Source: Saprospiraceae bacterium
GTDB taxonomy: Bacteria; Bacteroidota; Bacteroidia; Chitinophagales; Saprospiraceae
Reading direction: 5' to 3'
Length of the DNA: 64,000 nt
NCBI GenBank assembly: GCA_021298575.1
Contig: JAJTFM010000016.1
Location: forward strand, 1-64,000
Shown here in pieces: positions 1-64,000 of the stretch; position 1 is the stretch's first letter; each line of letters starts with the position of its first letter. A model generated the notes under the pieces. It saw nothing but the letters and a program-made list of their open reading frames with translations. It did not search any database and was not told the origin of the DNA. The position numbers and the translations under genes were made by a program.

Positions 1-439
1 CAGAAGCGACCAGCGTGGTTCCCAGCCCCCTTTTCTCCTTCGGCATACTTTCGGCCACCAGCGTGATGCCGGCACCCAGTTCGCCGGCCAGTCCGATACC
101 GGCCAGAAACCGGCAAATAGCATACATTTCCACGCTGTAGACAAATCCGTTGAGAATTGTGCCCAGCGAGTACACCGCAATGGAGTAATAAAGTGCCTTC
201 ACGCGGCCCAGCTTGTCGCCCAGAATTCCGGCGCCGATTCCGCCCGCGAACAGTCCGGCCATCTGCCAGTTCTGCAGGGAAAGACTTGCATCCGTGAGCG
301 CCTGGCCACTCAGCCCGAGCTCGGTCAGGCTCTTCACCCTGACCACACCGAACAGCAGCAGATCGAAAGCATCCACAAAGTAACCGAGCGCAGAAACAAT
401 CACCGCCGCACTGAAGAAAGAAGCCGAATCAGTTTTCAT
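1..439 (-). CDS. MFS transporter (partial, runs off the left edge)
   Basis: Read by hand on the minus strand: MKTDSASFFSAAVIVSALGYFVDAFDLLLFGVVRVKSL...GDKLGRVKALYYSIAVYSLGTI...CRFLAGIGLAGELGAGITLVAESMPKEKRG; typical MFS GxLxDrxGRr and GxGlgGE motifs. Confidence 0.8.
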   Translation of the reverse strand, partial: MKTDSASFFSAAVIVSALGYFVDAFDLLLFGVVRVKSLTELGLSGQALTDASLSLQNWQMAGLFAGGIGAGILGDKLGRVKALYYSIAVYSLGTILNGFVYSVEMYAICRFLAGIGLAGELGAGITLVAESMPKEKRGLGTTLVAS

Positions 440-661
440 GGGCGTAAAAATAATGGGGAGGAACGGGTTTTATGCGTGTTTTTGTTCGATTTGCACATCA
501 ATGCCTAATCCCTTTTTTAGGGCATAACTAAGAAACATAATTGACTAAACCATGATTCTTATAACGGCGCTGCCGACAAATCTCGCTCCTGAGGCATAAC
601 ACGCGGTGCTGCTCTTATCATCCCAGTTATCGTTCGCGACAGAAGGCGTTCTAAAGACAAA

Positions 662-1573
662 CTATTCATCACCAAAGTAGTCATTATCTATTTTCTTGAC
701 CTCATAGACTTGTTGTGTAGTACAGCCAAGATTATAATCTATCATCAATTGAGCCAACTGTTCCCCATTAATTCGAACTATTTTGGTTTCATTCTTAGGT
801 ATGTACTCAATTGCATCTTTGGTAAAGTCAGATGTCGTAATGAAAATACCCTTTTTAGCTCCCTGTCCGGCAAGTGCGCCGACAAATTTTTGGAGGTCGG
901 GTCTGCCCACGTTGGTACCTTTCCATTTTTTCGCCTGAATATAGATGATATCGAGGCCGAGTTTGTCTTCGTATATCGTACCATCAATACCCTCGTCTCC
1001 GCTCTTCCCAATTGCTTTTCCGGCGTCTTTAATCGAACCGCCATAACCCATCTTAACCAGTAATTCTACAACCAGGCGCTCGAAAAATGCAGGCGAAAGT
1101 TCGAGAACCTTATTTAGTAATTCGGATGCCAAAGATTTTCTAATTCCTTGATAAGCTAAATCCAGACTTTCTTCCGGGGTCTGATTGCTGTTTCTTTCTG
1201 TTAAATCTTCCTCCAGTTCATTACCGTTACGAGAAGGGCTTTGAAATTCAAGAAAGGACGGAAACTGCCGGAGAAACTTTGTGTCTATTCTGTCAGGATT
1301 TTTGGCTAATGTTTGACGGCCAAGTTCACTAATTACAACAGTTGCACGCCTAGGAGACTCCAATAATCCAGCTTTTTTAAGATAGGTTCTGGCCCAACCA
1401 ACCCTGTTATCGAAGACAGGTTGTACCCCGCTGGTAAGCAGCTCTCTTCGTTCATCATCTGTAACATGGAATTCATCAGCCAGTTTTTCAACAAGACTTC
1501 TGGCGGCATGTTCCTGCCCATCCGCAACAAGTCTCAAAAGGGGAAGCATCAATGTCTGGTAATCTGGTATCAT
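662..1573 (-). CDS. Mrr-like restriction endonuclease (Mrr_N winged helix plus Mrr catalytic domain)
   Basis: N-terminal Mrr_N-like region; C-terminal GDEGIDGTIYEDKLGLDIIYIQAKKW (PD-D/QxK core). Confidence 0.85.
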   Translation of the reverse strand: MIPDYQTLMLPLLRLVADGQEHAARSLVEKLADEFHVTDDERRELLTSGVQPVFDNRVGWARTYLKKAGLLESPRRATVVISELGRQTLAKNPDRIDTKFLRQFPSFLEFQSPSRNGNELEEDLTERNSNQTPEESLDLAYQGIRKSLASELLNKVLELSPAFFERLVVELLVKMGYGGSIKDAGKAIGKSGDEGIDGTIYEDKLGLDIIYIQAKKWKGTNVGRPDLQKFVGALAGQGAKKGIFITTSDFTKDAIEYIPKNETKIVRINGEQLAQLMIDYNLGCTTQQVYEVKKIDNDYFGDE

Positions 1574-1832
1574 ACGTGCTTTTTTAAACAGTTATCATTA
1601 TTCACAAAACAAATCTCTCGTGTGTGAAAACCAACATGCTGACACAAATGTAGCGAAAAACACGGTGTTTTATTATTTTCAGAATATTCAATGTTCAGCC
1701 CCCTAACCACACCCCACAACACCCCCTTGTCCGTTTTTTACAAATTTTCATCGAATATTCAGGCATATCCGCTCCGAAGCCCCGTTACTTTGCTCCGCAA
1801 ACAGCTGTTTCTCACCAAATTCAATTTAAAAG

Positions 1833-2552
1833 ATGAAAAAATTACTCTTTTCCTCCGCGTTTCTCCTCGCAGCGCTCTTCGCACAGGCTCAAAACGCCGA
1901 GGAAATTGTCGCCAAACACCTGAAAGCTATTGGCGCCGATAACTGGTCCAAGGTGAATTCCCTGAAGATGGATGCGAAAATCACTTCCGATGCCATGGCA
2001 GGCATGTCTATCGCCATGAGCTCCACGATCGTGCGCGACAAGGCCGCCCGTATGGAGGTATCTGTGATGGGTATGAACCAGGTCACCGCTATCAACGGCG
2101 AAATGGGCTGGACAACCAACCCGTTCATGGGCCAGACCGATCCGCAGCCACTCACACCCGATCAGGTAGCTTCCATGAAAGACATGCTTGATATTGACGG
2201 CACGCTGCCGGGCTACAAAGACAAGGGCTATACGCTCGAGTATGTAGGCAAAGAAGACGTGGACGGAACCGAAGCCTACAAAATCAAAATCGCAAAGGGC
2301 AAAAAGACGGAATACACGTTCATTGACCCGGAAACATTCTATGAAATCAAACAAATTACCGTAGAAGAAGTGGACGGTGAAAGTGTGGAGTCGGCCTCTG
2401 TTTTCTCCAACCACACCAAAACGGATCTCGGTTTTGTTTACCCCTACACCATGCAGCAGCAAAGCCCCATGGGCCCCGCAACTGTAACCATCACCAGCCT
2501 GCAAATCAACCCGCAAGTTGACAACAAAATCTTCGAAATGCCGAAGAAGTAA
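1833..2552 (+). CDS. outer membrane lipoprotein-sorting protein-like (LolA-fold) secreted protein
   Basis: Signal peptide MKKLLFSSAFLLAALFAQAQ; NAEEIVAKHLKAIGADNWSKVNSLKMDAKI pattern. Confidence 0.7.
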   Translation: MKKLLFSSAFLLAALFAQAQNAEEIVAKHLKAIGADNWSKVNSLKMDAKITSDAMAGMSIAMSSTIVRDKAARMEVSVMGMNQVTAINGEMGWTTNPFMGQTDPQPLTPDQVASMKDMLDIDGTLPGYKDKGYTLEYVGKEDVDGTEAYKIKIAKGKKTEYTFIDPETFYEIKQITVEEVDGESVESASVFSNHTKTDLGFVYPYTMQQQSPMGPATVTITSLQINPQVDNKIFEMPKK

Positions 2553-2567
2553 GCCTTTTTCTGTTAA

Positions 2568-2603
2568 AACGGGCGCCGGTACATGCCGGCGCCCGTTATT
2601 TTT
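2568..2603 (+). terminator. Rho-independent terminator
   Basis: AACGGGCGCCGG-tacatg-CCGGCGCCCGTT followed by ATTTTTT. Confidence 0.85.
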
Positions 2604-2625
2604 TCAGGCTAAATAAATCCAGACT

Positions 2626-5600
2626 ATGAAACACTTTCTTCTCTCTGTACTCCTTTCGTACCTGTCTCTGGCCACTTTCGCCCAGACAAAAGTATCCTCC
2701 TCTACCTACGGAGCCATCGAGGCGCGCAGCATCGGACCGGCCGTCATGGGCGGCCGTATCACGGCTATCGAAGGGGTGAACAAAACACCCAAAATTCTCT
2801 ATGTGGGCACTGCCGGCGGCGGTGTGTGGAAATCAACCACGGCCGGCTTCACTTTCGAACCGATCTTTGAAAAATACCCGCAGAGTGTCGGTGCTATAGC
2901 TATTGACCAGAACAAACCGGAAACGGTGTGGGTAGGTACCGGTGAGTCCAATATGCGCAACAGTGTATCGGTTGGTATGGGTATGTACAAATCCACCGAC
3001 GGCGGCAAAAACTGGAACCGCATCGGACTGGAAAACTCGGAACATATCTCCAAAATCGTTCTGAACCCCAACGATGGCAATGTGGCCTATGTAGCAGTTC
3101 CCGGCAAACTGTGGAGCGACAGTCCCGACCGCGGCTTGTACAAAACCACCGACGGCGGCAAAACATGGGAAAAAATTCTCTACACCGATGAAAAGACCGG
3201 TTGCGCCGATATTATCATGGACCCGCGCAATCCGGATGTGCTGCTCGCGTCTATGTGGCAGTTCCGGCGCACGCCCTACTCTTTTACGTCCGGTGGACCC
3301 GGCAGTGCGCTCTACAAGAGTACGGATGGCGGCAAAAACTGGCGAAAGATCACCAACGGTCTGCCCGAAGGCACTTTCGGCCGTATTGCGCTCGCGCTCG
3401 CTCCGGGAGCACCCGATAATATGCTCGCTATCGTCGAAAGCGAAAAAACAAGTCTCCTGATCTCCTCCGACGCCGGTGAATCGTGGAAATATCAGAGCGC
3501 CAACCCCAATGTAACGGCGCGTCCGTTCTATTTCAGCACACTGGTGGTTGACCCCAAAGATCCCAAACGGGTGTACCGCCCGGCTTTCTCGCTGTCTATC
3601 AGTACAGATGGCGGTTATTCGTTCAGCGAAGCCTCCAATGCAGGCGGATGGGTACACTCAGATCACCACGCACTGTGGATCAATCCCAATACCACCAATC
3701 ACCTTTACCTCGGCACCGATGGCGGTGTCTATATGAGCCTCGATCAGGGGGTTACATGGACGCATCTCAACACGCTCCCGGTTTCCCAGTTCTATCACGT
3801 TCAGGCGGATGAACAGTCGCCATATTATGTCTATGGCGGTCTGCAGGACAACGGATCCTGGAAGGGGCCATCTCAAAGCACGGGCGGCATAGAAAACAAA
3901 GACTGGGAAAGTGTGGGCGGCGGCGACGGATTCTGGGTACAGCCCGACGCGCTCGACCCGAATTTCGTCTTCAGCGAAAGCCAGGGCGGTGAAATTACCT
4001 GCACCAATATCAAAACCAACCAGTCGCAGTTCATACAGCCCCAGCCCCTGCAGGAAGGCGAGAAATACCGCTGGAACTGGAATACCCCCATCGTCAGGGG
4101 CATCAAAAACCCGGGTACCATCTACATGGGCGCCCAGTATCTGTTCAAAACAAGCGACCGCGGCCGCAGCTGGCAGCGTATATCGCCCGACCTGACCACC
4201 AACAATGCTGAAAAGCAGAAACAGGCTCAGAGCGGCGGGGTAACGGTGGACAATACCTCCGCTGAAAACCACTGCACGATTTTCAGTATCGGCCCCTCTC
4301 CGCTGGATGAAAATCTCATTTACGTGGGTACCGACGACGGAAATCTGCAGGTTACCCGCGATGGTGGCAAAAACTGGGAGCTCCTCTCGGGTAATATCTC
4401 CGGTATTCCTGCCGGCACCTGGGTAAGCCGCGTCACACCCGGCCGCTTCAACCGGAATGTGGTATACGCCACCTTCGACAACCACGCCTACGGTGATATG
4501 AAAACGTACGCCGCCAGATCGGAAGACGGTGGTAAAACCTGGACGGTTATCAGTAATGATGCGAACCTGCAAGGGTTTGCTCACGTAATCATAGAGGACC
4601 TGGTAAATCCGGACCTGCTCTTTCTGGGAACGGAAATGGGCCTGTACCTCAGCCACGATGCCGGCAAATCCTGGGTATTATATAAATCCAAAATGCCCGA
4701 ACAGGTGGCCGTCCGCGACCTCGTGATACAGCCGAAAACCAATGATCTCGTCGTCGCCACACACGGCCGCGGTATTTTTATCATTGATGACATTTCTCCA
4801 CTGCGACAGCTCTCCGCCGATTTGCTGCAAAAGGATATCGCCATGCTCCCCACGCGGCCAACGGCAGTCACAAGCGGCCACTACGGACAGGGATTCCCCA
4901 ACACCGACTCTTACGCGGGCCCCAATGCCAGCGAACAGGCCGTGATTCAGTACTACCTCAAGGATCGTATGAGTACCGGCGATGTGACTGTTGATATCCT
5001 CGACGCGTCAGGGAATAAACTGGTTTCTTTCCCTGGAACAAAAAGAAAGGGTATCAATGTCGTACGCTGGGACATGCGTACTGCTCCGCCCAAAATGGCG
5101 AAAGGTGTACTCGTTCAGGGTGAAATGGGTGTTTATGCAGGCTTCATGGGCCGTATGGCAACTCCCGGCAACTACAAGGTGCGCATCACCGCCGGAAAGA
5201 ATGTCGAAGAGGGAACCCTGACGCTGACACCCGATCCGCTGCAGCCAGATCTCGACTACGCTAAGAAGAGTGAAGCCGCCGACCGTATGTTCCGCATGGT
5301 GGAAGATCTCGGATTCCTGGTGGCCCAACTGGATAATCTGCGCGACAGTGTGAATGCACGCGCATCGCTGGTAAAGGACAAAAAGCTGAAAGCAAAACTG
5401 GAAGCGTACAGCGCATCGCTGGAGGAGCACCGCAAAACGCTCACCGAACATATCGAATCAAAAGGTATCACGGGCGAGCAGCGCCTGCGTGCGCGCATCG
5501 GCCGACTGTACGTCTATTCGGTGATGTCCGATGATCTGCCGACACAGTCGGTGATGGAAGGTGCCAATGTAAGAACAGAAGAACTCCGTCAGGCACGCGC

Positions 5601-5763
5601 CAAAGCAGACAATATGTTCGCCAAAGAACTGTCGGACCTGAACGCCGGCCTCCGGAAAGAAAAGCTGAAGCCTGTGAGCGCAATTGATCACAAAGACTGG
5701 GAACGCCAGACATCCGGCGCTCCACAGGAAAAACCCGACCGGCCGTTTTTCTTTGAAAGATGA
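2626..5763 (+). CDS. VPS10/sortilin-like BNR-repeat beta-propeller protein
   Basis: Repeated STDGGKNW / TTDGGKTW Asp-box motifs; signal peptide. Confidence 0.85.
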   Translation: MKHFLLSVLLSYLSLATFAQTKVSSSTYGAIEARSIGPAVMGGRITAIEGVNKTPKILYVGTAGGGVWKSTTAGFTFEPIFEKYPQSVGAIAIDQNKPETVWVGTGESNMRNSVSVGMGMYKSTDGGKNWNRIGLENSEHISKIVLNPNDGNVAYVAVPGKLWSDSPDRGLYKTTDGGKTWEKILYTDEKTGCADIIMDPRNPDVLLASMWQFRRTPYSFTSGGPGSALYKSTDGGKNWRKITNGLPEGTFGRIALALAPGAPDNMLAIVESEKTSLLISSDAGESWKYQSANPNVTARPFYFSTLVVDPKDPKRVYRPAFSLSISTDGGYSFSEASNAGGWVHSDHHALWINPNTTNHLYLGTDGGVYMSLDQGVTWTHLNTLPVSQFYHVQADEQSPYYVYGGLQDNGSWKGPSQSTGGIENKDWESVGGGDGFWVQPDALDPNFVFSESQGGEITCTNIKTNQSQFIQPQPLQEGEKYRWNWNTPIVRGIKNPGTIYMGAQYLFKTSDRGRSWQRISPDLTTNNAEKQKQAQSGGVTVDNTSAENHCTIFSIGPSPLDENLIYVGTDDGNLQVTRDGGKNWELLSGNISGIPAGTWVSRVTPGRFNRNVVYATFDNHAYGDMKTYAARSEDGGKTWTVISNDANLQGFAHVIIEDLVNPDLLFLGTEMGLYLSHDAGKSWVLYKSKMPEQVAVRDLVIQPKTNDLVVATHGRGIFIIDDISPLRQLSADLLQKDIAMLPTRPTAVTSGHYGQGFPNTDSYAGPNASEQAVIQYYLKDRMSTGDVTVDILDASGNKLVSFPGTKRKGINVVRWDMRTAPPKMAKGVLVQGEMGVYAGFMGRMATPGNYKVRITAGKNVEEGTLTLTPDPLQPDLDYAKKSEAADRMFRMVEDLGFLVAQLDNLRDSVNARASLVKDKKLKAKLEAYSASLEEHRKTLTEHIESKGITGEQRLRARIGRLYVYSVMSDDLPTQSVMEGANVRTEELRQARAKADNMFAKELSDLNAGLRKEKLKPVSAIDHKDWERQTSGAPQEKPDRPFFFER

Positions 5764-5773
5764 GCCGTAAATC

Positions 5774-5938
5774 AGGGTGTGTCTGAAAAATACCGGCGAG
5801 GTCGAAAACAGCAGATTTTGGGTTCTGGACAAAGGTGCTTTTGAGGGTAATATCGGGTTATATTGCCCGAAAAAGACCTGCCGGACAGGTTCCAAAAGAT
5901 GCGTTTTCGGGCCGGCATGTATTTTTCAGACACACCCT
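5774..5938. mobile_element. MITE-like element with 20-bp perfect terminal inverted repeats
   Basis: AGGGTGTGTCTGAAAAATAC (5774-5793) and its exact reverse complement GTATTTTTCAGACACACCCT (5919-5938); no convincing coding content. Confidence 0.7.
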
Positions 5939-5981
5939 AATCTTCGGTTTTCACCAGATTGCTTCGATTAACCTGGTTTGA

Positions 5982-6078
5982 TTTAACCGCAGAGGTGCGC
6001 AGAGGTAACCGCAGAGTAGCGCAAAGTACATTTCTCTGCGTAACTCTGCGGCGTACTCAGCGAAACTCTGCGGTTAAA
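5982..6078. repeat. CGCAGAG-rich imperfect palindromic intergenic repeat
   Basis: TTTAACCGCAGAG (5982-5994) pairs with CTCTGCGGTTAAA (6066-6078); internal GCAGAG / CTCTGCG units. Confidence 0.7.
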
Positions 6079-6163
6079 CAAAACTGGTTCATAGCCCTAT
6101 AATTTTCGGTAAAGGTCTTCATACCGAAAAACGAGGCAAGATGCAGTAACAAAAAATCAGCTC

Positions 6164-6694
6164 TCAACCCTGGTGAGACAAAATATCACGCATTATTTGT
6201 AAAAACTCCTGCTCACTGAAGCGGTGTCCCATATCAGGATAGACGCACGTATTTTCTTCCAGAGCAAACAGCGTGTTGTATTGTACATCAACCCGGTCGT
6301 CGAGTAATCCCTGGTATAGAAATACGTCCGGATTCTTCGAAAGAACATGGTTCCTGCTGTATTGATCGATCATATCCGTCCGGCCGTTTTCAAGAAATTC
6401 CTGCGCCTTGGGTTCAGGGTTATTGCCCAGAATTTTGACAAGGTCCATCGCCGGGTTAATCAAATGCAATCGCCGTATCTGATCCGGAAAAATTGTTTTC
6501 AGCGTCAAAGCGTAAAATCCACCAGTCGAATGACCTGTGATATCAACGTGATTCGGGTGTTGCCGGATGATTTCTCCCAGCTGGCTTATGTCTTTGGCAT
6601 AGTCGTTTTCAATGACGTAATATACATCAACAGACTGATTGTTGGAAATAAACGCTTTGGGAGTGGAGTTAAACCCCGAGATATAGAGTAGCAT
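6164..6694 (-). CDS. alpha/beta-hydrolase (YqiA-like esterase)
   Basis: MLLYISGFNSTPKA...DITGHSTGGFYALTL (GxSxGG nucleophile elbow). Confidence 0.7.
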   Translation of the reverse strand: MLLYISGFNSTPKAFISNNQSVDVYYVIENDYAKDISQLGEIIRQHPNHVDITGHSTGGFYALTLKTIFPDQIRRLHLINPAMDLVKILGNNPEPKAQEFLENGRTDMIDQYSRNHVLSKNPDVFLYQGLLDDRVDVQYNTLFALEENTCVYPDMGHRFSEQEFLQIMRDILSHQG

Positions 6695-6842
6695 CTTCTT
6701 TTTTGGTTTAAAGATAGAAAAAGGAAATGAAATTGTCTGACGACGAATAATTTCCCTGAAATTGATTCATACAGCCCGGGCAGTTGTTATGTAACGCTGC
6801 AACAACTTATTCCGGATATATTTGCGCAATATTTCAGCTCCC

Positions 6843-9072
6843 ATGCGCATCGCTATTCTTCTCTTCCTGCCCGCTCTCCTGGCCGCCCAGTCGCCCGAAA
6901 TCACACTCACGCAGAATCTGGTGATCAGCCAGTCGTGTACGGTGAAAAAGGAACGATATGTGCTGAAAGCCGATGCACAGAACTACCTGTTACCCACAGA
7001 AACAGGTGCTGTCACCCCGGTTATAACCATCGAAGGCGATGGCATTACCGTTGATTTTAACAACGCCGAACTGGTCAGTACAGCAGCTGCCGACCGGCCG
7101 GATCTGTTCACCGGACTGGCCATACGCATCAAGGGGAAATTCGTTACCCTGAAAAATGCCAGCGTCAGGGGCTTCAAAATTGCCCTGCTGGCAGAAAATG
7201 CAGCGTCTCTCCGGCTCGAAAACTGCGAGTTTTCCTACAACTACCGGCCCAGACTTCATTCCATCCGCGAACGGGAGGATTTCTCCGACTGGCTGAGCTA
7301 TCACCAGAACGAAAAGGATGAATGGATGCGCTACGGCGCCGCTTTTTACCTAAAAAACTGCTCAAATGTGACCGTCAAGGGATGTAAAGCCACCGGCTGC
7401 CAGAATGCCCTGCTCATGACGGGTTGTAATGATGCCGTCGTTTACAACAACTTCTTTCACTACAATTCCGGACTCGGAGTAGGCCTGTACCGCAGCAGCA
7501 GAAACAAAATCATGCACAATTTCCTCGACTGGAATGTACGCGGCTACTCACACGGTTTCTATGAGCGCGGACAGGACTCGGCCGGTATCCTGCTCTATGA
7601 ACAAAGTAGCAATAATCTCATCGCCTTCAATTCAGTCACACATTCCGGCGACGGACTGTTCCTGTGGGCCGGACAAACCACTATGGATACCGGCGAAGGC
7701 GGCTGCAACGACAACCTTATTTACGGGAACGACTTCAGTTATGCACCCACCAACGGCGTAGAGGTTACTTTCTCCAGAAATACCATTCAGGGCAATATGA
7801 TACAGGAATGTACCAACGGTATCTGGGGTGGGTACAGCTATCAGTCCAAAATAATGGGTAACCTCATCGCCAAATGCAAAACAGGTATTGCCATAGAACA
7901 CGGACAAAACGACACTATCGCCAGAAATCTGTTCATGGACGACTCAACGGGCATCCATATCTGGGCGCGGGAATCACAACCTGCCGACTGGGGCTACGCC
8001 CAAAAAAGAGATGTGCGCAGCCGCGACTGGATTATTGACCGGAACGTATTCCTGGGTGTAAGAAAACCTCTGAAAATTGCCAATTCCGAAACGGTAGCTG
8101 TTAACGGAGAAAATCTGTTCCACGATTTTGAGCAGTTACTGGTCGTACCCAAACCCAACAAATCACTGAAATTCTTCCGGAATGATGTTTACGGCTCGCT
8201 CGACGATCTGAATAAAGTCTGGAAGGATCCGCTGCTGAGTTCTTTCAGAACGGTCAATTTCTCTCATGAAGGCTCGCCGGAAAATCCGTACGCCCCGCTC
8301 GATATACCCCTCGTGGAGCTCCGCGAACCCGACAGTCTGCCCGACGGTATGCTCGCGGAACTGCCCGCAGAATTCCCGCGCGGCCGGCAGTTTATTATCA
8401 TGGATGAATGGGGTCCCTTCGATTTCCGCAGACCGGTAGCTGTACTCGACACCATTTCCGGCAACAGATACTCCTTCGTGCTGATGGGCCCTTCGGGCAG
8501 CTGGAAGATAACGGATATGAATGGTGTCAAAAACGTGAGCGCCCGCGAAGGAACCGTACCTGATGCCCTGATTGTAGAAAAAGACCCGGCTTCAGATTTT
8601 ATCGAACTCCGGTTTGACTATATCTGTCCGGAAGCTGTTACCAGTACATTCGGCGAAAATATTCCAGCCGGGAGGCCCTATCAGTTCGGATTCAGGCGCA
8701 TCGAAAAGAAATTTGACTGGAAGGTGCAGTTCTTTAATTACGAAGGCGACACGCCTCCTCAAAACTATTCCGGACTGAAGCCAGCCGCGGAAAAACAAGT
8801 AAACGACCTGTACTTCGCCTGGTGGGACAAGCCGGCAGAAGGCGTAAATGAAGATCGTTTCACCACGGTCAGTACTACCGAATTTACAATTCCTCCGCTC
8901 AGACGACGGGGTCCGCCTCTATCTCGACGGCAAACTGCTCGTGGAGAACTGGGATATTCACGAGCCGGAAACCGACGAGATAAAGGTCAGACTGGGTGGA
9001 AAACATACTATTCGCATCGAACACTTCGATGCGGGCGGATTTGGGACGTTGGGCTGGCGACTGAAAAGGTAA
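6843..9072 (+). pseudogene. right-handed parallel beta-helix repeat protein with a C-terminal PA14 domain, frameshifted near 8.89 kb
   Basis: Frame 6822-9110 encodes NosD-like beta-helix repeats. The PA14 sequence RSDDGVRLYLDGKLLVENWDIHEPETDEIKVRLGGKHTIRIEHFDAGGFGTLGWRLKR continues in another frame (8848-9072). Confidence 0.6.
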
Positions 9073-9089
9073 TTTTATTACCTTTTCCA

Positions 9090-9152
9090 GATTTCCGATC
9101 AGATTTTTGATTCAGGATTTTCAATGTTGAATCAAAAATCTGACCGGAAATC
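9090..9152. terminator. long hairpin between convergent genes (probable bidirectional terminator)
   Basis: GATTTCCGATCAGATTTTTGATTC (9090-9113) / GAATCAAAAATCTGACCGGAAATC (9129-9152), 23 of 24 paired; overlaps the ileS stop codon. Confidence 0.65.
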
Positions 9153-12100
9153 ACAACCCCATCAGCAACACCTCGATCCCCAGAGATATTTCATCATTCA
9201 GTTCTACCTTGTCGCCGGCAACCTGCTCTTCAAGCACCAGTTCGTCGGCGAGTACTTCCGATTTGATGTAATCGGCGAAACTGGCCACTGCGGCAGCAAT
9301 TGACGGGTGATTTTCCAGTTTTACGTAAATACGGTCTGTCACGCTGAAGTTCTTGTCCTTGCGGGCGTTCTGTATGCGGTTCACCAGATCGCGCGCCAGC
9401 CCCTCTGCCACGAGCTCATCGTTGAGGGTGACATCCAGTGCCACTGTTACCGATCCGTCTGTGGCCGTTTTCCAGCCCGGCAGGTCTTCTGTTTTGAGCA
9501 CCACATCTTCGGGCGTGATGGAATAGGTATTTTCACCGGCAGAAACATCGAGCTTGCCCTCTTTTTCAAGGCGACTGATATCTGTATCTGTCCAGCTCTC
9601 TATGATAGCGGCAACGGCTTTCATGTCCTTGCCGCACTTGGCGCCGAGGGTTTTAAAATTGGCCTTTCCCGATTTTTTCAGCAGACCCGATGAATCGGTT
9701 ACGTACTCCAGCTCTTTCACGTTAATCTCGCTCAGAATCAGCTCGCGCACACCGTCCACCTCGGCGATGAAAGACTCATCGAGTACAGGCAGCAGCAATT
9801 TCTGGAGCGGTTGACGCACCCTGAGCTTTTCCTTTTTGCGGATACTGAGTGCCAGTGAACAGATTCGCTGCGCGTAATCCATCCTTTTTTCCAGCGTCTC
9901 GTCAATTTTGGAGGCATCGGGCGCTACCAGATCGGTCAGGTGTATGGAATCATGTCTGAGCGGCGTGTTGCCGGCCCGTGCTTTCTCGCGTACCGGAGCT
10001 GTCAGATTTCGGTACATCCAGTCGGAGAAGAAAGGTGCCAGCGAACTCATCAGCTGAAGCGTCACCTGCAGGCATTCCCAGAGTGTCTGGTACGCAGCCT
10101 CCTTGTCGTCATTCATTTCACCTTTCCAGAAACGGCGGCGTGAAAGGCGGATATACCAGTTGGACAAATGATCATCTACAAAATTCTCGATGGCGCGGGC
10201 GGCGCGGGTAGGCTCGTACTGATCCATCTCGCGGCGGTATTCGGCCACCAGCGAGTACAGTTTGGAGATAATCCAGCGGTCCAGCTCGCTCCTCTTCTCG
10301 TAAGGGAAAATTTGTTGCTCGTCAATGGTCCAGCCATCGAGATTGGCGTACAGTGCGAAGAAGTTGTAGGTATTATACAGGGTGCCGAACAGCTTGTTGC
10401 GCGTTTCGACGATACCCTCAAGGTTGAATTTCAGGTTATCCCACGGCGATGCGTTCGACATCATATACCAGCGGGTGGCATCGGCGCCGTGAGCAGCGAG
10501 GGTTTCAAACGGATCCACCACGTTGCCTTTCGACTTGGACATTTTGTTGCCCTCTTTATCGAGGACGAGCCCGTTCGACACTACATTTTTATAAGCCACC
10601 GAATCAAAACACATCACGGCAATGGCGTGCAGAGTATAGAACCAGCCTCGGGTCTGGTCAACACCTTCCGCGATAAAATCGGCCGGGAAATTGCGCTCAA
10701 AAGTATCCTTGTTCTCAAACGGATAGTGCCACTGCGCATAGGGCATGGCCCCTGAGTCGAACCAGACGTCAATCAGGTCCAGTTCGCGTCGCATAGGCTT
10801 GCCGGAGGGAGAAACCAGCACCACCTCATCAATATAGGGACGGTGCAGATCGGCCGGCGCCTGCTGACTGAGTCCGAGCTGTGTATTGGCTTTTTCTATA
10901 CCTGCGCGCAACTCTTCTACCGAGCCAACACAGATTTCCTCCTCCCCGTCTTCCGTACGCCAGACGGGCAGCGGAACACCCCAGTAACGGGAGCGGGAGA
11001 GGTTCCAGTCCTGCAGATTTTCCAGCCACTGACCGAAACGACCACTTCCGGTGCTCTCCGGCTGCCAGTTGATGGTCTTGTTCAGTTCGGCCATTCGCTC
11101 TTTGGAGGCAGAGGCCCGGATAAACCACGAATCGAGCGGGTAATACAGTACAGGTTTGTCAGTACGCCAGCAGTGCGGATAGTTGTGTGCGTATTTTTCG
11201 ATTTTGAATGCCTTGTTGTCTTCTTTCAGGCGCAGGGCAATCAGCAAATCGGTAGGCTTGAACTCTTTATCGGAGGTAACTTCTTTCGGATAGTATTCTG
11301 CTTTTACATAGCGGCCGCCGAACTCTTCGCCCAGTTCCGGAACAAAGCGCCCCTGACGATCCACCAGCGGGAAAGGAAGATCCGGATTTTTCTCATTCGG
11401 AATTCCAATCATCGGTATTCCGGCATCGCGCGCCACGCGCATATCGTCCGCGCCAAAGTAAGGGGCCGTGTGCACCACACCTGTACCGTCTTCGGTGGTC
11501 ACAAAATCGCCGGGAATAACGCGGAAAGCGCGCGCTTCCAGTTCGGGGCTCGTCACGTACGGAAGTAACTGTTCATAACGGACACCGCTGAGCTCGCTAC
11601 CCTTAACGGTTTTGATTATCCGGTAAGGAATAGCGGGTTTTTTCTCCGTTGTATCGAAAGGCTGCATGGGCAACTCCGCGTGCTCCGGATTGAAATAGGC
11701 CGACAGGCGGTCTTTAGCCAGTACAACCGACACCGGCAGGGCGTTGTACGGACTGAATGTCTTCACCTTTACATACTCAATATCGGGGCCGACAGTGAGG
11801 GCCACGTTGCTGGGCAGTGTCCAGGGTGTGGTCGTCCAGGCCAGAATACGTACATCTTCGCCTTCTTCATCGAACAGGAAAGCAGACTGGTCCTCATGAC
11901 GCACCCTGAACATGGCGACTACGGAGAAATCAGTCACCTCCTTGTAGCAGCCCGGCAGATTGAGCTCGTGTGAACTCAGACCCGTTCCGGCGGCCGGACT
12001 AAACGGCTGTATAGTAAACCCTTTATAGAGATAGGAATCTCCCTGAGGGGTTTTCTTCTCGTACAGCCGCCTCAGTAGCGACCATACCGACTCGATGTAT

Positions 12101-12558
12101 TCGTTTTCAAACGTGATATAGGGATTTTTCAGATCCACCCAGTACCCCATTTTCCGGGTGATATCGTCCCACATATCCTTGTAGCGCATGACCGTGCTGC
12201 GGCACGCCCGGTTATAATCGTCCACAGAGATCTTTTTACCGATGTCCTCCGTGGTGATACCGAGCTCCTTTTCCACCTGCAGTTCGATGGGCAGTCCATG
12301 CGTATCCCAGCCGCCTTTGCGGTCAACCCGGTAGCCCTTGAGCGTATTATAGCGACAGAAAAGGTCCTTGACCGTTCGCGCCATCACGTGGTGAATCCCC
12401 GGCTTGCCATTGGCGGAAGGCGGACCTTCGTAAAAGACGTAGGACTTGCCTGCGGGACGCTGCTCCACAGATTGTTCAAAAATCCCTTCCTGTTGCCAGA
12501 ATTCAAGGATTTCGGCGTCAATAGCCGGAAGATTGAGTTGTTTGAATTCGCGATACAT
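9151..12558 (-). CDS. ileS: isoleucine--tRNA ligase
   Basis: 1135 aa; EGPPSANGKPGIHHVMART (HIGH-type) and KMSKSKGNVVDPF (KMSKS) motifs. Confidence 0.97.
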   Translation of the reverse strand: MYREFKQLNLPAIDAEILEFWQQEGIFEQSVEQRPAGKSYVFYEGPPSANGKPGIHHVMARTVKDLFCRYNTLKGYRVDRKGGWDTHGLPIELQVEKELGITTEDIGKKISVDDYNRACRSTVMRYKDMWDDITRKMGYWVDLKNPYITFENEYIESVWSLLRRLYEKKTPQGDSYLYKGFTIQPFSPAAGTGLSSHELNLPGCYKEVTDFSVVAMFRVRHEDQSAFLFDEEGEDVRILAWTTTPWTLPSNVALTVGPDIEYVKVKTFSPYNALPVSVVLAKDRLSAYFNPEHAELPMQPFDTTEKKPAIPYRIIKTVKGSELSGVRYEQLLPYVTSPELEARAFRVIPGDFVTTEDGTGVVHTAPYFGADDMRVARDAGIPMIGIPNEKNPDLPFPLVDRQGRFVPELGEEFGGRYVKAEYYPKEVTSDKEFKPTDLLIALRLKEDNKAFKIEKYAHNYPHCWRTDKPVLYYPLDSWFIRASASKERMAELNKTINWQPESTGSGRFGQWLENLQDWNLSRSRYWGVPLPVWRTEDGEEEICVGSVEELRAGIEKANTQLGLSQQAPADLHRPYIDEVVLVSPSGKPMRRELDLIDVWFDSGAMPYAQWHYPFENKDTFERNFPADFIAEGVDQTRGWFYTLHAIAVMCFDSVAYKNVVSNGLVLDKEGNKMSKSKGNVVDPFETLAAHGADATRWYMMSNASPWDNLKFNLEGIVETRNKLFGTLYNTYNFFALYANLDGWTIDEQQIFPYEKRSELDRWIISKLYSLVAEYRREMDQYEPTRAARAIENFVDDHLSNWYIRLSRRRFWKGEMNDDKEAAYQTLWECLQVTLQLMSSLAPFFSDWMYRNLTAPVREKARAGNTPLRHDSIHLTDLVAPDASKIDETLEKRMDYAQRICSLALSIRKKEKLRVRQPLQKLLLPVLDESFIAEVDGVRELILSEINVKELEYVTDSSGLLKKSGKANFKTLGAKCGKDMKAVAAIIESWTDTDISRLEKEGKLDVSAGENTYSITPEDVVLKTEDLPGWKTATDGSVTVALDVTLNDELVAEGLARDLVNRIQNARKDKNFSVTDRIYVKLENHPSIAAAVASFADYIKSEVLADELVLEEQVAGDKVELNDEISLGIEVLLMGL

Positions 12559-12783
12559 AAGTTGTGGTATTATGCAACAACCCCGCCCGGCGCACCGGAC
12601 AGGGTTGTTGTTCTCTTTGCGAACAGCCTACCGCCGTCAGGTGCGCACGCACTGCCGGATAATAATGCTGTCGGATACAATGTTGAAAATCACGGCCCAA
12701 AGGTAAAACAAACGATTCATTTTTAAAGCAGAATAATTCCAGCTATTTTTGCAGCGGAACGGGCCTTTATGCCCGGTTAGACT

Positions 12784-13308
12784 ATGTCAACCCATCGCAA
12801 CGAAGAGGAAATTATCCAGCAGGTACTCAAAATTTTCACCACCCAGCTGGAAAAGGCCGGACTGAGAAAAACGCCCGAACGTTTCGCCATTCTGGAAGAA
12901 ATTTACAAGCGGCACGACCACTTCGACGCTGAGGCGCTCTATATCCACATGAAAAACCGGAATTACCGGGTAAGTCGCGCCACTGTTTATAACACGCTTG
13001 AGCTGCTGGTAAACTGTGACCTGGTGAAAAAACACCAGTTCGGAAAAAATCTGGCTCAGTTTGAAAAGTCTTACGGCTATAAACAGCACGATCATATTAT
13101 CTGCGCCAACTGCGGCAAGGTGGTCGAATTCTGCGACCCGCGTGTTCAGCAAATCAAGAATATGGTGGGAGAAATGCTCAATTTCCGGATTACCCATCAC
13201 TCACTCAATCTCTACGGCATCTGCGGCTCCTGTCAGAAAGAAATGGAGTTCGGTATTTTCCGGAAACAACCCAAACAGGAAGACGACGAACCGGGATGGG
13301 GTGATTGA
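12784..13308 (+). CDS. fur: Fur-family transcriptional regulator
   Basis: [16 protein letters not shown]...[33 protein letters not shown]. Confidence 0.88.
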
Positions 13309-13616
13309 GTGTCAATTTCTATTGATGACATCCAAAACTCCGGAACAACAAAAATGACAGTGATGGCCCTACACGTGAGGTTTTATTGGGTACATCCGCC
13401 AAACTGTTTCACCAAATCATATCGTTAGAAATTTTTTTTAAAAGATTTTACCACTTTTTTTTCAACAAATCACCTGTTCAAAGATACTAAAAAACAATAA
13501 AAATCCGTTATAAGGCTATTAATTGAGTCTTTTATAGACCGAATTACAAAAAAAAAATTTCAACAAATCAATTTTTTTGTCCTTGTCCACCGGCGGAAGT
13601 CACCGCACTTTTGTAC

Positions 13617-13743
13617 TGTCAATAAGAGATAACGGCGGTGTTCAGCGAGAAAGCGGTGATTATTGACACCTTGATTCGAAACTTTTCATGAGATTTTATA
13701 CGGGAAATCTGACGCGGCGCAAAAGTGCGCCGCGTTTTTTTTT
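13617..13743 (+). ncRNA. candidate small RNA of about 125 nt with promoter-like upstream box and strong intrinsic terminator
   Basis: Upstream CGCACTTTTGTACTGTC; internal stem GTCAATAA (13618-13625)/TTATTGAC (13660-13667); terminator ACGCGGCGCA-AAAG-TGCGCCGCGT plus a 9-T run; no ORF. Confidence 0.5.
13712..13743 (+). terminator. Rho-independent terminator
   Basis: Perfect 10-bp stem ACGCGGCGCA/TGCGCCGCGT, AAAG loop, T9 tract. Confidence 0.92.
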
Positions 13744-13748
13744 GCCCG

Positions 13749-14309
13749 TCAGTTCCAGGCCGAATATTCGGGTATCTCTGCTATGATCTCGTACTGGTTC
13801 CCCTGATTGTACATGGCCATACTCCACACTTCTGCAGGATCCGTTCGGAAGGCATAGTTGGCGTGCATGGGTACGTTGATCCAGGAGCTACCCTCCATTT
13901 CCTCCTCCAGTTGCCCGCCCGACCAGCCGGCACAGCCGATGAAAAAGCGAATCCTGTCAGGCGTGATGAGTTCGTTGCTGATCAGAAACTTCAGACTGTC
14001 GAAGTCTCCTCCCCACCATACACCGTCGGCCACTTTCAGACTGTCCTCCAACAAATCTCCGAGATTGTGAATGAAATGAAGGGAATCTCCGTGTACAGGC
14101 CCTCCGTAAAACACTTCAGCATTGAAATAGGGGAATTCAGCCACCACATCAGTAATTTTAATTCCGACGGGCCGGTTCAGGATAAGACCCAGACTACCCT
14201 CTTTGTCGTGCTCACAAAGCAGTATGGCGGTTCGCCTGAAGTTGGGGTCTATCATGAATGGTTCTGCGAGCAGCAGCTGCCCGCTCTCAAGTGCATATCT
14301 GGATACCAT
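13749..14309 (-). CDS. YqgE/AlgH family protein
   Basis: SGQLLLAEPFMIDPNFRRTAILLCEHDKEGSLGLILNRP; start trimmed to MVSRYALESG to avoid overlap with fabD. Confidence 0.9.
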   Translation of the reverse strand: MVSRYALESGQLLLAEPFMIDPNFRRTAILLCEHDKEGSLGLILNRPVGIKITDVVAEFPYFNAEVFYGGPVHGDSLHFIHNLGDLLEDSLKVADGVWWGGDFDSLKFLISNELITPDRIRFFIGCAGWSGGQLEEEMEGSSWINVPMHANYAFRTDPAEVWSMAMYNQGNQYEIIAEIPEYSAWN

Positions 14310-14335
14310 GATGAAAAAGATTACCGGACGGCCAC

Positions 14336-15214
14336 TCAGAGTGCTCCTGTAGCCACGTCCTTGTTGATTTTGCGGATGAGTCCGCGCAGTACGGCACTGG
14401 CGCCCACTTCCACAAACTCTGTTATACCGTTTGACACCATATTCTCCACGGTCTGTGTCCAGCGAACGGGGGCGGTCAGTTGTGCGATCAGGTTTTTCCG
14501 GATTTCCTCCGGATCTGTTACAGGCATGGCGTGTACGTTCTGGTATACCGGGCAAACGGGCTGCCTGAATCCGGCGGCATTGATGGCGGTGGCCAGTTCG
14601 TCCTGTGCCGGCTGCATCAGCGGAGAGTGGAAAGCACCGCCTACAGCAAGTACCACCACGCGTTTGGCGCCGGCAGCACTCAGTTTCTCTGTTGCCAGTT
14701 CGATACCCTTGCGGGAGCCGGATATGACCAGTTGGCCGGGAGAATTATAGTTGGCTGCCACCACCACTTCATCAGTGATGCCGGCGCATATTTCTTCTAC
14801 CTGTGCATCGTCCATACCCAGCACGGCCGCCATGGTGCTGTCAGCCAACTCACAGGCCTTCTGCATGGCGAACGCGCGTTTACTCACGAGCTGAAGTGCC
14901 TCTTCAAACGAGAGCGCTCCGGCGGCAGCGAGGGCGGTGAATTCACCCAGAGAGTGACCAGCTACTGCATCGGGCCGGAAATCGTGGCCGGCGATAGCCG
15001 CACGAATATAACTCTCCAGAAAAACCGCCGGCTGAGTCACTTTGGTCTGTGTCAGATCCTCTTTGGTTCCGCTGAACATGACATCCGTGATGCGCCATCC
15101 GAGTATGTCGTTGGCCTGTTCAAACAGGTTTTTGGCCTGTTCGGATGATTCGTACAACTCCTTGCCCATTCCCTCTGTCTGGGACCCCTGTCCGGGAAAA
15201 ACGTAAGCTTTCAT
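14336..15214 (-). CDS. fabD: malonyl-CoA:ACP transacylase
   Basis: VFPGQGSQTEGMGK; AGHSLGEFTALAAAGALS; GGAFHSPLM. Confidence 0.95.
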   Translation of the reverse strand: MKAYVFPGQGSQTEGMGKELYESSEQAKNLFEQANDILGWRITDVMFSGTKEDLTQTKVTQPAVFLESYIRAAIAGHDFRPDAVAGHSLGEFTALAAAGALSFEEALQLVSKRAFAMQKACELADSTMAAVLGMDDAQVEEICAGITDEVVVAANYNSPGQLVISGSRKGIELATEKLSAAGAKRVVVLAVGGAFHSPLMQPAQDELATAINAAGFRQPVCPVYQNVHAMPVTDPEEIRKNLIAQLTAPVRWTQTVENMVSNGITEFVEVGASAVLRGLIRKINKDVATGAL

Positions 15215-15269
15215 ATTGCGTGATTGTTAATAACCGGGGCAAAAGTAGGGGCATAACCCCATGTAACAG

Positions 15270-15695
15270 TCAGGGTTTCGGGAATATTTCTTTCAGTGCC
15301 GACCAAAGCTGGCTTTTTTTGTCGCGATTAGGCTCCAAAACTGATGGTGCATCCGAAAAAAGCCAGGTCGCCCGGTTAAATTGTACGGGGGTGTAAAGGC
15401 TGACCCGGGCACTGCAACCGGCCTGCGCAGGAGTCACACCGAATGAAAGTATGAACTGCGGCGCCGACGGCAGTCCGGAAAAACAATTCACCGCCATATC
15501 TCCCGGAACCTCAACATAGAGTGTATCCTCCCCTGTATCAAGCTCCGCAGCGGCCAGTACGCGGCTGACAAATACCCTGTCTCCTTCCGATACCTTCGAA
15601 ACAAGTACGAGAATCTGCTTTTTGTAACTACCCGAACCCAGCGCAGTTACACTGTTTTCAGCAGCAAGAAATAACGGTATGTTATCTGGAAACAT
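15270..15695 (-). CDS. hypothetical protein
   Basis: ORF with plausible internal start MFPDNIPLF; no family recognised. Confidence 0.45.
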   Translation of the reverse strand: MFPDNIPLFLAAENSVTALGSGSYKKQILVLVSKVSEGDRVFVSRVLAAAELDTGEDTLYVEVPGDMAVNCFSGLPSAPQFILSFGVTPAQAGCSARVSLYTPVQFNRATWLFSDAPSVLEPNRDKKSQLWSALKEIFPKP

Positions 15696-15886
15696 GGCAA
15701 CAGACTGTTTTACGGATGATTGTTTACGCCCGGATTGGCAAAGATATTGAACAAGAGCCATCAAAAATCCGACAAAGCCAAATATTTTTAATCAATTGTA
15801 CAATCAAAAACACGATTATTTTGTGATAGCTGAAAATGTTCCTGTCTGCTTGAAATAAAATTTTTTTCAGTTCCAAAAAACAGATG

Positions 15887-15894
15887 TAAATTTG
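15887..15894 (+). promoter_or_regulatory. Bacteroidetes-type -7 box (TAnnTTTG) upstream of ilvE
   Basis: TAAATTTG matches TAnnTTTG, about 45 bp before the ilvE start. Confidence 0.5.
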
Positions 15895-15939
15895 CATCGC
15901 TTTTTAACAGGTCGTTAACCAGTCAACTAAACTGACACC

Positions 15940-17052
15940 ATGGCTGCTAAGTACTCTATCTCAGTTACCCCGACCGGGGCCTCCAGGTTACCATCGGTTG
16001 ACTTCTCCAACATCCCGTTCGGGAAGGTTATTTCCGACCACATGTTCATCGTTGATTACGATGGAACACAATGGGTCAATCCTCGCATCGAGCCGTTCGG
16101 AAGGCTCGATCTTTCTCCCGCCAATCTTGCGCTCCATTACGGACAAAGTATTTTTGAGGGAATGAAAGCCACCAAAAGCCATGGAGAACCGATGCTCTTC
16201 CGTCCTGAAATGCACGCGCGTCGCTTTAATCTCTCCGCGGAGCGCATGTGTATGCCTCAGATTCCGGAAGATCTTTTCATGCAGGCCCTCAAAATGCTGG
16301 TAGATTTCGACAGCGCCTGGATTCCGGAAGGGGAAGACCACGCTCTGTACATCCGCCCGCTGATGTTTGCTACCGACGAGTACTTCGGTGTGCATGCTTC
16401 TGAAAAATATACATTTCTTATATTCACTGGCCCTGTAGGCCCTTATTATCCAAAGCCCGTCAAACTGTGGGTGGAAGAGGTGTTCACCCGCGCCGTCCAG
16501 GGCGGACCGGGCGAAGCCAAGTGCGCCGGCAACTACGGCTCTTCTCTGCTCCCGGCCATGCGCGCCAAAAAAGCCGGTTACGATCAGGTAATGTGGATGG
16601 ACGCTGTCGAAAAGAAATTTGTACAGGAAGTGGGTACCATGAACCTGTTCTTCGTACTCGATGGCAAGGTAATCACTCCGGCTACAACCGGTACCATCCT
16701 CCGCGGCGTTACACGCGACTCCATCATCACGCTGCTGCGCGAGTGGGGCTACACGGTGGAGGATCGCCTACTTGGTATGGCTGAAATTACTGATGCCTAC
16801 TGGCGCGGTACACTGCAAGATTGTTTCGGAGCCGGTACTGCTGCTGTGGTAAGCCACGTAAGCGAGATCACCTGGCGCGATAAAACATTCGAACTGCCTC
16901 CGGTTGATGAACAGCACCGCCCCATCAGCACACGCCTGAAGAAGCATATCAACCTGCTTCGTATGGGTATGGCAGAAGATACACACGGATGGCTGCACAC
17001 CTGCGAAAATTCAGGTGTGGAAAAACTGCTCTCTGTCGAGACTATTGGATAA
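15940..17052 (+). CDS. ilvE: branched-chain amino acid aminotransferase
   Basis: LHYGQSIFEGMKA; GPGEAKCAGNYGSSLLP; EVGTMNLFFV. Confidence 0.93.
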   Translation: MAAKYSISVTPTGASRLPSVDFSNIPFGKVISDHMFIVDYDGTQWVNPRIEPFGRLDLSPANLALHYGQSIFEGMKATKSHGEPMLFRPEMHARRFNLSAERMCMPQIPEDLFMQALKMLVDFDSAWIPEGEDHALYIRPLMFATDEYFGVHASEKYTFLIFTGPVGPYYPKPVKLWVEEVFTRAVQGGPGEAKCAGNYGSSLLPAMRAKKAGYDQVMWMDAVEKKFVQEVGTMNLFFVLDGKVITPATTGTILRGVTRDSIITLLREWGYTVEDRLLGMAEITDAYWRGTLQDCFGAGTAAVVSHVSEITWRDKTFELPPVDEQHRPISTRLKKHINLLRMGMAEDTHGWLHTCENSGVEKLLSVETIG

Positions 17053-17073
17053 GTTTCCAGATCGAAAAACAAG

Positions 17074-17107
17074 AAATCCCCGCCAGTAGTCACTCCGGCG
17101 GGGATTT
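17074..17107. terminator. hairpin between convergent ilvE and the TonB receptor gene
   Basis: AAATCCCCGCC (17074-17084) / GGCGGGGATTT (17097-17107), perfect 11-bp stem. Confidence 0.8.
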
Positions 17108-17119
17108 CTGTTTACAATA

Positions 17120-19318
17120 TCAGATTTTAACCCGTATTGTCAGCCATATATTGCGCCCCGGACCGTTAATTCCTGACGCGAATGTCCTGTACTGCACGTC
17201 GAGTACATTGTCTATCCCGGCCTGAAGGGTCAGGTTCCGGCCAATAATGTACCCACCCCGGATATTCAGCGTGTACCAGGCCGGCATGCCGTCAGCCGGT
17301 GCGTACTGCAGATTATCCTCTCCCTCCAGATTGTAGTCCTCCAGCTTTTTCTTTCCGTTGAAGAGAAGATATGTCTCTGCGTGAGCCTTTGTTGTATGCC
17401 AGCGGGCGCCCACTTTACCGTAAACCGGCGGTACATGATCAAGCGGACTACCATCGCTTATCCGCCCGCGCGTATAAGCGACCGACGCGTAAGCAGACCA
17501 CGAAGCCGTCACGTCAGCCTGCAGTGTGCTGCTGAAACCCCAAAGCGAGGCCGAACGCTTGTTCTGAAGAGCCAGCACCCTGCTTTTCTCGCCATCGTAA
17601 TAGATGCTGTCCTGACCGTTTACCTGAAACAAATCGGCTACGACGGCATCCCTCAACGCCGTCGCCCACAACACGTTTTCCCAGTGAAGTTTGTCTGCCA
17701 CATCACGCGATATATTCAGGTCAATGTTGTACGATTTCTCCGGATTAAGATCGGAATTGGGTACTACTACACTGCCGGGTTGTGAATCAAATACCTTTCC
17801 CATATCATCCACGTTTGGTACCCGGAATCCGCTAGAGGCACTGGCTGCAACGCGCCAGTTACTGATTCCGCTGTAAACAGCCCCGACATTTCCGGCAATC
17901 AGGGGCGATTGCTGCGATACCTCGCCCGCCAGAAATGGAAAATACTCTGTACTCACAAAAGAACAATTCAGATTCGAAAATCCGACCCGGAATCCTTCGC
18001 TGAATGTCCAGAATTCCCCTTTTTGCCAACTGTGGGTAGCAAAGGCTGCCATATTGTACAGACTGCTGCCACCATCGGGATAACGGGTGCTCTGTGTCGT
18101 TATGTCGCCGGTATTTATATCAACACGTCTCGCAGCAGACTGCACGTCGTTGTACTGTCCGTCAATACCCACACGAAGCGTCTGATTGTCGAGGTATTTT
18201 ACCCCCTGCGCAAGAAATCCGTAAACCTTCACATTTTCAATACGCTCGGTTCTGCGGGAGTTTCCGAAATTTCTGTTGTAACGGCTCTCCTCAATATCCT
18301 GCCAGCTTGCTGTCACATTCAGTTCATCGAATCCGGCAATAGGGCGAATATTCAGATTGTAGGCAGTCATGAGCCTTTTCTGCGGACCATAATACCACTC
18401 TGCCGAGTTCAGCCCGGCGCCTTTCGGGTCGGTGAGCCGGTCGTAGCGCGGTATATTTCCTGAATTGCTGTATTGCACATTCAGCGTATGCCTCACCCTG
18501 TCAGATGACTGAAAAACAAACTTTTGCAGCAAATCATACTGAGTATATCCGGAAAATTTCTGCACATAGGGGTCGGGGTTTTCTACGAGCGTATCGCGGC
18601 CGTTTATCCGGTCGGCATAGTACGTTCTGAGTCCGAAAAACGGAGCGGTGCCCTCTTTTTTCCCCATACGCAGGTCACCAAAATCACTGTAGGTGAACGA
18701 AGTGAAAGACCCGAATTTTTCCCCGCCCAAACTAACGTCAATATGTCCCGTTTTTTCCTGATTGACGGTTCCATAGCGGGTGAAGGCGTGGATACTGCTC
18801 TTCATTTTCTCGCCAGGTCCGGCCAGGTCCGGATTTTTTGTGAAGAAACATACTGCCCCGCCAAGTGCATCAGTACCATAAACAGTAGATGCTGGTCCGA
18901 AAAGAACCTCTGCCCGGTCAAGCGCAGCGTTATCCATCGTGATGACATTCTGCAGATGGCCAGCTCTGTATATGGCGTTGTTCATACGTACACCGTCAAC
19001 CACCAGCAACACTCTGCTCGCCTCAAAGCCACGGATAACCGGACTTCCGCCCCCCTGCTGGCTTTTCTGAACAAATACTTGTCCGGTATTACTCAGCAGA
19101 TCGGCCGTAGAGGGCGCATTCACACGCTCAATCTCCGTACGACGGATAACCCTGACCTGCTGGGCTACAGCTGTTCTGGCCTGCGAGCCGCGACTGGCCG
19201 CCACTACGGTTTCATTCAGCGACACCTCTTCCATTGTGGTGTCTTTTTCAACTTGTTGTGCATGGACAAGTAGCGACAGGAATGTTGCTGCCACAGAAAA
19301 TATAATTGATTTATTCAT
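17120..19318 (-). CDS. TonB-dependent receptor
   Basis: TADLLSNTGQVFVQKSQQGGGSPVIRGFEASRVLLVVDGVRMNN plug domain; C-terminal beta-barrel. Confidence 0.93.
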   Translation of the reverse strand: MNKSIIFSVAATFLSLLVHAQQVEKDTTMEEVSLNETVVAASRGSQARTAVAQQVRVIRRTEIERVNAPSTADLLSNTGQVFVQKSQQGGGSPVIRGFEASRVLLVVDGVRMNNAIYRAGHLQNVITMDNAALDRAEVLFGPASTVYGTDALGGAVCFFTKNPDLAGPGEKMKSSIHAFTRYGTVNQEKTGHIDVSLGGEKFGSFTSFTYSDFGDLRMGKKEGTAPFFGLRTYYADRINGRDTLVENPDPYVQKFSGYTQYDLLQKFVFQSSDRVRHTLNVQYSNSGNIPRYDRLTDPKGAGLNSAEWYYGPQKRLMTAYNLNIRPIAGFDELNVTASWQDIEESRYNRNFGNSRRTERIENVKVYGFLAQGVKYLDNQTLRVGIDGQYNDVQSAARRVDINTGDITTQSTRYPDGGSSLYNMAAFATHSWQKGEFWTFSEGFRVGFSNLNCSFVSTEYFPFLAGEVSQQSPLIAGNVGAVYSGISNWRVAASASSGFRVPNVDDMGKVFDSQPGSVVVPNSDLNPEKSYNIDLNISRDVADKLHWENVLWATALRDAVVADLFQVNGQDSIYYDGEKSRVLALQNKRSASLWGFSSTLQADVTASWSAYASVAYTRGRISDGSPLDHVPPVYGKVGARWHTTKAHAETYLLFNGKKKLEDYNLEGEDNLQYAPADGMPAWYTLNIRGGYIIGRNLTLQAGIDNVLDVQYRTFASGINGPGRNIWLTIRVKI

Positions 19319-19482
19319 TGATTTCAACAAACGATTGCTGCCGGTGTCGCTAACGCGCACCTGCAAAAGTGAAAGTACCTCCGGTGATCATACCGGAAGT
19401 GATATAAACTGGAAATCAATTGCCCCGGAAAAAAAGACTCAACCTGGCAATAAAAAATAACCCCGGGCAAGACCCGAGCCTC

Positions 19483-20013
19483 TCAGGCACGGGGAGGCTG
19501 AAAAAAATCAGCAGGCGGGGCGTCGGGGAGATACCCGAGCCAGTAGAATTGTGAAATATATACCTCTTTGGAAAAAAAACCTATTACAGGTGACTCGGGG
19601 ACAGTAAAAGGCGTCGCCAGCCACTGTGCAGCCCATGCGGCGAGCGGTGGCGTCTGAGTCGGCGAATAATCAGTAAGAAAAGATACATGCGGTTTGAGCA
19701 AGGCAAAAAGCGCCTGCTCCCGTTTATCATGATATAGCTCCAAATGCACCGAGTCGCCGGTGAATATCGCACTTCTGATATCGTACAAATTGCCGTCAAG
19801 CCTGATTTCCTTTCTGTCAATACGAACCCGCTGGAACATTGTGGTGGAGAGTGTCAGGTGCAACGACGGAGTTTCTGGCAGCGAAACGGCTATATCTGCG
19901 CTGATTCTCGCGTGAAATTGCATTGCCTGCCACGACAACATCCAGCCCGCACCCTGAAACAGTATCAGGGCGAGCAATACGTATGAATAAAATCCCGGTC
20001 GCACGTTGCGCAT
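19483..20013 (-). CDS. hypothetical protein with N-terminal transmembrane segment
   Basis: MRNVRPGFYSYVLLALILFQGAGWML; coherent ORF. Confidence 0.5.
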   Translation of the reverse strand: MRNVRPGFYSYVLLALILFQGAGWMLSWQAMQFHARISADIAVSLPETPSLHLTLSTTMFQRVRIDRKEIRLDGNLYDIRSAIFTGDSVHLELYHDKREQALFALLKPHVSFLTDYSPTQTPPLAAWAAQWLATPFTVPESPVIGFFSKEVYISQFYWLGYLPDAPPADFFQPPRA

Positions 20014-20275
20014 GTCAGACAATGTACGCAAATGTATAGTGTGGCTGGCTGGATTTCAATGGTAATCAGCCAAAACCTGTTTTTGTACTAAAACTGGCTG
20101 ATGAAAAATGTTGTCGGGAGAAAAAAAGAGGTCGCTCAACTGCACAATTTGGCAGAAGGTCCGAAGTCCGGGTTTCCTGCGGTGTACGGACGACCTGTTC
20201 ACCTGAATTAAACGCGGGCAACTCCGGATAACCGGAATTGCCCGCGATGCTAGAGCTCTTGTTGTGGCCGAAAAA

Positions 20276-21505
20276 TCAAAGGTCCAGAAGTAGCGATACA
20301 GGATCCTCAATCAGGTTTTTCAGTTTGACAAGGAAGGTAACGGATGTGCTTCCATCAATGATGCGGTGGTCGTAACTGAGCGCCAGATACATCATCGGAC
20401 GAATCTCCACTTTCCCGTCAACGGCAACCGGACGCTCCTTGATGGCGTGCATGCCGAGAATGGCACTCTGTGGCTCATTAATAATTGGCGTACTCATCAG
20501 GCTGCCGAATACACCCCCGTTTGTGATGGTGAATGTACCGCCGCTCATCTCGTCGAGGGATAACTTCCCGTCACGCGCCTTTACTGCAAGCTCTTTCAGT
20601 TTTGACTCAATTTCGGCAAAACCGAGGCTCTCCACATTGCGAATGGGCGGAACCACCAGTCCGGTAGGTGTACTAATGGCGATACTGATATCGGCGTAGT
20701 CGTGATAAACCACATCATCACCGTCAATCATGGCGTTTACATCGGGCATTTCCATGAGTACCTTCGAACAGGCCTTGGCAAACACCGACATGAAGCCGAG
20801 CTTGATACCATACTTTTTGACAAAGGATTCCTGGTATTTTTCGCGCAGCGCCATGAGTGCACTCATATCTACCTCGTTGAAGGTAGTGAGCATGGCTGTG
20901 TTGTTCTTGGCGCTGACCAGTCGCTTGGCTATGGTACGACGCATGCGGCTCATGCGCTCGCGACGATCGTTTCTGGAAAAACCACCGGCAGGAGAAGGTG
21001 TAACAGCAGGCGTTGCAGCGGGAGCAGCTGCCTTTTCAGGGGCCGGTGCAGCGGCAGCCTTCTGGGCATCTTCTTTGGTGATGCGGCCATCGCGACCGGT
21101 ACCTGCGATACCGGCAGGGCTCACTCCGGCCTCGGAGAGTATTTTGGATGCAGCAGGAGACGGGGTTCCGGCAGCATAATGGCCAGTTTTTTCAGGAGCA
21201 GCCGGGGTGGATACGGGCGCTGGTGCGCTTTTCTCCGGAGCAGAAGCTGGTGCGGCTTGTCCGGATGCATCTGTGTCAATTTTTGCAAAAAGTGCTCCTA
21301 CAGGAAGATCCTCTCCTTCCTTGGCCACCCAGATCAGTTTTCCGGCAGAATCAGCCGATAGCTCCTGATTGGCCTTCTCTGTTTCTATCTCGCAAAGAGG
21401 CTCATCCATGGAAACGGTGGAACCATCGGGTTTAAGCCACTTGGAAAAGGTTACGCTTGATATGGATTCTCCCAGATTGGGAATTTTAAGTTCAATGACT
21501 GGCAT
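20276..21505 (-). CDS. odhB: dihydrolipoyllysine-residue succinyltransferase (2-oxoglutarate dehydrogenase E2)
   Basis: Single lipoyl domain ([18 protein letters not shown]), peripheral-subunit-binding domain, catalytic [16 protein letters not shown]. Confidence 0.92.
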
Positions 21506-21631
21506 TGTGTGTCAATTTGTTGGATGTGTCTGATCGTATAGATGGAAAAGGGAGCGCAAAGTTAACCGAAACAACGATTCAGGAATGAATCAGATGCTAC
21601 TTTGGCTCATTTCAGGAAAATATTTTCATAT

Positions 21632-22525
21632 CTATCTATGATTATTTACCTGGTTTCCCGACGAAAGGATGTCAAAACGAAAAAGAAGGCCTTCCGCCCC
21701 TTTCCCCTCGCTGCTGATATAAAGGTTGCCTTTGGTGTCAAAGGCGATTCCTTCGGGTTGTGGTATCCGTTTTTTATCTATCCGTCCGGCAAAAACAATT
21801 TTTCCCGTTTTGCCGTCGAGGACAACCAACCGCTTCAGGGCAGAGGAAATCAGATATACATCTCCCGAAAGTGGATGTACTGCTATACCAGACGGACTGA
21901 AACTGTCATGTTTTTCAGATTCCCCATAGGAAACCATTTCATTCACCTGCGAGGGCTCGATTGAATAAACAGGCCTGACGTCCAATTGTTTGGTTGCCAG
22001 ACTGAATGCATAGACATTTCTGGAGTATGTGCTGTCGGGATCACCCTTGGCGGCCAGCAGCAAGGCATTTCGCTTCGGATCGTAACCCAGCCCCTCTATG
22101 TCGTCGGATTTGGACAATTCCGTTTTGTACTCTTCCACCGAAGGAGTATCACCCTGCCAGTTGGATATGCCAAAGATTTTTCCGTCGCTTTTCACAGCCC
22201 AGATCGTGTTACCGACCATTTCAACGCCCTCAAAATCGCCCTTGTCCCGGAAAAGCACCCGTTTCGTCACGGTTCCAGACGAATCCAGAAAAAACAACTC
22301 CCCCCGCTCATCGGCGATAGCAATAAACTGACCAGGATAGTTTGAAGGGCTCAATCCGGAAATTTCACGGAGTGCCTCCTCTCCGAGCGACAGCGCAATA
22401 ACCGGTTTGTCCAGGTTGTAGGGTATGGCTCCGGAGCCGGAACTAACCGGCACTGACTCGTTACTTCCGCAGGCTCCCGCATAAACGGAAATAAAAATAG
22501 CAACAATCTGGTTCTGAAATGGCAT
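21632..22525 (-). CDS. SdiA-regulated-like / phytase-like beta-propeller lipoprotein
   Basis: EISGLSPSNYPGQFIAIADERGELFFLDSSGTV; QPEGIAFDTKGNLYISSEGKG. Confidence 0.7.
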   Translation of the reverse strand: MPFQNQIVAIFISVYAGACGSNESVPVSSGSGAIPYNLDKPVIALSLGEEALREISGLSPSNYPGQFIAIADERGELFFLDSSGTVTKRVLFRDKGDFEGVEMVGNTIWAVKSDGKIFGISNWQGDTPSVEEYKTELSKSDDIEGLGYDPKRNALLLAAKGDPDSTYSRNVYAFSLATKQLDVRPVYSIEPSQVNEMVSYGESEKHDSFSPSGIAVHPLSGDVYLISSALKRLVVLDGKTGKIVFAGRIDKKRIPQPEGIAFDTKGNLYISSEGKGAEGLLFRFDILSSGNQVNNHR

Positions 22526-22537
22526 AGGTTAGCGGTT

Positions 22538-22978
22538 TTAGTCAGGGAAAACTTCAATGTTGTGGCTTTCAACAACCAACTCGGTAAATTTGCCCTTGTA
22601 ACGGGTTGCCTTTACGATGTGGTTGTCTATCCAGTGGTAGTTACCGCCGCGGGGCTTGTTATATACCACTCCGTGGTACTTGAATCCATGGCGATTCAGC
22701 CACTCTTCCGTTACCTGACGGTGTTCGTCGGTGCGACTGGTGAAAAAGAAAATCTGGTGTCCCTCGTCGTACCATTGATTGAGAATTTCCAGTGCGTCCG
22801 GATAGTGTTCAACGATGGCCATTCGTTCAGGTTCTTCGTTGGGCACATCATCGCAGATGGTCCCGTCTATGTCAATAAGGTAGTTTTTTACATGGGAGGG
22901 GAGTTTGGGACTCAGGCGGCGACCTGCTTCATCGTAAGCCTCCCGCAGAAGCGTCGTTTTTTCGGTGTTTTCGCTCAT
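22538..22978 (-). CDS. HAD-superfamily phosphatase-like protein
   Basis: YLIDIDGTICDDVPNEEPERM (DxDGT); FFFTSRTDEHR. Confidence 0.75.
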   Translation of the reverse strand: MSENTEKTTLLREAYDEAGRRLSPKLPSHVKNYLIDIDGTICDDVPNEEPERMAIVEHYPDALEILNQWYDEGHQIFFFTSRTDEHRQVTEEWLNRHGFKYHGVVYNKPRGGNYHWIDNHIVKATRYKGKFTELVVESHNIEVFPD

Positions 22979-23133
22979 GATAAAGTTTATTTAGCTTGCG
23001 GTATAACCCGCTTTTCAGACGCCGGAGATATACCTTGTGATGATTTTACTGCAAAAAACGGGAATGCCGGTATAAATGCAGAATTTTGCGCAAAGGTAGG
23101 GTACTTTTATTTCCTGCCCACAACAGATATGCC

Positions 23134-23808
23134 ATGCGAATACTCCTTGTAGAAGATGAAATTAAAACCCTGCAATCACTCAGGCAGGGTATGGAAGAGC
23201 AGGAATGGAACGTCAATACAGCCACTGACGGTCAATCGGGCCTTCGCCTCGCTTTAAACGGCGATTATGATGTGATTATTTCGGATATTACCATGCCGGG
23301 GCTAACCGGAATACAGCTGCTGAGGGAACTGCGCAAGGACGGAATAAGCACGCCGTTCCTGCTTCTCACCGCACTTTCAGATATCAACGATAAAATTGAC
23401 GGTCTCGATGCAGGTGCTGATGACTATCTTGCCAAACCTTTCGATTTCCGGGAGCTGCTGGCGAGGGTTAAGGCGCTGGCCAGACGCACATCGAACACAA
23501 CCAGAAAGGAAACTGTTCTCCGATACGCCGATGTGGAAATGGATCTCGGGTCAAAAAAGGTAGTACGCAACGGGAAGGACATTCTCCTGACACCGAGAGA
23601 ATTCGCGTTACTCGAATTCTTTATGAGAAGTCCGGAAATCGTACTGTCCAAATCGGAAATCGCCGAAAAAGTATGGGACGTCAACTTTGATACAGGAACC
23701 AACGTAATTGAGGTGTATGTCAATTATTTGCGGAAAAAACTGGATAAAGGTGCCGAAAAGAAACTGATTCACACTTTATTCGGACAGGGGTACGTCCTGC
23801 GCGATTGA
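23134..23808 (+). CDS. OmpR/PhoB-family response regulator
   Basis: MRILLVEDEIKTLQSL receiver domain; winged-helix LTPREFALLEFFMRSPEIVLSKSEIAEKVW. Confidence 0.93.
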   Translation: MRILLVEDEIKTLQSLRQGMEEQEWNVNTATDGQSGLRLALNGDYDVIISDITMPGLTGIQLLRELRKDGISTPFLLLTALSDINDKIDGLDAGADDYLAKPFDFRELLARVKALARRTSNTTRKETVLRYADVEMDLGSKKVVRNGKDILLTPREFALLEFFMRSPEIVLSKSEIAEKVWDVNFDTGTNVIEVYVNYLRKKLDKGAEKKLIHTLFGQGYVLRD

Positions 23809-23817
23809 CTGACCGGA

Positions 23818-24687
23818 CTATCCCATCATCGGAACCTCCATGAGTAGTATTTCCGACCGCTGGTTTGCCCTGATCTGTACTTTTTCTACTGCCCAGACGC
23901 CGAATCCGTCGCGGGAATTCAGTTCCTGACCATCCACGGCAATGTTTCCGCTGAGCAGAAACACATACAAGCCCTGTCCGGACCCACCCTTCAGACGATA
24001 TTCAACTTCCGAACCGCCGTCGAAATCGCCAAGGTGAAACCAGGCTTTCTGATATATCCAGACTCCCTCGTCTTCCGGGTTGGGAGATAAAATCTGTTGA
24101 AAACGATTTTTTCTGTCAGCCAGACTCAGTGTAAGCTGGTCATATCTGGGCGTTACGTTCCGCCTGTTGGGAAATACCCATATCTGGAGGAATTTTACCT
24201 CTTTATCCTTGTTTCTGTTATACTCGGAGTGCGTTATCCCCGTTCCCGCACTCATTACCTGCACATCGCCGTTTCTGATAACAGCCAGGTTGCCCATGCT
24301 GTCCTTGTGCTCCAGGTCGCCCGATAAAGGAATTGAAATAATTTCCATGTTGTCGTGCGGATGGGTACCGAAACCCATTCCTGCCGCCACCGTATCGTCG
24401 TTGAGCACGCGAAGGACACCGAAATTCATGCGCTCCGGATTGTAGTAGTTGGCAAAACTGAACGTATGATAAGTTTTCAGCCAGCCGTGATTGGCATGCC
24501 CCCGGCTTTCTGCCCTGTGGAGTACGGTGTTGTTCATAATCTTCGAATCAGTGTTGGGAATGTGGTTGAATCCCACAATTTGCAGAGGCTTCAGTTCATC
24601 AATATCGTTTTTGACTACTACACTGCCTCCGACAGCCAGCGCACCAGCTCCGAGAAAACTGTTTTTGAGAAAATCTTTTCTGTTCAT
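23818..24687 (-). CDS. pirin-family protein with N-terminal Tat-like signal
   Basis: RAESRGHANHGWLKTYHTFSFANYYNPERMNFGVLRVLNDD; N-terminus MNRKDFLKNSFLGAGALAVGGS. Confidence 0.9.
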   Translation of the reverse strand: MNRKDFLKNSFLGAGALAVGGSVVVKNDIDELKPLQIVGFNHIPNTDSKIMNNTVLHRAESRGHANHGWLKTYHTFSFANYYNPERMNFGVLRVLNDDTVAAGMGFGTHPHDNMEIISIPLSGDLEHKDSMGNLAVIRNGDVQVMSAGTGITHSEYNRNKDKEVKFLQIWVFPNRRNVTPRYDQLTLSLADRKNRFQQILSPNPEDEGVWIYQKAWFHLGDFDGGSEVEYRLKGGSGQGLYVFLLSGNIAVDGQELNSRDGFGVWAVEKVQIRANQRSEILLMEVPMMG

Positions 24688-24745
24688 ACAATGAGCGTTG
24701 AAACACCTGATTTAGAGTTTGTGGTTCACCATTATTCCCCGGGTA

Positions 24746-25438
24746 TCAGCTTTTTTCCCGAGCGTATTTGTCGAGTACCGAAAACACGAGGTTTTCCAGA
24801 AAACTGATCAACTTGTCCGGATCATCATCTTTTCCAACATCAGTAAGTGCCGGAAGATGATGCGCGAAATATGGCTGGAGCTGTGCCATCTCAAGTACCG
24901 TACTGGCAAGTGAACGCGGATAAGGGTAATTCGGAGCATACTCACCGAATAATCCGGCTATTCGTCCGCATAAATCCTTGTAAGGTTTGAAAAGCTGCTC
25001 TCTGTTAACTTCATCCACCTCTTTGATAAGATATACTTTGCTGCTTTCTGCCATGGCTATTCCGTGCAGGGCATTTCTGTCAAGTCCGGTCTCATCGTCC
25101 AGATCAGGAGCTTCATTGGCAACAATTCGGATTAACGCCCTGATTTTTTCGACAGAATCATAGCTATTTCTCAGCGAGACAATTACTGTGTATTCCAGTA
25201 TATTCCAGTGCCATGTCAGCAGATACAACAGAAAACGATGCTTGTTCTCAAAATAACGGTAAATACTGGCCTCCTTGGTGTCAATTTCTGCAGCAAGTTT
25301 TCTGAAAGTAAAGTGCTCGTAGCCAATTTTGTGCATCAGTATTAATCCCTGACGCACGATTTTTCTGCCCAGCTCCGATGACTCCGGGTCTCTCAATGCC
25401 AGTTTCTCGTTGGGGCGGATAGTAAAGCGCAAGTTCAT
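24746..25438 (-). CDS. TetR/AcrR-family transcriptional regulator
   Basis: LMHKIGYEHFTFRKLAAEIDTKEASIYRYFENKHRFLLYLL HTH. Confidence 0.88.
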   Translation of the reverse strand: MNLRFTIRPNEKLALRDPESSELGRKIVRQGLILMHKIGYEHFTFRKLAAEIDTKEASIYRYFENKHRFLLYLLTWHWNILEYTVIVSLRNSYDSVEKIRALIRIVANEAPDLDDETGLDRNALHGIAMAESSKVYLIKEVDEVNREQLFKPYKDLCGRIAGLFGEYAPNYPYPRSLASTVLEMAQLQPYFAHHLPALTDVGKDDDPDKLISFLENLVFSVLDKYAREKS

Positions 25439-25651
25439 AACTGTGACTGAATTATCCGGGGCGCATGGCAACCCCTTCTGTTGAAAAGCCGGATTTACCG
25501 AAAAAACTTTTTTTGACAATTTCTTACAAAATCTGGCACAAAAATAAACCTTTTATCAATAGTAGCATTTATAAAAAATGTGATAGTTTTGCTATCGAAA
25601 AAACAAGCAAGACAATCGAAGCGTTTTGATCACCAAAAAAACAGTTCAACC

Positions 25652-26512
25652 ATGTCAAAATCACTTTGTACCGGAATAGTGGCCATTGTATCAGCCGCTG
25701 CCTTGATTTTTTCATCCTGCACGGTTGTCCGGCAGGGAGAGTTCGCTGTAAAGAGGAAATTCGGAAAATACAGCGATGAGGTTTACACCAGTGGTCTCCG
25801 CGGTTTCAATCCGTTCACCACAACAGTCATCAAGGTAAATGGCCAGACGGAAAATCTGGAGGTGTCCGTCAATATACCCTCCCGCGAAGGCCTCACCATT
25901 CAGAGCGAAGTATCTATTCTGTATCAGGTGATGAAGAAAGAAACGCCCGATTTACTCCGGAGCGTAGGTCTCGATTATGAAACAACCCTGATACTCCCTG
26001 TCTTCCGTTCTGCGGTAGCAGATGTTACTTCCCGCTACTATGCGAAGGACATGCACTCCGGCAGTCGCGCAGAAATTGAAAGGGGGATTCAGGAGTTGAT
26101 GATGAAAACCCTGAGTCTGAAGGGCATTCAGGTGGATGCTGTGCTGTTGAAAAGCATCGTTCTCCCCAGAAATCTGACGCAGGCAATCGAAGACAAACTG
26201 GAGGCTGAACAGAGGGCACAGCGTATGGAATTCGTCCTGCAGCAGGAAAAGCAGGAAGCAGAGCGGAAGCGTATTCAGGCTCAGGGTGTGAGCGACGCCA
26301 ACAAAATTATTTCTGCAGGCCTGTCGCAGGAAATACTGCAGTTCAAGGCGCTCGAAGCCTGGCTCGAACTCAGCAAGTCGCCTAATGCAAAAGTAATTAT
26401 CTCCAACGGCTCTGTACCTATGATGATGGATCCGGATGGAGTGTCCGAATCTCCGGTCGGCTTGCCCAGAGGTGGTTTGCTCACCTCCGGGGCAGCCGCC
26501 AAAAAGGATTAA
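25652..26512 (+). CDS. SPFH/prohibitin-family lipoprotein
   Basis: Lipobox ALIFSSC; EFAVKRKFGKYSDEVYTSGLRGFNPF...QAIEDKLEAEQRAQRMEFVLQQEKQEAERKRIQAQG. Confidence 0.88.
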   Translation: MSKSLCTGIVAIVSAAALIFSSCTVVRQGEFAVKRKFGKYSDEVYTSGLRGFNPFTTTVIKVNGQTENLEVSVNIPSREGLTIQSEVSILYQVMKKETPDLLRSVGLDYETTLILPVFRSAVADVTSRYYAKDMHSGSRAEIERGIQELMMKTLSLKGIQVDAVLLKSIVLPRNLTQAIEDKLEAEQRAQRMEFVLQQEKQEAERKRIQAQGVSDANKIISAGLSQEILQFKALEAWLELSKSPNAKVIISNGSVPMMMDPDGVSESPVGLPRGGLLTSGAAAKKD

Positions 26513-26565
26513 AGAAATACAAGAATGATTTGAGTGTACCTAAGATGGTGGTTTTTCTTCAAACC

Positions 26566-26597
26566 GGTCGTTCCATGCAGTTGGAGCGACCTTTTTT
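26566..26597 (+). terminator. Rho-independent terminator
   Basis: GGTCGTTCC-atgcagtt-GGAGCGACC followed by TTTTTT. Confidence 0.7.
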
Positions 26598-27633
26598 ATA
26601 TCTTGTTCAGTTTTTTGCTTATAACCGAATTGCCAATCTGCAGCGAAACGGTATAGGTTCCCGATGGCAGTCTCGTCAAATTAAGATCCGTCTGGTGCTC
26701 TCCGGCCAATTGCCTTGCCGCTGACTGCTGAATTATTGTCTTACCGGTTATATCGCGCACAGAAACGCTCACCTCGGAGGCTTCCTGCAAGCGATACATG
26801 ACGTTCAGATTGTTTACCACCGGATTCGGATAGGTCACAAAACGAACATCCTCCGCATTCAGGTCACCCGTGCCCGAGGTTTGTGTGCGGGTCACCAGCA
26901 CATCATCCACAGCCAGGAAGTAATCGTCGTCGGCATTGTGCAGAAACGCCAAATAGATAGTCTGGCCTGCATACTGGCTCAGACTCACCGAATGCGGTTC
27001 CAGAAGTCCTCTCAGCAGCGTTGAATCGCCGGGAGCGTAAAGTTCGAAATATTCATCATTGCGCAGACTGTCGGCGTGAATGTATCCTGGCGTGAAAGAA
27101 AAGTTCGACAGGTTGATACTGTTGCCCGATCCGGTAATGGCATCCATTGACGCGGCCTGAAAAAGTGTGTCGGTGAACACATTGGAGAACAAGTCGTTTG
27201 AACCCACCGCTGCCATCACCAGATAGCCGTCCATGTAGCGCGGAAGTTGAAACGGAGCTGATTTCCAGTGTAGTGTGAAGTTGGTGTTGGTAACCTGTAT
27301 TGGAGGCGTAATCAGCCAGTTGCGGTTACCCACGGCAAAACCTTCCAGATACGAAAGCGTGGCAGCGCAGTAGTTCACCTCGCCAGTGATGGTGTCTTCG
27401 GCATTGTAGAAGAACTGACTGAAGTACCAGGCCCGGTGATTGTCGTCGCCGTCGTAAGGCGGTAAACCGTCTTCATCAAAAGAGACCCAGGTGGCATCAT
27501 CACCCAACGGAACGGTTCCCCATTCGCCGAAATTGTCGGTCTGGAAATTTTCGAACAGTATCGTGTCAACGACCTGTGTGGAAGAAACAGTAGCAAAAAG
27601 TGCCACCAAAAGGCATGTAAATGTTATTCTCAT
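26596..27633 (-). CDS. secreted protein with T9SS type A C-terminal sorting domain
   Basis: Signal peptide MRITFTCLLVALFATVSS; C-terminus YPNPVVNNLNVMYRL...LPSGTYTVSLQIGNSVISKKLNKI. Confidence 0.9.
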   Translation of the reverse strand: MRITFTCLLVALFATVSSTQVVDTILFENFQTDNFGEWGTVPLGDDATWVSFDEDGLPPYDGDDNHRAWYFSQFFYNAEDTITGEVNYCAATLSYLEGFAVGNRNWLITPPIQVTNTNFTLHWKSAPFQLPRYMDGYLVMAAVGSNDLFSNVFTDTLFQAASMDAITGSGNSINLSNFSFTPGYIHADSLRNDEYFELYAPGDSTLLRGLLEPHSVSLSQYAGQTIYLAFLHNADDDYFLAVDDVLVTRTQTSGTGDLNAEDVRFVTYPNPVVNNLNVMYRLQEASEVSVSVRDITGKTIIQQSAARQLAGEHQTDLNLTRLPSGTYTVSLQIGNSVISKKLNKI

Positions 27634-27673
27634 AAAAAAAGCTTTGGTTAAATTGGGGGCAATATAGGGTTTT

Positions 27674-28768
27674 TCAGAATAACCACTCCGCAGCCACAGG
27701 AAATTCCTGTCCCCAGCGCGCTTCATTATGCCTTCCCTCCGGATCAGCAGACACCCGGATTTTCAATTTGCTGTGATCGTAACCTTTGCTTTCCATGGCA
27801 TCTCTGAACCGGTAAATATTGTCAAGTACGCCCGCTCCTTCTTTGGCTCCTCCATAAAGATATATGCGGGTTTCTGCAAAGGGTGAAAAACGAACTGGCT
27901 CGAGAAACAGTTTGGATGCTACCCACAAACTGGGAGAGAAAATCATAAAACGGGAATAAATTTCAGGAAACAGCAATCCGGCGTAAATACTGATCAGTCC
28001 GCCCATGCTGCTTCCGCCAATACCTGTATGTTCCCTGTCGGGCAGGGTCCGGAAGTGAGAGTCTATGTACGGCTTTAAGGTTTCCGCGAGAAAGCGGGCA
28101 TAGTCCATGCCCAGCCCTTCTCCCCATTTATGGTGCTCGTAGGGCATAAACTCGCGGATACGCTCATCACCACCGTGGTCAATAGCCACCAGAATAAAAG
28201 ACCCTTTCCCGTTTCCGGCTAATTGGGCAAGCTGCTTGTCAACACCCCAGGTACCATAGGGAGCATCGTCCTCAAACAGGTTCTGCCCGTCCTGAAGGTA
28301 TAATACCGGATAGCGGCGTCCCGACTGGTGATAATCCCAGGGAAGAAGTACAGAAATACGCCTTCTTCGGCGCAACTGTGGCACATTGAAGCGCTTTGAA
28401 AGTATCTGTATGTCCGGGTAATATACAGGATCGTATCCGGGTGTATGTGTCTTCCACCGGTGAGCCACATCCAGCACAAACGAGCCGGAAACCGGTGTGC
28501 GGCGATTCCCGGGCGGAAACCCGTTCTCTCCGAGTTCCTCGGATTCCCAGCCGCCCTTTACATATTTGTATTCAAGTACTTCAATGGATGGCGGGACGGA
28601 CTGAAAGTTGTATTCGTAACGGCCCTCTCCGGTTTTGGTCATCCTGTATTGCTCATCACGCACACCCCACCCGTTGAAGTTACCAGTGATAAAAACCGGC
28701 CTTTCGTCGTCGCAAGGCGTAAAGAGCTCCAGTCTGAGCATCGTATCAGTTATAAAAGGGTTAATCAA
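27674..28768 (-). CDS. esterase (alpha/beta hydrolase, esterase D/enterochelin esterase-like) with N-terminal early-set domain
   Basis: FITGNFNGWG; YPVLYLQDGQNLF; TGIGGSSMGGLISIYAGL. Confidence 0.85.
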   Translation of the reverse strand: MINPFITDTMLRLELFTPCDDERPVFITGNFNGWGVRDEQYRMTKTGEGRYEYNFQSVPPSIEVLEYKYVKGGWESEELGENGFPPGNRRTPVSGSFVLDVAHRWKTHTPGYDPVYYPDIQILSKRFNVPQLRRRRRISVLLPWDYHQSGRRYPVLYLQDGQNLFEDDAPYGTWGVDKQLAQLAGNGKGSFILVAIDHGGDERIREFMPYEHHKWGEGLGMDYARFLAETLKPYIDSHFRTLPDREHTGIGGSSMGGLISIYAGLLFPEIYSRFMIFSPSLWVASKLFLEPVRFSPFAETRIYLYGGAKEGAGVLDNIYRFRDAMESKGYDHSKLKIRVSADPEGRHNEARWGQEFPVAAEWLF

Positions 28769-28776
28769 GTTATTCT

Positions 28777-29211
28777 CTACTCCCGTAACCGGTCGAGCAG
28801 ATGGGAGAGCTCGAGCAACTCTGCTTCCGTCATGGTTCCACCCGGATGTGGCAGGTTTATATCAGACAACATTTTTCGGCCAGACTCGGAAATGATCACT
28901 GTCACCATGCGCCGGTCTCCATCGTGCTGATTGCGCTCCAGCAACCCCGCAACACGCAGTTTTTCCACCAGTCGGCTAACGTTACTGCTCCTGTCGAGCA
29001 TTCGGTTTTTGATATCCAGCACGGAGAGGCCCTTTGGATAGCTGCCATTCAGAATACGAAGTATGTTGTACTGGGGAGGTGTGAGTCCGTAAGGCCTCAG
29101 AATTCTTGTTATCCGGCAATCAAGCCAACTGGCTGTAAACAACAGATTTATCACAGCACGTTCGCGCGGTGACATTGGTTTGGTGCTCTTTATTTCTGCC
29201 TCTAATTTCAT
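28777..29211 (-). CDS. MarR-family transcriptional regulator
   Basis: YGLTPPQYNILRILNGSYPKGLSVLDIKNRMLDRSSNVSRLVEKLRVAGLLER. Confidence 0.92.
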   Translation of the reverse strand: MKLEAEIKSTKPMSPRERAVINLLFTASWLDCRITRILRPYGLTPPQYNILRILNGSYPKGLSVLDIKNRMLDRSSNVSRLVEKLRVAGLLERNQHDGDRRMVTVIISESGRKMLSDINLPHPGGTMTEAELLELSHLLDRLRE

Positions 29212-29259
29212 GACAAGAAGTAATAACGGCCAATTTAACAGATTTTTTCCCGGAAATGT

Positions 29260-30933
29260 TTACTCCGAATCTTCCAGTCGCCGACCCCGTCTCATTTCCA
29301 GCAACAAAAACAACAGGCAGAGGGCTGTACTCCCGAAAACAATTCCCGATAATTCACTGTCACCATCTTTTCTTAACAGCCATCCAAACGCCGCCGTGGA
29401 AAGTGACAGTATGAGAAATATTATTTGCCTCAACGCACTGTGAACGAGTTTGGCACTGTCGCGGATATCGAACGATCTGAACTCCAGTTCTCCCCGCTGT
29501 ATAAGGGTTAGCACGCGGTTTATCTCTTCCGGCAAACCAATCAGATTGGTGGCACCACGCTTTAGTACCCTGCCTGCAAAGGTAAAAAAGCTCTCTTTTT
29601 CACCAAATACAAAACGCCTGGCATAAGGTCTGATTACATCGAGCGGATTCAGCATGGGATCCAGGGTGCTGCTCAAGCCGAGTAACAAGGTGGCCATTCT
29701 GTTGAAAAGCACATAGTCTTTGGGGATCTGTACGGCACCGCTTAATCCCTTCAGGCCCGCATCGCTGATCAGTTTGGTCAGGCTGTTGTTGAACGGACTC
29801 ACTTTTATCTCTGTCAGGTTCAATCCCTCGAAACGCACCTCGTTTTCCAGAAAATCCTGGATTGCTCCAATCATCTTGACGGCCATTTTCTCTGCCTCTC
29901 TACCCTCCGCAATGAATCCCATCTTTTTCAGCGAACCAATCATCGCACGGGTATCTTTCTTGATGGCTGCATCTATCAGCATCGGGATTCCCGACCGAAG
30001 TGCCGGACTGATTTCTGCCACCGCACCGAAATCGAGCAAAACAAGCGTGCCATCCTGTTTCACAAGTATATTTCCCGGATGCGGATCGGCGTGATATACC
30101 CCGTCGGCAAACACCATTTTCGAATATACCCGCAACACACTGGTAGCAAGTTCTCTTCTGTCCAGACCCCAGGCATCAATCTGCTCCAGATCAGATATCT
30201 TCACCCCGCTGTGCCAGGTGGTTGTCATCACCCTTGACGTGGAACAAGATGTGTGCACCTCCGGTATCACTATCCCGGGTTCGCTTTCCAGATTTTTCCC
30301 TATCAACTGCATATTGGCAGCCTCACGGTAAAAATCCAGCTCCTCTTCTATCATCTTCTTTATCTGGGTGTACATATAGTTCATACCCCTGATATGATAG
30401 AAAAATGATACAATTGCCGTGAGTCTGCGGATTATCTCCAGATCAACCGCAGCAATTCGCTCTATGTGCAGGTGCTGAACTTTCACTACCACTTCTGTAC
30501 CGTCATGCAGCTGCGCCCGGTGAGCCTGACCAATAGATGCCGCGGCGAGCGGCTTTTCGTCAAAACGCGCGAAAATGGTCTCGGGATATGCCCCAAACTC
30601 CATGAAAATACGGTCGCGCACCTCATCCAGTGGCCGGGCAGGTATCTGGTCCTGCAATGCTTCAAGGGGCTTCTGAAATGCAGCAGGGAGAAAGTTCCCC
30701 ATGATGGAAAGCAGCTGTCCCAGTTTGATGAACAGTCCCTTCAACTCAAGTATGGCCTGTTTTACCCGCTCTGCATTACGGATATGCAATTCCTGTAACG
30801 CACGCTCATGCCACGCCGGTCCGCGAAACTTCCGGATAAAGGTCAGCCACAGGTAGCTGAACATGACAGTACCAGCCACGCTGTATGCTTTCCGGAGCCG
30901 CCAGTAGCGGGAGTACGTCTTACTGTGCGACAT
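29260..30933 (-). CDS. ABC1/UbiB (AarF)-family atypical kinase
   Basis: KLGQLLSIMGNFLPAAFQKPLEALQDQIP; ADPHPGNILVKQDGTLVLLDFGAV. Confidence 0.93.
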   Translation of the reverse strand: MSHSKTYSRYWRLRKAYSVAGTVMFSYLWLTFIRKFRGPAWHERALQELHIRNAERVKQAILELKGLFIKLGQLLSIMGNFLPAAFQKPLEALQDQIPARPLDEVRDRIFMEFGAYPETIFARFDEKPLAAASIGQAHRAQLHDGTEVVVKVQHLHIERIAAVDLEIIRRLTAIVSFFYHIRGMNYMYTQIKKMIEEELDFYREAANMQLIGKNLESEPGIVIPEVHTSCSTSRVMTTTWHSGVKISDLEQIDAWGLDRRELATSVLRVYSKMVFADGVYHADPHPGNILVKQDGTLVLLDFGAVAEISPALRSGIPMLIDAAIKKDTRAMIGSLKKMGFIAEGREAEKMAVKMIGAIQDFLENEVRFEGLNLTEIKVSPFNNSLTKLISDAGLKGLSGAVQIPKDYVLFNRMATLLLGLSSTLDPMLNPLDVIRPYARRFVFGEKESFFTFAGRVLKRGATNLIGLPEEINRVLTLIQRGELEFRSFDIRDSAKLVHSALRQIIFLILSLSTAAFGWLLRKDGDSELSGIVFGSTALCLLFLLLEMRRGRRLEDSE

Positions 30934-32020
30934 CAGCCTGAAGTTTTGCCGCATTATCGGCAATTGTCAGCGCCTCTATCAGTTCACCCAACTCTCCCTC
31001 CACGACACGATCCAGATTGAAGTTTTTGTTGTCACCCTCCAGCCGGTGATCGGTAACACGGTTCTGTGGCCAGTTGTATGTGCGTATTTTCTCAGACCGG
31101 TCGCCGGAACCTACCAGACTGCGTCGCTGCGATGACAGGGCATTGGCCTCTTTGGCCAACTGGGCCTCTTTAATCTGCTGAATGAGTCGCCCCATCGCAA
31201 TTTCACGGTTTTTATGCTGCGAACGGCTCTCTGTGCTCTCCGCCACAGCTCCAGTGGGCAGGTGCGTAAATCGTACACCCGACTCTGTTCTGTTTACGTG
31301 CTGTCCGCCCGCACCCGACGCGCGAAACACGTCTGTTCGTATGTCTTCTTTCCTGATATCAATGTCTTCCGGCTCCATCTTGGGTAATACAGCCACGGTT
31401 GCGGCCGAGGTGTGTACCCTGCCCTTGGCCTCCGTTTCAGGTACCCGCTGTACGCGGTGTGCTCCCGACTCAAACTTCAGTTTTCCGTAAACATTGTCGC
31501 CACTCACCTCAAGAACCAGTTTGGAATACCCTCCTGCCGTACCCGGATTTTCTTCCAGCAGCTCAACCTCCCAGCCCTGTTCTGCGAAGTATTTGCTGTA
31601 CATACGGTAAAGGTCGCCGGCAAAAAGGGCCGCTTCGTCGCCGCCTGTTCCCGAGCGGATTTCGAAAATAACATCTTTCTCGTCCTCCGGGTCACGGGGA
31701 GTGAGCAGTACCTTCAACTCCTCTTCCAGTGTATCCAGCTCCGGTTGAAGCATGGCAATCTCCTCTTTGGCCATGTCGCGCATTTCAGGGTCCGACTCGG
31801 TATTCAATACGTCTTTGGCGCTGTTCATATCGTTCAGCACCTTCTCATACCGGTTGGCTGTTGTGACAATGGGCTGGAGCTTTTTGTACTCCTTGTTCAC
31901 TTTTTTGGACTTGTCCATATCGGCTACAATGCCGGGATCCGACAGTTGCTCCTCCAGATACAGAAACTTTTCTCTTATTGCTTGCAGTTTTTCCAGCATG
32001 ACATTCAATTCTGGCCGCAA
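30920..32020 (-). CDS. prfA: peptide chain release factor 1
   Basis: RASGAGGQHVNRTESGVRFTHLPTG (GGQ); EIRSGTGGDEAALFAGDL. Confidence 0.96.
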   Translation of the reverse strand: MRPELNVMLEKLQAIREKFLYLEEQLSDPGIVADMDKSKKVNKEYKKLQPIVTTANRYEKVLNDMNSAKDVLNTESDPEMRDMAKEEIAMLQPELDTLEEELKVLLTPRDPEDEKDVIFEIRSGTGGDEAALFAGDLYRMYSKYFAEQGWEVELLEENPGTAGGYSKLVLEVSGDNVYGKLKFESGAHRVQRVPETEAKGRVHTSAATVAVLPKMEPEDIDIRKEDIRTDVFRASGAGGQHVNRTESGVRFTHLPTGAVAESTESRSQHKNREIAMGRLIQQIKEAQLAKEANALSSQRRSLVGSGDRSEKIRTYNWPQNRVTDHRLEGDNKNFNLDRVVEGELGELIEALTIADNAAKLQADVAQ

Positions 32021-32059
32021 AATTAACCGAATTCGGCGGAACGATGTTCATTTACCTGA

Positions 32060-32962
32060 TTACTGCTGCAGCGGACGTTTTTTCCAGTACCACGCCAGCG
32101 ACATGCCGGTTATCAGATCCCAGATTCCGTACCAGGCAGCAATAAGCGCCATACCTCCCAGTCCGCCGAAAAATTTGAATATCAGCAACAAACCAAGTGC
32201 CGTATTGTGTATGCCGGTCTCAAATGCCAGCGTTCGGCAATCGAGTTCAGGCAACCTGAAAAGCCGGCCCAGTGCATACCCGTGCGCGAGCGCGACACCA
32301 TTGTGAACAGCTACGAGCACAAATACGAATCCGAGGAAATTGACAATATTATCCCTGTTTCCAAGCAGGGCAAGCACCAGAATGGAAAAGAAAACCAGCA
32401 GTGATATACGCTGCGCCCAGGGTCTGATCTTCGCAACGAACTCCGGTTTTTTCTCGTTCAGCCACATACCAAGCAGGAGCGGGGCGACAATAAGTTCGAT
32501 AATGATGATGACCATCTGACTAAAACTGATCTCGAATGTTTGCCTGACGGCCTCTGAGTCGGGTACAAACGCCGACCAAAAGAGAAATCCGGCCGGTGTG
32601 AGAAAGGATGCTGAAAGAATAATAATGGCATTCAGGGTCACCGACAGGGCCACGTTGGCTTTGGCAAAATGCGACAGAAAGTTGGTCATGTTGCCCGACG
32701 GACACATACTGACGAGTACCATACCCAAACCAACACTCGCAGGCGGATTGAATACAGCAATGATAGCCAGCGTCAGGAGCGGAAAAATCAGGTACTGGGC
32801 CAGTATGCCCACGCCTATTGACCGGGGGAACTGCACTACCCTCCTGAAATCTTCCAGACGTATGTCCAGTGCCACACTGAACATAAGAAATGCCATGGCT
32901 GCGTTCAGTACGAGCATCTGGTCAGGGTTGAAGTGCAACTGCAGTGTATCAACTGGATGCAT
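32060..32962 (-). CDS. bile acid:sodium symporter (BASS)-family transporter
   Basis: GMVLVSMCPSGNMTNFLSHFAKANVALSVTLNA; ETGIHNTALGLLL. Confidence 0.9.
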   Translation of the reverse strand: MHPVDTLQLHFNPDQMLVLNAAMAFLMFSVALDIRLEDFRRVVQFPRSIGVGILAQYLIFPLLTLAIIAVFNPPASVGLGMVLVSMCPSGNMTNFLSHFAKANVALSVTLNAIIILSASFLTPAGFLFWSAFVPDSEAVRQTFEISFSQMVIIIIELIVAPLLLGMWLNEKKPEFVAKIRPWAQRISLLVFFSILVLALLGNRDNIVNFLGFVFVLVAVHNGVALAHGYALGRLFRLPELDCRTLAFETGIHNTALGLLLIFKFFGGLGGMALIAAWYGIWDLITGMSLAWYWKKRPLQQ

Positions 32963-32967
32963 AGCCG

Positions 32968-35124
32968 TTAATTTGATATTCGTTCAATAAATTCCATTTC
33001 ACTCCATATCTCCACGGTACCGAGTGCCTGGGCCTTTTTGAGTTTGGAACCCGCCTTTTCACCCACAACCAGAATATTCAGGTGTTTGCTCACTCCGGAG
33101 GCAATACTTGCCCCGGCCGAAGCTGCGCGTTTCTCTGCCTCTTCGCGGGTCATTTGTGACAGAGTACCGGTGAAAAGAATACTTTTCCCATACAAGACTC
33201 CATCAGTATTCACATCCGCCTTCATGTCTTCAGGGGTCTGCTTCATATTCACACCCAGGGCCTCCATTTCTTGCAAGAGCGCTATGTTCTGTTCATTCTG
33301 GAAGAAGTTGTAAACATTTCTGGCAAGTACCGGCCCAACGTCCTTTATTTGCTGGTATCGTTCCATATCCCACTCTTTCAGGTCGAGTACGTGTTCAATT
33401 TCTGCTGCCAGCAGTTTTCCGGCCTTCTGACCCAGATGGTGAATGCTCAGCGAGTGAAGCAGGCGGTGAATCGGGTTTTGCTTTGCTCTTTCTACTGCCA
33501 GTCTGAGATTGGCTGCCGATTTTTCACCGAACCCGTCCAGTTGAGCTACCTTGTCATACTCGAGCCGATACAGATCGGTGATGGTGTGCAGCCAGCCGAG
33601 TTTGTAAAAGCGCTCTATGGTGCTCTCCCCCATACCTTCTATATCCATGGCCGCCTTCGATGTGTGGAATATCATCCGGGCAAGCACCTGCGCTTCACAG
33701 GCAGCATTCTCGCAGCGCCACACGGCCTCGTCTTCGGGTTTGACGAGCGGCGAGTGACAAACCGGACAGTTTTTCGGGTATTCAACAGGCCGTTCGGAAC
33801 CATCGCGCAATTCTGCCAGGCTTTTCACGATATACGGAATGACATCCCCTGCTCTCTCCACCAGCACCTGGTCGCCTATACGTATGTCTTTGGACAGGAT
33901 GAACTCTTCATTGTGCAGGCTGACGTTCTGCACAGTAACCCCTGCCAGCGGGACAGGATCAAGTTTGGCAACGGGCGTCACCGCACCGGTTTTACCCACC
34001 TGAAATTCCACATCGCGCAAGCGGGTGGTGGCCTGTCTGGCTTTGAATTTAAAGGCCATTGCCCAGCGCGGATGATGACTGGTGTAACCACACCGCTCCT
34101 GCAATTCCAGACTGTTGACCTTCACCACCATTCCATCCAGTTCATAAGGGTATTCATCGCGGTATTCCTGCCATGACTGACAGAAAGCGATTACCTCTTC
34201 GATATTCCTGCAGGACTTGGTGGCTGGCAGGTGCTGATCGGCACTGGCTTTTACGAGTGGCGTTTTAAAGGAGAGTGACCCAAGCAGATGGATACTTTCG
34301 TCGTGCGAACGGAATTTACCAAGTACATTGTTTCCCTGTTCGTCTGTTGCATATCCAAGCTGATAAATAAAGGCTTCCAGTCCGCGCTCGGCAGCCTCCC
34401 GGGGATCTTTCATGCGGAGGCCTCCAGTGGCAGCATTTCTGGGATTTGCGAATGTTTGTTCGCCAGCAGACAGGCGGACAGCGTTTATTTTTTCAAAAAT
34501 ATCCTTTCTGATAAGTGCCTCTCCTCGCAGTTCCGTTTTAAAAATACCGTGTCTGGAAAAGTCCGCTTTGAGCGGTACCGTCCGGAGGGTACGCATATTG
34601 GCGGTAATTTCGTCGCCCGTATATCCGTTACCACGCGTGGCTGCGCGCACAAGCCGGTCATTTTCGTACACCAGAACTATGGTACCTCCGTCGTATTTTG
34701 GCTCAACGCAGTATTCGATGTCGGTATCTGCCCCGAGTTTACACAACTTTTTAACCGATTCGTCGAATGCCTTCAGGTCTTCTGCATTGTAGCTGTTGTC
34801 GAGGGAAAGCATGGGTATCAGATGGTTCACCTGTACTGCGTTTTCCATCAGGTCGGTGCCAATACGCCGGGTAGGACTGTCGGGCGTGATCAGATCCGGA
34901 TGTTCGCGCTCCAGCGCCTCCAGTTGTTTGTACAACAGATCGTACTCGAAATCACTGATTACGGGATCATTTTGCACATAATAGCGCCATTCATGGTATT
35001 GCAGAACCTGACGGAGGTCTTCGGCTGTCTGTGCCGGGGGTTCGGAAAACAAATCGGCCTGCCGGCCCTGGAGCAGCGATTTCGACAAATCGAAGAGGCG
35101 TCGTTGTTCGTCGGTGGAGTACAT
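32968..35124 (-). CDS. ligA: NAD-dependent DNA ligase
   Basis: YCVEPKYDGGTIVLVYENDRL adenylation motif; Cys4 zinc finger; C-terminal BRCT. Confidence 0.97.
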   Translation of the reverse strand: MYSTDEQRRLFDLSKSLLQGRQADLFSEPPAQTAEDLRQVLQYHEWRYYVQNDPVISDFEYDLLYKQLEALEREHPDLITPDSPTRRIGTDLMENAVQVNHLIPMLSLDNSYNAEDLKAFDESVKKLCKLGADTDIEYCVEPKYDGGTIVLVYENDRLVRAATRGNGYTGDEITANMRTLRTVPLKADFSRHGIFKTELRGEALIRKDIFEKINAVRLSAGEQTFANPRNAATGGLRMKDPREAAERGLEAFIYQLGYATDEQGNNVLGKFRSHDESIHLLGSLSFKTPLVKASADQHLPATKSCRNIEEVIAFCQSWQEYRDEYPYELDGMVVKVNSLELQERCGYTSHHPRWAMAFKFKARQATTRLRDVEFQVGKTGAVTPVAKLDPVPLAGVTVQNVSLHNEEFILSKDIRIGDQVLVERAGDVIPYIVKSLAELRDGSERPVEYPKNCPVCHSPLVKPEDEAVWRCENAACEAQVLARMIFHTSKAAMDIEGMGESTIERFYKLGWLHTITDLYRLEYDKVAQLDGFGEKSAANLRLAVERAKQNPIHRLLHSLSIHHLGQKAGKLLAAEIEHVLDLKEWDMERYQQIKDVGPVLARNVYNFFQNEQNIALLQEMEALGVNMKQTPEDMKADVNTDGVLYGKSILFTGTLSQMTREEAEKRAASAGASIASGVSKHLNILVVGEKAGSKLKKAQALGTVEIWSEMEFIERISN

Positions 35125-35258
35125 GGTGTGCTTCGGAATTTAGACCTGCAAAAGTAGGTCAAATTCAACGATGTACTGCGAATGATTGGCCGGCCATAAA
35201 TACAGCGGGAGTGCAGTGACCCACTACACTCCCGGAGGAAAACAGCATACCCGACTGG

Positions 35259-35672
35259 TTACGGGCTCATTTTGGCGTAAATAACGCCGAGTACAATTGC
35301 CTGGAAAAATCCGTAGGCTACCCACGTAAGAATCATGGTCAGAGAAACTGCCAGAGAGCTGTAGGTAATCCACATGGAAGGAATCGTGGCAACAAGACCA
35401 TAGACTACTCCCACTTCAAATCCGCGCCACCAGAAGGAACCGTGAAACAGGCCTTTGAAACGACGCCAGAACCAGGCGAGTGCGAGACTGAGAACGAACG
35501 GGTGTACGAAGAACAGCCAGCCTTTGGATGAGTTCATATCCAGATCGAACATCGGGTCGTAATACTCCTCTGCCAGCCAGGGCATTAATTTTACGACAAT
35601 CATCAGGGCCAAAACACTCAAAAGCAGGAGTGTAAGGCCACCAATAATCACTTTCATCAGAAATCTTTTCAT
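35259..35672 (-). CDS. hypothetical membrane protein
   Basis: About four hydrophobic segments in 137 aa. Confidence 0.65.
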   Translation of the reverse strand: MKRFLMKVIIGGLTLLLLSVLALMIVVKLMPWLAEEYYDPMFDLDMNSSKGWLFFVHPFVLSLALAWFWRRFKGLFHGSFWWRGFEVGVVYGLVATIPSMWITYSSLAVSLTMILTWVAYGFFQAIVLGVIYAKMSP

Positions 35673-35711
35673 AATCCGAAGTTGATTTTTGTACCAGAAG
35701 TATTTGGGGTT

Positions 35712-36350
35712 CTATAAGTGTTCGTCAACAGTTACGACCAGGTCAAAATGAAATGAAATATCGTCATTCACTTTAATCATTCCGAACATTGCCTCTGGCG
35801 GAACGACTCCAAAGACACTCATTTTAAGCCATTTTTCGCCTTTCAACTGAAACTTGTTCGGACCGAGCATCCTGGCTCTCGCCTTGATAAACTCCTTCGA
35901 GTTTACCTGTGCGATGGTGATTATTACATTTGCCTGAACGTCAAACCAGTCGTAACATGAACCATCGGCACACCTTGAACTTTGCCACGTATCCAACAGG
36001 GTAACCTGAATGTTCGGATACTGGTCGGCCATCAGTGCTTTCTGAAGATCTGTGTCTATTTTCCGGTTTTTACAATTCAGACTCTTCACTCTGAGCGCCA
36101 GACCGGCATTCCTGAAACGGGAATACCCATTACCTGATTCGGTTTCTATCAGCTGTGCCTCAAACCGGTCTTCACAGTCGCAGGTAAATGAATTCACATT
36201 GGATGTTCCCTGAAGGTACAAGCGACTCTGATCCTCGATTCTGACTCTCTTCCTGGCTGACAGGTTACTGTCCGAGATAAAACTCAGGAGTACCAGACAA
36301 AAAAACACCAGACTTGTATTTAAAAATCCTGGGACTCGTCTGTATTTCAT
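35712..36350 (-). CDS. YceI-like protein
   Basis: LYLQGTSNVNSFTCDCEDRFEAQ...RVKSLNCKNRKIDTDLQKALMADQYPNIQVTL. Confidence 0.8.
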   Translation of the reverse strand: MKYRRVPGFLNTSLVFFCLVLLSFISDSNLSARKRVRIEDQSRLYLQGTSNVNSFTCDCEDRFEAQLIETESGNGYSRFRNAGLALRVKSLNCKNRKIDTDLQKALMADQYPNIQVTLLDTWQSSRCADGSCYDWFDVQANVIITIAQVNSKEFIKARARMLGPNKFQLKGEKWLKMSVFGVVPPEAMFGMIKVNDDISFHFDLVVTVDEHL

Positions 36351-36376
36351 GACCTATTGATGGGGTTTTTCAAACA

Positions 36377-36405
36377 GCGGGCGTCTCCGGTTCAGAGGCG
36401 CCCGC
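36377..36405 (-). terminator. intercistronic hairpin
   Basis: GCGGGCGTCTCC ... GAGGCGCCCGC downstream of the porin-like gene. Confidence 0.5.
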
Positions 36406-36427
36406 CGAAACAAAAGTCATTTGAACC

Positions 36428-37837
36428 CTAGAAGCCAATTACTGCCTCCACCATGAAGCCATTGAACTTGCCACCATTTCGATAGTCGGCAGTCGGGAAA
36501 TCGTTATACTGCTGAAAAACATACTCGCCTTTCAGAAGCATATTTTTCGTGGGGAACCAGCCCGCCACCAATGCTGTACGGGAAATGGTTATGGTTGCAT
36601 AAGAACCATCCGCATTCAGTATCGTACCACCGGGTTCTCCAGACATAGTGATGTAGCGTGCACCTACATAAGCCTGTTCATTTTTCAGAAAGCGGTAAAG
36701 ACCTTCCACGGCAAGCTGATTGAATTTGCGGTTATTCCAGCGACCATCAGTAACGTCTGCGTAAACAGCACCCTGCATAATTTCATAAGTACCGAATACC
36801 TCAAGTCCTTTATACTTGACGAACGGGTTAAACATGATAGCAGTCACCCTGTTGGATACATTCGGATTAAAACGACCGGACGTAAACTGTGCAGTAGCTG
36901 TAGAGGCAACACCCGTTGACTGAAGTGCCGGTTCCATTATCATGAAATAGTGGGAACCTGTGCGGTCGCCGGCATACAGTGTGTTACGCTGGATATTCGG
37001 GTTGTTGTACAAAGATGCAGACAGGCGGAAACGAAGATCATTAAATGTCTTGTCGTAGGCAACTTTCGCAAAAATTGACGGAGTTTTTTTAGTGGGAACC
37101 ACTCCGCTGGAGTTAACGGCGTCCGGGTATTTTTCAATGTTGCCATTGATAAAACCGGAGCTCATACCAACCATACCCATGAAACCGTCGGCAGGAAATA
37201 CATAAAGTTCACCACCAATCTCGGTTGCGAACGCATCGAGAATCAGGTTTTCACAGAACGGGTTAAACATGGTATTACCACCATCCGACCGACGGAACTG
37301 CATGTCGCCATAGTTGGGCTGGAAGTGACCGATTTTCACACGCATGTAATCGGAGAACCACTTCGGATTGCCAAACATCGGCAACTTGTCAAACTGGATA
37401 TAACCACCCTTTACCCAAAACTCGTTGTGGTGACGGGCTGACATGTAGTTTTCCAGTGCCACGCGAACACCATCACCAATCTGGATATCGAAGTTCAGGT
37501 TAGCCATCGCCAGATTGAAACCTCTCAGCGTAACGGAAGTACTGTCTTCGGTCTTGATTACGCCGTAAAGCAGGTTCTTGTTGGTTGCGTTGGTTGCTGA
37601 AACCTTTGCGTAAACAGGATTGTTTGAGTGCGTCAGCGACTGGAAATCCTGTGTGAAGGAACCGCCAATGCGCAGCTTGAACCCGGTGTACTCCGGCTGT
37701 TCCGCTTTCTTGGATGGTTCAAAAACATTGATGCCATCTTTGTCCCATGAACGGGCGTACTGAATGGCGGGCTGCTGTGCCATGGCCTGTGTACCAAAAA
37801 GCAGCGCAAAAAGCAGGATAAAATAACCGTTTTTCAT
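36428..37837 (-). CDS. outer-membrane porin-like beta-barrel protein
   Basis: Signal peptide; ANLNFDIQIGDGVRVALENYMSARHHNEFWVKGGYIQFDKLP; C-terminal aromatic MVEAVIGF. Confidence 0.75.
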   Translation of the reverse strand: MKNGYFILLFALLFGTQAMAQQPAIQYARSWDKDGINVFEPSKKAEQPEYTGFKLRIGGSFTQDFQSLTHSNNPVYAKVSATNATNKNLLYGVIKTEDSTSVTLRGFNLAMANLNFDIQIGDGVRVALENYMSARHHNEFWVKGGYIQFDKLPMFGNPKWFSDYMRVKIGHFQPNYGDMQFRRSDGGNTMFNPFCENLILDAFATEIGGELYVFPADGFMGMVGMSSGFINGNIEKYPDAVNSSGVVPTKKTPSIFAKVAYDKTFNDLRFRLSASLYNNPNIQRNTLYAGDRTGSHYFMIMEPALQSTGVASTATAQFTSGRFNPNVSNRVTAIMFNPFVKYKGLEVFGTYEIMQGAVYADVTDGRWNNRKFNQLAVEGLYRFLKNEQAYVGARYITMSGEPGGTILNADGSYATITISRTALVAGWFPTKNMLLKGEYVFQQYNDFPTADYRNGGKFNGFMVEAVIGF

Positions 37838-37861
37838 AAGAAAGGTCGTTTTTGATTGTTT

Positions 37862-38428
37862 TTATTGTTTCAACGTCACCTGAAAGATCACTTCCACCTC
37901 GTCACCGGTGGTCATGGTTCCCATCAGGGCGGTTGGAGGACTGATGCCGAAGTCTGTCATTTTGATTTTTTTGGAGCCGTTAAAGCTGATACTCTGGTCG
38001 CCACCGACCTGCCCCCACACGTACATGTCCACTTTTCTGGATGTGCCGGCAATTTTGAGGTATCCGGTGGTGTTGATATCGTAACCATTTCCGCGTTTGT
38101 TAATGCCTGTCACCCGCTCCAGAGAATAGGCAACATTGGGATTGCCGTCTGCCTTGAGTGCATCATACATCTTGTTGTCCATAATAGATCCTTTGGTACT
38201 TTTGATTGCCTTGACCGGTATCTCAACATACAGGGAGTTAATTGTCTTAAGCCCCGATTCGTCAGCTGTCAGGGAGCCACTGGCGCGAACCTCGTAGCCG
38301 CTGCAATCCCATTCGTGAACATTGGATGTACCCTTGATCTTGATATTGCCTCCCATGGCGCGATAGTTTTGCTGCGCACTCGCAAACGACGCCAGCAAAA
38401 GGAATAAAAATGCAATCTGATTTTTCAT
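37862..38428 (-). CDS. YceI-family protein
   Basis: IKGTSNVHEWDCSGYEVRASGSL...IPVKAIKSTKGSIMDNKMYDALKADGNPNVAYSL. Confidence 0.92.
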   Translation of the reverse strand: MKNQIAFLFLLLASFASAQQNYRAMGGNIKIKGTSNVHEWDCSGYEVRASGSLTADESGLKTINSLYVEIPVKAIKSTKGSIMDNKMYDALKADGNPNVAYSLERVTGINKRGNGYDINTTGYLKIAGTSRKVDMYVWGQVGGDQSISFNGSKKIKMTDFGISPPTALMGTMTTGDEVEVIFQVTLKQ

Positions 38429-38724
38429 CTCGTCTGAATTTTGGTCAAAAGTACCCGTACCCAACCCTAACCCCCGGTGACGGCTCTTAAGACATAGCTT
38501 GATCGTCATCATTTTAACAGGTGATCTGGCCGACTATATATGGTGACATCAGATAAATTTTTTTCTCAAGTGTTTAATAATCAATTATTTATGGCTTTAA
38601 CCCAGCCTGCCTGTCAGTTAGTTCTGTCTTTTGTCAATTTCGGTTTGTCTTTATTTTAATCAATTTTTATCTGTTATTAAATAACAGGTTGTGCGACTTT
38701 TGCCATCTCTAACGCACTCTGACT

Positions 38725-39489
38725 ATGATCACAACTGTTCGTCTGGGCCATAAATCGCTGTCTGCCAACCTCTCGGAACCCATAGACCTGACTATTCCCC
38801 TGAAAAATGGCCCGGAAAACCCCAACTGTTTCTGGGCGCCAATGCCGGAATTCTCTCCCGTAAGGGCAGGAAACTTTGTTGGCAGCACCGCAGAAGGGGG
38901 ATCTGTCAATTTTTTCAATGTGAAAATTAACCCGCACGGCAACGGAACGCACACGGAATGTGTAGGCCATATAGCCACAGAAAGATATGTCCTCAGCGAA
39001 TGTCTGAAGCAGTTTCACTTCCCTGCTGTTCTTGTTAGCGTGTATCCGCAACATACCGATAACGGCGACAGGGTTATTCTGAGAGAACAACTCGAAAGCT
39101 GTATCCCGGAACCCGGAATCAGTGCTCTGCTGATCAGAACTATGCCGAATGATAGCTATAAAAAGACAACAAACTGGTCAGACTCCAACCCGCCGTACCT
39201 GCACCATGAAGCGGTATCTTTTCTTGTTGAAAAGGGTATCAGACATCTGCTGATTGATCTGCCCTCTGTAGACAGGGAGGTGGATGGCGGAGAGTTGCTG
39301 GGTCACAAGGCGTTCTGGCAATACCCCGAAAATACCAGAACGGACTGCACTATTACTGAAATGATTTATGTACCCGGTGAAATCAGGGATGGTTTGTACT
39401 TGCTGAATATTCAGACGCTGGCCATAGACCTGGACGTGAGTCCGTCCAGAATAGTAATTTATAAACTCGTCAGTAGTCCTGAAGATTGA
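38725..39489 (+). CDS. cyclase-family / kynurenine formamidase-like hydrolase
   Basis: NPHGNGTHTECVGHI (HxGTHxD-type); HLLIDLPSVDREVDGGELLGHKAFW. Confidence 0.82.
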   Translation: MITTVRLGHKSLSANLSEPIDLTIPLKNGPENPNCFWAPMPEFSPVRAGNFVGSTAEGGSVNFFNVKINPHGNGTHTECVGHIATERYVLSECLKQFHFPAVLVSVYPQHTDNGDRVILREQLESCIPEPGISALLIRTMPNDSYKKTTNWSDSNPPYLHHEAVSFLVEKGIRHLLIDLPSVDREVDGGELLGHKAFWQYPENTRTDCTITEMIYVPGEIRDGLYLLNIQTLAIDLDVSPSRIVIYKLVSSPED

Positions 39490-40381
39490 TATCTGCGTTT
39501 GAACCTGATATTTTGTTGGCTGTATAAGCAAATATGCAGGCTGTCCAGAAAGAATACATGGAATATACCAGCGCCGGCTTCACCATTTCCTGATTCCCGA
39601 GCATGGTGCTGGCAATGAGGAATGCCAGGGTGGTATTCTGTACGCCACTTTCCATCGCAGCTGTGATACGTGACGAATGCGGGAGCCCCATCCTTTTCAT
39701 GGCAAAATACCCGAAAAACAGGCAGCTGGCATTTTGAATCAACGCAATAGGAGTGATAATTATAAAATCCTCCGGCGTAAGCCCCGATCCCCCGTGTTTT
39801 TCTCCGGCAAATAACTTGATTGCAAAAACCACTGCCAACAGTGACAACATGATGTACTTGGATGGCTTGCTTATTTTTTCTGCAGTGAGCGGAAATCTTC
39901 GCCGGATAAGTATTCCGAAGGTCGCAGGTATTATGGTGATGAAGAAGATATGGGCGAATGTATCCCAAAACGGTAGATGCAGGTCACTGGACTTTTCCAT
40001 GAAGACATGAAGCCCCAGATTAACAACCACCGGAATGGAAAACAGGGTGAGCAGGCTGTTCACAGAGGTGAGTGACAACGATAATGCCACGTTTCCTCTC
40101 CATAAATAGGTGAGAAAACCGGATGTAGCCCCTCCCGGACTCGCCGCCAAAATAATGAAACCTACCTTGAGTTCATCCGAAACAGGTGCAAGTAACGCAA
40201 TAATAAACGCTATAACTGGCAGGCCCAGCATCTGTGCGCTCAGTGCCGTAACAAATCCCCGGGGTTTTCTGAATACCCGGGCCACATCGGAGAAGGTCAA
40301 CGACAAGCCCACGCCGAACATGACCAGAGCCAGCACGGATCCAACGGCAATATCAACAAGCAGCGTAGGCGACAATGACAC
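39470..40381 (-). CDS. bile acid:sodium symporter (BASS)-family transporter
   Basis: LAASPGGATSGFLTYLWRGNVALSLSLTSVNS; ESGVQNTTLAFLIA. Confidence 0.9.
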   Translation of the reverse strand: MSLSPTLLVDIAVGSVLALVMFGVGLSLTFSDVARVFRKPRGFVTALSAQMLGLPVIAFIIALLAPVSDELKVGFIILAASPGGATSGFLTYLWRGNVALSLSLTSVNSLLTLFSIPVVVNLGLHVFMEKSSDLHLPFWDTFAHIFFITIIPATFGILIRRRFPLTAEKISKPSKYIMLSLLAVVFAIKLFAGEKHGGSGLTPEDFIIITPIALIQNASCLFFGYFAMKRMGLPHSSRITAAMESGVQNTTLAFLIASTMLGNQEMVKPALVYSMYSFWTACIFAYTANKISGSNADINLQDY

Positions 40382-40483
40382 TATTATTTTTTGAACACTA
40401 CAAAGGTAAGCCGGTTTGTCATACTGCGCATTCGCAGACAGCTCCGGCCGGTGGAATTAATATTGAAAACATGCTTTTCGACA

Positions 40484-42664
40484 CTATCCTTTCAGTTTCT
40501 CGTCGAGAAATCTGGTCATCATCGTGTAAAGGTGTATCCGCGCATTTCCTCCCCCGATTCCGTGGTTTCTGTTTGGGTATATCATGCTGTCGAATTGTTT
40601 GTTCGCAGCAATGAGTTTGTTCACCATCTCCGCAGAATGTTGAAAATGCACGTTATCGTCGGCGATCCCGTGTACAAGCAGGTAATTACCCTGAAGCTGT
40701 TCGGCAAAGTTTACTGGCGAATTCTGTTCGTAACCATCCCTGTTCTCCAGATATGTCTGCATGTAACGTTCTGTGTACACCGAATCGTACCACTTCCAGT
40801 TGGTAACAGGCGCCACAGCAATAGCCGCCTTAAATACGTCCTTACCTTTTAGCAAACAGTTGCTCGACATATAGCCACCGTAACTCCAGCCAAATATTCC
40901 GATACGCTTCGAATCAATATACGGAAGTGTGCCCAGGTATTTCGCTGCCTCTGTCTGATCGGCTACCTCATAGTGACCCAACTGTTTGTAGGTCATTTTT
41001 TTGAAAGTCTCCCCGCGCGCGCCTGTGCCCCTGTTGTCAACACAGGCAACCACGTACCCATGCTGCGCCAGCATCTGAAACCACCAGTAATTGGTGCCTT
41101 TCCAGGCATCGGTTACCTGCTGACTGCCAGGGCCTCCGTAAACGAACATGAGTAACGGAAGTTGTTTCCCGTCGTACTCACTGCCCTCCGGACGAATCAT
41201 CCAGCCGTTCAGGGAAACTTTTTCCGACGTGGTGAACTGAAAAAAATTCACAGGCAAAACCCCATATTCAGACATCTTCTCCTGCAATGTTGTGTTTTTC
41301 TCCAGTTCCCGCACTACTTTGCCCTCCCGGTCGCAAACGCTGTAAACCGGTGGCCTGTTTGCTGAAGAGAATGTGTGGATGTAATAATCAAAGGTGCTGC
41401 TGAATTGCGCCGAACAGGTTCCCTCCTCCTGACTAATCTTTTTCAACTTGTCTCCTCCCGGATTTGCTGCATAAATCTCTCTTCTGGACGGATCTTTCAT
41501 GGCTGCCTGAAAATAAATCTGCCCGTTTTTCTCGTCAAGTCCGTAGTAAGCAGTAACCTCCCAGTCTCCTCTGGTAATGGTTGCAACCTGTTTCCCGCTT
41601 ATATCGTAGCGATACAGGTGGTTATACCCGCTTTTTTCGCTCTGTATGATAAATCCGGTGCCATCCGACAGGAAATCAACATCGTGAAGGTCTATGTAGT
41701 ACTGGTTCTTTTCCTCCAGAAGAAGCTGACAGGATCCGGTTTGTGTTTCTGCAAGCCAAAGCCGCTGTATGTTCTGGTGGCGGTTCATCCAGGTGAGGCA
41801 CAGCTTTCCCCACGGTGTCCATGCTATTCTCGGTATATAGTCGTCGAACCGGCCGTCAACGGAAACCCGGTCAGGAATGGCCACCGGTAACATCCTGCGG
41901 TCTTCAAGGTTGTATATAAATGCTCCAACCACCGCATTTTTTTCTCCCACCTTCGGATACTTGAAGGTAATCTGCTCGGGATATGCCCCGTTTTTGTGCA
42001 TCTCCATTTTCATTTCCGGCACTTCACGCTCGTCAAAACGGATAAATGCGAGGTGTTTTCCGTCGGGACTCCACTGGTATGCCCTCACAAGTTCAAATTC
42101 TTCCTCATACACCCAGTCGGATGCCCCGTTGATGATAGCATTCCGCGCCCCGTCAGTGGTTATGCGTACAAGTTCTCCCGTGGCCAGGTTTTTATAATAC
42201 AAATCATTTCCAGATACAAACGACACTTTGGTTGCATCCGGAGAGAAAACTGCATCTCGTTGCTTTCCTCCCTCAAATATTCTGACAAGCTGGCGACTGG
42301 TCAGATCGAGTACATAATAGTCTGCCTCGGAACTCCATCTGTAAATCTGGCTGCTTCCCACAGAAAGCAACATCTTCGACTCGTCACTTGAAAACTGATA
42401 ACTGTCGAAGGTATTCTTCCAGCCGACTGACGCACTATTCAGGCTGGCTGCATTCATTATGGTATCCGTGGCCTTGCCAGTACGCAAATCGTACGCCACA
42501 ATGGCACTTCCCTCCTGCCGGGTATAACGCACGCCGTCTTTCATGAAATTGAATCCGGGTACCCCCCTGGCCGAAAATGTTCCTTTCTGCCAGATATCTT
42601 CCAGCGTAATCTGTTTCTGTGCAAACAGAGAAACAGGGAAAAGAAAGAAAAGAATATACCTCAT
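40484..42664 (-). CDS. S9-family prolyl oligopeptidase (dipeptidyl peptidase IV-like)
   Basis: IGIFGWSYGGYMSSNCLLKG nucleophile motif; VHGIADDNVHFQHSAEMV; DPP_IV N-terminal propeller. Confidence 0.95.
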   Translation of the reverse strand: MRYILFFLFPVSLFAQKQITLEDIWQKGTFSARGVPGFNFMKDGVRYTRQEGSAIVAYDLRTGKATDTIMNAASLNSASVGWKNTFDSYQFSSDESKMLLSVGSSQIYRWSSEADYYVLDLTSRQLVRIFEGGKQRDAVFSPDATKVSFVSGNDLYYKNLATGELVRITTDGARNAIINGASDWVYEEEFELVRAYQWSPDGKHLAFIRFDEREVPEMKMEMHKNGAYPEQITFKYPKVGEKNAVVGAFIYNLEDRRMLPVAIPDRVSVDGRFDDYIPRIAWTPWGKLCLTWMNRHQNIQRLWLAETQTGSCQLLLEEKNQYYIDLHDVDFLSDGTGFIIQSEKSGYNHLYRYDISGKQVATITRGDWEVTAYYGLDEKNGQIYFQAAMKDPSRREIYAANPGGDKLKKISQEEGTCSAQFSSTFDYYIHTFSSANRPPVYSVCDREGKVVRELEKNTTLQEKMSEYGVLPVNFFQFTTSEKVSLNGWMIRPEGSEYDGKQLPLLMFVYGGPGSQQVTDAWKGTNYWWFQMLAQHGYVVACVDNRGTGARGETFKKMTYKQLGHYEVADQTEAAKYLGTLPYIDSKRIGIFGWSYGGYMSSNCLLKGKDVFKAAIAVAPVTNWKWYDSVYTERYMQTYLENRDGYEQNSPVNFAEQLQGNYLLVHGIADDNVHFQHSAEMVNKLIAANKQFDSMIYPNRNHGIGGGNARIHLYTMMTRFLDEKLKG

Positions 42665-42762
42665 GAGTGGTGTTTTTGCTTTTTGTACTTCGCAAATCTA
42701 ACGGCATTTCGCCAAACGGTAAACTGTAACGGGTTACTTTTGCTTTTAAATTACCCGCAGCC

Positions 42763-45123
42763 GTGAAAGTACACCATATTTTGATTCCTTTTCTCCTCCC
42801 CTTCTTCGCTTTTGCCCAGGAGGAAAACGCCCTCAGGCTCACTCCCGAGCGCCTGAATGAAAATGATGTCATGAACATCGACCTGTCCCGGAACGAGACA
42901 GTCGTTATCTCCGCAACGAGAAGCCCCGAGAAGGCCAACGAGCAGCCATTCTCTGTCTGGGTCATTACAGCCGAAGAAATATTGCAGAATGGGTTCGTGA
43001 CGCTCGGCGATGTCCTGCGCGCAGCCCCCGGGATCCGAGTATCTCAACCCGGTAATGCCCTGGAAGGAGAAACTTTTATGGTCCGGGGGGTATCCGGTAA
43101 TCAGTACATGAAGATTTTGATTAATGATGTACCCATCAAGGCAGCTGTTGCGCCAGGTATGTCTATCGGTGCCCAGCTGCCCGTCAGGCAAGCGAAAAGA
43201 ATTGAAGTGGTGTACGGACCATCCGGCCCCACTTATGGCGAGGAAGCCTGCGCAGGGGTCATCAATATTATACTGAAAGAAACCGAACGCCCGGTTTATA
43301 CCCAGGCCGATCTGTCGTTCGGACGATTTAATTATAACAGCCTCGATCTCATGTTCGGCGGCAAACTGGGCCGCGACCGGAATATCTTCAGATACAGTAT
43401 CTATGGCAGCAGTACAATCCGCGACAACGCAGATTACTATTACGATCCGGAACTGTTCAATACAAACAGGTACCTGCCTTTCGGCCTCGACTCAAATCTT
43501 TACGTCCAGAATAATAACTACCGGGGCGTTTCTTCAGCCAAAGACAGTATCGCACGAACCAATACGCTGTCGCACGAAAGCCGTTTGTTCGGGGTGGATA
43601 TGACCTGGCGGGGCCTGCACTTTACGTACCACCGGCTCGCTCGCTTCGACAGAAGTGTCCTCGGACTCAACCCACTCGCTGTTTCTTACGCCAATCCGTC
43701 TAACAGAATCGCAGAGCGACTGGAAACGTTCTCTCTGGGTTTCCGGAGAACACATTCCCGATGGACTACCTACAACACATTTGCACTGGAAAGTTACCAG
43801 ATCAGAAACTCCTCCACTACAAATTATGTATTCGACCGCCTGAGTTCAGCCAATTTTGTCGCCCGCCGGCAACCCGGCATGTCGCCTCAGGAAGAAGCCG
43901 AACTCCTGAAAAGGATTTACAACTGGTATGCTTCCGATGAACGATATACCGTTGCAAATGGTGCCGATATTCGTATCGAATCGCGTATTCAGGCTTCCGT
44001 CGGAACAAAAACACGCCTGCACGCCGGCGGACAAATCCACGGCGGAGGCGGTATCCCGGCAGGCGCTTATTATCAGGTGCCCGTATCGGTTTCCCTGGAC
44101 GGCTCGCTGAACCCGAATCTGCCGCTGGCTATTACTCCCGAAACTGAAATACTGCTCGACGGCAATTTTTTTGCTCATCTCGATTATCACGGCCCCAAAC
44201 TCCACCTCATCGGCGGTGGCTCGCTGAATGTCGCATCCGGCCAAAATATCCGGGTTGATCCCAGAATCGGTGTGTCTTATATGATTGACAGTTTCTGGAT
44301 TGTTCGCGCCAATGCATCATCCGGATTCAGAAACGGTTCTCTGTATGGCAACTTTAACTCTTTTATCATTGATCAATCACAAAATCCTGTATTCAGACTG
44401 ACTGCCAACGCAGGGTCTGCTACCACCGAGTCGTTTTTTGGATCAGAACTGGGGATCCGCTACAATGCCTCTGATGGAAGCGGCGCAGAAATACTCGGTT
44501 TCTGGCAACAATCAAATAATCTCTACCGGCCGGGATACCTGCTGCCCGGCGACAATTCCACATGGTATTATGGCTACATGAACGCGCCGGGGAAAGCCGG
44601 CACTATTCTCGGCGCTCAACTTGTTTCCAGAATCGGTAGCAAAACGCTGCTGAATGCTCGTTTTTCCGGAAAATCGGACAGGTTTGTTACCATAACGGGG
44701 AGGTCTGAGTTCTATGTACAGTACTCTCAGGGGAAAGAGTTTCACGGCTATAACCTGCCCGACCTGAACTTTATCCCCAATATGCCCGCATGGATTGTTC
44801 AGTGGCGCAACTATATAAAAATCAACAAAAAAACTGAACTGAACTTCGCCTACACACATATCGGTGAATCCAAAAGCAAATCAGTTATATACAGGAATCT
44901 TTACCAGCTTGGCTCCCGCCCGGAAACACTTGGAAAATATGGTACCGTTGATCTCACTGCAAGGGTATTTCTCAGCAAACAGTTTCTGGTATATTGTAAC
45001 TTCCAGAATATCTTCGACCGCGAACACGCCGGACTTGATGCCAGCGGTACGCCCGATGACCTGATTTATAACCCCCAGCCCGGAAGGTTTGTGCGCCTCG
45101 GCGTGAACTATAATATGAACTGA
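42763..45123 (+). CDS. TonB-dependent receptor
   Basis: GDVLRAAPGIRVSQPGNALEGETFMVRGVSGNQYMKILINDVPIKA plug; C-terminal barrel. Confidence 0.93.
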   Translation: MKVHHILIPFLLPFFAFAQEENALRLTPERLNENDVMNIDLSRNETVVISATRSPEKANEQPFSVWVITAEEILQNGFVTLGDVLRAAPGIRVSQPGNALEGETFMVRGVSGNQYMKILINDVPIKAAVAPGMSIGAQLPVRQAKRIEVVYGPSGPTYGEEACAGVINIILKETERPVYTQADLSFGRFNYNSLDLMFGGKLGRDRNIFRYSIYGSSTIRDNADYYYDPELFNTNRYLPFGLDSNLYVQNNNYRGVSSAKDSIARTNTLSHESRLFGVDMTWRGLHFTYHRLARFDRSVLGLNPLAVSYANPSNRIAERLETFSLGFRRTHSRWTTYNTFALESYQIRNSSTTNYVFDRLSSANFVARRQPGMSPQEEAELLKRIYNWYASDERYTVANGADIRIESRIQASVGTKTRLHAGGQIHGGGGIPAGAYYQVPVSVSLDGSLNPNLPLAITPETEILLDGNFFAHLDYHGPKLHLIGGGSLNVASGQNIRVDPRIGVSYMIDSFWIVRANASSGFRNGSLYGNFNSFIIDQSQNPVFRLTANAGSATTESFFGSELGIRYNASDGSGAEILGFWQQSNNLYRPGYLLPGDNSTWYYGYMNAPGKAGTILGAQLVSRIGSKTLLNARFSGKSDRFVTITGRSEFYVQYSQGKEFHGYNLPDLNFIPNMPAWIVQWRNYIKINKKTELNFAYTHIGESKSKSVIYRNLYQLGSRPETLGKYGTVDLTARVFLSKQFLVYCNFQNIFDREHAGLDASGTPDDLIYNPQPGRFVRLGVNYNMN

Positions 45124-45257
45124 GTTCTTCTCTGAAATCATGTTCCTTTGTAACTATTGTCACCGTCGCGATTCCGTAACGCCCCGCACCTTTGTACTGT
45201 CAATGCAATTATCCGCCGAATCAGCAAGATCCGGTGATTCACCATAAAACGACAGTC

Positions 45258-45704
45258 ATGGAACAACCAATGATTTTCAGACTCAGAGCCGGGCTCCTGA
45301 ATAACGGCGTTACCCTGCTCAATGCAGCAGATGTGGACCCTGGAATCGAATCTGCCACCCCACCCGAATTCGGTGGAAAAGAAGGCTTTTGGTCACCTGA
45401 AACACTGCTACTGGGCGCAGCGGCCGGCTGCTTCATCAATACGTTTCAGTTCTTTGCCAAAAGAATGAAGTTCGAATTCGATGGTATCACCTGCGAGGCC
45501 GAAGGCACGGTGGAGCGCGTGGAAGGCAAGTCCGTTTTCACCGGGATTACTGTCTATCCGACTATTATGATCGCCGATGAATCGCTTCGCCCGACTATAC
45601 TCGACGCCGTTGAAAAGGCGCACCGCTACTGCCTGGTTTCCAACTCGCTCAAATGCCCGGTGCAAATCAGGGAAAATGTCCTGATTGCATCTATCGCAGA
45701 ATAA
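45258..45704 (+). CDS. OsmC-family protein
   Basis: LLLGAAAGCFINTFQFFAKRMKFEFDGITCEAEGTVE; CLVSNSLKCPVQI. Confidence 0.9.
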   Translation: MEQPMIFRLRAGLLNNGVTLLNAADVDPGIESATPPEFGGKEGFWSPETLLLGAAAGCFINTFQFFAKRMKFEFDGITCEAEGTVERVEGKSVFTGITVYPTIMIADESLRPTILDAVEKAHRYCLVSNSLKCPVQIRENVLIASIAE

Positions 45705-45722
45705 AACTTACTGTACAAACAC

Positions 45723-46022
45723 ATGAAAGTCAACTTTTCAGACATTGTCAACAGCGAAACACCCGTTCTGGTGGATTTTTACGCCGACTGGTGCGGACCA
45801 TGCAAGGTCATGGCCCCCATCCTGCAGGAGGTAAAAACCAATATGGGCGAAGAGATCCGTATCATCAAGATTGATGTGGACAATAATCAGTCACTGGCCA
45901 GCCAATATCATATTATGAGTATCCCGACGCTTGTCATGTTTAAAAACGGGAAGGAGGTGTGGCGTCAGGTTGGTGTTATATCAGCATCTGCTATCACGCA
46001 GAAAGTGCGTGCCGGCGCGTAA
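45723..46022 (+). CDS. trxA: thioredoxin
   Basis: PVLVDFYADWCGPCKVMAPILQEV; IMSIPTLVMFKNGKEV. Confidence 0.96.
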   Translation: MKVNFSDIVNSETPVLVDFYADWCGPCKVMAPILQEVKTNMGEEIRIIKIDVDNNQSLASQYHIMSIPTLVMFKNGKEVWRQVGVISASAITQKVRAGA

Positions 46023-46049
46023 CCACGAAAGTAACCGTCTGAATATGAA

Positions 46050-46081
46050 ACAGGGGCGTCGGTCAAGTCCGGCGCCCCTGT
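46050..46081 (+). terminator. Rho-independent terminator of trxA
   Basis: ACAGGGGCGTCGG ... CCGGCGCCCCTGT followed by CGTTTTAT. Confidence 0.75.
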
Positions 46082-46091
46082 CGTTTTATCA

Positions 46092-46241
46092 GAGCTTGTT
46101 CAGGATTCTCTGCCGGTGGCAAAAACTGGCTGATTTTTTGTCAGTTTTTGCATTTTTGAAGGCGCATAGCCGGAGCTACGTAACTGAAAAAAGGTGAAAA
46201 ATGGCGAAAAATGAGACGTTTTTGACTCGGTGAGAGAATCC
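46092..46241. repeat. REP/MITE-like palindromic element overlapping the 3' end of alaS
   Basis: Imperfect terminal repeats (GGATTCTCTGCCG / CGGTGAGAGAATCC); internal perfect 10-bp IR GCAAAAACTG (46119-46128)/CAGTTTTTGC (46142-46151); right part matches 59051-59089. Confidence 0.7.
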
Positions 46242-48822
46242 CAAAGCCCGGTTGCCCGCCGCCGCCACCTTTCAGGTGTTTCTGTGCCAGCTCGCGCACC
46301 ATGGTACCGGCATTAAGTCCTTTTTCCTTCACGAGGTTATCGCTGATCTTGACAGTAAGCGATGGCTTGCCGTCTCCGGAAACAGACCCGAAGGCAATAA
46401 CGGCATTCCCCAGCTCACGCTCCAGCTCGGCCGCAAGGGTCTTGACGGCATTGGCATCGTTGACCGGCAACACCTGTGCAAGGTAGTTAATACCGTTTAT
46501 CTGCTGCACCTGAACCCTCAGTCCGTCGCGCAGTCCGTTGGCCTGCTCCTGAAGCAATCGCTCAATCTGCTTCTGCAGCCGCTTGTGTTCTTCCTGCAAA
46601 TCGGCGACCGCCTTGCCCGGATCTCTCGGATTCTTGAAGGCGCTGTCATATACCGACAGGCGCTCCAGTTGTTTGTCAATCCATTTTTCGGCTCCTTCGG
46701 CTGTTGTAGCTTCAATACGGCGTACCCCGGCAGCCACTGCGGTTTCGGCCGTGATTTTAAACAGACCTATCTGGCCTGTATTTTTAACATGGCAACCACC
46801 GCACAGTTCACGCGAATATTCCGGATCGAATGTGATCATCCTGACGGTCTCTCCGTATTTTTCACCGAAAAGCATCATGGCTCCTGCCTTTTTTGCCTCT
46901 TCAATGGGTAAACTGCGAGCCTCTCCCAAAGCTATATTCTCACGAATTTTGCGGTTCACAATGGTTTCTATCCGCGCAATCTCTTCGTCAGATACTTTCT
47001 GGAAGTGCTGGAAGTCGAAGCGAAGTGTCTGATCGTCGAGGTATGATCCCTTCTGCTGTACGTGGGTACCCAGTACCTGACGGAGGGCAGCGTGCAAAAG
47101 GTGGGTGGCCGAGTGATTGTTTTCTGTCAGACGGCGTTTCCGTTCATCCACCATGCACACCACAGAAGCGGCATCCATATTTTCCGGCAGTCGCTCCAGA
47201 ATATGTATGACCAGGTTGTTTTCCTTTTTGGTATCAAGCACGCGCACGCGCTCATCGCCAAATACCATGTAGCCCGTGTCTCCAACCTGACCGCCTCCTT
47301 CCGGATAGAAGGGTGTCCGGTTCAGCACAATCTGATACTGTGGCTGCTCCTTCACCTTTACCGTGCGGTACTTGGTGACGTGACTGTTTTCCGTTTCAAG
47401 TTCGTCATATCCGACAAAGGCTACATCCGCTTCGTCGCGCAAAACCATCCAGTCGCCTACCTGCTTGGCAGCATCCTTGCGGGAACGGGCCTTTTGCTCG
47501 GCCAGCGCCTGAGTAAAGCCCCCCTCATCTACGACAAGCCCTTTTTCGCGAGCCAGCAGACGGGTCAAATCTATCGGGAAGCCATACGTGTCGAGCAATT
47601 CAAATGCCTGGGTGCCGGCAACAGTACTATCCTTTATATCAAGTTGATCGAATCGCTTCAATCCGGATTCCAGGGTTCTCAGGAATGATTTCTCCTCCTC
47701 CAGCAATACCCTGACGATGAAATCCTGCTGGGCTTCCAGTTCCGGGAATATATCGTTCATCTCTTTGGCCAGTACTGGAAACAAGCGGTACAGCACCGGT
47801 TCCTTCAGCTCGAGGAATGAGTAATAATAACGCACACCCCTGCGAAGTATGCGCCGGATGACGTAACCGGCGCCGGTGTTGGATGGCAACTCTCCGTCAG
47901 CAATCGCAAAGCTGACCGCACGGAGGTGATCGGCTACCACACGCATGGCAATATCTTTCTTTAGCGTGGCCGGATCGGCTCCCGTATTGGGGTAGGTGTC
48001 CTGATATTTGTGTCCGCTCAGATCTCCCAGCAAATTGAAGATGGGTAACCACAAATCGGTAGCGTAGTTGGAACTGGCTTGCTGTACGGCACGACACAAA
48101 CGCTCGAAACCCATACCCGTATCAACAGATTTGGCAGGAAGTTCTTCCAGTGATCCATCTGCCTTGCGCACAAACTGCATGAATACGTTATTCCAGACCT
48201 CAATCACATTAGGATCATCGGCATTCACGAGCGTACGCCCGTCCACGCGGGCGCGCTCCTCATCGGTACGCAGGTCCACGTGAATTTCCGAGCAGGGGCC
48301 ACACGGTCCCGTATCGCCCATTTCCCAGAAATTTTCTTTTTTACCGAAACGAAGAATACGGTCAGTCGGCAGCATAGTACTCCAGACGTCATACGCCTCC
48401 TGGTCAAACGGAACGCCCTCGGCCTCGTTACCCGCAAAAACCGACACATAAAGCCGGTCTTTCGGTATCTTGTACACACCGGTTAACAATTCCCACGACC
48501 AGCGAAGAGCCTCCTGCTTGAAGTAGTCGCCGAAAGACCAGTTACCCAGCATCTCGAACATGGTATGGTGGTAGCCGTCGAACCCAACATCCTCCAGATC
48601 GTTGTGCTTGCCACTTACCCGCAGGCATTTCTGCGTGTCGGCTATGCGCTTCGATGGCGGCGTCTGGTTGCCCAGGAAAAAATCCTTGAGTGGCGCCATA
48701 CCAGAGTTGATAAACATGAGTGTGGGATCGCTCTTGGCCACCATGGGCGCAGAGGGAATAATTTTATGCTCTTTGGAAGCAAAAAAATCGAGAAACTGAC
48801 GGCGTATCTGTCGCGAAGTCAT
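46141..48822 (-). CDS. alaS: alanine--tRNA ligase with non-canonical C-terminus
   Basis: FLDFFASKEHKIIPSAPM; SATHLLHAALRQVLGTHVQQKGS; ELCGGCHVKNTGQIGLFKI; GGGGGQP then repeat-derived tail. Confidence 0.96.
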   Translation of the reverse strand: MTSRQIRRQFLDFFASKEHKIIPSAPMVAKSDPTLMFINSGMAPLKDFFLGNQTPPSKRIADTQKCLRVSGKHNDLEDVGFDGYHHTMFEMLGNWSFGDYFKQEALRWSWELLTGVYKIPKDRLYVSVFAGNEAEGVPFDQEAYDVWSTMLPTDRILRFGKKENFWEMGDTGPCGPCSEIHVDLRTDEERARVDGRTLVNADDPNVIEVWNNVFMQFVRKADGSLEELPAKSVDTGMGFERLCRAVQQASSNYATDLWLPIFNLLGDLSGHKYQDTYPNTGADPATLKKDIAMRVVADHLRAVSFAIADGELPSNTGAGYVIRRILRRGVRYYYSFLELKEPVLYRLFPVLAKEMNDIFPELEAQQDFIVRVLLEEEKSFLRTLESGLKRFDQLDIKDSTVAGTQAFELLDTYGFPIDLTRLLAREKGLVVDEGGFTQALAEQKARSRKDAAKQVGDWMVLRDEADVAFVGYDELETENSHVTKYRTVKVKEQPQYQIVLNRTPFYPEGGGQVGDTGYMVFGDERVRVLDTKKENNLVIHILERLPENMDAASVVCMVDERKRRLTENNHSATHLLHAALRQVLGTHVQQKGSYLDDQTLRFDFQHFQKVSDEEIARIETIVNRKIRENIALGEARSLPIEEAKKAGAMMLFGEKYGETVRMITFDPEYSRELCGGCHVKNTGQIGLFKITAETAVAAGVRRIEATTAEGAEKWIDKQLERLSVYDSAFKNPRDPGKAVADLQEEHKRLQKQIERLLQEQANGLRDGLRVQVQQINGINYLAQVLPVNDANAVKTLAAELERELGNAVIAFGSVSGDGKPSLTVKISDNLVKEKGLNAGTMVRELAQKHLKGGGGGQPGFGILSPSQKRLIFRHFSPFFSYVAPAMRLQKCKN

Positions 48823-48855
48823 GTTTTGCAAGTTGTGTTCTGTTAATAAACGGGG

Positions 48856-49296
48856 TTACCTGAGCCTGTCTGACGATTTGACCAGTTCCTCATCTTTCCT
48901 GATGAATCTGTTGGCAATCCACAGCAGCAGAACAGAAAGGGCTGGAAGGGCTATACCCGGCTGGTAATGGATGTTCATCACCTCTGAACCTGCCTCGCGA
49001 ATCAGTATGAAACACTGCGTGGCAACGCTCACCGCCAGCACGGTACTGGCAAATATGGCCAAAGTGGTGATACGCGACTGCGCCGGACGGTTTTTATACA
49101 GAAAAATAGCAATCACGGCCAGTGCAAATGCCAGACCCGTGTTGATTTGCAGGCCTGCACGGTCGTTCACACTGAATACACCATCGCCAAAGGAGCCGGA
49201 AAGACCGGATGCGGCCTCCGCGTACGGAAATATAAACTGTAATCCCAGCAGAACAGCCGCCAGGAGCAACAGAACGGTTTGAATACGTTGAATCAT
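48856..49296 (-). CDS. DUF4293-like membrane protein
   Basis: MIQRIQTVLLLLAAVLLGLQFIFPYAEA; four TM segments; IANRFIRKDEELVKSSDRLR. Confidence 0.75.
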   Translation of the reverse strand: MIQRIQTVLLLLAAVLLGLQFIFPYAEAASGLSGSFGDGVFSVNDRAGLQINTGLAFALAVIAIFLYKNRPAQSRITTLAIFASTVLAVSVATQCFILIREAGSEVMNIHYQPGIALPALSVLLLWIANRFIRKDEELVKSSDRLR

Positions 49297-49372
49297 GAAA
49301 ACGCGGTTTAGTTACCGCCGCAAAAGTACGGTGATTTGATGTGAAATGCGCCGTATTTACGAACGCTATAAC

Positions 49373-49600
49373 TTAATTGATCGGATATATCTGCGACATG
49401 GCATAGGCAAATATGCCAAATAGTATGCTCCCGATAATCAGCCCGAGCGACATCGGTCGGTCGTCACTTGTTTTATACATAAACAGCCCGGCAATCAGTC
49501 CCGCCGGAGCTAGCAGATACCAGATGATGACGTACTGGAGAGCCGCAAACACAGCGAATACACCAACCGTTCGAAGCAAAGTGGAAATAAATTTGTTCAT
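49373..49600 (-). CDS. small membrane protein
   Basis: MNKFISTLLRTVGVFAVFAALQYVIIWYLLAPAGLIAGLFMYKTSD. Confidence 0.6.
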   Translation of the reverse strand: MNKFISTLLRTVGVFAVFAALQYVIIWYLLAPAGLIAGLFMYKTSDDRPMSLGLIIGSILFGIFAYAMSQIYPIN

Positions 49601-49710
49601 TTCTGTGATGGTTTTACATGAAAAGGCCCAAATATCTGAAAAAACTGGCAACTGGCACCTCCTCCGGCGGATAACCTGTGAATCCTGAAAGCAGGTCAAA
49701 GTATGAGACT

Positions 49711-50415
49711 CTATAACTCTCCGACGGACTGAAAAAGGGCGTTCTTGTCTTTTACCTGTATGGTTCTGCCGCGAGCATCTACCCAGCCGTTGTCCTTGAA
49801 CTCACCCAGTGCCCGTACTGTCGTTTCTATAGTGGCACCTATCATGTCTGCCAGATCAGTCCTCGAAAATAAAATGGAAACAGGATTACTGCAGGCACCC
49901 CTGAATTGCGCATCAAGAAATAAAAGACCTATGGCAAGCCGTACCCTGACCGGAAATTTGGCCAGATAAACGGTTCTGTTCACCCAGGCAGAAAACTCCT
50001 GACTGAGAGTGAGCAACAGGTTGTACGATAAATCCTGATGCGTTTTCACCAGTCTGACGAATTCATCCACCGGAATAAATGTTGTCTCAACACTCCCTAT
50101 TGCCATTCCCTCAACAGGATATAATTCTGACGTGAAATTCTGACGATACCCCATCCAATCGCCGGTCTTGTACACATAAACCAGCTGCCGGTGCCCGCCG
50201 GGAGTGCTGCTTGATATTTTTACCAGACCGGATTTCAAACGATATACGCCACGCGGAACGGCACCCTGCGCATAAAGGACGTCTCCGTCGCGAAAACTTC
50301 TTGTCTCCGATGCTTTTTCAATGGCATCCAGTGTGCCCGCAGAAAGTCCGTTCGTCACCAGTTCGTGGTGAAAGGACACAGACTGTATTAATCTGCCTAT
50401 AGATTCAGTGTGCAT
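49711..50415 (-). CDS. Crp/Fnr-family transcriptional regulator
   Basis: cNMP-binding-like GDVLYAQGAVPRGVYRLKSGLVKI; C-terminal HTH FSRTDLADMIGATIETTVRALGEFKDNGWV. Confidence 0.9.
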   Translation of the reverse strand: MHTESIGRLIQSVSFHHELVTNGLSAGTLDAIEKASETRSFRDGDVLYAQGAVPRGVYRLKSGLVKISSSTPGGHRQLVYVYKTGDWMGYRQNFTSELYPVEGMAIGSVETTFIPVDEFVRLVKTHQDLSYNLLLTLSQEFSAWVNRTVYLAKFPVRVRLAIGLLFLDAQFRGACSNPVSILFSRTDLADMIGATIETTVRALGEFKDNGWVDARGRTIQVKDKNALFQSVGEL

Positions 50416-50449
50416 AAGACGATCATATTGTGGATTATTAAGAAAATTG

Positions 50450-50752
50450 TCAGGGAGTATCCAGTACTTCCAGCGACCAGGCCTGCGGTCTGTCTGAAAA
50501 CAATGCTTTGGTTTTAACCCATGTTTCAGCAAAAAGTTCCGAATTCCTGTACTGGTCAAGTGCTGTTTCATCATCCCAGTAACTCAGCGTGAACAGCACG
50601 TTCGGATGCCGGGTATCTCTGAGCAGTTCCATGTGCCGGCAACCGGGAAATGCCCTGATTTTCTGCTTGCTCAGGTCAAAAACATCGCGGATGAACTTGT
50701 CCGTATCTTCCTCGCGGAAGGTCATTTTTACTACGCGCTTGATCATGGTCAA
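50450..50752 (-). CDS. antibiotic biosynthesis monooxygenase (ABM)-family protein
   Basis: IKRVVKMTFREEDTDKFIRDVF...FPGCRHMELLRDTRHPNVLFTLSYWDDETALDQYRNSE. Confidence 0.85.
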   Translation of the reverse strand: MTMIKRVVKMTFREEDTDKFIRDVFDLSKQKIRAFPGCRHMELLRDTRHPNVLFTLSYWDDETALDQYRNSELFAETWVKTKALFSDRPQAWSLEVLDTP

Positions 50753-52452
50753 CGGGCATATTTTCTTTTTCTGCGCCAGTTGAACGTCCAGCCAAGTATG
50801 GCAAGCAGGAAAAGTGGCAAACCCACATTGATTCCTTTCCAGAAATTACCCTCTTCCCGGGCTCTCACCGTATCGAGCAGCCTGAGCTTTACCTCCTTGG
50901 TACGGGCTTCTATCACGCCGGTAGGGTCTATCAGGTATTCCACCGCATTAAGCAGCAGGTCTTTGTTGGCATAGGTAGCTCCGTCCATGTGGTTGTATCC
51001 CAGCGGTAGCCACTGTTTTTCCTCGGCATTGCGAATGTGGTTGGCCGCAACATCCCCGTCGCTGATAACCAGCATGCGCGTGGGTACGCTGGCGTTTTTA
51101 AAGGAAAGTCCGAGCTGCTCCAATCCGGCCTGCATCTCTCCTGATACGCGGTTTTCGTAGGCCGACGGGAATATTCCCTCCAGCAACAACCCCACAGTCT
51201 GCTTTCCCTTGTCAAATTTTTCAGGGTCGGGCTGGTATTTCAGAATTTCAAAATTCAGGTCTATCGGACTGAACTGAAGCCGGCTGTACCGGCTGGTGGT
51301 AAGTACTGCTGTCTTCTTTACAGGCGTTTTCGTCCGTATGGTATCAATGGAAGAGCAGAACCGCAAATCTACCCGGTCGAGGTTCTTCACAATAGGGTGA
51401 TTGCTCGCTGGCAGTACCGCCGGGTGATAATACCACGGGAAGGGAGCAAACTGGGGCGAGTTGCCCACCTGACCAACAACGAGCTTGATTTTGCTACACT
51501 CCAGATCAAGTATCAGATCCGGTTGTATCCGGGCTCCGTACTTGAAAAGCATGTCTTCTATATTCAAAGGATAGTCCGACGGAACAAATCTGCTGGTCAG
51601 CTGCATGGAATCCAGGCTCGCACTGAGCCTGTCCACCAGCCAGAGTATGCGCCCACCATTCATCACGTACTGGTCTATCTTGAACTTGTCCTTCTCCGAA
51701 AAGGTCTGTGTGGGTTTGGCGATGATCATCAGCGCACAGTCTTCCGGTTTCACCTGTATCACCGAGTCCAGGCTGATACGGTCGGTATCGTAAAATGCGC
51801 GGAGGCTTCTGTCGAGGTCCGCAACCCTGGTCTCGTCCAGCTCTCCGTGACCTTTGGTAAAAAGGATAACCGGCCGCGCAGGTGCCTGTATTTTCTTGAT
51901 GGCGTTGGCAAATTTGTATTCCAGCAGGGTGACCGAATTGTTGATAACTTCCTCTGGCGACAGGGTAGCTGATTCGTTTTCCAACAGTTTTACCACAACC
52001 TGTCTGCTGCCAAAGCGAAATATCGCGAAAGGGTAGATCAGTTTTTGGGTGGTTTCTCCCTGATCAGCCACGCGCAGGTTTACAGGCTGTATGCCAATCT
52101 CGGCCAGTGCTTTCCTCCGGCCGTTCACTTCTTCCAGACTGCCTGCCGACGGGTCTTCAAAACGGTAATCGAGGTAGCCTGTCTCCGAACGGAAATCATC
52201 CAGCATCTCTTTGGTGGCTGTCTGCAAACGCTTGAACCCGGCCGGAAACTCTCCGTCGAGTAGTATCTGAACGTAAACCTGATCGTTCAGCCCGCGCAAA
52301 AGTTCGCGCGTGGGATCCGTAAGCGTGAAGCGCTTCTCTTCCGTCAGGTCGAAATGGGTGTAGAATATGTTGGCCAGTATGTTGACAAACAGAAGTATGC
52401 CACAGAACAGACCGAATTGCAAAATTGATTGCGTACGTTTGGAACGACTCAT
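50749..52452 (-). CDS. gldG: gliding-motility-associated ABC transporter substrate-binding protein GldG
   Basis: NILANIFYTHFDLTEEKRFTLTDPTRELLRGL; ABC_transp_aux-type domain; C-terminal TM anchor. Confidence 0.9.
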   Translation of the reverse strand: MSRSKRTQSILQFGLFCGILLFVNILANIFYTHFDLTEEKRFTLTDPTRELLRGLNDQVYVQILLDGEFPAGFKRLQTATKEMLDDFRSETGYLDYRFEDPSAGSLEEVNGRRKALAEIGIQPVNLRVADQGETTQKLIYPFAIFRFGSRQVVVKLLENESATLSPEEVINNSVTLLEYKFANAIKKIQAPARPVILFTKGHGELDETRVADLDRSLRAFYDTDRISLDSVIQVKPEDCALMIIAKPTQTFSEKDKFKIDQYVMNGGRILWLVDRLSASLDSMQLTSRFVPSDYPLNIEDMLFKYGARIQPDLILDLECSKIKLVVGQVGNSPQFAPFPWYYHPAVLPASNHPIVKNLDRVDLRFCSSIDTIRTKTPVKKTAVLTTSRYSRLQFSPIDLNFEILKYQPDPEKFDKGKQTVGLLLEGIFPSAYENRVSGEMQAGLEQLGLSFKNASVPTRMLVISDGDVAANHIRNAEEKQWLPLGYNHMDGATYANKDLLLNAVEYLIDPTGVIEARTKEVKLRLLDTVRAREEGNFWKGINVGLPLFLLAILGWTFNWRRKRKYAR

Positions 52453-53966
52453 TTCTTGAGTGAATTTGGAGGGCAAAGATAGGGCAACGCAAGGTAAACG
52501 CCGTTAGTCCACCCAAAACCATCCTGATTGGGATATTCCCCGCCCCCACCCGGCCGGTTCAGGTCTGTAACATTGTATTTCTCCATCATTTTTCCAGTAT
52601 CCGCATATATTTTCTCATTCATGTTGCGCCAGTTTTTCCTGATGCGGTCGGCGAGGTCTGTATAGCCATACTGCATGAGCCCCCGACAAGCAATATATTG
52701 CAGCGGCGCCCATCCGTTAGGCTCATCCCACTGCTGCCCTGTATTCCGGATAGTGGTAATCAGTCCGCCAGCCCGTAAAAACTTTTCTTCGAGATGGCGC
52801 GCTACAGAGGCGGCCTGTTCTTCTGTGGCAATACCAAAAAATAACGGAAAAACGCCCGCGAGGGTCCACTCGCCGGTTCTGCTGTTTTTTACGTGGTTGT
52901 AATCAAAGAAATATCCCTCATCCTCATCCCAGAAATAATCCTGTATGGCCTGGCGGCGCTTTCTGGTGCGCTCTTTGAATACGTCGGCCGGCACCCGGTC
53001 AGGCAGCTGCCGGTGTACGTGCAACAGTGTTTTTTCCAGAAAATACAACAAACAGTTCAGGTCCACCGGAAGTATATCGGTAGTTTGTATGGTCTCCAGT
53101 CTGCCCGGATCGGCCAGCCACCTGCTGCTGAAATCCCAGCCCGACTCGGCCGCCGCACGAATGTGCCGGAAGGTTTCCTCGACCGGTGCATCGCTCTTCG
53201 ATGCAGTGTGCACGTCCTCGGCATAAGCCTCGGGCCTGGGCTCCGGCCTGTTGTCCCAGTATCTGTTCAGACTCGTTCCGCCGGGAAGTGTAACCAGTCT
53301 TCTGTATTTTGCTCCCTCCTCCGCATGGCTCTCTCCCGACATCCAGAATTCATACTCGCGCTCCAGTTCGGGCCGGTAACGTATCAATACTTCTTCTCCT
53401 TTCATTTCCGAAAGCAGTGTCACCATCAGTGAAAAAAACGGCGGCTGCGAACGACTCAGGTAGTAGGTCCGGTTTCCGTTCGGGATGAAACCGATGTGAT
53501 CTATCAGAAAAGCGAAGTTATCCACCATGTTCTGCACCGTTTCCTCTTTCCCGGATATCTGTAACCCCAACATGGTGAAATAGCTGTCCCAGTAATATAC
53601 CTCGCGGAATCGCCCGCCCGGTACTATGTACGGATTGGGCAAGGGTATCAGGGTGGAGTTTTCTTCTGTTACTCCCGGCGACCGGAGCAGCACATCCCAT
53701 AGTTGATCTACATGCTGACCTATCAGTCTTCCGGCAGCCAGATAGCCCGTTTCCGGGGTTTCCGGTACCGAAAAATGGCGCAACACGAAGGCCAACAAAT
53801 CGAATCCAGCCTCTGTCTTTTCTTTTTCATAAACGCGGAGTACTGCATCCGGGTCTGTCCGCAGTATGCAGTCAACAAAAAACTTGGAATCCGCAAATAT
53901 TCCGCTGTTCTGTACGTCTTCGTACAACGGCGAAAGGGTGGTTATATCAAAATATTCATTGACCAT
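52449..53966 (-). CDS. alpha,alpha-trehalase
   Basis: PGGRFREVYYWDSYFTMLGL (trehalase signature); QWDEPNGWAPLQYIA; GGGGEYPNQDGFGWTNGV. Confidence 0.95.
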   Translation of the reverse strand: MVNEYFDITTLSPLYEDVQNSGIFADSKFFVDCILRTDPDAVLRVYEKEKTEAGFDLLAFVLRHFSVPETPETGYLAAGRLIGQHVDQLWDVLLRSPGVTEENSTLIPLPNPYIVPGGRFREVYYWDSYFTMLGLQISGKEETVQNMVDNFAFLIDHIGFIPNGNRTYYLSRSQPPFFSLMVTLLSEMKGEEVLIRYRPELEREYEFWMSGESHAEEGAKYRRLVTLPGGTSLNRYWDNRPEPRPEAYAEDVHTASKSDAPVEETFRHIRAAAESGWDFSSRWLADPGRLETIQTTDILPVDLNCLLYFLEKTLLHVHRQLPDRVPADVFKERTRKRRQAIQDYFWDEDEGYFFDYNHVKNSRTGEWTLAGVFPLFFGIATEEQAASVARHLEEKFLRAGGLITTIRNTGQQWDEPNGWAPLQYIACRGLMQYGYTDLADRIRKNWRNMNEKIYADTGKMMEKYNVTDLNRPGGGGEYPNQDGFGWTNGVYLALPYLCPPNSLKK

Positions 53967-54000
53967 ATAATTTTTTTCTGGTCTGATAACAGGAGCTTGT

Positions 54001-55233
54001 TCAGGATGCCTGGCCCCGATATTGTTTCCGGAAGAAATAGAGCCCGACAAGTACTATTGTTATCGGAAAAAGAGAAAAATAAAAGGCTTTTTCTCCTCCA
54101 AACCGGCCAAATATGTGTCCGGTGATGATGGAGCCTGTCGTGCCGCCCAAGGCTGAAAATACTATGATGAGTCCCGACATCAGTCCCTGCTGCTGCTTCG
54201 GGAGTCCGCTCAGTATCAGCGAGTTGATCGCAGGATAAATCGGCGCCAGGAAGAATCCTATCATCGGAAATATGAACGCTGCGAGCGGTGCATCGCCCCA
54301 TCCGGTAGCCATTGCTCCGTTTACTCCCGCCGATAATGGTATGGCTGTAAATACCAGGGCCGCAGCCAGCAACAGGCACCCGTTCAGTACTACATACCAG
54401 TTCAGGCGCTTCATAACAAGCCCCGCCAGCGCCCGGCCAAGTGCCGTTCCTCCGGCCATGATGCTCGCCATCTGTATGCTCAGGGTGGTGGGTAACTGCA
54501 GCACTTTGCTGTTGAAGGTGGGTAGCCAGCTCATGATGCTCTGCTCAATCAGTACATAAAAGAATGCACACAGTATGAATACCAGCACGAGCGGTATCGC
54601 CAGAAGTCTGAACATGGCCGTTATATCCTGTAATCCGGCTTCTTTTTCGACCGGTTTTGCCTGCGATTCATCCAGCGGGGCTGTCAGCAACAGAAAAAAT
54701 GCCGCCAGTGTGATGCCGCCAAGCAGCCAATAGACGTTCATCCAGTCGGTACTCGACGGATTGGTATCGTCGGCAAACGCACTGAAAATAAAATAGCCGG
54801 ATAATACGCCCGTCATGAACACCGCCTCCACAAAGTTCATCAGACTGATGTGTTCCTTTTCGTCTTTGGTAATCAGGCCAATCGTACCGAAAACAGACAT
54901 CTTGATCAGCGCAAACCCCGATCCGGCAGCAGCAAACAGCAGTTTGGTGGCCCAGAAAGACGGTACCAGCGGTATCATAAAGCATACCGCCGCCACAAAT
55001 CCCAGTGATATAAGCATGGACCGTTTGTACCCGATTCGCGTGATGAACGATGAAAGCAGAAAGGACACCGCCGCTACACTCAGATCCTTGAAGGCCTCCA
55101 GTACCGAAGCCGAGCCCTCTGACACGCCGAAGTTGTTCTGTACCTGCAGAATGACCGTACCCACGCTGTTCAGCAGGATGGCAAACACGAAATAGTTGAG
55201 GAAAAGCGATGCTTTTATCTGCCAGTGACGCAT
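54001..55233 (-). CDS. sugar MFS transporter
   Basis: MRHWQIKASLFLNYFVFAILLNSVGTVILQVQNNFGVSEG; about 12 TM; sits between the trehalase and thiolase genes. Confidence 0.85.
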   Translation of the reverse strand: MRHWQIKASLFLNYFVFAILLNSVGTVILQVQNNFGVSEGSASVLEAFKDLSVAAVSFLLSSFITRIGYKRSMLISLGFVAAVCFMIPLVPSFWATKLLFAAAGSGFALIKMSVFGTIGLITKDEKEHISLMNFVEAVFMTGVLSGYFIFSAFADDTNPSSTDWMNVYWLLGGITLAAFFLLLTAPLDESQAKPVEKEAGLQDITAMFRLLAIPLVLVFILCAFFYVLIEQSIMSWLPTFNSKVLQLPTTLSIQMASIMAGGTALGRALAGLVMKRLNWYVVLNGCLLLAAALVFTAIPLSAGVNGAMATGWGDAPLAAFIFPMIGFFLAPIYPAINSLILSGLPKQQQGLMSGLIIVFSALGGTTGSIITGHIFGRFGGEKAFYFSLFPITIVLVGLYFFRKQYRGQAS

Positions 55234-55235
55234 AA

Positions 55236-56408
55236 TCAGTTCAGTCTTTCTATGATACCCGCAATGCCCTGTCCGCCACCCACGCAGGCTGTCACCAGTC
55301 CGTAACGCTGGTTGCTCCGGCGCATTTCGTTGATAATCTGTATGGTCAGCTTCGCGCCCGTGCACCCGAGCGGGTGACCCAGTGCCACAGCGCCCCCGTT
55401 CACATTCACAATGTCGGGATTCAGGCATCCCTCCTTGATAACGGCCAGCGCCTGAGCTGCAAACGCCTCGTTCAGTTCCACAGCCTCTATCTGGTCGAGT
55501 TGCATACCCGCCTGCTTCAATGCCTTAGGTATGGCCGCACACGGACCAATGCCCATGTGTATCGGCTCTACACCGGCTACAGAACAGGCCGCAAGGCGCG
55601 CTATGGGCTGCAGACCCAGGTTTTTCACCATCTCTTCCGACATGACCAGCACGAAGGCCGCTCCGTCAGAGGTCTGTGACGAGTTGCCGGCCGTTACAAT
55701 GCCGCCCTGGGCAAAGGCCGGTTTCAGTTTGGCCAGTCCCTCAACGCTGGTGTCGCGGCGTACGCCCTCGTCTGTGTCCACAGTATATGCCCGCTCCTGT
55801 CTCTTGTCGTTTTCAACCCATACCTCCGGGACGCTCACCGGAACGATCTCATTCCTGAATTTACCAGCATCTATCGCGGCAGCCGCACGCTGGTGACTGC
55901 GTACGCTGAAAGCATCCGCCTCTTCACGGGAAATACCCCATTTGGCGGCTACAGCCTCGGCTGTCAGACCCATACCTACCAGATAATCGGGGGTCTGTGA
56001 GGCAATATTGTAGTTGGGCGCCAGTTTGTAGCCCGTCATGGGTATGAGCGACATGCTCTCGGCGCCCCCCGCAATGAAGCAATGCCCCATTCCGGCCCTG
56101 ATCTTGGCCACGGCAATACTGATGGTTTCCAGTCCGGAGGCACAATACCTGTTTACTATCATTCCCGGCGCATCCTTGCCCAACGCCCGGTTGGAGATGA
56201 TACGGCCCATTTGCAGCCCCTGCTCTCCTTCCGGATTGGCACAGCCCACAATACAGTCGTCAACCAGTTTCGGATCAAGCTGAGGCACGCTGGCCACCAG
56301 ATGACGTATCACATCCACTGCCAGATCGTCAGGACGATAAGACCTGAACCCGCCTTTTCCGGCTTTTGCCACCGCCGAGCGATACCCGGCTACAATATAA
56401 GCTTCCAT
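55236..56408 (-). CDS. acetyl-CoA C-acyltransferase (thiolase)
   Basis: VNRYCASGLETISIA; NVNGGAVALGHPLGCTGAKL; GLVTACVGGGQGIAGIIE. Confidence 0.95.
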   Translation of the reverse strand: MEAYIVAGYRSAVAKAGKGGFRSYRPDDLAVDVIRHLVASVPQLDPKLVDDCIVGCANPEGEQGLQMGRIISNRALGKDAPGMIVNRYCASGLETISIAVAKIRAGMGHCFIAGGAESMSLIPMTGYKLAPNYNIASQTPDYLVGMGLTAEAVAAKWGISREEADAFSVRSHQRAAAAIDAGKFRNEIVPVSVPEVWVENDKRQERAYTVDTDEGVRRDTSVEGLAKLKPAFAQGGIVTAGNSSQTSDGAAFVLVMSEEMVKNLGLQPIARLAACSVAGVEPIHMGIGPCAAIPKALKQAGMQLDQIEAVELNEAFAAQALAVIKEGCLNPDIVNVNGGAVALGHPLGCTGAKLTIQIINEMRRSNQRYGLVTACVGGGQGIAGIIERLN

Positions 56409-56629
56409 AAATTGATGCAGTTTGATGGTGAAAGATACGGTATAACAGACAGGGCCTGCTTCCGTATCCGGCTGTAAATTTATCGGTATTTATGAAAAAA
56501 TGTCTGTTAAGACTTATTTTACACGTAAAAGGGAACAGTTCCGGCGTTTTTTTGTTAGTTTGCACTGATTTCTTTTGTGAAAACACTCTTTTTCCTCTCA
56601 CCGGCCTGTACAGGCCATTCGGGTAATAC

Positions 56630-58381
56630 GTGAAACACCTGCTCTCTTATCTCAAAAAATTCTTCTGGCGATACCGCTGGAGATTCCTGCTCGGAACTGT
56701 TTTCGTCGGACTGGCCAACGCTTTCCGCGTGTGGCAACCCAAGGTAATCGGACAGGCACTCGATACAGTCATAGAACGCGTCCGGTTCTACAAGGAGCAC
56801 GGCGGCATTGAAGCGCACCCCGAAGCCTTCTCGGAACTCGGCCGGCAGATTGCTCTCTTCGGAGCCGCCGTAATAGCTCTCGCCATCCTGATGGGACTCT
56901 TCATGTATTTCATGCGTCAGACGATCATTGTGATGAGCCGCCTAATCGAGTATGATATGAGAAAGGAGATTTTTGCTCACTACACCCGGCTCGATCTGGC
57001 TTTTTACAAGCGAAACAGCACCGGCGATATGATGTCGCGCGTCTCCGAGGATGTTTCCAAGGTGCGCATGTTCCTCGGACCTACCATACTGTACGGACTC
57101 GATCTGATTTTCCTGTTCATCCTCGCCATCTCTTCCATGGTCAGTGTGAGCCTGGAACTCACCCTGTGGTCGCTGCTCCCACTTCCATTCCTCAGCCTTT
57201 CCATCTACTGGGTCAGCTCGATTATCAACAAGCGCAGTGAAAAAATACAGCAGCAACTGGCCGTACTGACAAGCACAGCTCAGGAAGTTTACAGCGGCAT
57301 ACGCGTGGTGAAAAGTTATGTACAGGAAAAAGCCATGGGTCGCTGGTTCGCCGACCAGAGCGAAGAGTACCGCCGCCGCTCACTCGAGCTGATTCGGGTG
57401 GATGCTTTTTTCTTTCCGCTCATGTCGCTGCTCATCGGCGCCAGTATCATCATCACCGTATATGTTGGCGGCCTGTTGGTAATTGAAGGAAAACTGACTG
57501 CCGGGAATATTACGTCGTTCGTCATTTACATCAACATGCTGACCTGGCCGGTTACGGCTATCGGCTGGATTGCCTCCCTGACCCAGCAGGCGTCGGCCTC
57601 CCAGAAACGCATCAACGAGTTTCTGAAAACAGAGCCCGCCATACAGAACAGTAACTCTTCCGAAACGGCAGCACCCCTGCGCGGTAAAATTGAATTCAGA
57701 AATGTCTCCTTCACTTATCCGGATACGGGTATAAAAGCACTGGAAGGTATTTCGTTCACGCTCGAGCCCGGACAAAAAATGGCCATTATCGGCCGCACCG
57801 GCAGCGGAAAAACCACGCTGGCCGACCTGCTCGTGCGCATGTATGACGTGTCCGACGGACAGATTCTCATAGACGATCAGGAAATCGCTCGCCACGACCT
57901 GTACAACCTGCGCCGGCAAATCGGTTATGTCCCGCAGGATGTGTTCCTTTTTTCCGACACGGTTTTCGGAAATATCGCCTTCGGCCGCGAGGGCGTCACC
58001 AGAGAAGAAGCCGAGTTTTTCGCCAAAAGCGCCGCTGTCCACGACGATATCTCCGGACTTTCCGACGGATATGACACCATCGTGGGCGAAAGGGGCGTCA
58101 CGCTCTCCGGCGGACAAAAGCAGCGGGTCAGCATCGCCCGCGCCTTCGCCAAACACCCCAATATCATTCTCCTCGACGACTGCCTCTACATGCAAACAGC
58201 ACTGGCCAACAAAACAGCCATCATCATCACCCACCGGATCTATTCCATGCTTCAGTTCGATAAAATCATTGTCCTCGAAGACCACCGCATCGTCCAGTCC
58301 GGCACCCATGATGAACTGCTCGCGCAGGGCGGATACTACGCCGAGCTGTGGGAAAAGCAGCGGCTGATGGAGGAGGAATAG
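56630..58381 (+). CDS. ABC transporter, fused permease/ATPase (MsbA/MdlB-like) with probable internal deletion after Walker B
   Basis: ABC TM domain; Walker A IIGRTGSGKTTLADLL; LSGGQKQRVSIARA; Walker B IILLDDCL runs directly into YMQTALANKTAIIITHR. Confidence 0.9.
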   Translation: MKHLLSYLKKFFWRYRWRFLLGTVFVGLANAFRVWQPKVIGQALDTVIERVRFYKEHGGIEAHPEAFSELGRQIALFGAAVIALAILMGLFMYFMRQTIIVMSRLIEYDMRKEIFAHYTRLDLAFYKRNSTGDMMSRVSEDVSKVRMFLGPTILYGLDLIFLFILAISSMVSVSLELTLWSLLPLPFLSLSIYWVSSIINKRSEKIQQQLAVLTSTAQEVYSGIRVVKSYVQEKAMGRWFADQSEEYRRRSLELIRVDAFFFPLMSLLIGASIIITVYVGGLLVIEGKLTAGNITSFVIYINMLTWPVTAIGWIASLTQQASASQKRINEFLKTEPAIQNSNSSETAAPLRGKIEFRNVSFTYPDTGIKALEGISFTLEPGQKMAIIGRTGSGKTTLADLLVRMYDVSDGQILIDDQEIARHDLYNLRRQIGYVPQDVFLFSDTVFGNIAFGREGVTREEAEFFAKSAAVHDDISGLSDGYDTIVGERGVTLSGGQKQRVSIARAFAKHPNIILLDDCLYMQTALANKTAIIITHRIYSMLQFDKIIVLEDHRIVQSGTHDELLAQGGYYAELWEKQRLMEEE

Positions 58382-58426
58382 GGGGCAATTCCGACTGCAA
58401 GGAGGAAACCCACACCGCCCATAAAA

Positions 58427-58650
58427 CAGCCCTGTAAGGGCGAAATACACTAACGGTGGGGTACAGCCCCTCGACACTAATGGGCCACTCGACACGAACG
58501 AAAGGCTACACCTACTCGAAATGCCACGCTCCAAACCCGAACCCTTCACACATTATTCGGGCGTAAACCCCGTAGTGTGATTCCGGTATTCGTTCTCCGC
58601 GTTCGAGGGGTTACACCCCCACTAATTTATTTCGCCCCTTCAGGGCTGGC
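58427..58650. repeat. long inverted repeat (arms about 50 bp, imperfect) in intergenic DNA
   Basis: CAGCCCTGTAAGGGCGAAATACACTAACGGTGGGGTACAGCCCCTCGAC (58427-58475) is largely the reverse complement of GTTCGAGGGGTTACACCCCCACTAATTTATTTCGCCCCTTCAGGGCTGGC (58601-58650). Confidence 0.75.
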
Positions 58651-58761
58651 GTCGCATTATTCTCGGTACGCCAGCGTCTTTCACCGACACCATCCGCACG
58701 GCCGCAATCAGGGCAATTCTTTCATTCTGTAAATCAAGGTTCAGACAATGGAGCCACTCCG

Positions 58762-59076
58762 GTGTCTTGCAACAGAAATGTTCCCCTTCGCTCTTGCTAT
58801 TCTCAAAAAAAGACGGTATATTTGAAGAGAATTCATCTCAACTCACCTAAAAATCCCTTTCAATGCCCAAAAGAAAACACCCGCGGAAACACCTTCCGCG
58901 CCAGATGCATGACAAATATGCACGTTAGCGTGTCGGAAGAATTCAAAACAAAATACTATAACAGCATGAATTACGAACCAAAAACACCGGAAGAGCGTCG
59001 TTTTCGGGATTTCTTTAAAAAAGAATTCCTCCCCATGATACGACAAGAAAAATGGCGAAAAATGAGCCGTTTTTGA
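58762..59076 (+). CDS. hypothetical small ORF ending inside a repeat (doubtful)
   Basis: MHVSVSEEFKTKYYNSMNYEPKTPEERRFRDFFKKEFLPMIRQEKWRKMSRF; last codons lie within the repeat shared with 46141-46241. Confidence 0.25.
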   Translation: MSCNRNVPLRSCYSQKKTVYLKRIHLNSPKNPFQCPKENTRGNTFRARCMTNMHVSVSEEFKTKYYNSMNYEPKTPEERRFRDFFKKEFLPMIRQEKWRKMSRF

Positions 59077-59105
59077 CTCGGCGAGAGAATCCTGAACAAG
59101 CTCGT
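59051..59105. repeat. partial second copy of the alaS-associated repeat
   Basis: GAAAAATGGCGAAAAATGAGCCGTTTTTGACTCGGCGAGAGAATCCTGAACAAGCTC; matches 46196-46241 with two substitutions and carries the reverse complement of the left end at 46092-46115. Confidence 0.8.
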
Positions 59106-59139
59106 AGAATTACCCCCAAAAACACTCTCTGAATCGCGA

Positions 59140-59240
59140 TTCAACTCCGGAGGAGCGGCATGTTAATAGCAAAACGCACCCACAAAGCACACAAAGCCCC
59201 GGAGGAGTGAAACCGTCTGTGCAGGAAACATAGAAGACCG
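59140..59240. repeat. degenerate CCGGAGGAG intergenic repeat remnants
   Basis: CTCCGGAGGAGCGGCATGTTAATAGC followed by CCCCGGAGGAGTGAAACC; two diverged half-units. Confidence 0.4.
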
Positions 59241-59457
59241 GAGTCATTCCCTGACACCTCCCGAACCTACAATCATGGTAATCCTTTACCAGCAAATCAA
59301 GAGTCAGACAATAAAGACGCAACGGTAAAATGAAAAAACACCCGGAACGGCCGGAGTGGCTATCCCGCTCACCCTACTGGTACCGGGTGCTGTAAAAATT
59401 TGCCACCCGCCAAAAGGACGGGCAGTCGGGGTCATGCATCTGTTCAGCAGCAGCCAT

Positions 59458-59476
59458 CCGGCTTTACTTATGAGCT
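59458..59476 (+). repeat. TR-side arm of a 19-bp inverted repeat
   Basis: CCGGCTTTACTTATGAGCT; exact reverse complement at 60872-60890. Confidence 0.9.
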
Positions 59477-59606
59477 ACGGGACGAGAACCAGGCGGAAGC
59501 CAATGTTGTTGTTGCGGTTGTTCGGATTATTCCTGTTCCGATTCGCTACCCGGCAGTTCTCCGGGTTGTTGTTCCAACTGCCGCCGCGGAGAACACGGTT
59601 CGAGCC
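59475..59606 (-). repeat. DGR template repeat (TR)
   Basis: 132 bp aligned without gaps to 60908-61039; 17 of 18 differences at TR adenines (minus-strand sense); AAC/AAT-rich core encoding [24 protein letters not shown]. Confidence 0.95.
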
Positions 59607-60722
59607 CTCGATACACGCATCAGCGTACTTGGTGAATGCTGTCAATGGTGTCGCATGATTATGAAATTCTTCCTGACTCCAGAGACCCGTCTCGAGCCAC
59701 AAATGATACTTCTTTATTTTTTGCCGATACCTGCGGCGACTCCGCCAGGCCAGATGCACTGTATCAGGATACAAAACGTACCCCAGAAAAGGCAACCCGG
59801 CAATATTTTTGTTCAGACAAAATGGCTTCAGCTCCTGTTTCAGTTTTTCGGAAATGTAATCCTGCAACCGAAGCCCCGCCTGTAAAAGTACGCGTTTGTC
59901 ATTATGCCACAAAACCATATCGTCCATGTACCGGACATATGCCGGAACCCGGAGTGGTTCTCTGACATAATAATCGGCTGGTGACAAATAATGATTCGCC
60001 AGATACTGACTCGTCAGATTGCCAATCGGGACGCCACGCCCCGGCTCCACCTCGTAACTGTCAAGTATCCTGTCAAATAAACGAAGCAAGGTATAGTCTT
60101 TGAACATACGACCAAGCTGGCTGCGTACAACGCCATGGCTGATACTGTCAAAATATTTGCGCACATCCAGTTTCAGAAAATAATCATACCTGCGATTGAA
60201 CTGTCGAGCCCGGTCAAGGGCGGAATAGGTACCTTTACCGGGACGGCTCGCATAACTGTCGGATATCTGATGCCGCTCAAAATACGTGTGACATATATTC
60301 ATGACAGCATGATGTAGCACCCGCTGCGGAAACGGTGCCGCACATATCTGACGTTTCTTGGGGTCGTAAACCGTGAAATATTGATAATCTCCTGTTTCTG
60401 CGTCTCCAGTCAATATCTGATCCTGTAACAAACGAAGATTTGTGTGCAGATTACGGCCATACTCCAGAACCTTGTCCCCGAACAGCTTGCCCCGCTTTGC
60501 CTTGTACCAGGCCAGATAAAGATTGAATATATCCGCAATGGACTCAGTCAGATTGCCCGCTCGCTCCATATATCTGACGCTGAAGCACCAGTAAGCACCG
60601 TCAGGACTGCCAACAAAGTTTTCATTGATATTCAAGATCTTGTTACCCCGAAGAAATGTGTTCATTTCCTGAAGCGCACTGCCGTTGTCGCCAACAGATA
60701 TGGTGAAGAGTTTGATCTGCAT
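59475..60722 (-). CDS. DGR-type reverse transcriptase (RNA-directed DNA polymerase); 3' end is the TR
   Basis: [85 protein letters not shown] (DGR-type GxxxSQ); [10 protein letters not shown] (YxDD). Confidence 0.96.
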
Positions 60723-60764
60723 ACTGATTCATTTTTAAAGCTTGTACATCTTTGAAAATTTTCG

Positions 60765-60779
60765 ACCGGCTTCGCCGGT
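60765..60779. repeat. small hairpin upstream of the RT start
   Basis: ACCGGC-TTC-GCCGGT. Confidence 0.55.
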
Positions 60780-60801
60780 TTGAATCCCCCCATTACCGTT
60801 C

Positions 60802-60864
60802 GCGGCAGGAGAGAAACGCACAGGGGCTCCGTCCCTCCGCCCCTCGCTCGTTTCTCTCCACCGC
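60802..60864. repeat. large stem-loop between VR and RT
   Basis: GCGG-CA-GGAGAGAAACG ... CGTTTCTCTCC-A-CCGC (perfect 11-bp core 60808-60818/60849-60859) with inner GGGGC/GCCCC stem. Confidence 0.8.
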
Positions 60865-60871
60865 TCTCTTC

Positions 60872-60890
60872 AGCTCATAAGTAAAGCCGG
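60872..60890 (+). repeat. VR-side arm of a 19-bp inverted repeat
   Basis: AGCTCATAAGTAAAGCCGG; exact reverse complement of 59458-59476. Confidence 0.9.
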
Positions 60891-60907
60891 AAAGGGCAGC
60901 AGACTGA

Positions 60908-61039
60908 CTACGGGACGAGAACCAGGCGGATGCCAATGTCGTAGAGGCGGTTGTACGGATAAAACCCGTTCCGAAACGCTACCCGGCAGTCCCCCGGGTC
61001 GTCGGACCAACTGCCGCCGCGGAGAACACGGTTCGAGCC
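60908..61039 (-). repeat. DGR variable repeat (VR) at the 3' end of the target gene
   Basis: Ungapped alignment to the TR; encodes [42 protein letters not shown]. Confidence 0.95.
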
Positions 61040-64000
61040 ATTTTCAGCACCAACAGGATTTTCCTGTGGTTCCGATTTATAACCCCTGTGCCAGTCCCAA
61101 CACCACTCCCATACATTGCCAGTCATATCGTACAATCCAAGTTCATTCGCCACTTTCTTACCAACAGGATGCGTACGACCTCCACTGTTCGCATAATACC
61201 ACCCAACAGAATCCAGGTCATTACTGCCAGCGTAAATTCTTCCTTTACTTTTATTACCGCCACGAGCAGCATACTCCCACTCAGACTCAGTCGGTAAACG
61301 ATAACCACTACCACTTTGCATGGTGTAACCCTCTAAGTCATTTCCAATAATCACCCGGCGCTTGCCCAGACGTTCACTCAACCAGTTAGCATACTCTACT
61401 GCTTCATACCAACTAACATACACAACAGGGTGATCACCGCTATTCGGCCACGCAATATAATCTCGGATATCACGACCCGATAACGCACAATACAACCCAA
61501 ACTGATATACCGTAACTTCCGTCTCCGACATACTGTACGACGACAACGTCACTCGATGTACAGGGCGTTCGTCATCAGAGGAAAGGGTATCCGACTCCGG
61601 ACTACCCATACTAAACGTGCCGCCGGGTATGTTAATCATCTTCGGATAATAACGATCGTGAAGAAACTCATATTGCTTCAAATCAAGCTCTCGCATCGCA
61701 CGATGCAAGGAAACCGTATCCGCTGTCGTAGCTGTCAGCCGAACACCACGTAACTGAAAAGCACTATCCAGCAAACCAAAAGACTTCTCCAAAGAACCTG
61801 TCTCGCAGTACCAGTACGATAACTCGAAATACAACGCAACCACAGACGCTGACTGAGTGCCTTTCTCAACTGCAAAACGAGCAGCTATCAGTGCACTGTC
61901 ATGACGCATGTTCAATATATGGTTTCTCGATATCCGTATGTATCCTTCTTCAATTCCTCCTTCACTCATAAGGCTGTCTGATGACGACAGTAGCGATATC
62001 GCCATGCCACCGTATCCATCTTTGTTCAACAAAATGTCTATATTATTAAGACATGCTTCCTCTATATCTCCCTTCAAAATCCCTAAACTCCCCGCCGACT
62101 TGATCTTCTCAAAAGACTCCTGATAACGGCGGTCGTGCATATTCTCCCGGGCGTTCTTTAACAAACTTCGTACAATTGCCTCATTTGACTGCTTCAAGGA
62201 CGCCAGATTCCGCTTCGCTTCGTCCTCCGCAGCCCGAGCCAATTCCGTCGCCTTCTGTGCTTCTGCATAGTTATACTCCGCCCGCTTCCGCTGCTCCTCC
62301 GTCGCATTCTTCTCCTTCTTTACTTGTTCCAGCGCAACAAGCGCACGAGCCTCTTCTCTTTTCGCAATACCAAGGTTTATCTCCGCTTCTCTTGACTTTT
62401 GCTCCGCCAGCTGCTTCTGCTCAAAAGCCAACACAGCACTGCTGTCAGCCTTCAGCTTTTCTATACGGGCTATATCACGCTGCTCAGACGCCACCAGGGC
62501 ACTGCTGTCCGCCCTGACGCTTTGTTTTTTGTACTCGGCTTCTGCCGCCAGTGCACTGCTTTTCTGCCTGTCCGCATATACCGCCAGCAAAACAGCCACC
62601 ACCGCCAGCAATCCCGCTCCACGGGCAAACAGCGTCGCCCGGCGGCGGGCCTCTTCGGCCTGCACAAGGGCTTCCTGGGCTCTTTGCTTCTCTGCTTCCG
62701 CCTCCTGACGCAACGAGGCTTCTTTCTTCGCCTGCTCCTCGGCCTCGCGCAGGCGCTTTTCCCGCTCCGCTTCAATACGGGCAGACTCCTCCTTCCAGTG
62801 CCGCTCAGACGCTCGGGCAAGGGCATCAAGCGCAGGCGGCAACGCGCGATACTGCTGATAGGCTTGTATCAAATTCAGGTCATCTGAAGAGAGGTATTCG
62901 CCTTTCTTCTCTTCCATCACGCGGTATATCTCGGCGGCCTTCTCCCGCTTGGCCATGTCATCGGTGATGTTGCGACCAACCACGAGGGCCAGCATATCGT
63001 GGCTCAGCTCGTACAGGGTCTGTTCGCCCGAGCGTATTTTGCGCAATATCCGCCTCTTCTCCAGTTCTTCCAGCAAATCCGGCAGGGGTGCTGTCAGTTT
63101 CACTTCCTTTTCAGCGAGATCGTGCGCCAGCTCTGCTTCGCTCAGTTGCAGTTTGGTGCGCCGCCCGGTAATCATCGCAGCCAGGGTCTCAAGGGGCGCA
63201 TTGTCCCCGAAAGGTTTGCGCAACGACTCCAGCTGGTCTTTCAAAAAACTGTCGAGCACGCCCTCCAGGCTGTCGCTCTCGCGCACCAGCGAGCGCTCGA
63301 GTACGGGTAGTGAAGCAGCTCCTTTCTGTTCATCGCAGGCACGCCCCCACAACTCGCTCAGGAATACCTGTACGTGCGTGAGCTCTATCTCCCGGTTTTT
63401 GTCGGGCAGCTTCCCGAGCATGCTTTCGGCCAGCGCTGCGCTCTCGGGCGAATTGAACTGATCCCGGTACCCCGGAGAATCGAGGGTTTCGCGGATTACC
63501 TCCCGAACGCCGTCCCGGTTCATCTTTTCCAGCCTGAAACGGTTTCTGAATATACCCGGACACAGAGGCTCGAACTCCGACAGGTGCCCGATGAATTCCT
63601 CCCGCATGACCAGCAGTACGCGACAGGGTGTACGGTAGCGTATCAGCTTGTCCAGCAGGGTGAAAAATTCCCGCTTTTCTGCTTCCTCGCCCGAAATGAG
63701 CAGCTCTTCAAACTGGTCGAACAACAGATAAACAGGCTGATAGTATTCCTCGAACAGTCGCTCTGCCGCCTTGCTGAAATCAATTTCGGGATCCTCCGGA
63801 AGACCCGTTTCCGGGTTCAGGAGTATCTTGTCGTACAGCTTGTCGTTAATGGTTCGGTAAACAGAGGCTGTGAGGTTTTTCTCCCGTCGAATAGTGAGCG
63901 CATACCAGTCGGCATCAGAGAACCGGTTCCGGAGACCACACTCGATCAGACTCGTTTTGCCCGCACCGGACGGTCCGTAAACCAGCAGGTGCTTGACCCC
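60908..64000 (-). CDS. DGR target: STAND-type P-loop NTPase / TM / coiled-coil / C-terminal FGE-sulfatase-like (C-type-lectin-fold) protein; 5' end outside window
   Basis: Walker A VYGPSGAGKTSLIECGL (about 63953-63976); Walker B VYLLFDQFEEL; TM segment LFARGAGLLAVVAVLLAVYAD; FGE motifs [57 protein letters not shown]. The frame stays open from the listed ORF start at 63724 to the window edge. Confidence 0.92.
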   Translation of the reverse strand, partial: GVKHLLVYGPSGAGKTSLIECGLRNRFSDADWYALTIRREKNLTASVYRTINDKLYDKILLNPETGLPEDPEIDFSKAAERLFEEYYQPVYLLFDQFEELLISGEEAEKREFFTLLDKLIRYRTPCRVLLVMREEFIGHLSEFEPLCPGIFRNRFRLEKMNRDGVREVIRETLDSPGYRDQFNSPESAALAESMLGKLPDKNREIELTHVQVFLSELWGRACDEQKGAASLPVLERSLVRESDSLEGVLDSFLKDQLESLRKPFGDNAPLETLAAMITGRRTKLQLSEAELAHDLAEKEVKLTAPLPDLLEELEKRRILRKIRSGEQTLYELSHDMLALVVGRNITDDMAKREKAAEIYRVMEEKKGEYLSSDDLNLIQAYQQYRALPPALDALARASERHWKEESARIEAEREKRLREAEEQAKKEASLRQEAEAEKQRAQEALVQAEEARRRATLFARGAGLLAVVAVLLAVYADRQKSSALAAEAEYKKQSVRADSSALVASEQRDIARIEKLKADSSAVLAFEQKQLAEQKSREAEINLGIAKREEARALVALEQVKKEKNATEEQRKRAEYNYAEAQKATELARAAEDEAKRNLASLKQSNEAIVRSLLKNARENMHDRRYQESFEKIKSAGSLGILKGDIEEACLNNIDILLNKDGYGGMAISLLSSSDSLMSEGGIEEGYIRISRNHILNMRHDSALIAARFAVEKGTQSASVVALYFELSYWYCETGSLEKSFGLLDSAFQLRGVRLTATTADTVSLHRAMRELDLKQYEFLHDRYYPKMINIPGGTFSMGSPESDTLSSDDERPVHRVTLSSYSMSETEVTVYQFGLYCALSGRDIRDYIAWPNSGDHPVVYVSWYEAVEYANWLSERLGKRRVIIGNDLEGYTMQSGSGYRLPTESEWEYAARGGNKSKGRIYAGSNDLDSVGWYYANSGGRTHPVGKKVANELGLYDMTGNVWEWCWDWHRGYKSEPQENPVGAENGSNRVLRGGSWSDDPGDCRVAFRNGFYPYNRLYDIGIRLVLVP

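Follow-up and report, generated by a model that had tools for sequence, protein, structure and literature searches.

How does the transcript of a DGR template find the one gene that it is to diversify? Target finding and the start of integration form the least understood step of mutagenic retrohoming, and a Saprospiraceae locus offers a way into the question. The window analysed is a stretch of 64,000 nucleotides from a MAG contig of 105 kb. The target of its DGR is a gene whose product has an nSTAND1 NTPase at the N-terminus and, at the C-terminus, an FGE-sulfatase domain (C-type lectin fold; E 1.2e-56) that ends at the VR. The positions of the features are collected in Table 1.

Is the locus a DGR at all? 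An earlier note on this DNA had read it as a complete DGR with adenine-specific changes between TR and VR. Its coordinates, its gapless alignment and its count of differences proved exact on recount, and its decoding of the codon changes is right. The repeats differ at 18 positions with 0 gaps. TR adenines account for 17 of these (9 A>T, 6 A>G and 2 A>C), and the single non-adenine difference is a T>A at TR position 109. With 34 adenines among the 132 bases, an adenine share of 17 or more out of 18 differences would arise by chance with a probability of 3e-11 (hypergeometric). At the non-A sites VR equals TR in 97 of 98 cases, which suggests that the window DGR retrohomed not long ago, whether before or after the deletions described below. 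The final ~24 nt of the TR are A-poor and are kept unmutated in the VR. Clade-wide, transfer falls off over the last nucleotides of the TR: the rate of adenine mutation is 15% in the last 6 nt vs about 50% at other positions, and the adenine at TR position -2 is almost always unchanged in the VR. The earlier note had also proposed that VR variation among relatives should be confined to TR adenines while the TR stays constant, and this is what two assemblies of the same RT clade from different MAGs display (L089 and L090): RT and TR are identical, and the VRs differ at 21 positions, 21/21 of them at TR adenines. As far as assembled sequences can tell, this pair is a natural record of DGR activity. 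Trans VRs for the window TR were not found in its own genome, nor were opposite-strand VRs among the loci compared.

The reverse transcriptase gives the same answer. Its ORF carries IGNLTSQ and YMDD, in agreement with the motifs that the earlier note had named (GxxxSQ and YMDD) and with the [ILV]GxxxSQ / YxDD pattern. By sequence, the solved structure closest to this RT is that of the BPP-1 DGR RT (8ub7, E 6e-37), group II RTs following at 6e-14 or weaker. A phylogeny of 115 RTs, in which group II and retron RTs serve as outgroups, puts the window RT among the DGR RTs, which are split from the outgroups with full support; it is the sister of L047/L048 (support 95), and its closest relatives are from Saprospiraceae. 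Viral contigs yielded no relative. The adenine-specific DGR is thus borne out by the TR/VR pattern, the phylogeny and the nearest solved structure. That the TR lies near the RT also holds, but mere adjacency does not describe it: the TR itself forms, in frame, the 3' end of the RT ORF (59475-60722).

Table 1. Features of the window DGR, its surroundings and the second DGR of the same genome
Feature	Position	Strand	Basis or remark
ABC transporter	56630-58381	plus	in-frame 39-bp gap at 58186, 1.4 kb from the RT 3' deletion
Spacer downstream of TR	59355-59456	minus	conserved boxes in clade alignment
CTGAACAG box of spacer	59440-59447	minus	clade alignment
TR-side address arm, AGCTCATAAGTAAAGCCGGA, 20 nt	59457-59476	minus	inverted repeat and covariation
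TR, 132 bp	59475-59606	minus	within the RT ORF and in its frame; VR alignment
Fused ORF, 415 aa (MQIK module, RT, TR-encoded tail)	59475-60722	minus	ORF, domain search, alignment
Scar of ~60-bp deletion (loss of RT C-terminus and stop)	59616-59620	minus	alignment with relatives
RT core	59616-60575	minus	domain search, PDB sequence match, tree
Scar of ~283-bp deletion (HRDC loss, MQIK-RT junction)	60560-60570	minus	length counted against L047
MQIK module, residues 1-53	60564-60722	minus	elsewhere the N-terminus of a separate HRDC accessory protein
VR-side address arm, TCCGGCTTTACTTATGAGCT	60872-60891	minus	begins 16 nt past VR end; inverted repeat
Linker from VR to arm, 16 nt	60892-60907	minus	mostly 7-24 nt in relatives
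VR, final 132 bp of target gene	60908-61039	minus	TR alignment
Target gene, 1066 aa	60908-64000, continuing to contig position 64108	minus	domain search
Second DGR, same genome	G000:C164:1-3300 (L006)		VR 1376-1510, accessory 1695-2135, RT 2132-3151, TR 3133-3267

Of greater interest are the flanks of the two repeats, whose complementarity the earlier note overlooked. The last 2 bases of the TR and the next 18 nt form one arm of a perfect 20-bp inverted repeat, the other arm of which lies past the VR, 1.4 kb away. Could this be chance? Among the first 16 loci, the window included, 16/16 have such an arm pair (score 11-21), almost all of distinct sequence, and in 0 of 10,000 permutations of partners was the observed sum reached. 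The scored set was then 84 distinct VR-TR pairs of the window's RT clade, found by genome scan. Own pairs have a mean complementarity of 14.1 bp (score) vs 6.9 for mismatched pairs, and a score of at least 11 is reached by 71/84 own pairs vs 6% of mismatched pairs; the 5' flanks, taken as a control with the same measure, give a mean of 5.5 and a maximum of 8. The mismatched-pair control matters because the VR register was picked by best pairing, a freedom that the control was equally given. Pairing is thus nearly universal in the clade, and the sequence of the arms varies by locus.

How the arms vary is equally telling. In 30 distinct arms 90.5% of cells pair, and double compensatory changes occur at 17 of 19 positions, with a covariation score of 0.682; shuffling lowers it to 0.209, and sliding of the register to no more than 0.18. 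Mapped on the RT tree, changes number 196 on the TR side, 223 on the VR side and 255 for the pair, as compared with 359-371 for shuffled partners. Out of sample, arms of 13-19 (G.U counted as neutral) were present in 11 of 12 new pairs; the twelve come from a single other family, for the most part from one genus. In sequence terms, pairing between the TR flank and the VR flank in this clade is very well supported.

The pairing also follows ownership. At loci with two or three VRs, each VR has an arm that matches the single TR, including VRs 1-4 kb downstream of the TR. In genomes with several DGRs the score matrices are mostly diagonal, with 13-20 for own and mostly 5-11 for other combinations. 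Two genomes depart from this, each with a pair of related DGRs whose arms cross-match (L047/L051 and L048/L053, 16-17), and so does L055, where the own score is a weak 9. Arms are absent or weak at L098, L126 and L112, reach only 8 bp at L138/L139 and stand in another register at L086/L087/L211. Eleven pairs from more distant DGR RTs score 5-8. Background values (5-9) were obtained for BPP-1, for the DGR of a crAss-like phage and for named Avd-type DGRs from a Microcystis plasmid and two Vibrio phages. Nor was an address found at L026, L027, L028, L038 and L141, five loci that lie outside the clade and have a distant match to an HRDC-type accessory; HRDC alone, therefore, does not imply an address. 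Four of these loci (L026, L027, L028, L141) have in common a CTTTTTTACCTTTTTAC-like motif in their VR 3' flanks, shortly after the VR.

What are the arms? Inverted repeats that flank an accessory gene, an RT and a TR, as they do in the window and in many relatives, call to mind the terminal repeats of a mobile cassette. The gene orders exclude this reading, which we consider very improbable: at L035, L064, L073 and L118 the VR lies downstream of the TR, so that the arms do not bracket a cassette, second VRs retain an arm, and close relatives differ in arm sequence with compensating changes. Equally hard to credit is that the VR arm is the local hairpin or cruciform already known to follow the VR in other DGRs (Guo 2011, PMC3240598). 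The location downstream of the VR matches, but a test for folding gave no signal in the VR flanks of the clade (mean z +0.15, n=59), and the partner of the VR arm in the window is the TR flank 1.4 kb away.

Which strand does the TR transcript meet? When TR RNA is set against the VR sense strand, the non-Watson-Crick cells in the arms comprise 35 G.U, 2 A.C and 13 others. A stricter count on distinct arms gives 17 G.U vs 4 A.C (P 0.007), and one count per position and pair class gives 13 vs 4 (P 0.049). This excess of G.U over A.C makes the VR sense strand, or a transcript of it, the most likely partner. Pairing of the cDNA with the bottom strand is disfavoured, since it would turn the observed G.U cells into A.C. 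The TR transcript might, then, pair with the 3' UTR of the target mRNA, a tether that would bring the RT complex to its target or stabilise a shared transcript. The VR arm lies just past the target gene and is probably transcribed, and G.U wobbles suit RNA-RNA pairing no less than RNA-DNA pairing. Against such a tether is the finding that the arm is kept by every target, including distant genes downstream of the TR (L058, L070, L097, L111), so that a single fold in cis is insufficient. A tether would not need an exact boundary at the last base of the TR either, and on balance it is an unlikely explanation. The partner would rather be sense-strand DNA than the target mRNA, although the sequence fits both alike.

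That boundary is sharp. At TR base -1, where pairing sets in, it is 81% Watson-Crick; one base further into the TR, at -2, no more than background is left. Might the arm then serve as a primer? If the sense strand were nicked just past the VR arm (...GAGC), the TR-paired 3' end left behind would be extended into the TR and afterwards fold back onto the VR. The polarity is correct, and pairing stops exactly at -1, beside the first base to be copied. Direct priming of this kind is less likely, however, because the adenine at -2 would be copied first, and it is this adenine that is almost always unmutated in the VR; the low rate of mutation among adenines of the last 6 nt points the same way. Priming by the arm is thus distinctly improbable, more so than the mRNA tether. 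The cDNA of BPP-1 is self-primed from spacer RNA, and should priming be of this type here too, the arm would not have to take part in it. The A-poor end of the TR and the rarely changed adenine at -2, both IMH-like, favour docking.

The best explanation as a whole, which we hold with somewhat better than even confidence, is that the window DGR belongs to a clade of HRDC-type DGRs in which an address in the TR transcript docks next to its own VR, on the sense strand. The role of docking and the order of events would be as follows, judging from sequence patterns. The TR transcript would bear an address of ~19 nt directly 3' of the TR, and this address would base-pair with a sense-strand site 7-24 nt downstream of the VR. 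Pairing would dock the TR ribonucleoprotein at its own target and help to keep the site open, while the A-poor final ~24 nt of the TR might engage the opposite strand as an IMH-like start point. The mutagenised cDNA would then replace the VR upstream of that point. Whether DGRs of the clade are in this sense RNA-addressed in general is an evenly balanced matter. If so, an exchangeable core of ~10 nt between conserved GAGC and TCCGGC ends would tie each template to its own target or targets, and several DGRs could coexist without cross-talk and be retargeted by rewriting the address. Covarying, locus-specific flank pairing supplies target finding, across a large bacterial clade, with a rule that is direct and can be tested. 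With this rule the TR of a given VR can be predicted, and the pairing suggests that diversification could be targeted by means of a programmable handle.

Beyond the address itself, the TR is followed by a spacer in which several elements are conserved. The spacer has a mini-hairpin GCC-GGAY-GGC at the end of the arm, the CTGAACAG box, a stem and a GGTAG box, and the mini-hairpin, which overlaps the far end of the pairing, shows a few compensatory changes. An Rfam scan of the window, spacer included, gave 0 matches. The spacer is a candidate for an RNA that binds the RT or the accessory protein.

How does this compare with known systems? In group II introns the EBS-IBS interaction lets the RNA of a retroelement recognise its DNA target by pairing beside the insertion site. 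There is no ribozyme here and the pairing lies in a template flank rather than in an intron, so that the likeness is one of working only. BPP-1, of the Avd type, shares with the window a related RT core, adenine-specific TR/VR differences, a C-type lectin target and a spacer downstream of the TR, and the A-poor, rarely mutated TR end of the clade resembles its IMH zone. BPP-1 differs in having Avd instead of HRDC, a local 8-bp hairpin after the VR, and VR/TR flank complementarity at background. The features of its type, an Avd gene and a GC-rich hairpin with a 4-nt loop after the VR, are not seen at the window locus. Post-VR hairpins and HRDC accessory genes are themselves already on record for DGRs in PMC3240598 and PMC4891356, respectively. 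In the HRDC-type DGRs of Treponema denticola (TvpA; PMC4891356), an HRDC gene adjoins the RT and the targets are of the FGE/C-type lectin kind, as in the window's clade; there, however, the accessory gene lies between TR and RT, and the paper makes no mention of a flank inverted repeat. The DGR-diversified putative sensors of multicellular bacteria (PMC10907252) resemble the window in their conflict-system-type target and hypervariable lectin domain, and HRDC, a hairpin and a TR-VR flank repeat all go unmentioned in that article. A search, mostly by keyword, through the accessible parts of PMC3240598, PMC4891356, PMC3521204, PMC10907252, PMC12875486, PMC10053308, PMC8867640, PMC6642488 and PMC8144416 found no description of pairing between TR flank and VR flank. 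Address pairing is provisionally taken to be a new targeting feature of DGRs.

The nearest comparisons are the HRDC DGRs of Saprospiraceae, Chlorobiaceae and other Bacteroidota (L047, L048, L010, C164), which share with the window the RT clade, the type of target, the spacer boxes and the address pairing. These have a separate MQIK-HRDC gene and a separate RT stop, and the window has neither. In relatives the separate accessory gene adjoins the RT and encodes ~150 aa, an N-terminal 'MQIK' module followed by an HRDC domain; a match to it, at least partial, was obtained by tblastn in every clade locus whose upstream sequence was covered. AlphaFold2 predicts for the MQIK module a beta-alpha-beta-beta fold (block pLDDT 83-91). 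A Foldseek search with the accessory model matched its second half to the RecQ HRDC domain (1wud) and returned no significant PDB match for the MQIK module. At the window locus the HRDC domain is gone and the MQIK module is joined to the RT at the RT start codon; no accessory ORF of its own is present on the coding strand between VR and RT. The stop codon of the RT has been deleted as well, and the RT ORF consequently continues in frame through the TR. Of an accessory protein (Avd or HRDC), which is usual though not universal among DGRs, the window locus retains only the fused MQIK module. To call this DGR complete, as the earlier note did, is too strong, since the HRDC accessory domain is absent and the RT retains neither its C-terminus nor its stop. 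The only other RT ORFs of the clade that extend past the TR are those of L098 and L126, and these two are without a clear address pair.

Is the window copy sound? A third in-frame deletion affects the neighbouring ABC transporter, which is without a 13-aa D-loop segment (SAVDTNTESQILG in G001) that is present in 8/8 aligned relatives, among them the 93-95% identical G001. A transporter so altered is likely to be inactive, or else an artefact, to judge by its sequence. The fused, HRDC-less RT of the window might likewise be a decaying copy or an assembly artefact, address pairing being real in the clade, and this possibility is compatible with the docking explanation. The three in-frame deletions (39 bp, 60 bp and ~283 bp) cluster within 2.4 kb and are seen in one MAG only, and the RT branch is long (0.49). 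Set against these signs are an intact ORF with intact RT motifs, the identity of TR and VR at nearly all non-A sites noted above, an address arm that is perfect across 20 bp, and ~20 kb of synteny with G001 that is free of further deletions of at least 6 bp; from the last of these, the assembly is not generally deletion-prone. Because the cluster of three deletions is odd and confined to a single MAG, a decayed or artefactual copy is given appreciable weight, somewhat short of an even chance. Were the copy real, its fused RT would tell which half of the accessory protein is dispensable. Function in the window copy would depend on the fused MQIK module alone, or on the intact HRDC accessory protein of a second DGR.

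That second DGR belongs to this genome too (contig C164) and has its own TR, VR and RT and an intact MQIK-HRDC gene (PF00570, 2.3e-18), and its address differs from that of the window DGR. The FGE domain of a caspase-like protein on contig C205 is a homologue that resembles the TR of the second DGR. This gene (G000:C205:10911-11036, L007) was considered as a current VR and rejected, with 41 mismatches, 18 of them at A; its FGE domain is perhaps an old or orphan target.

Two further observations concern the surroundings of the window DGR. Upstream of the target gene is a 535-aa protein with no Pfam match (L008:4105-5712 (-), contig 64105-65712), which may partner the nSTAND-FGE sensor. In the interval that separates the DGR from the ABC transporter lies an imperfect inverted repeat of 37 nt (CAGCCCTGTAAGGGCGAAAT...; 58427-58463 / 58612-58648), which looks like an intergenic repeat element.
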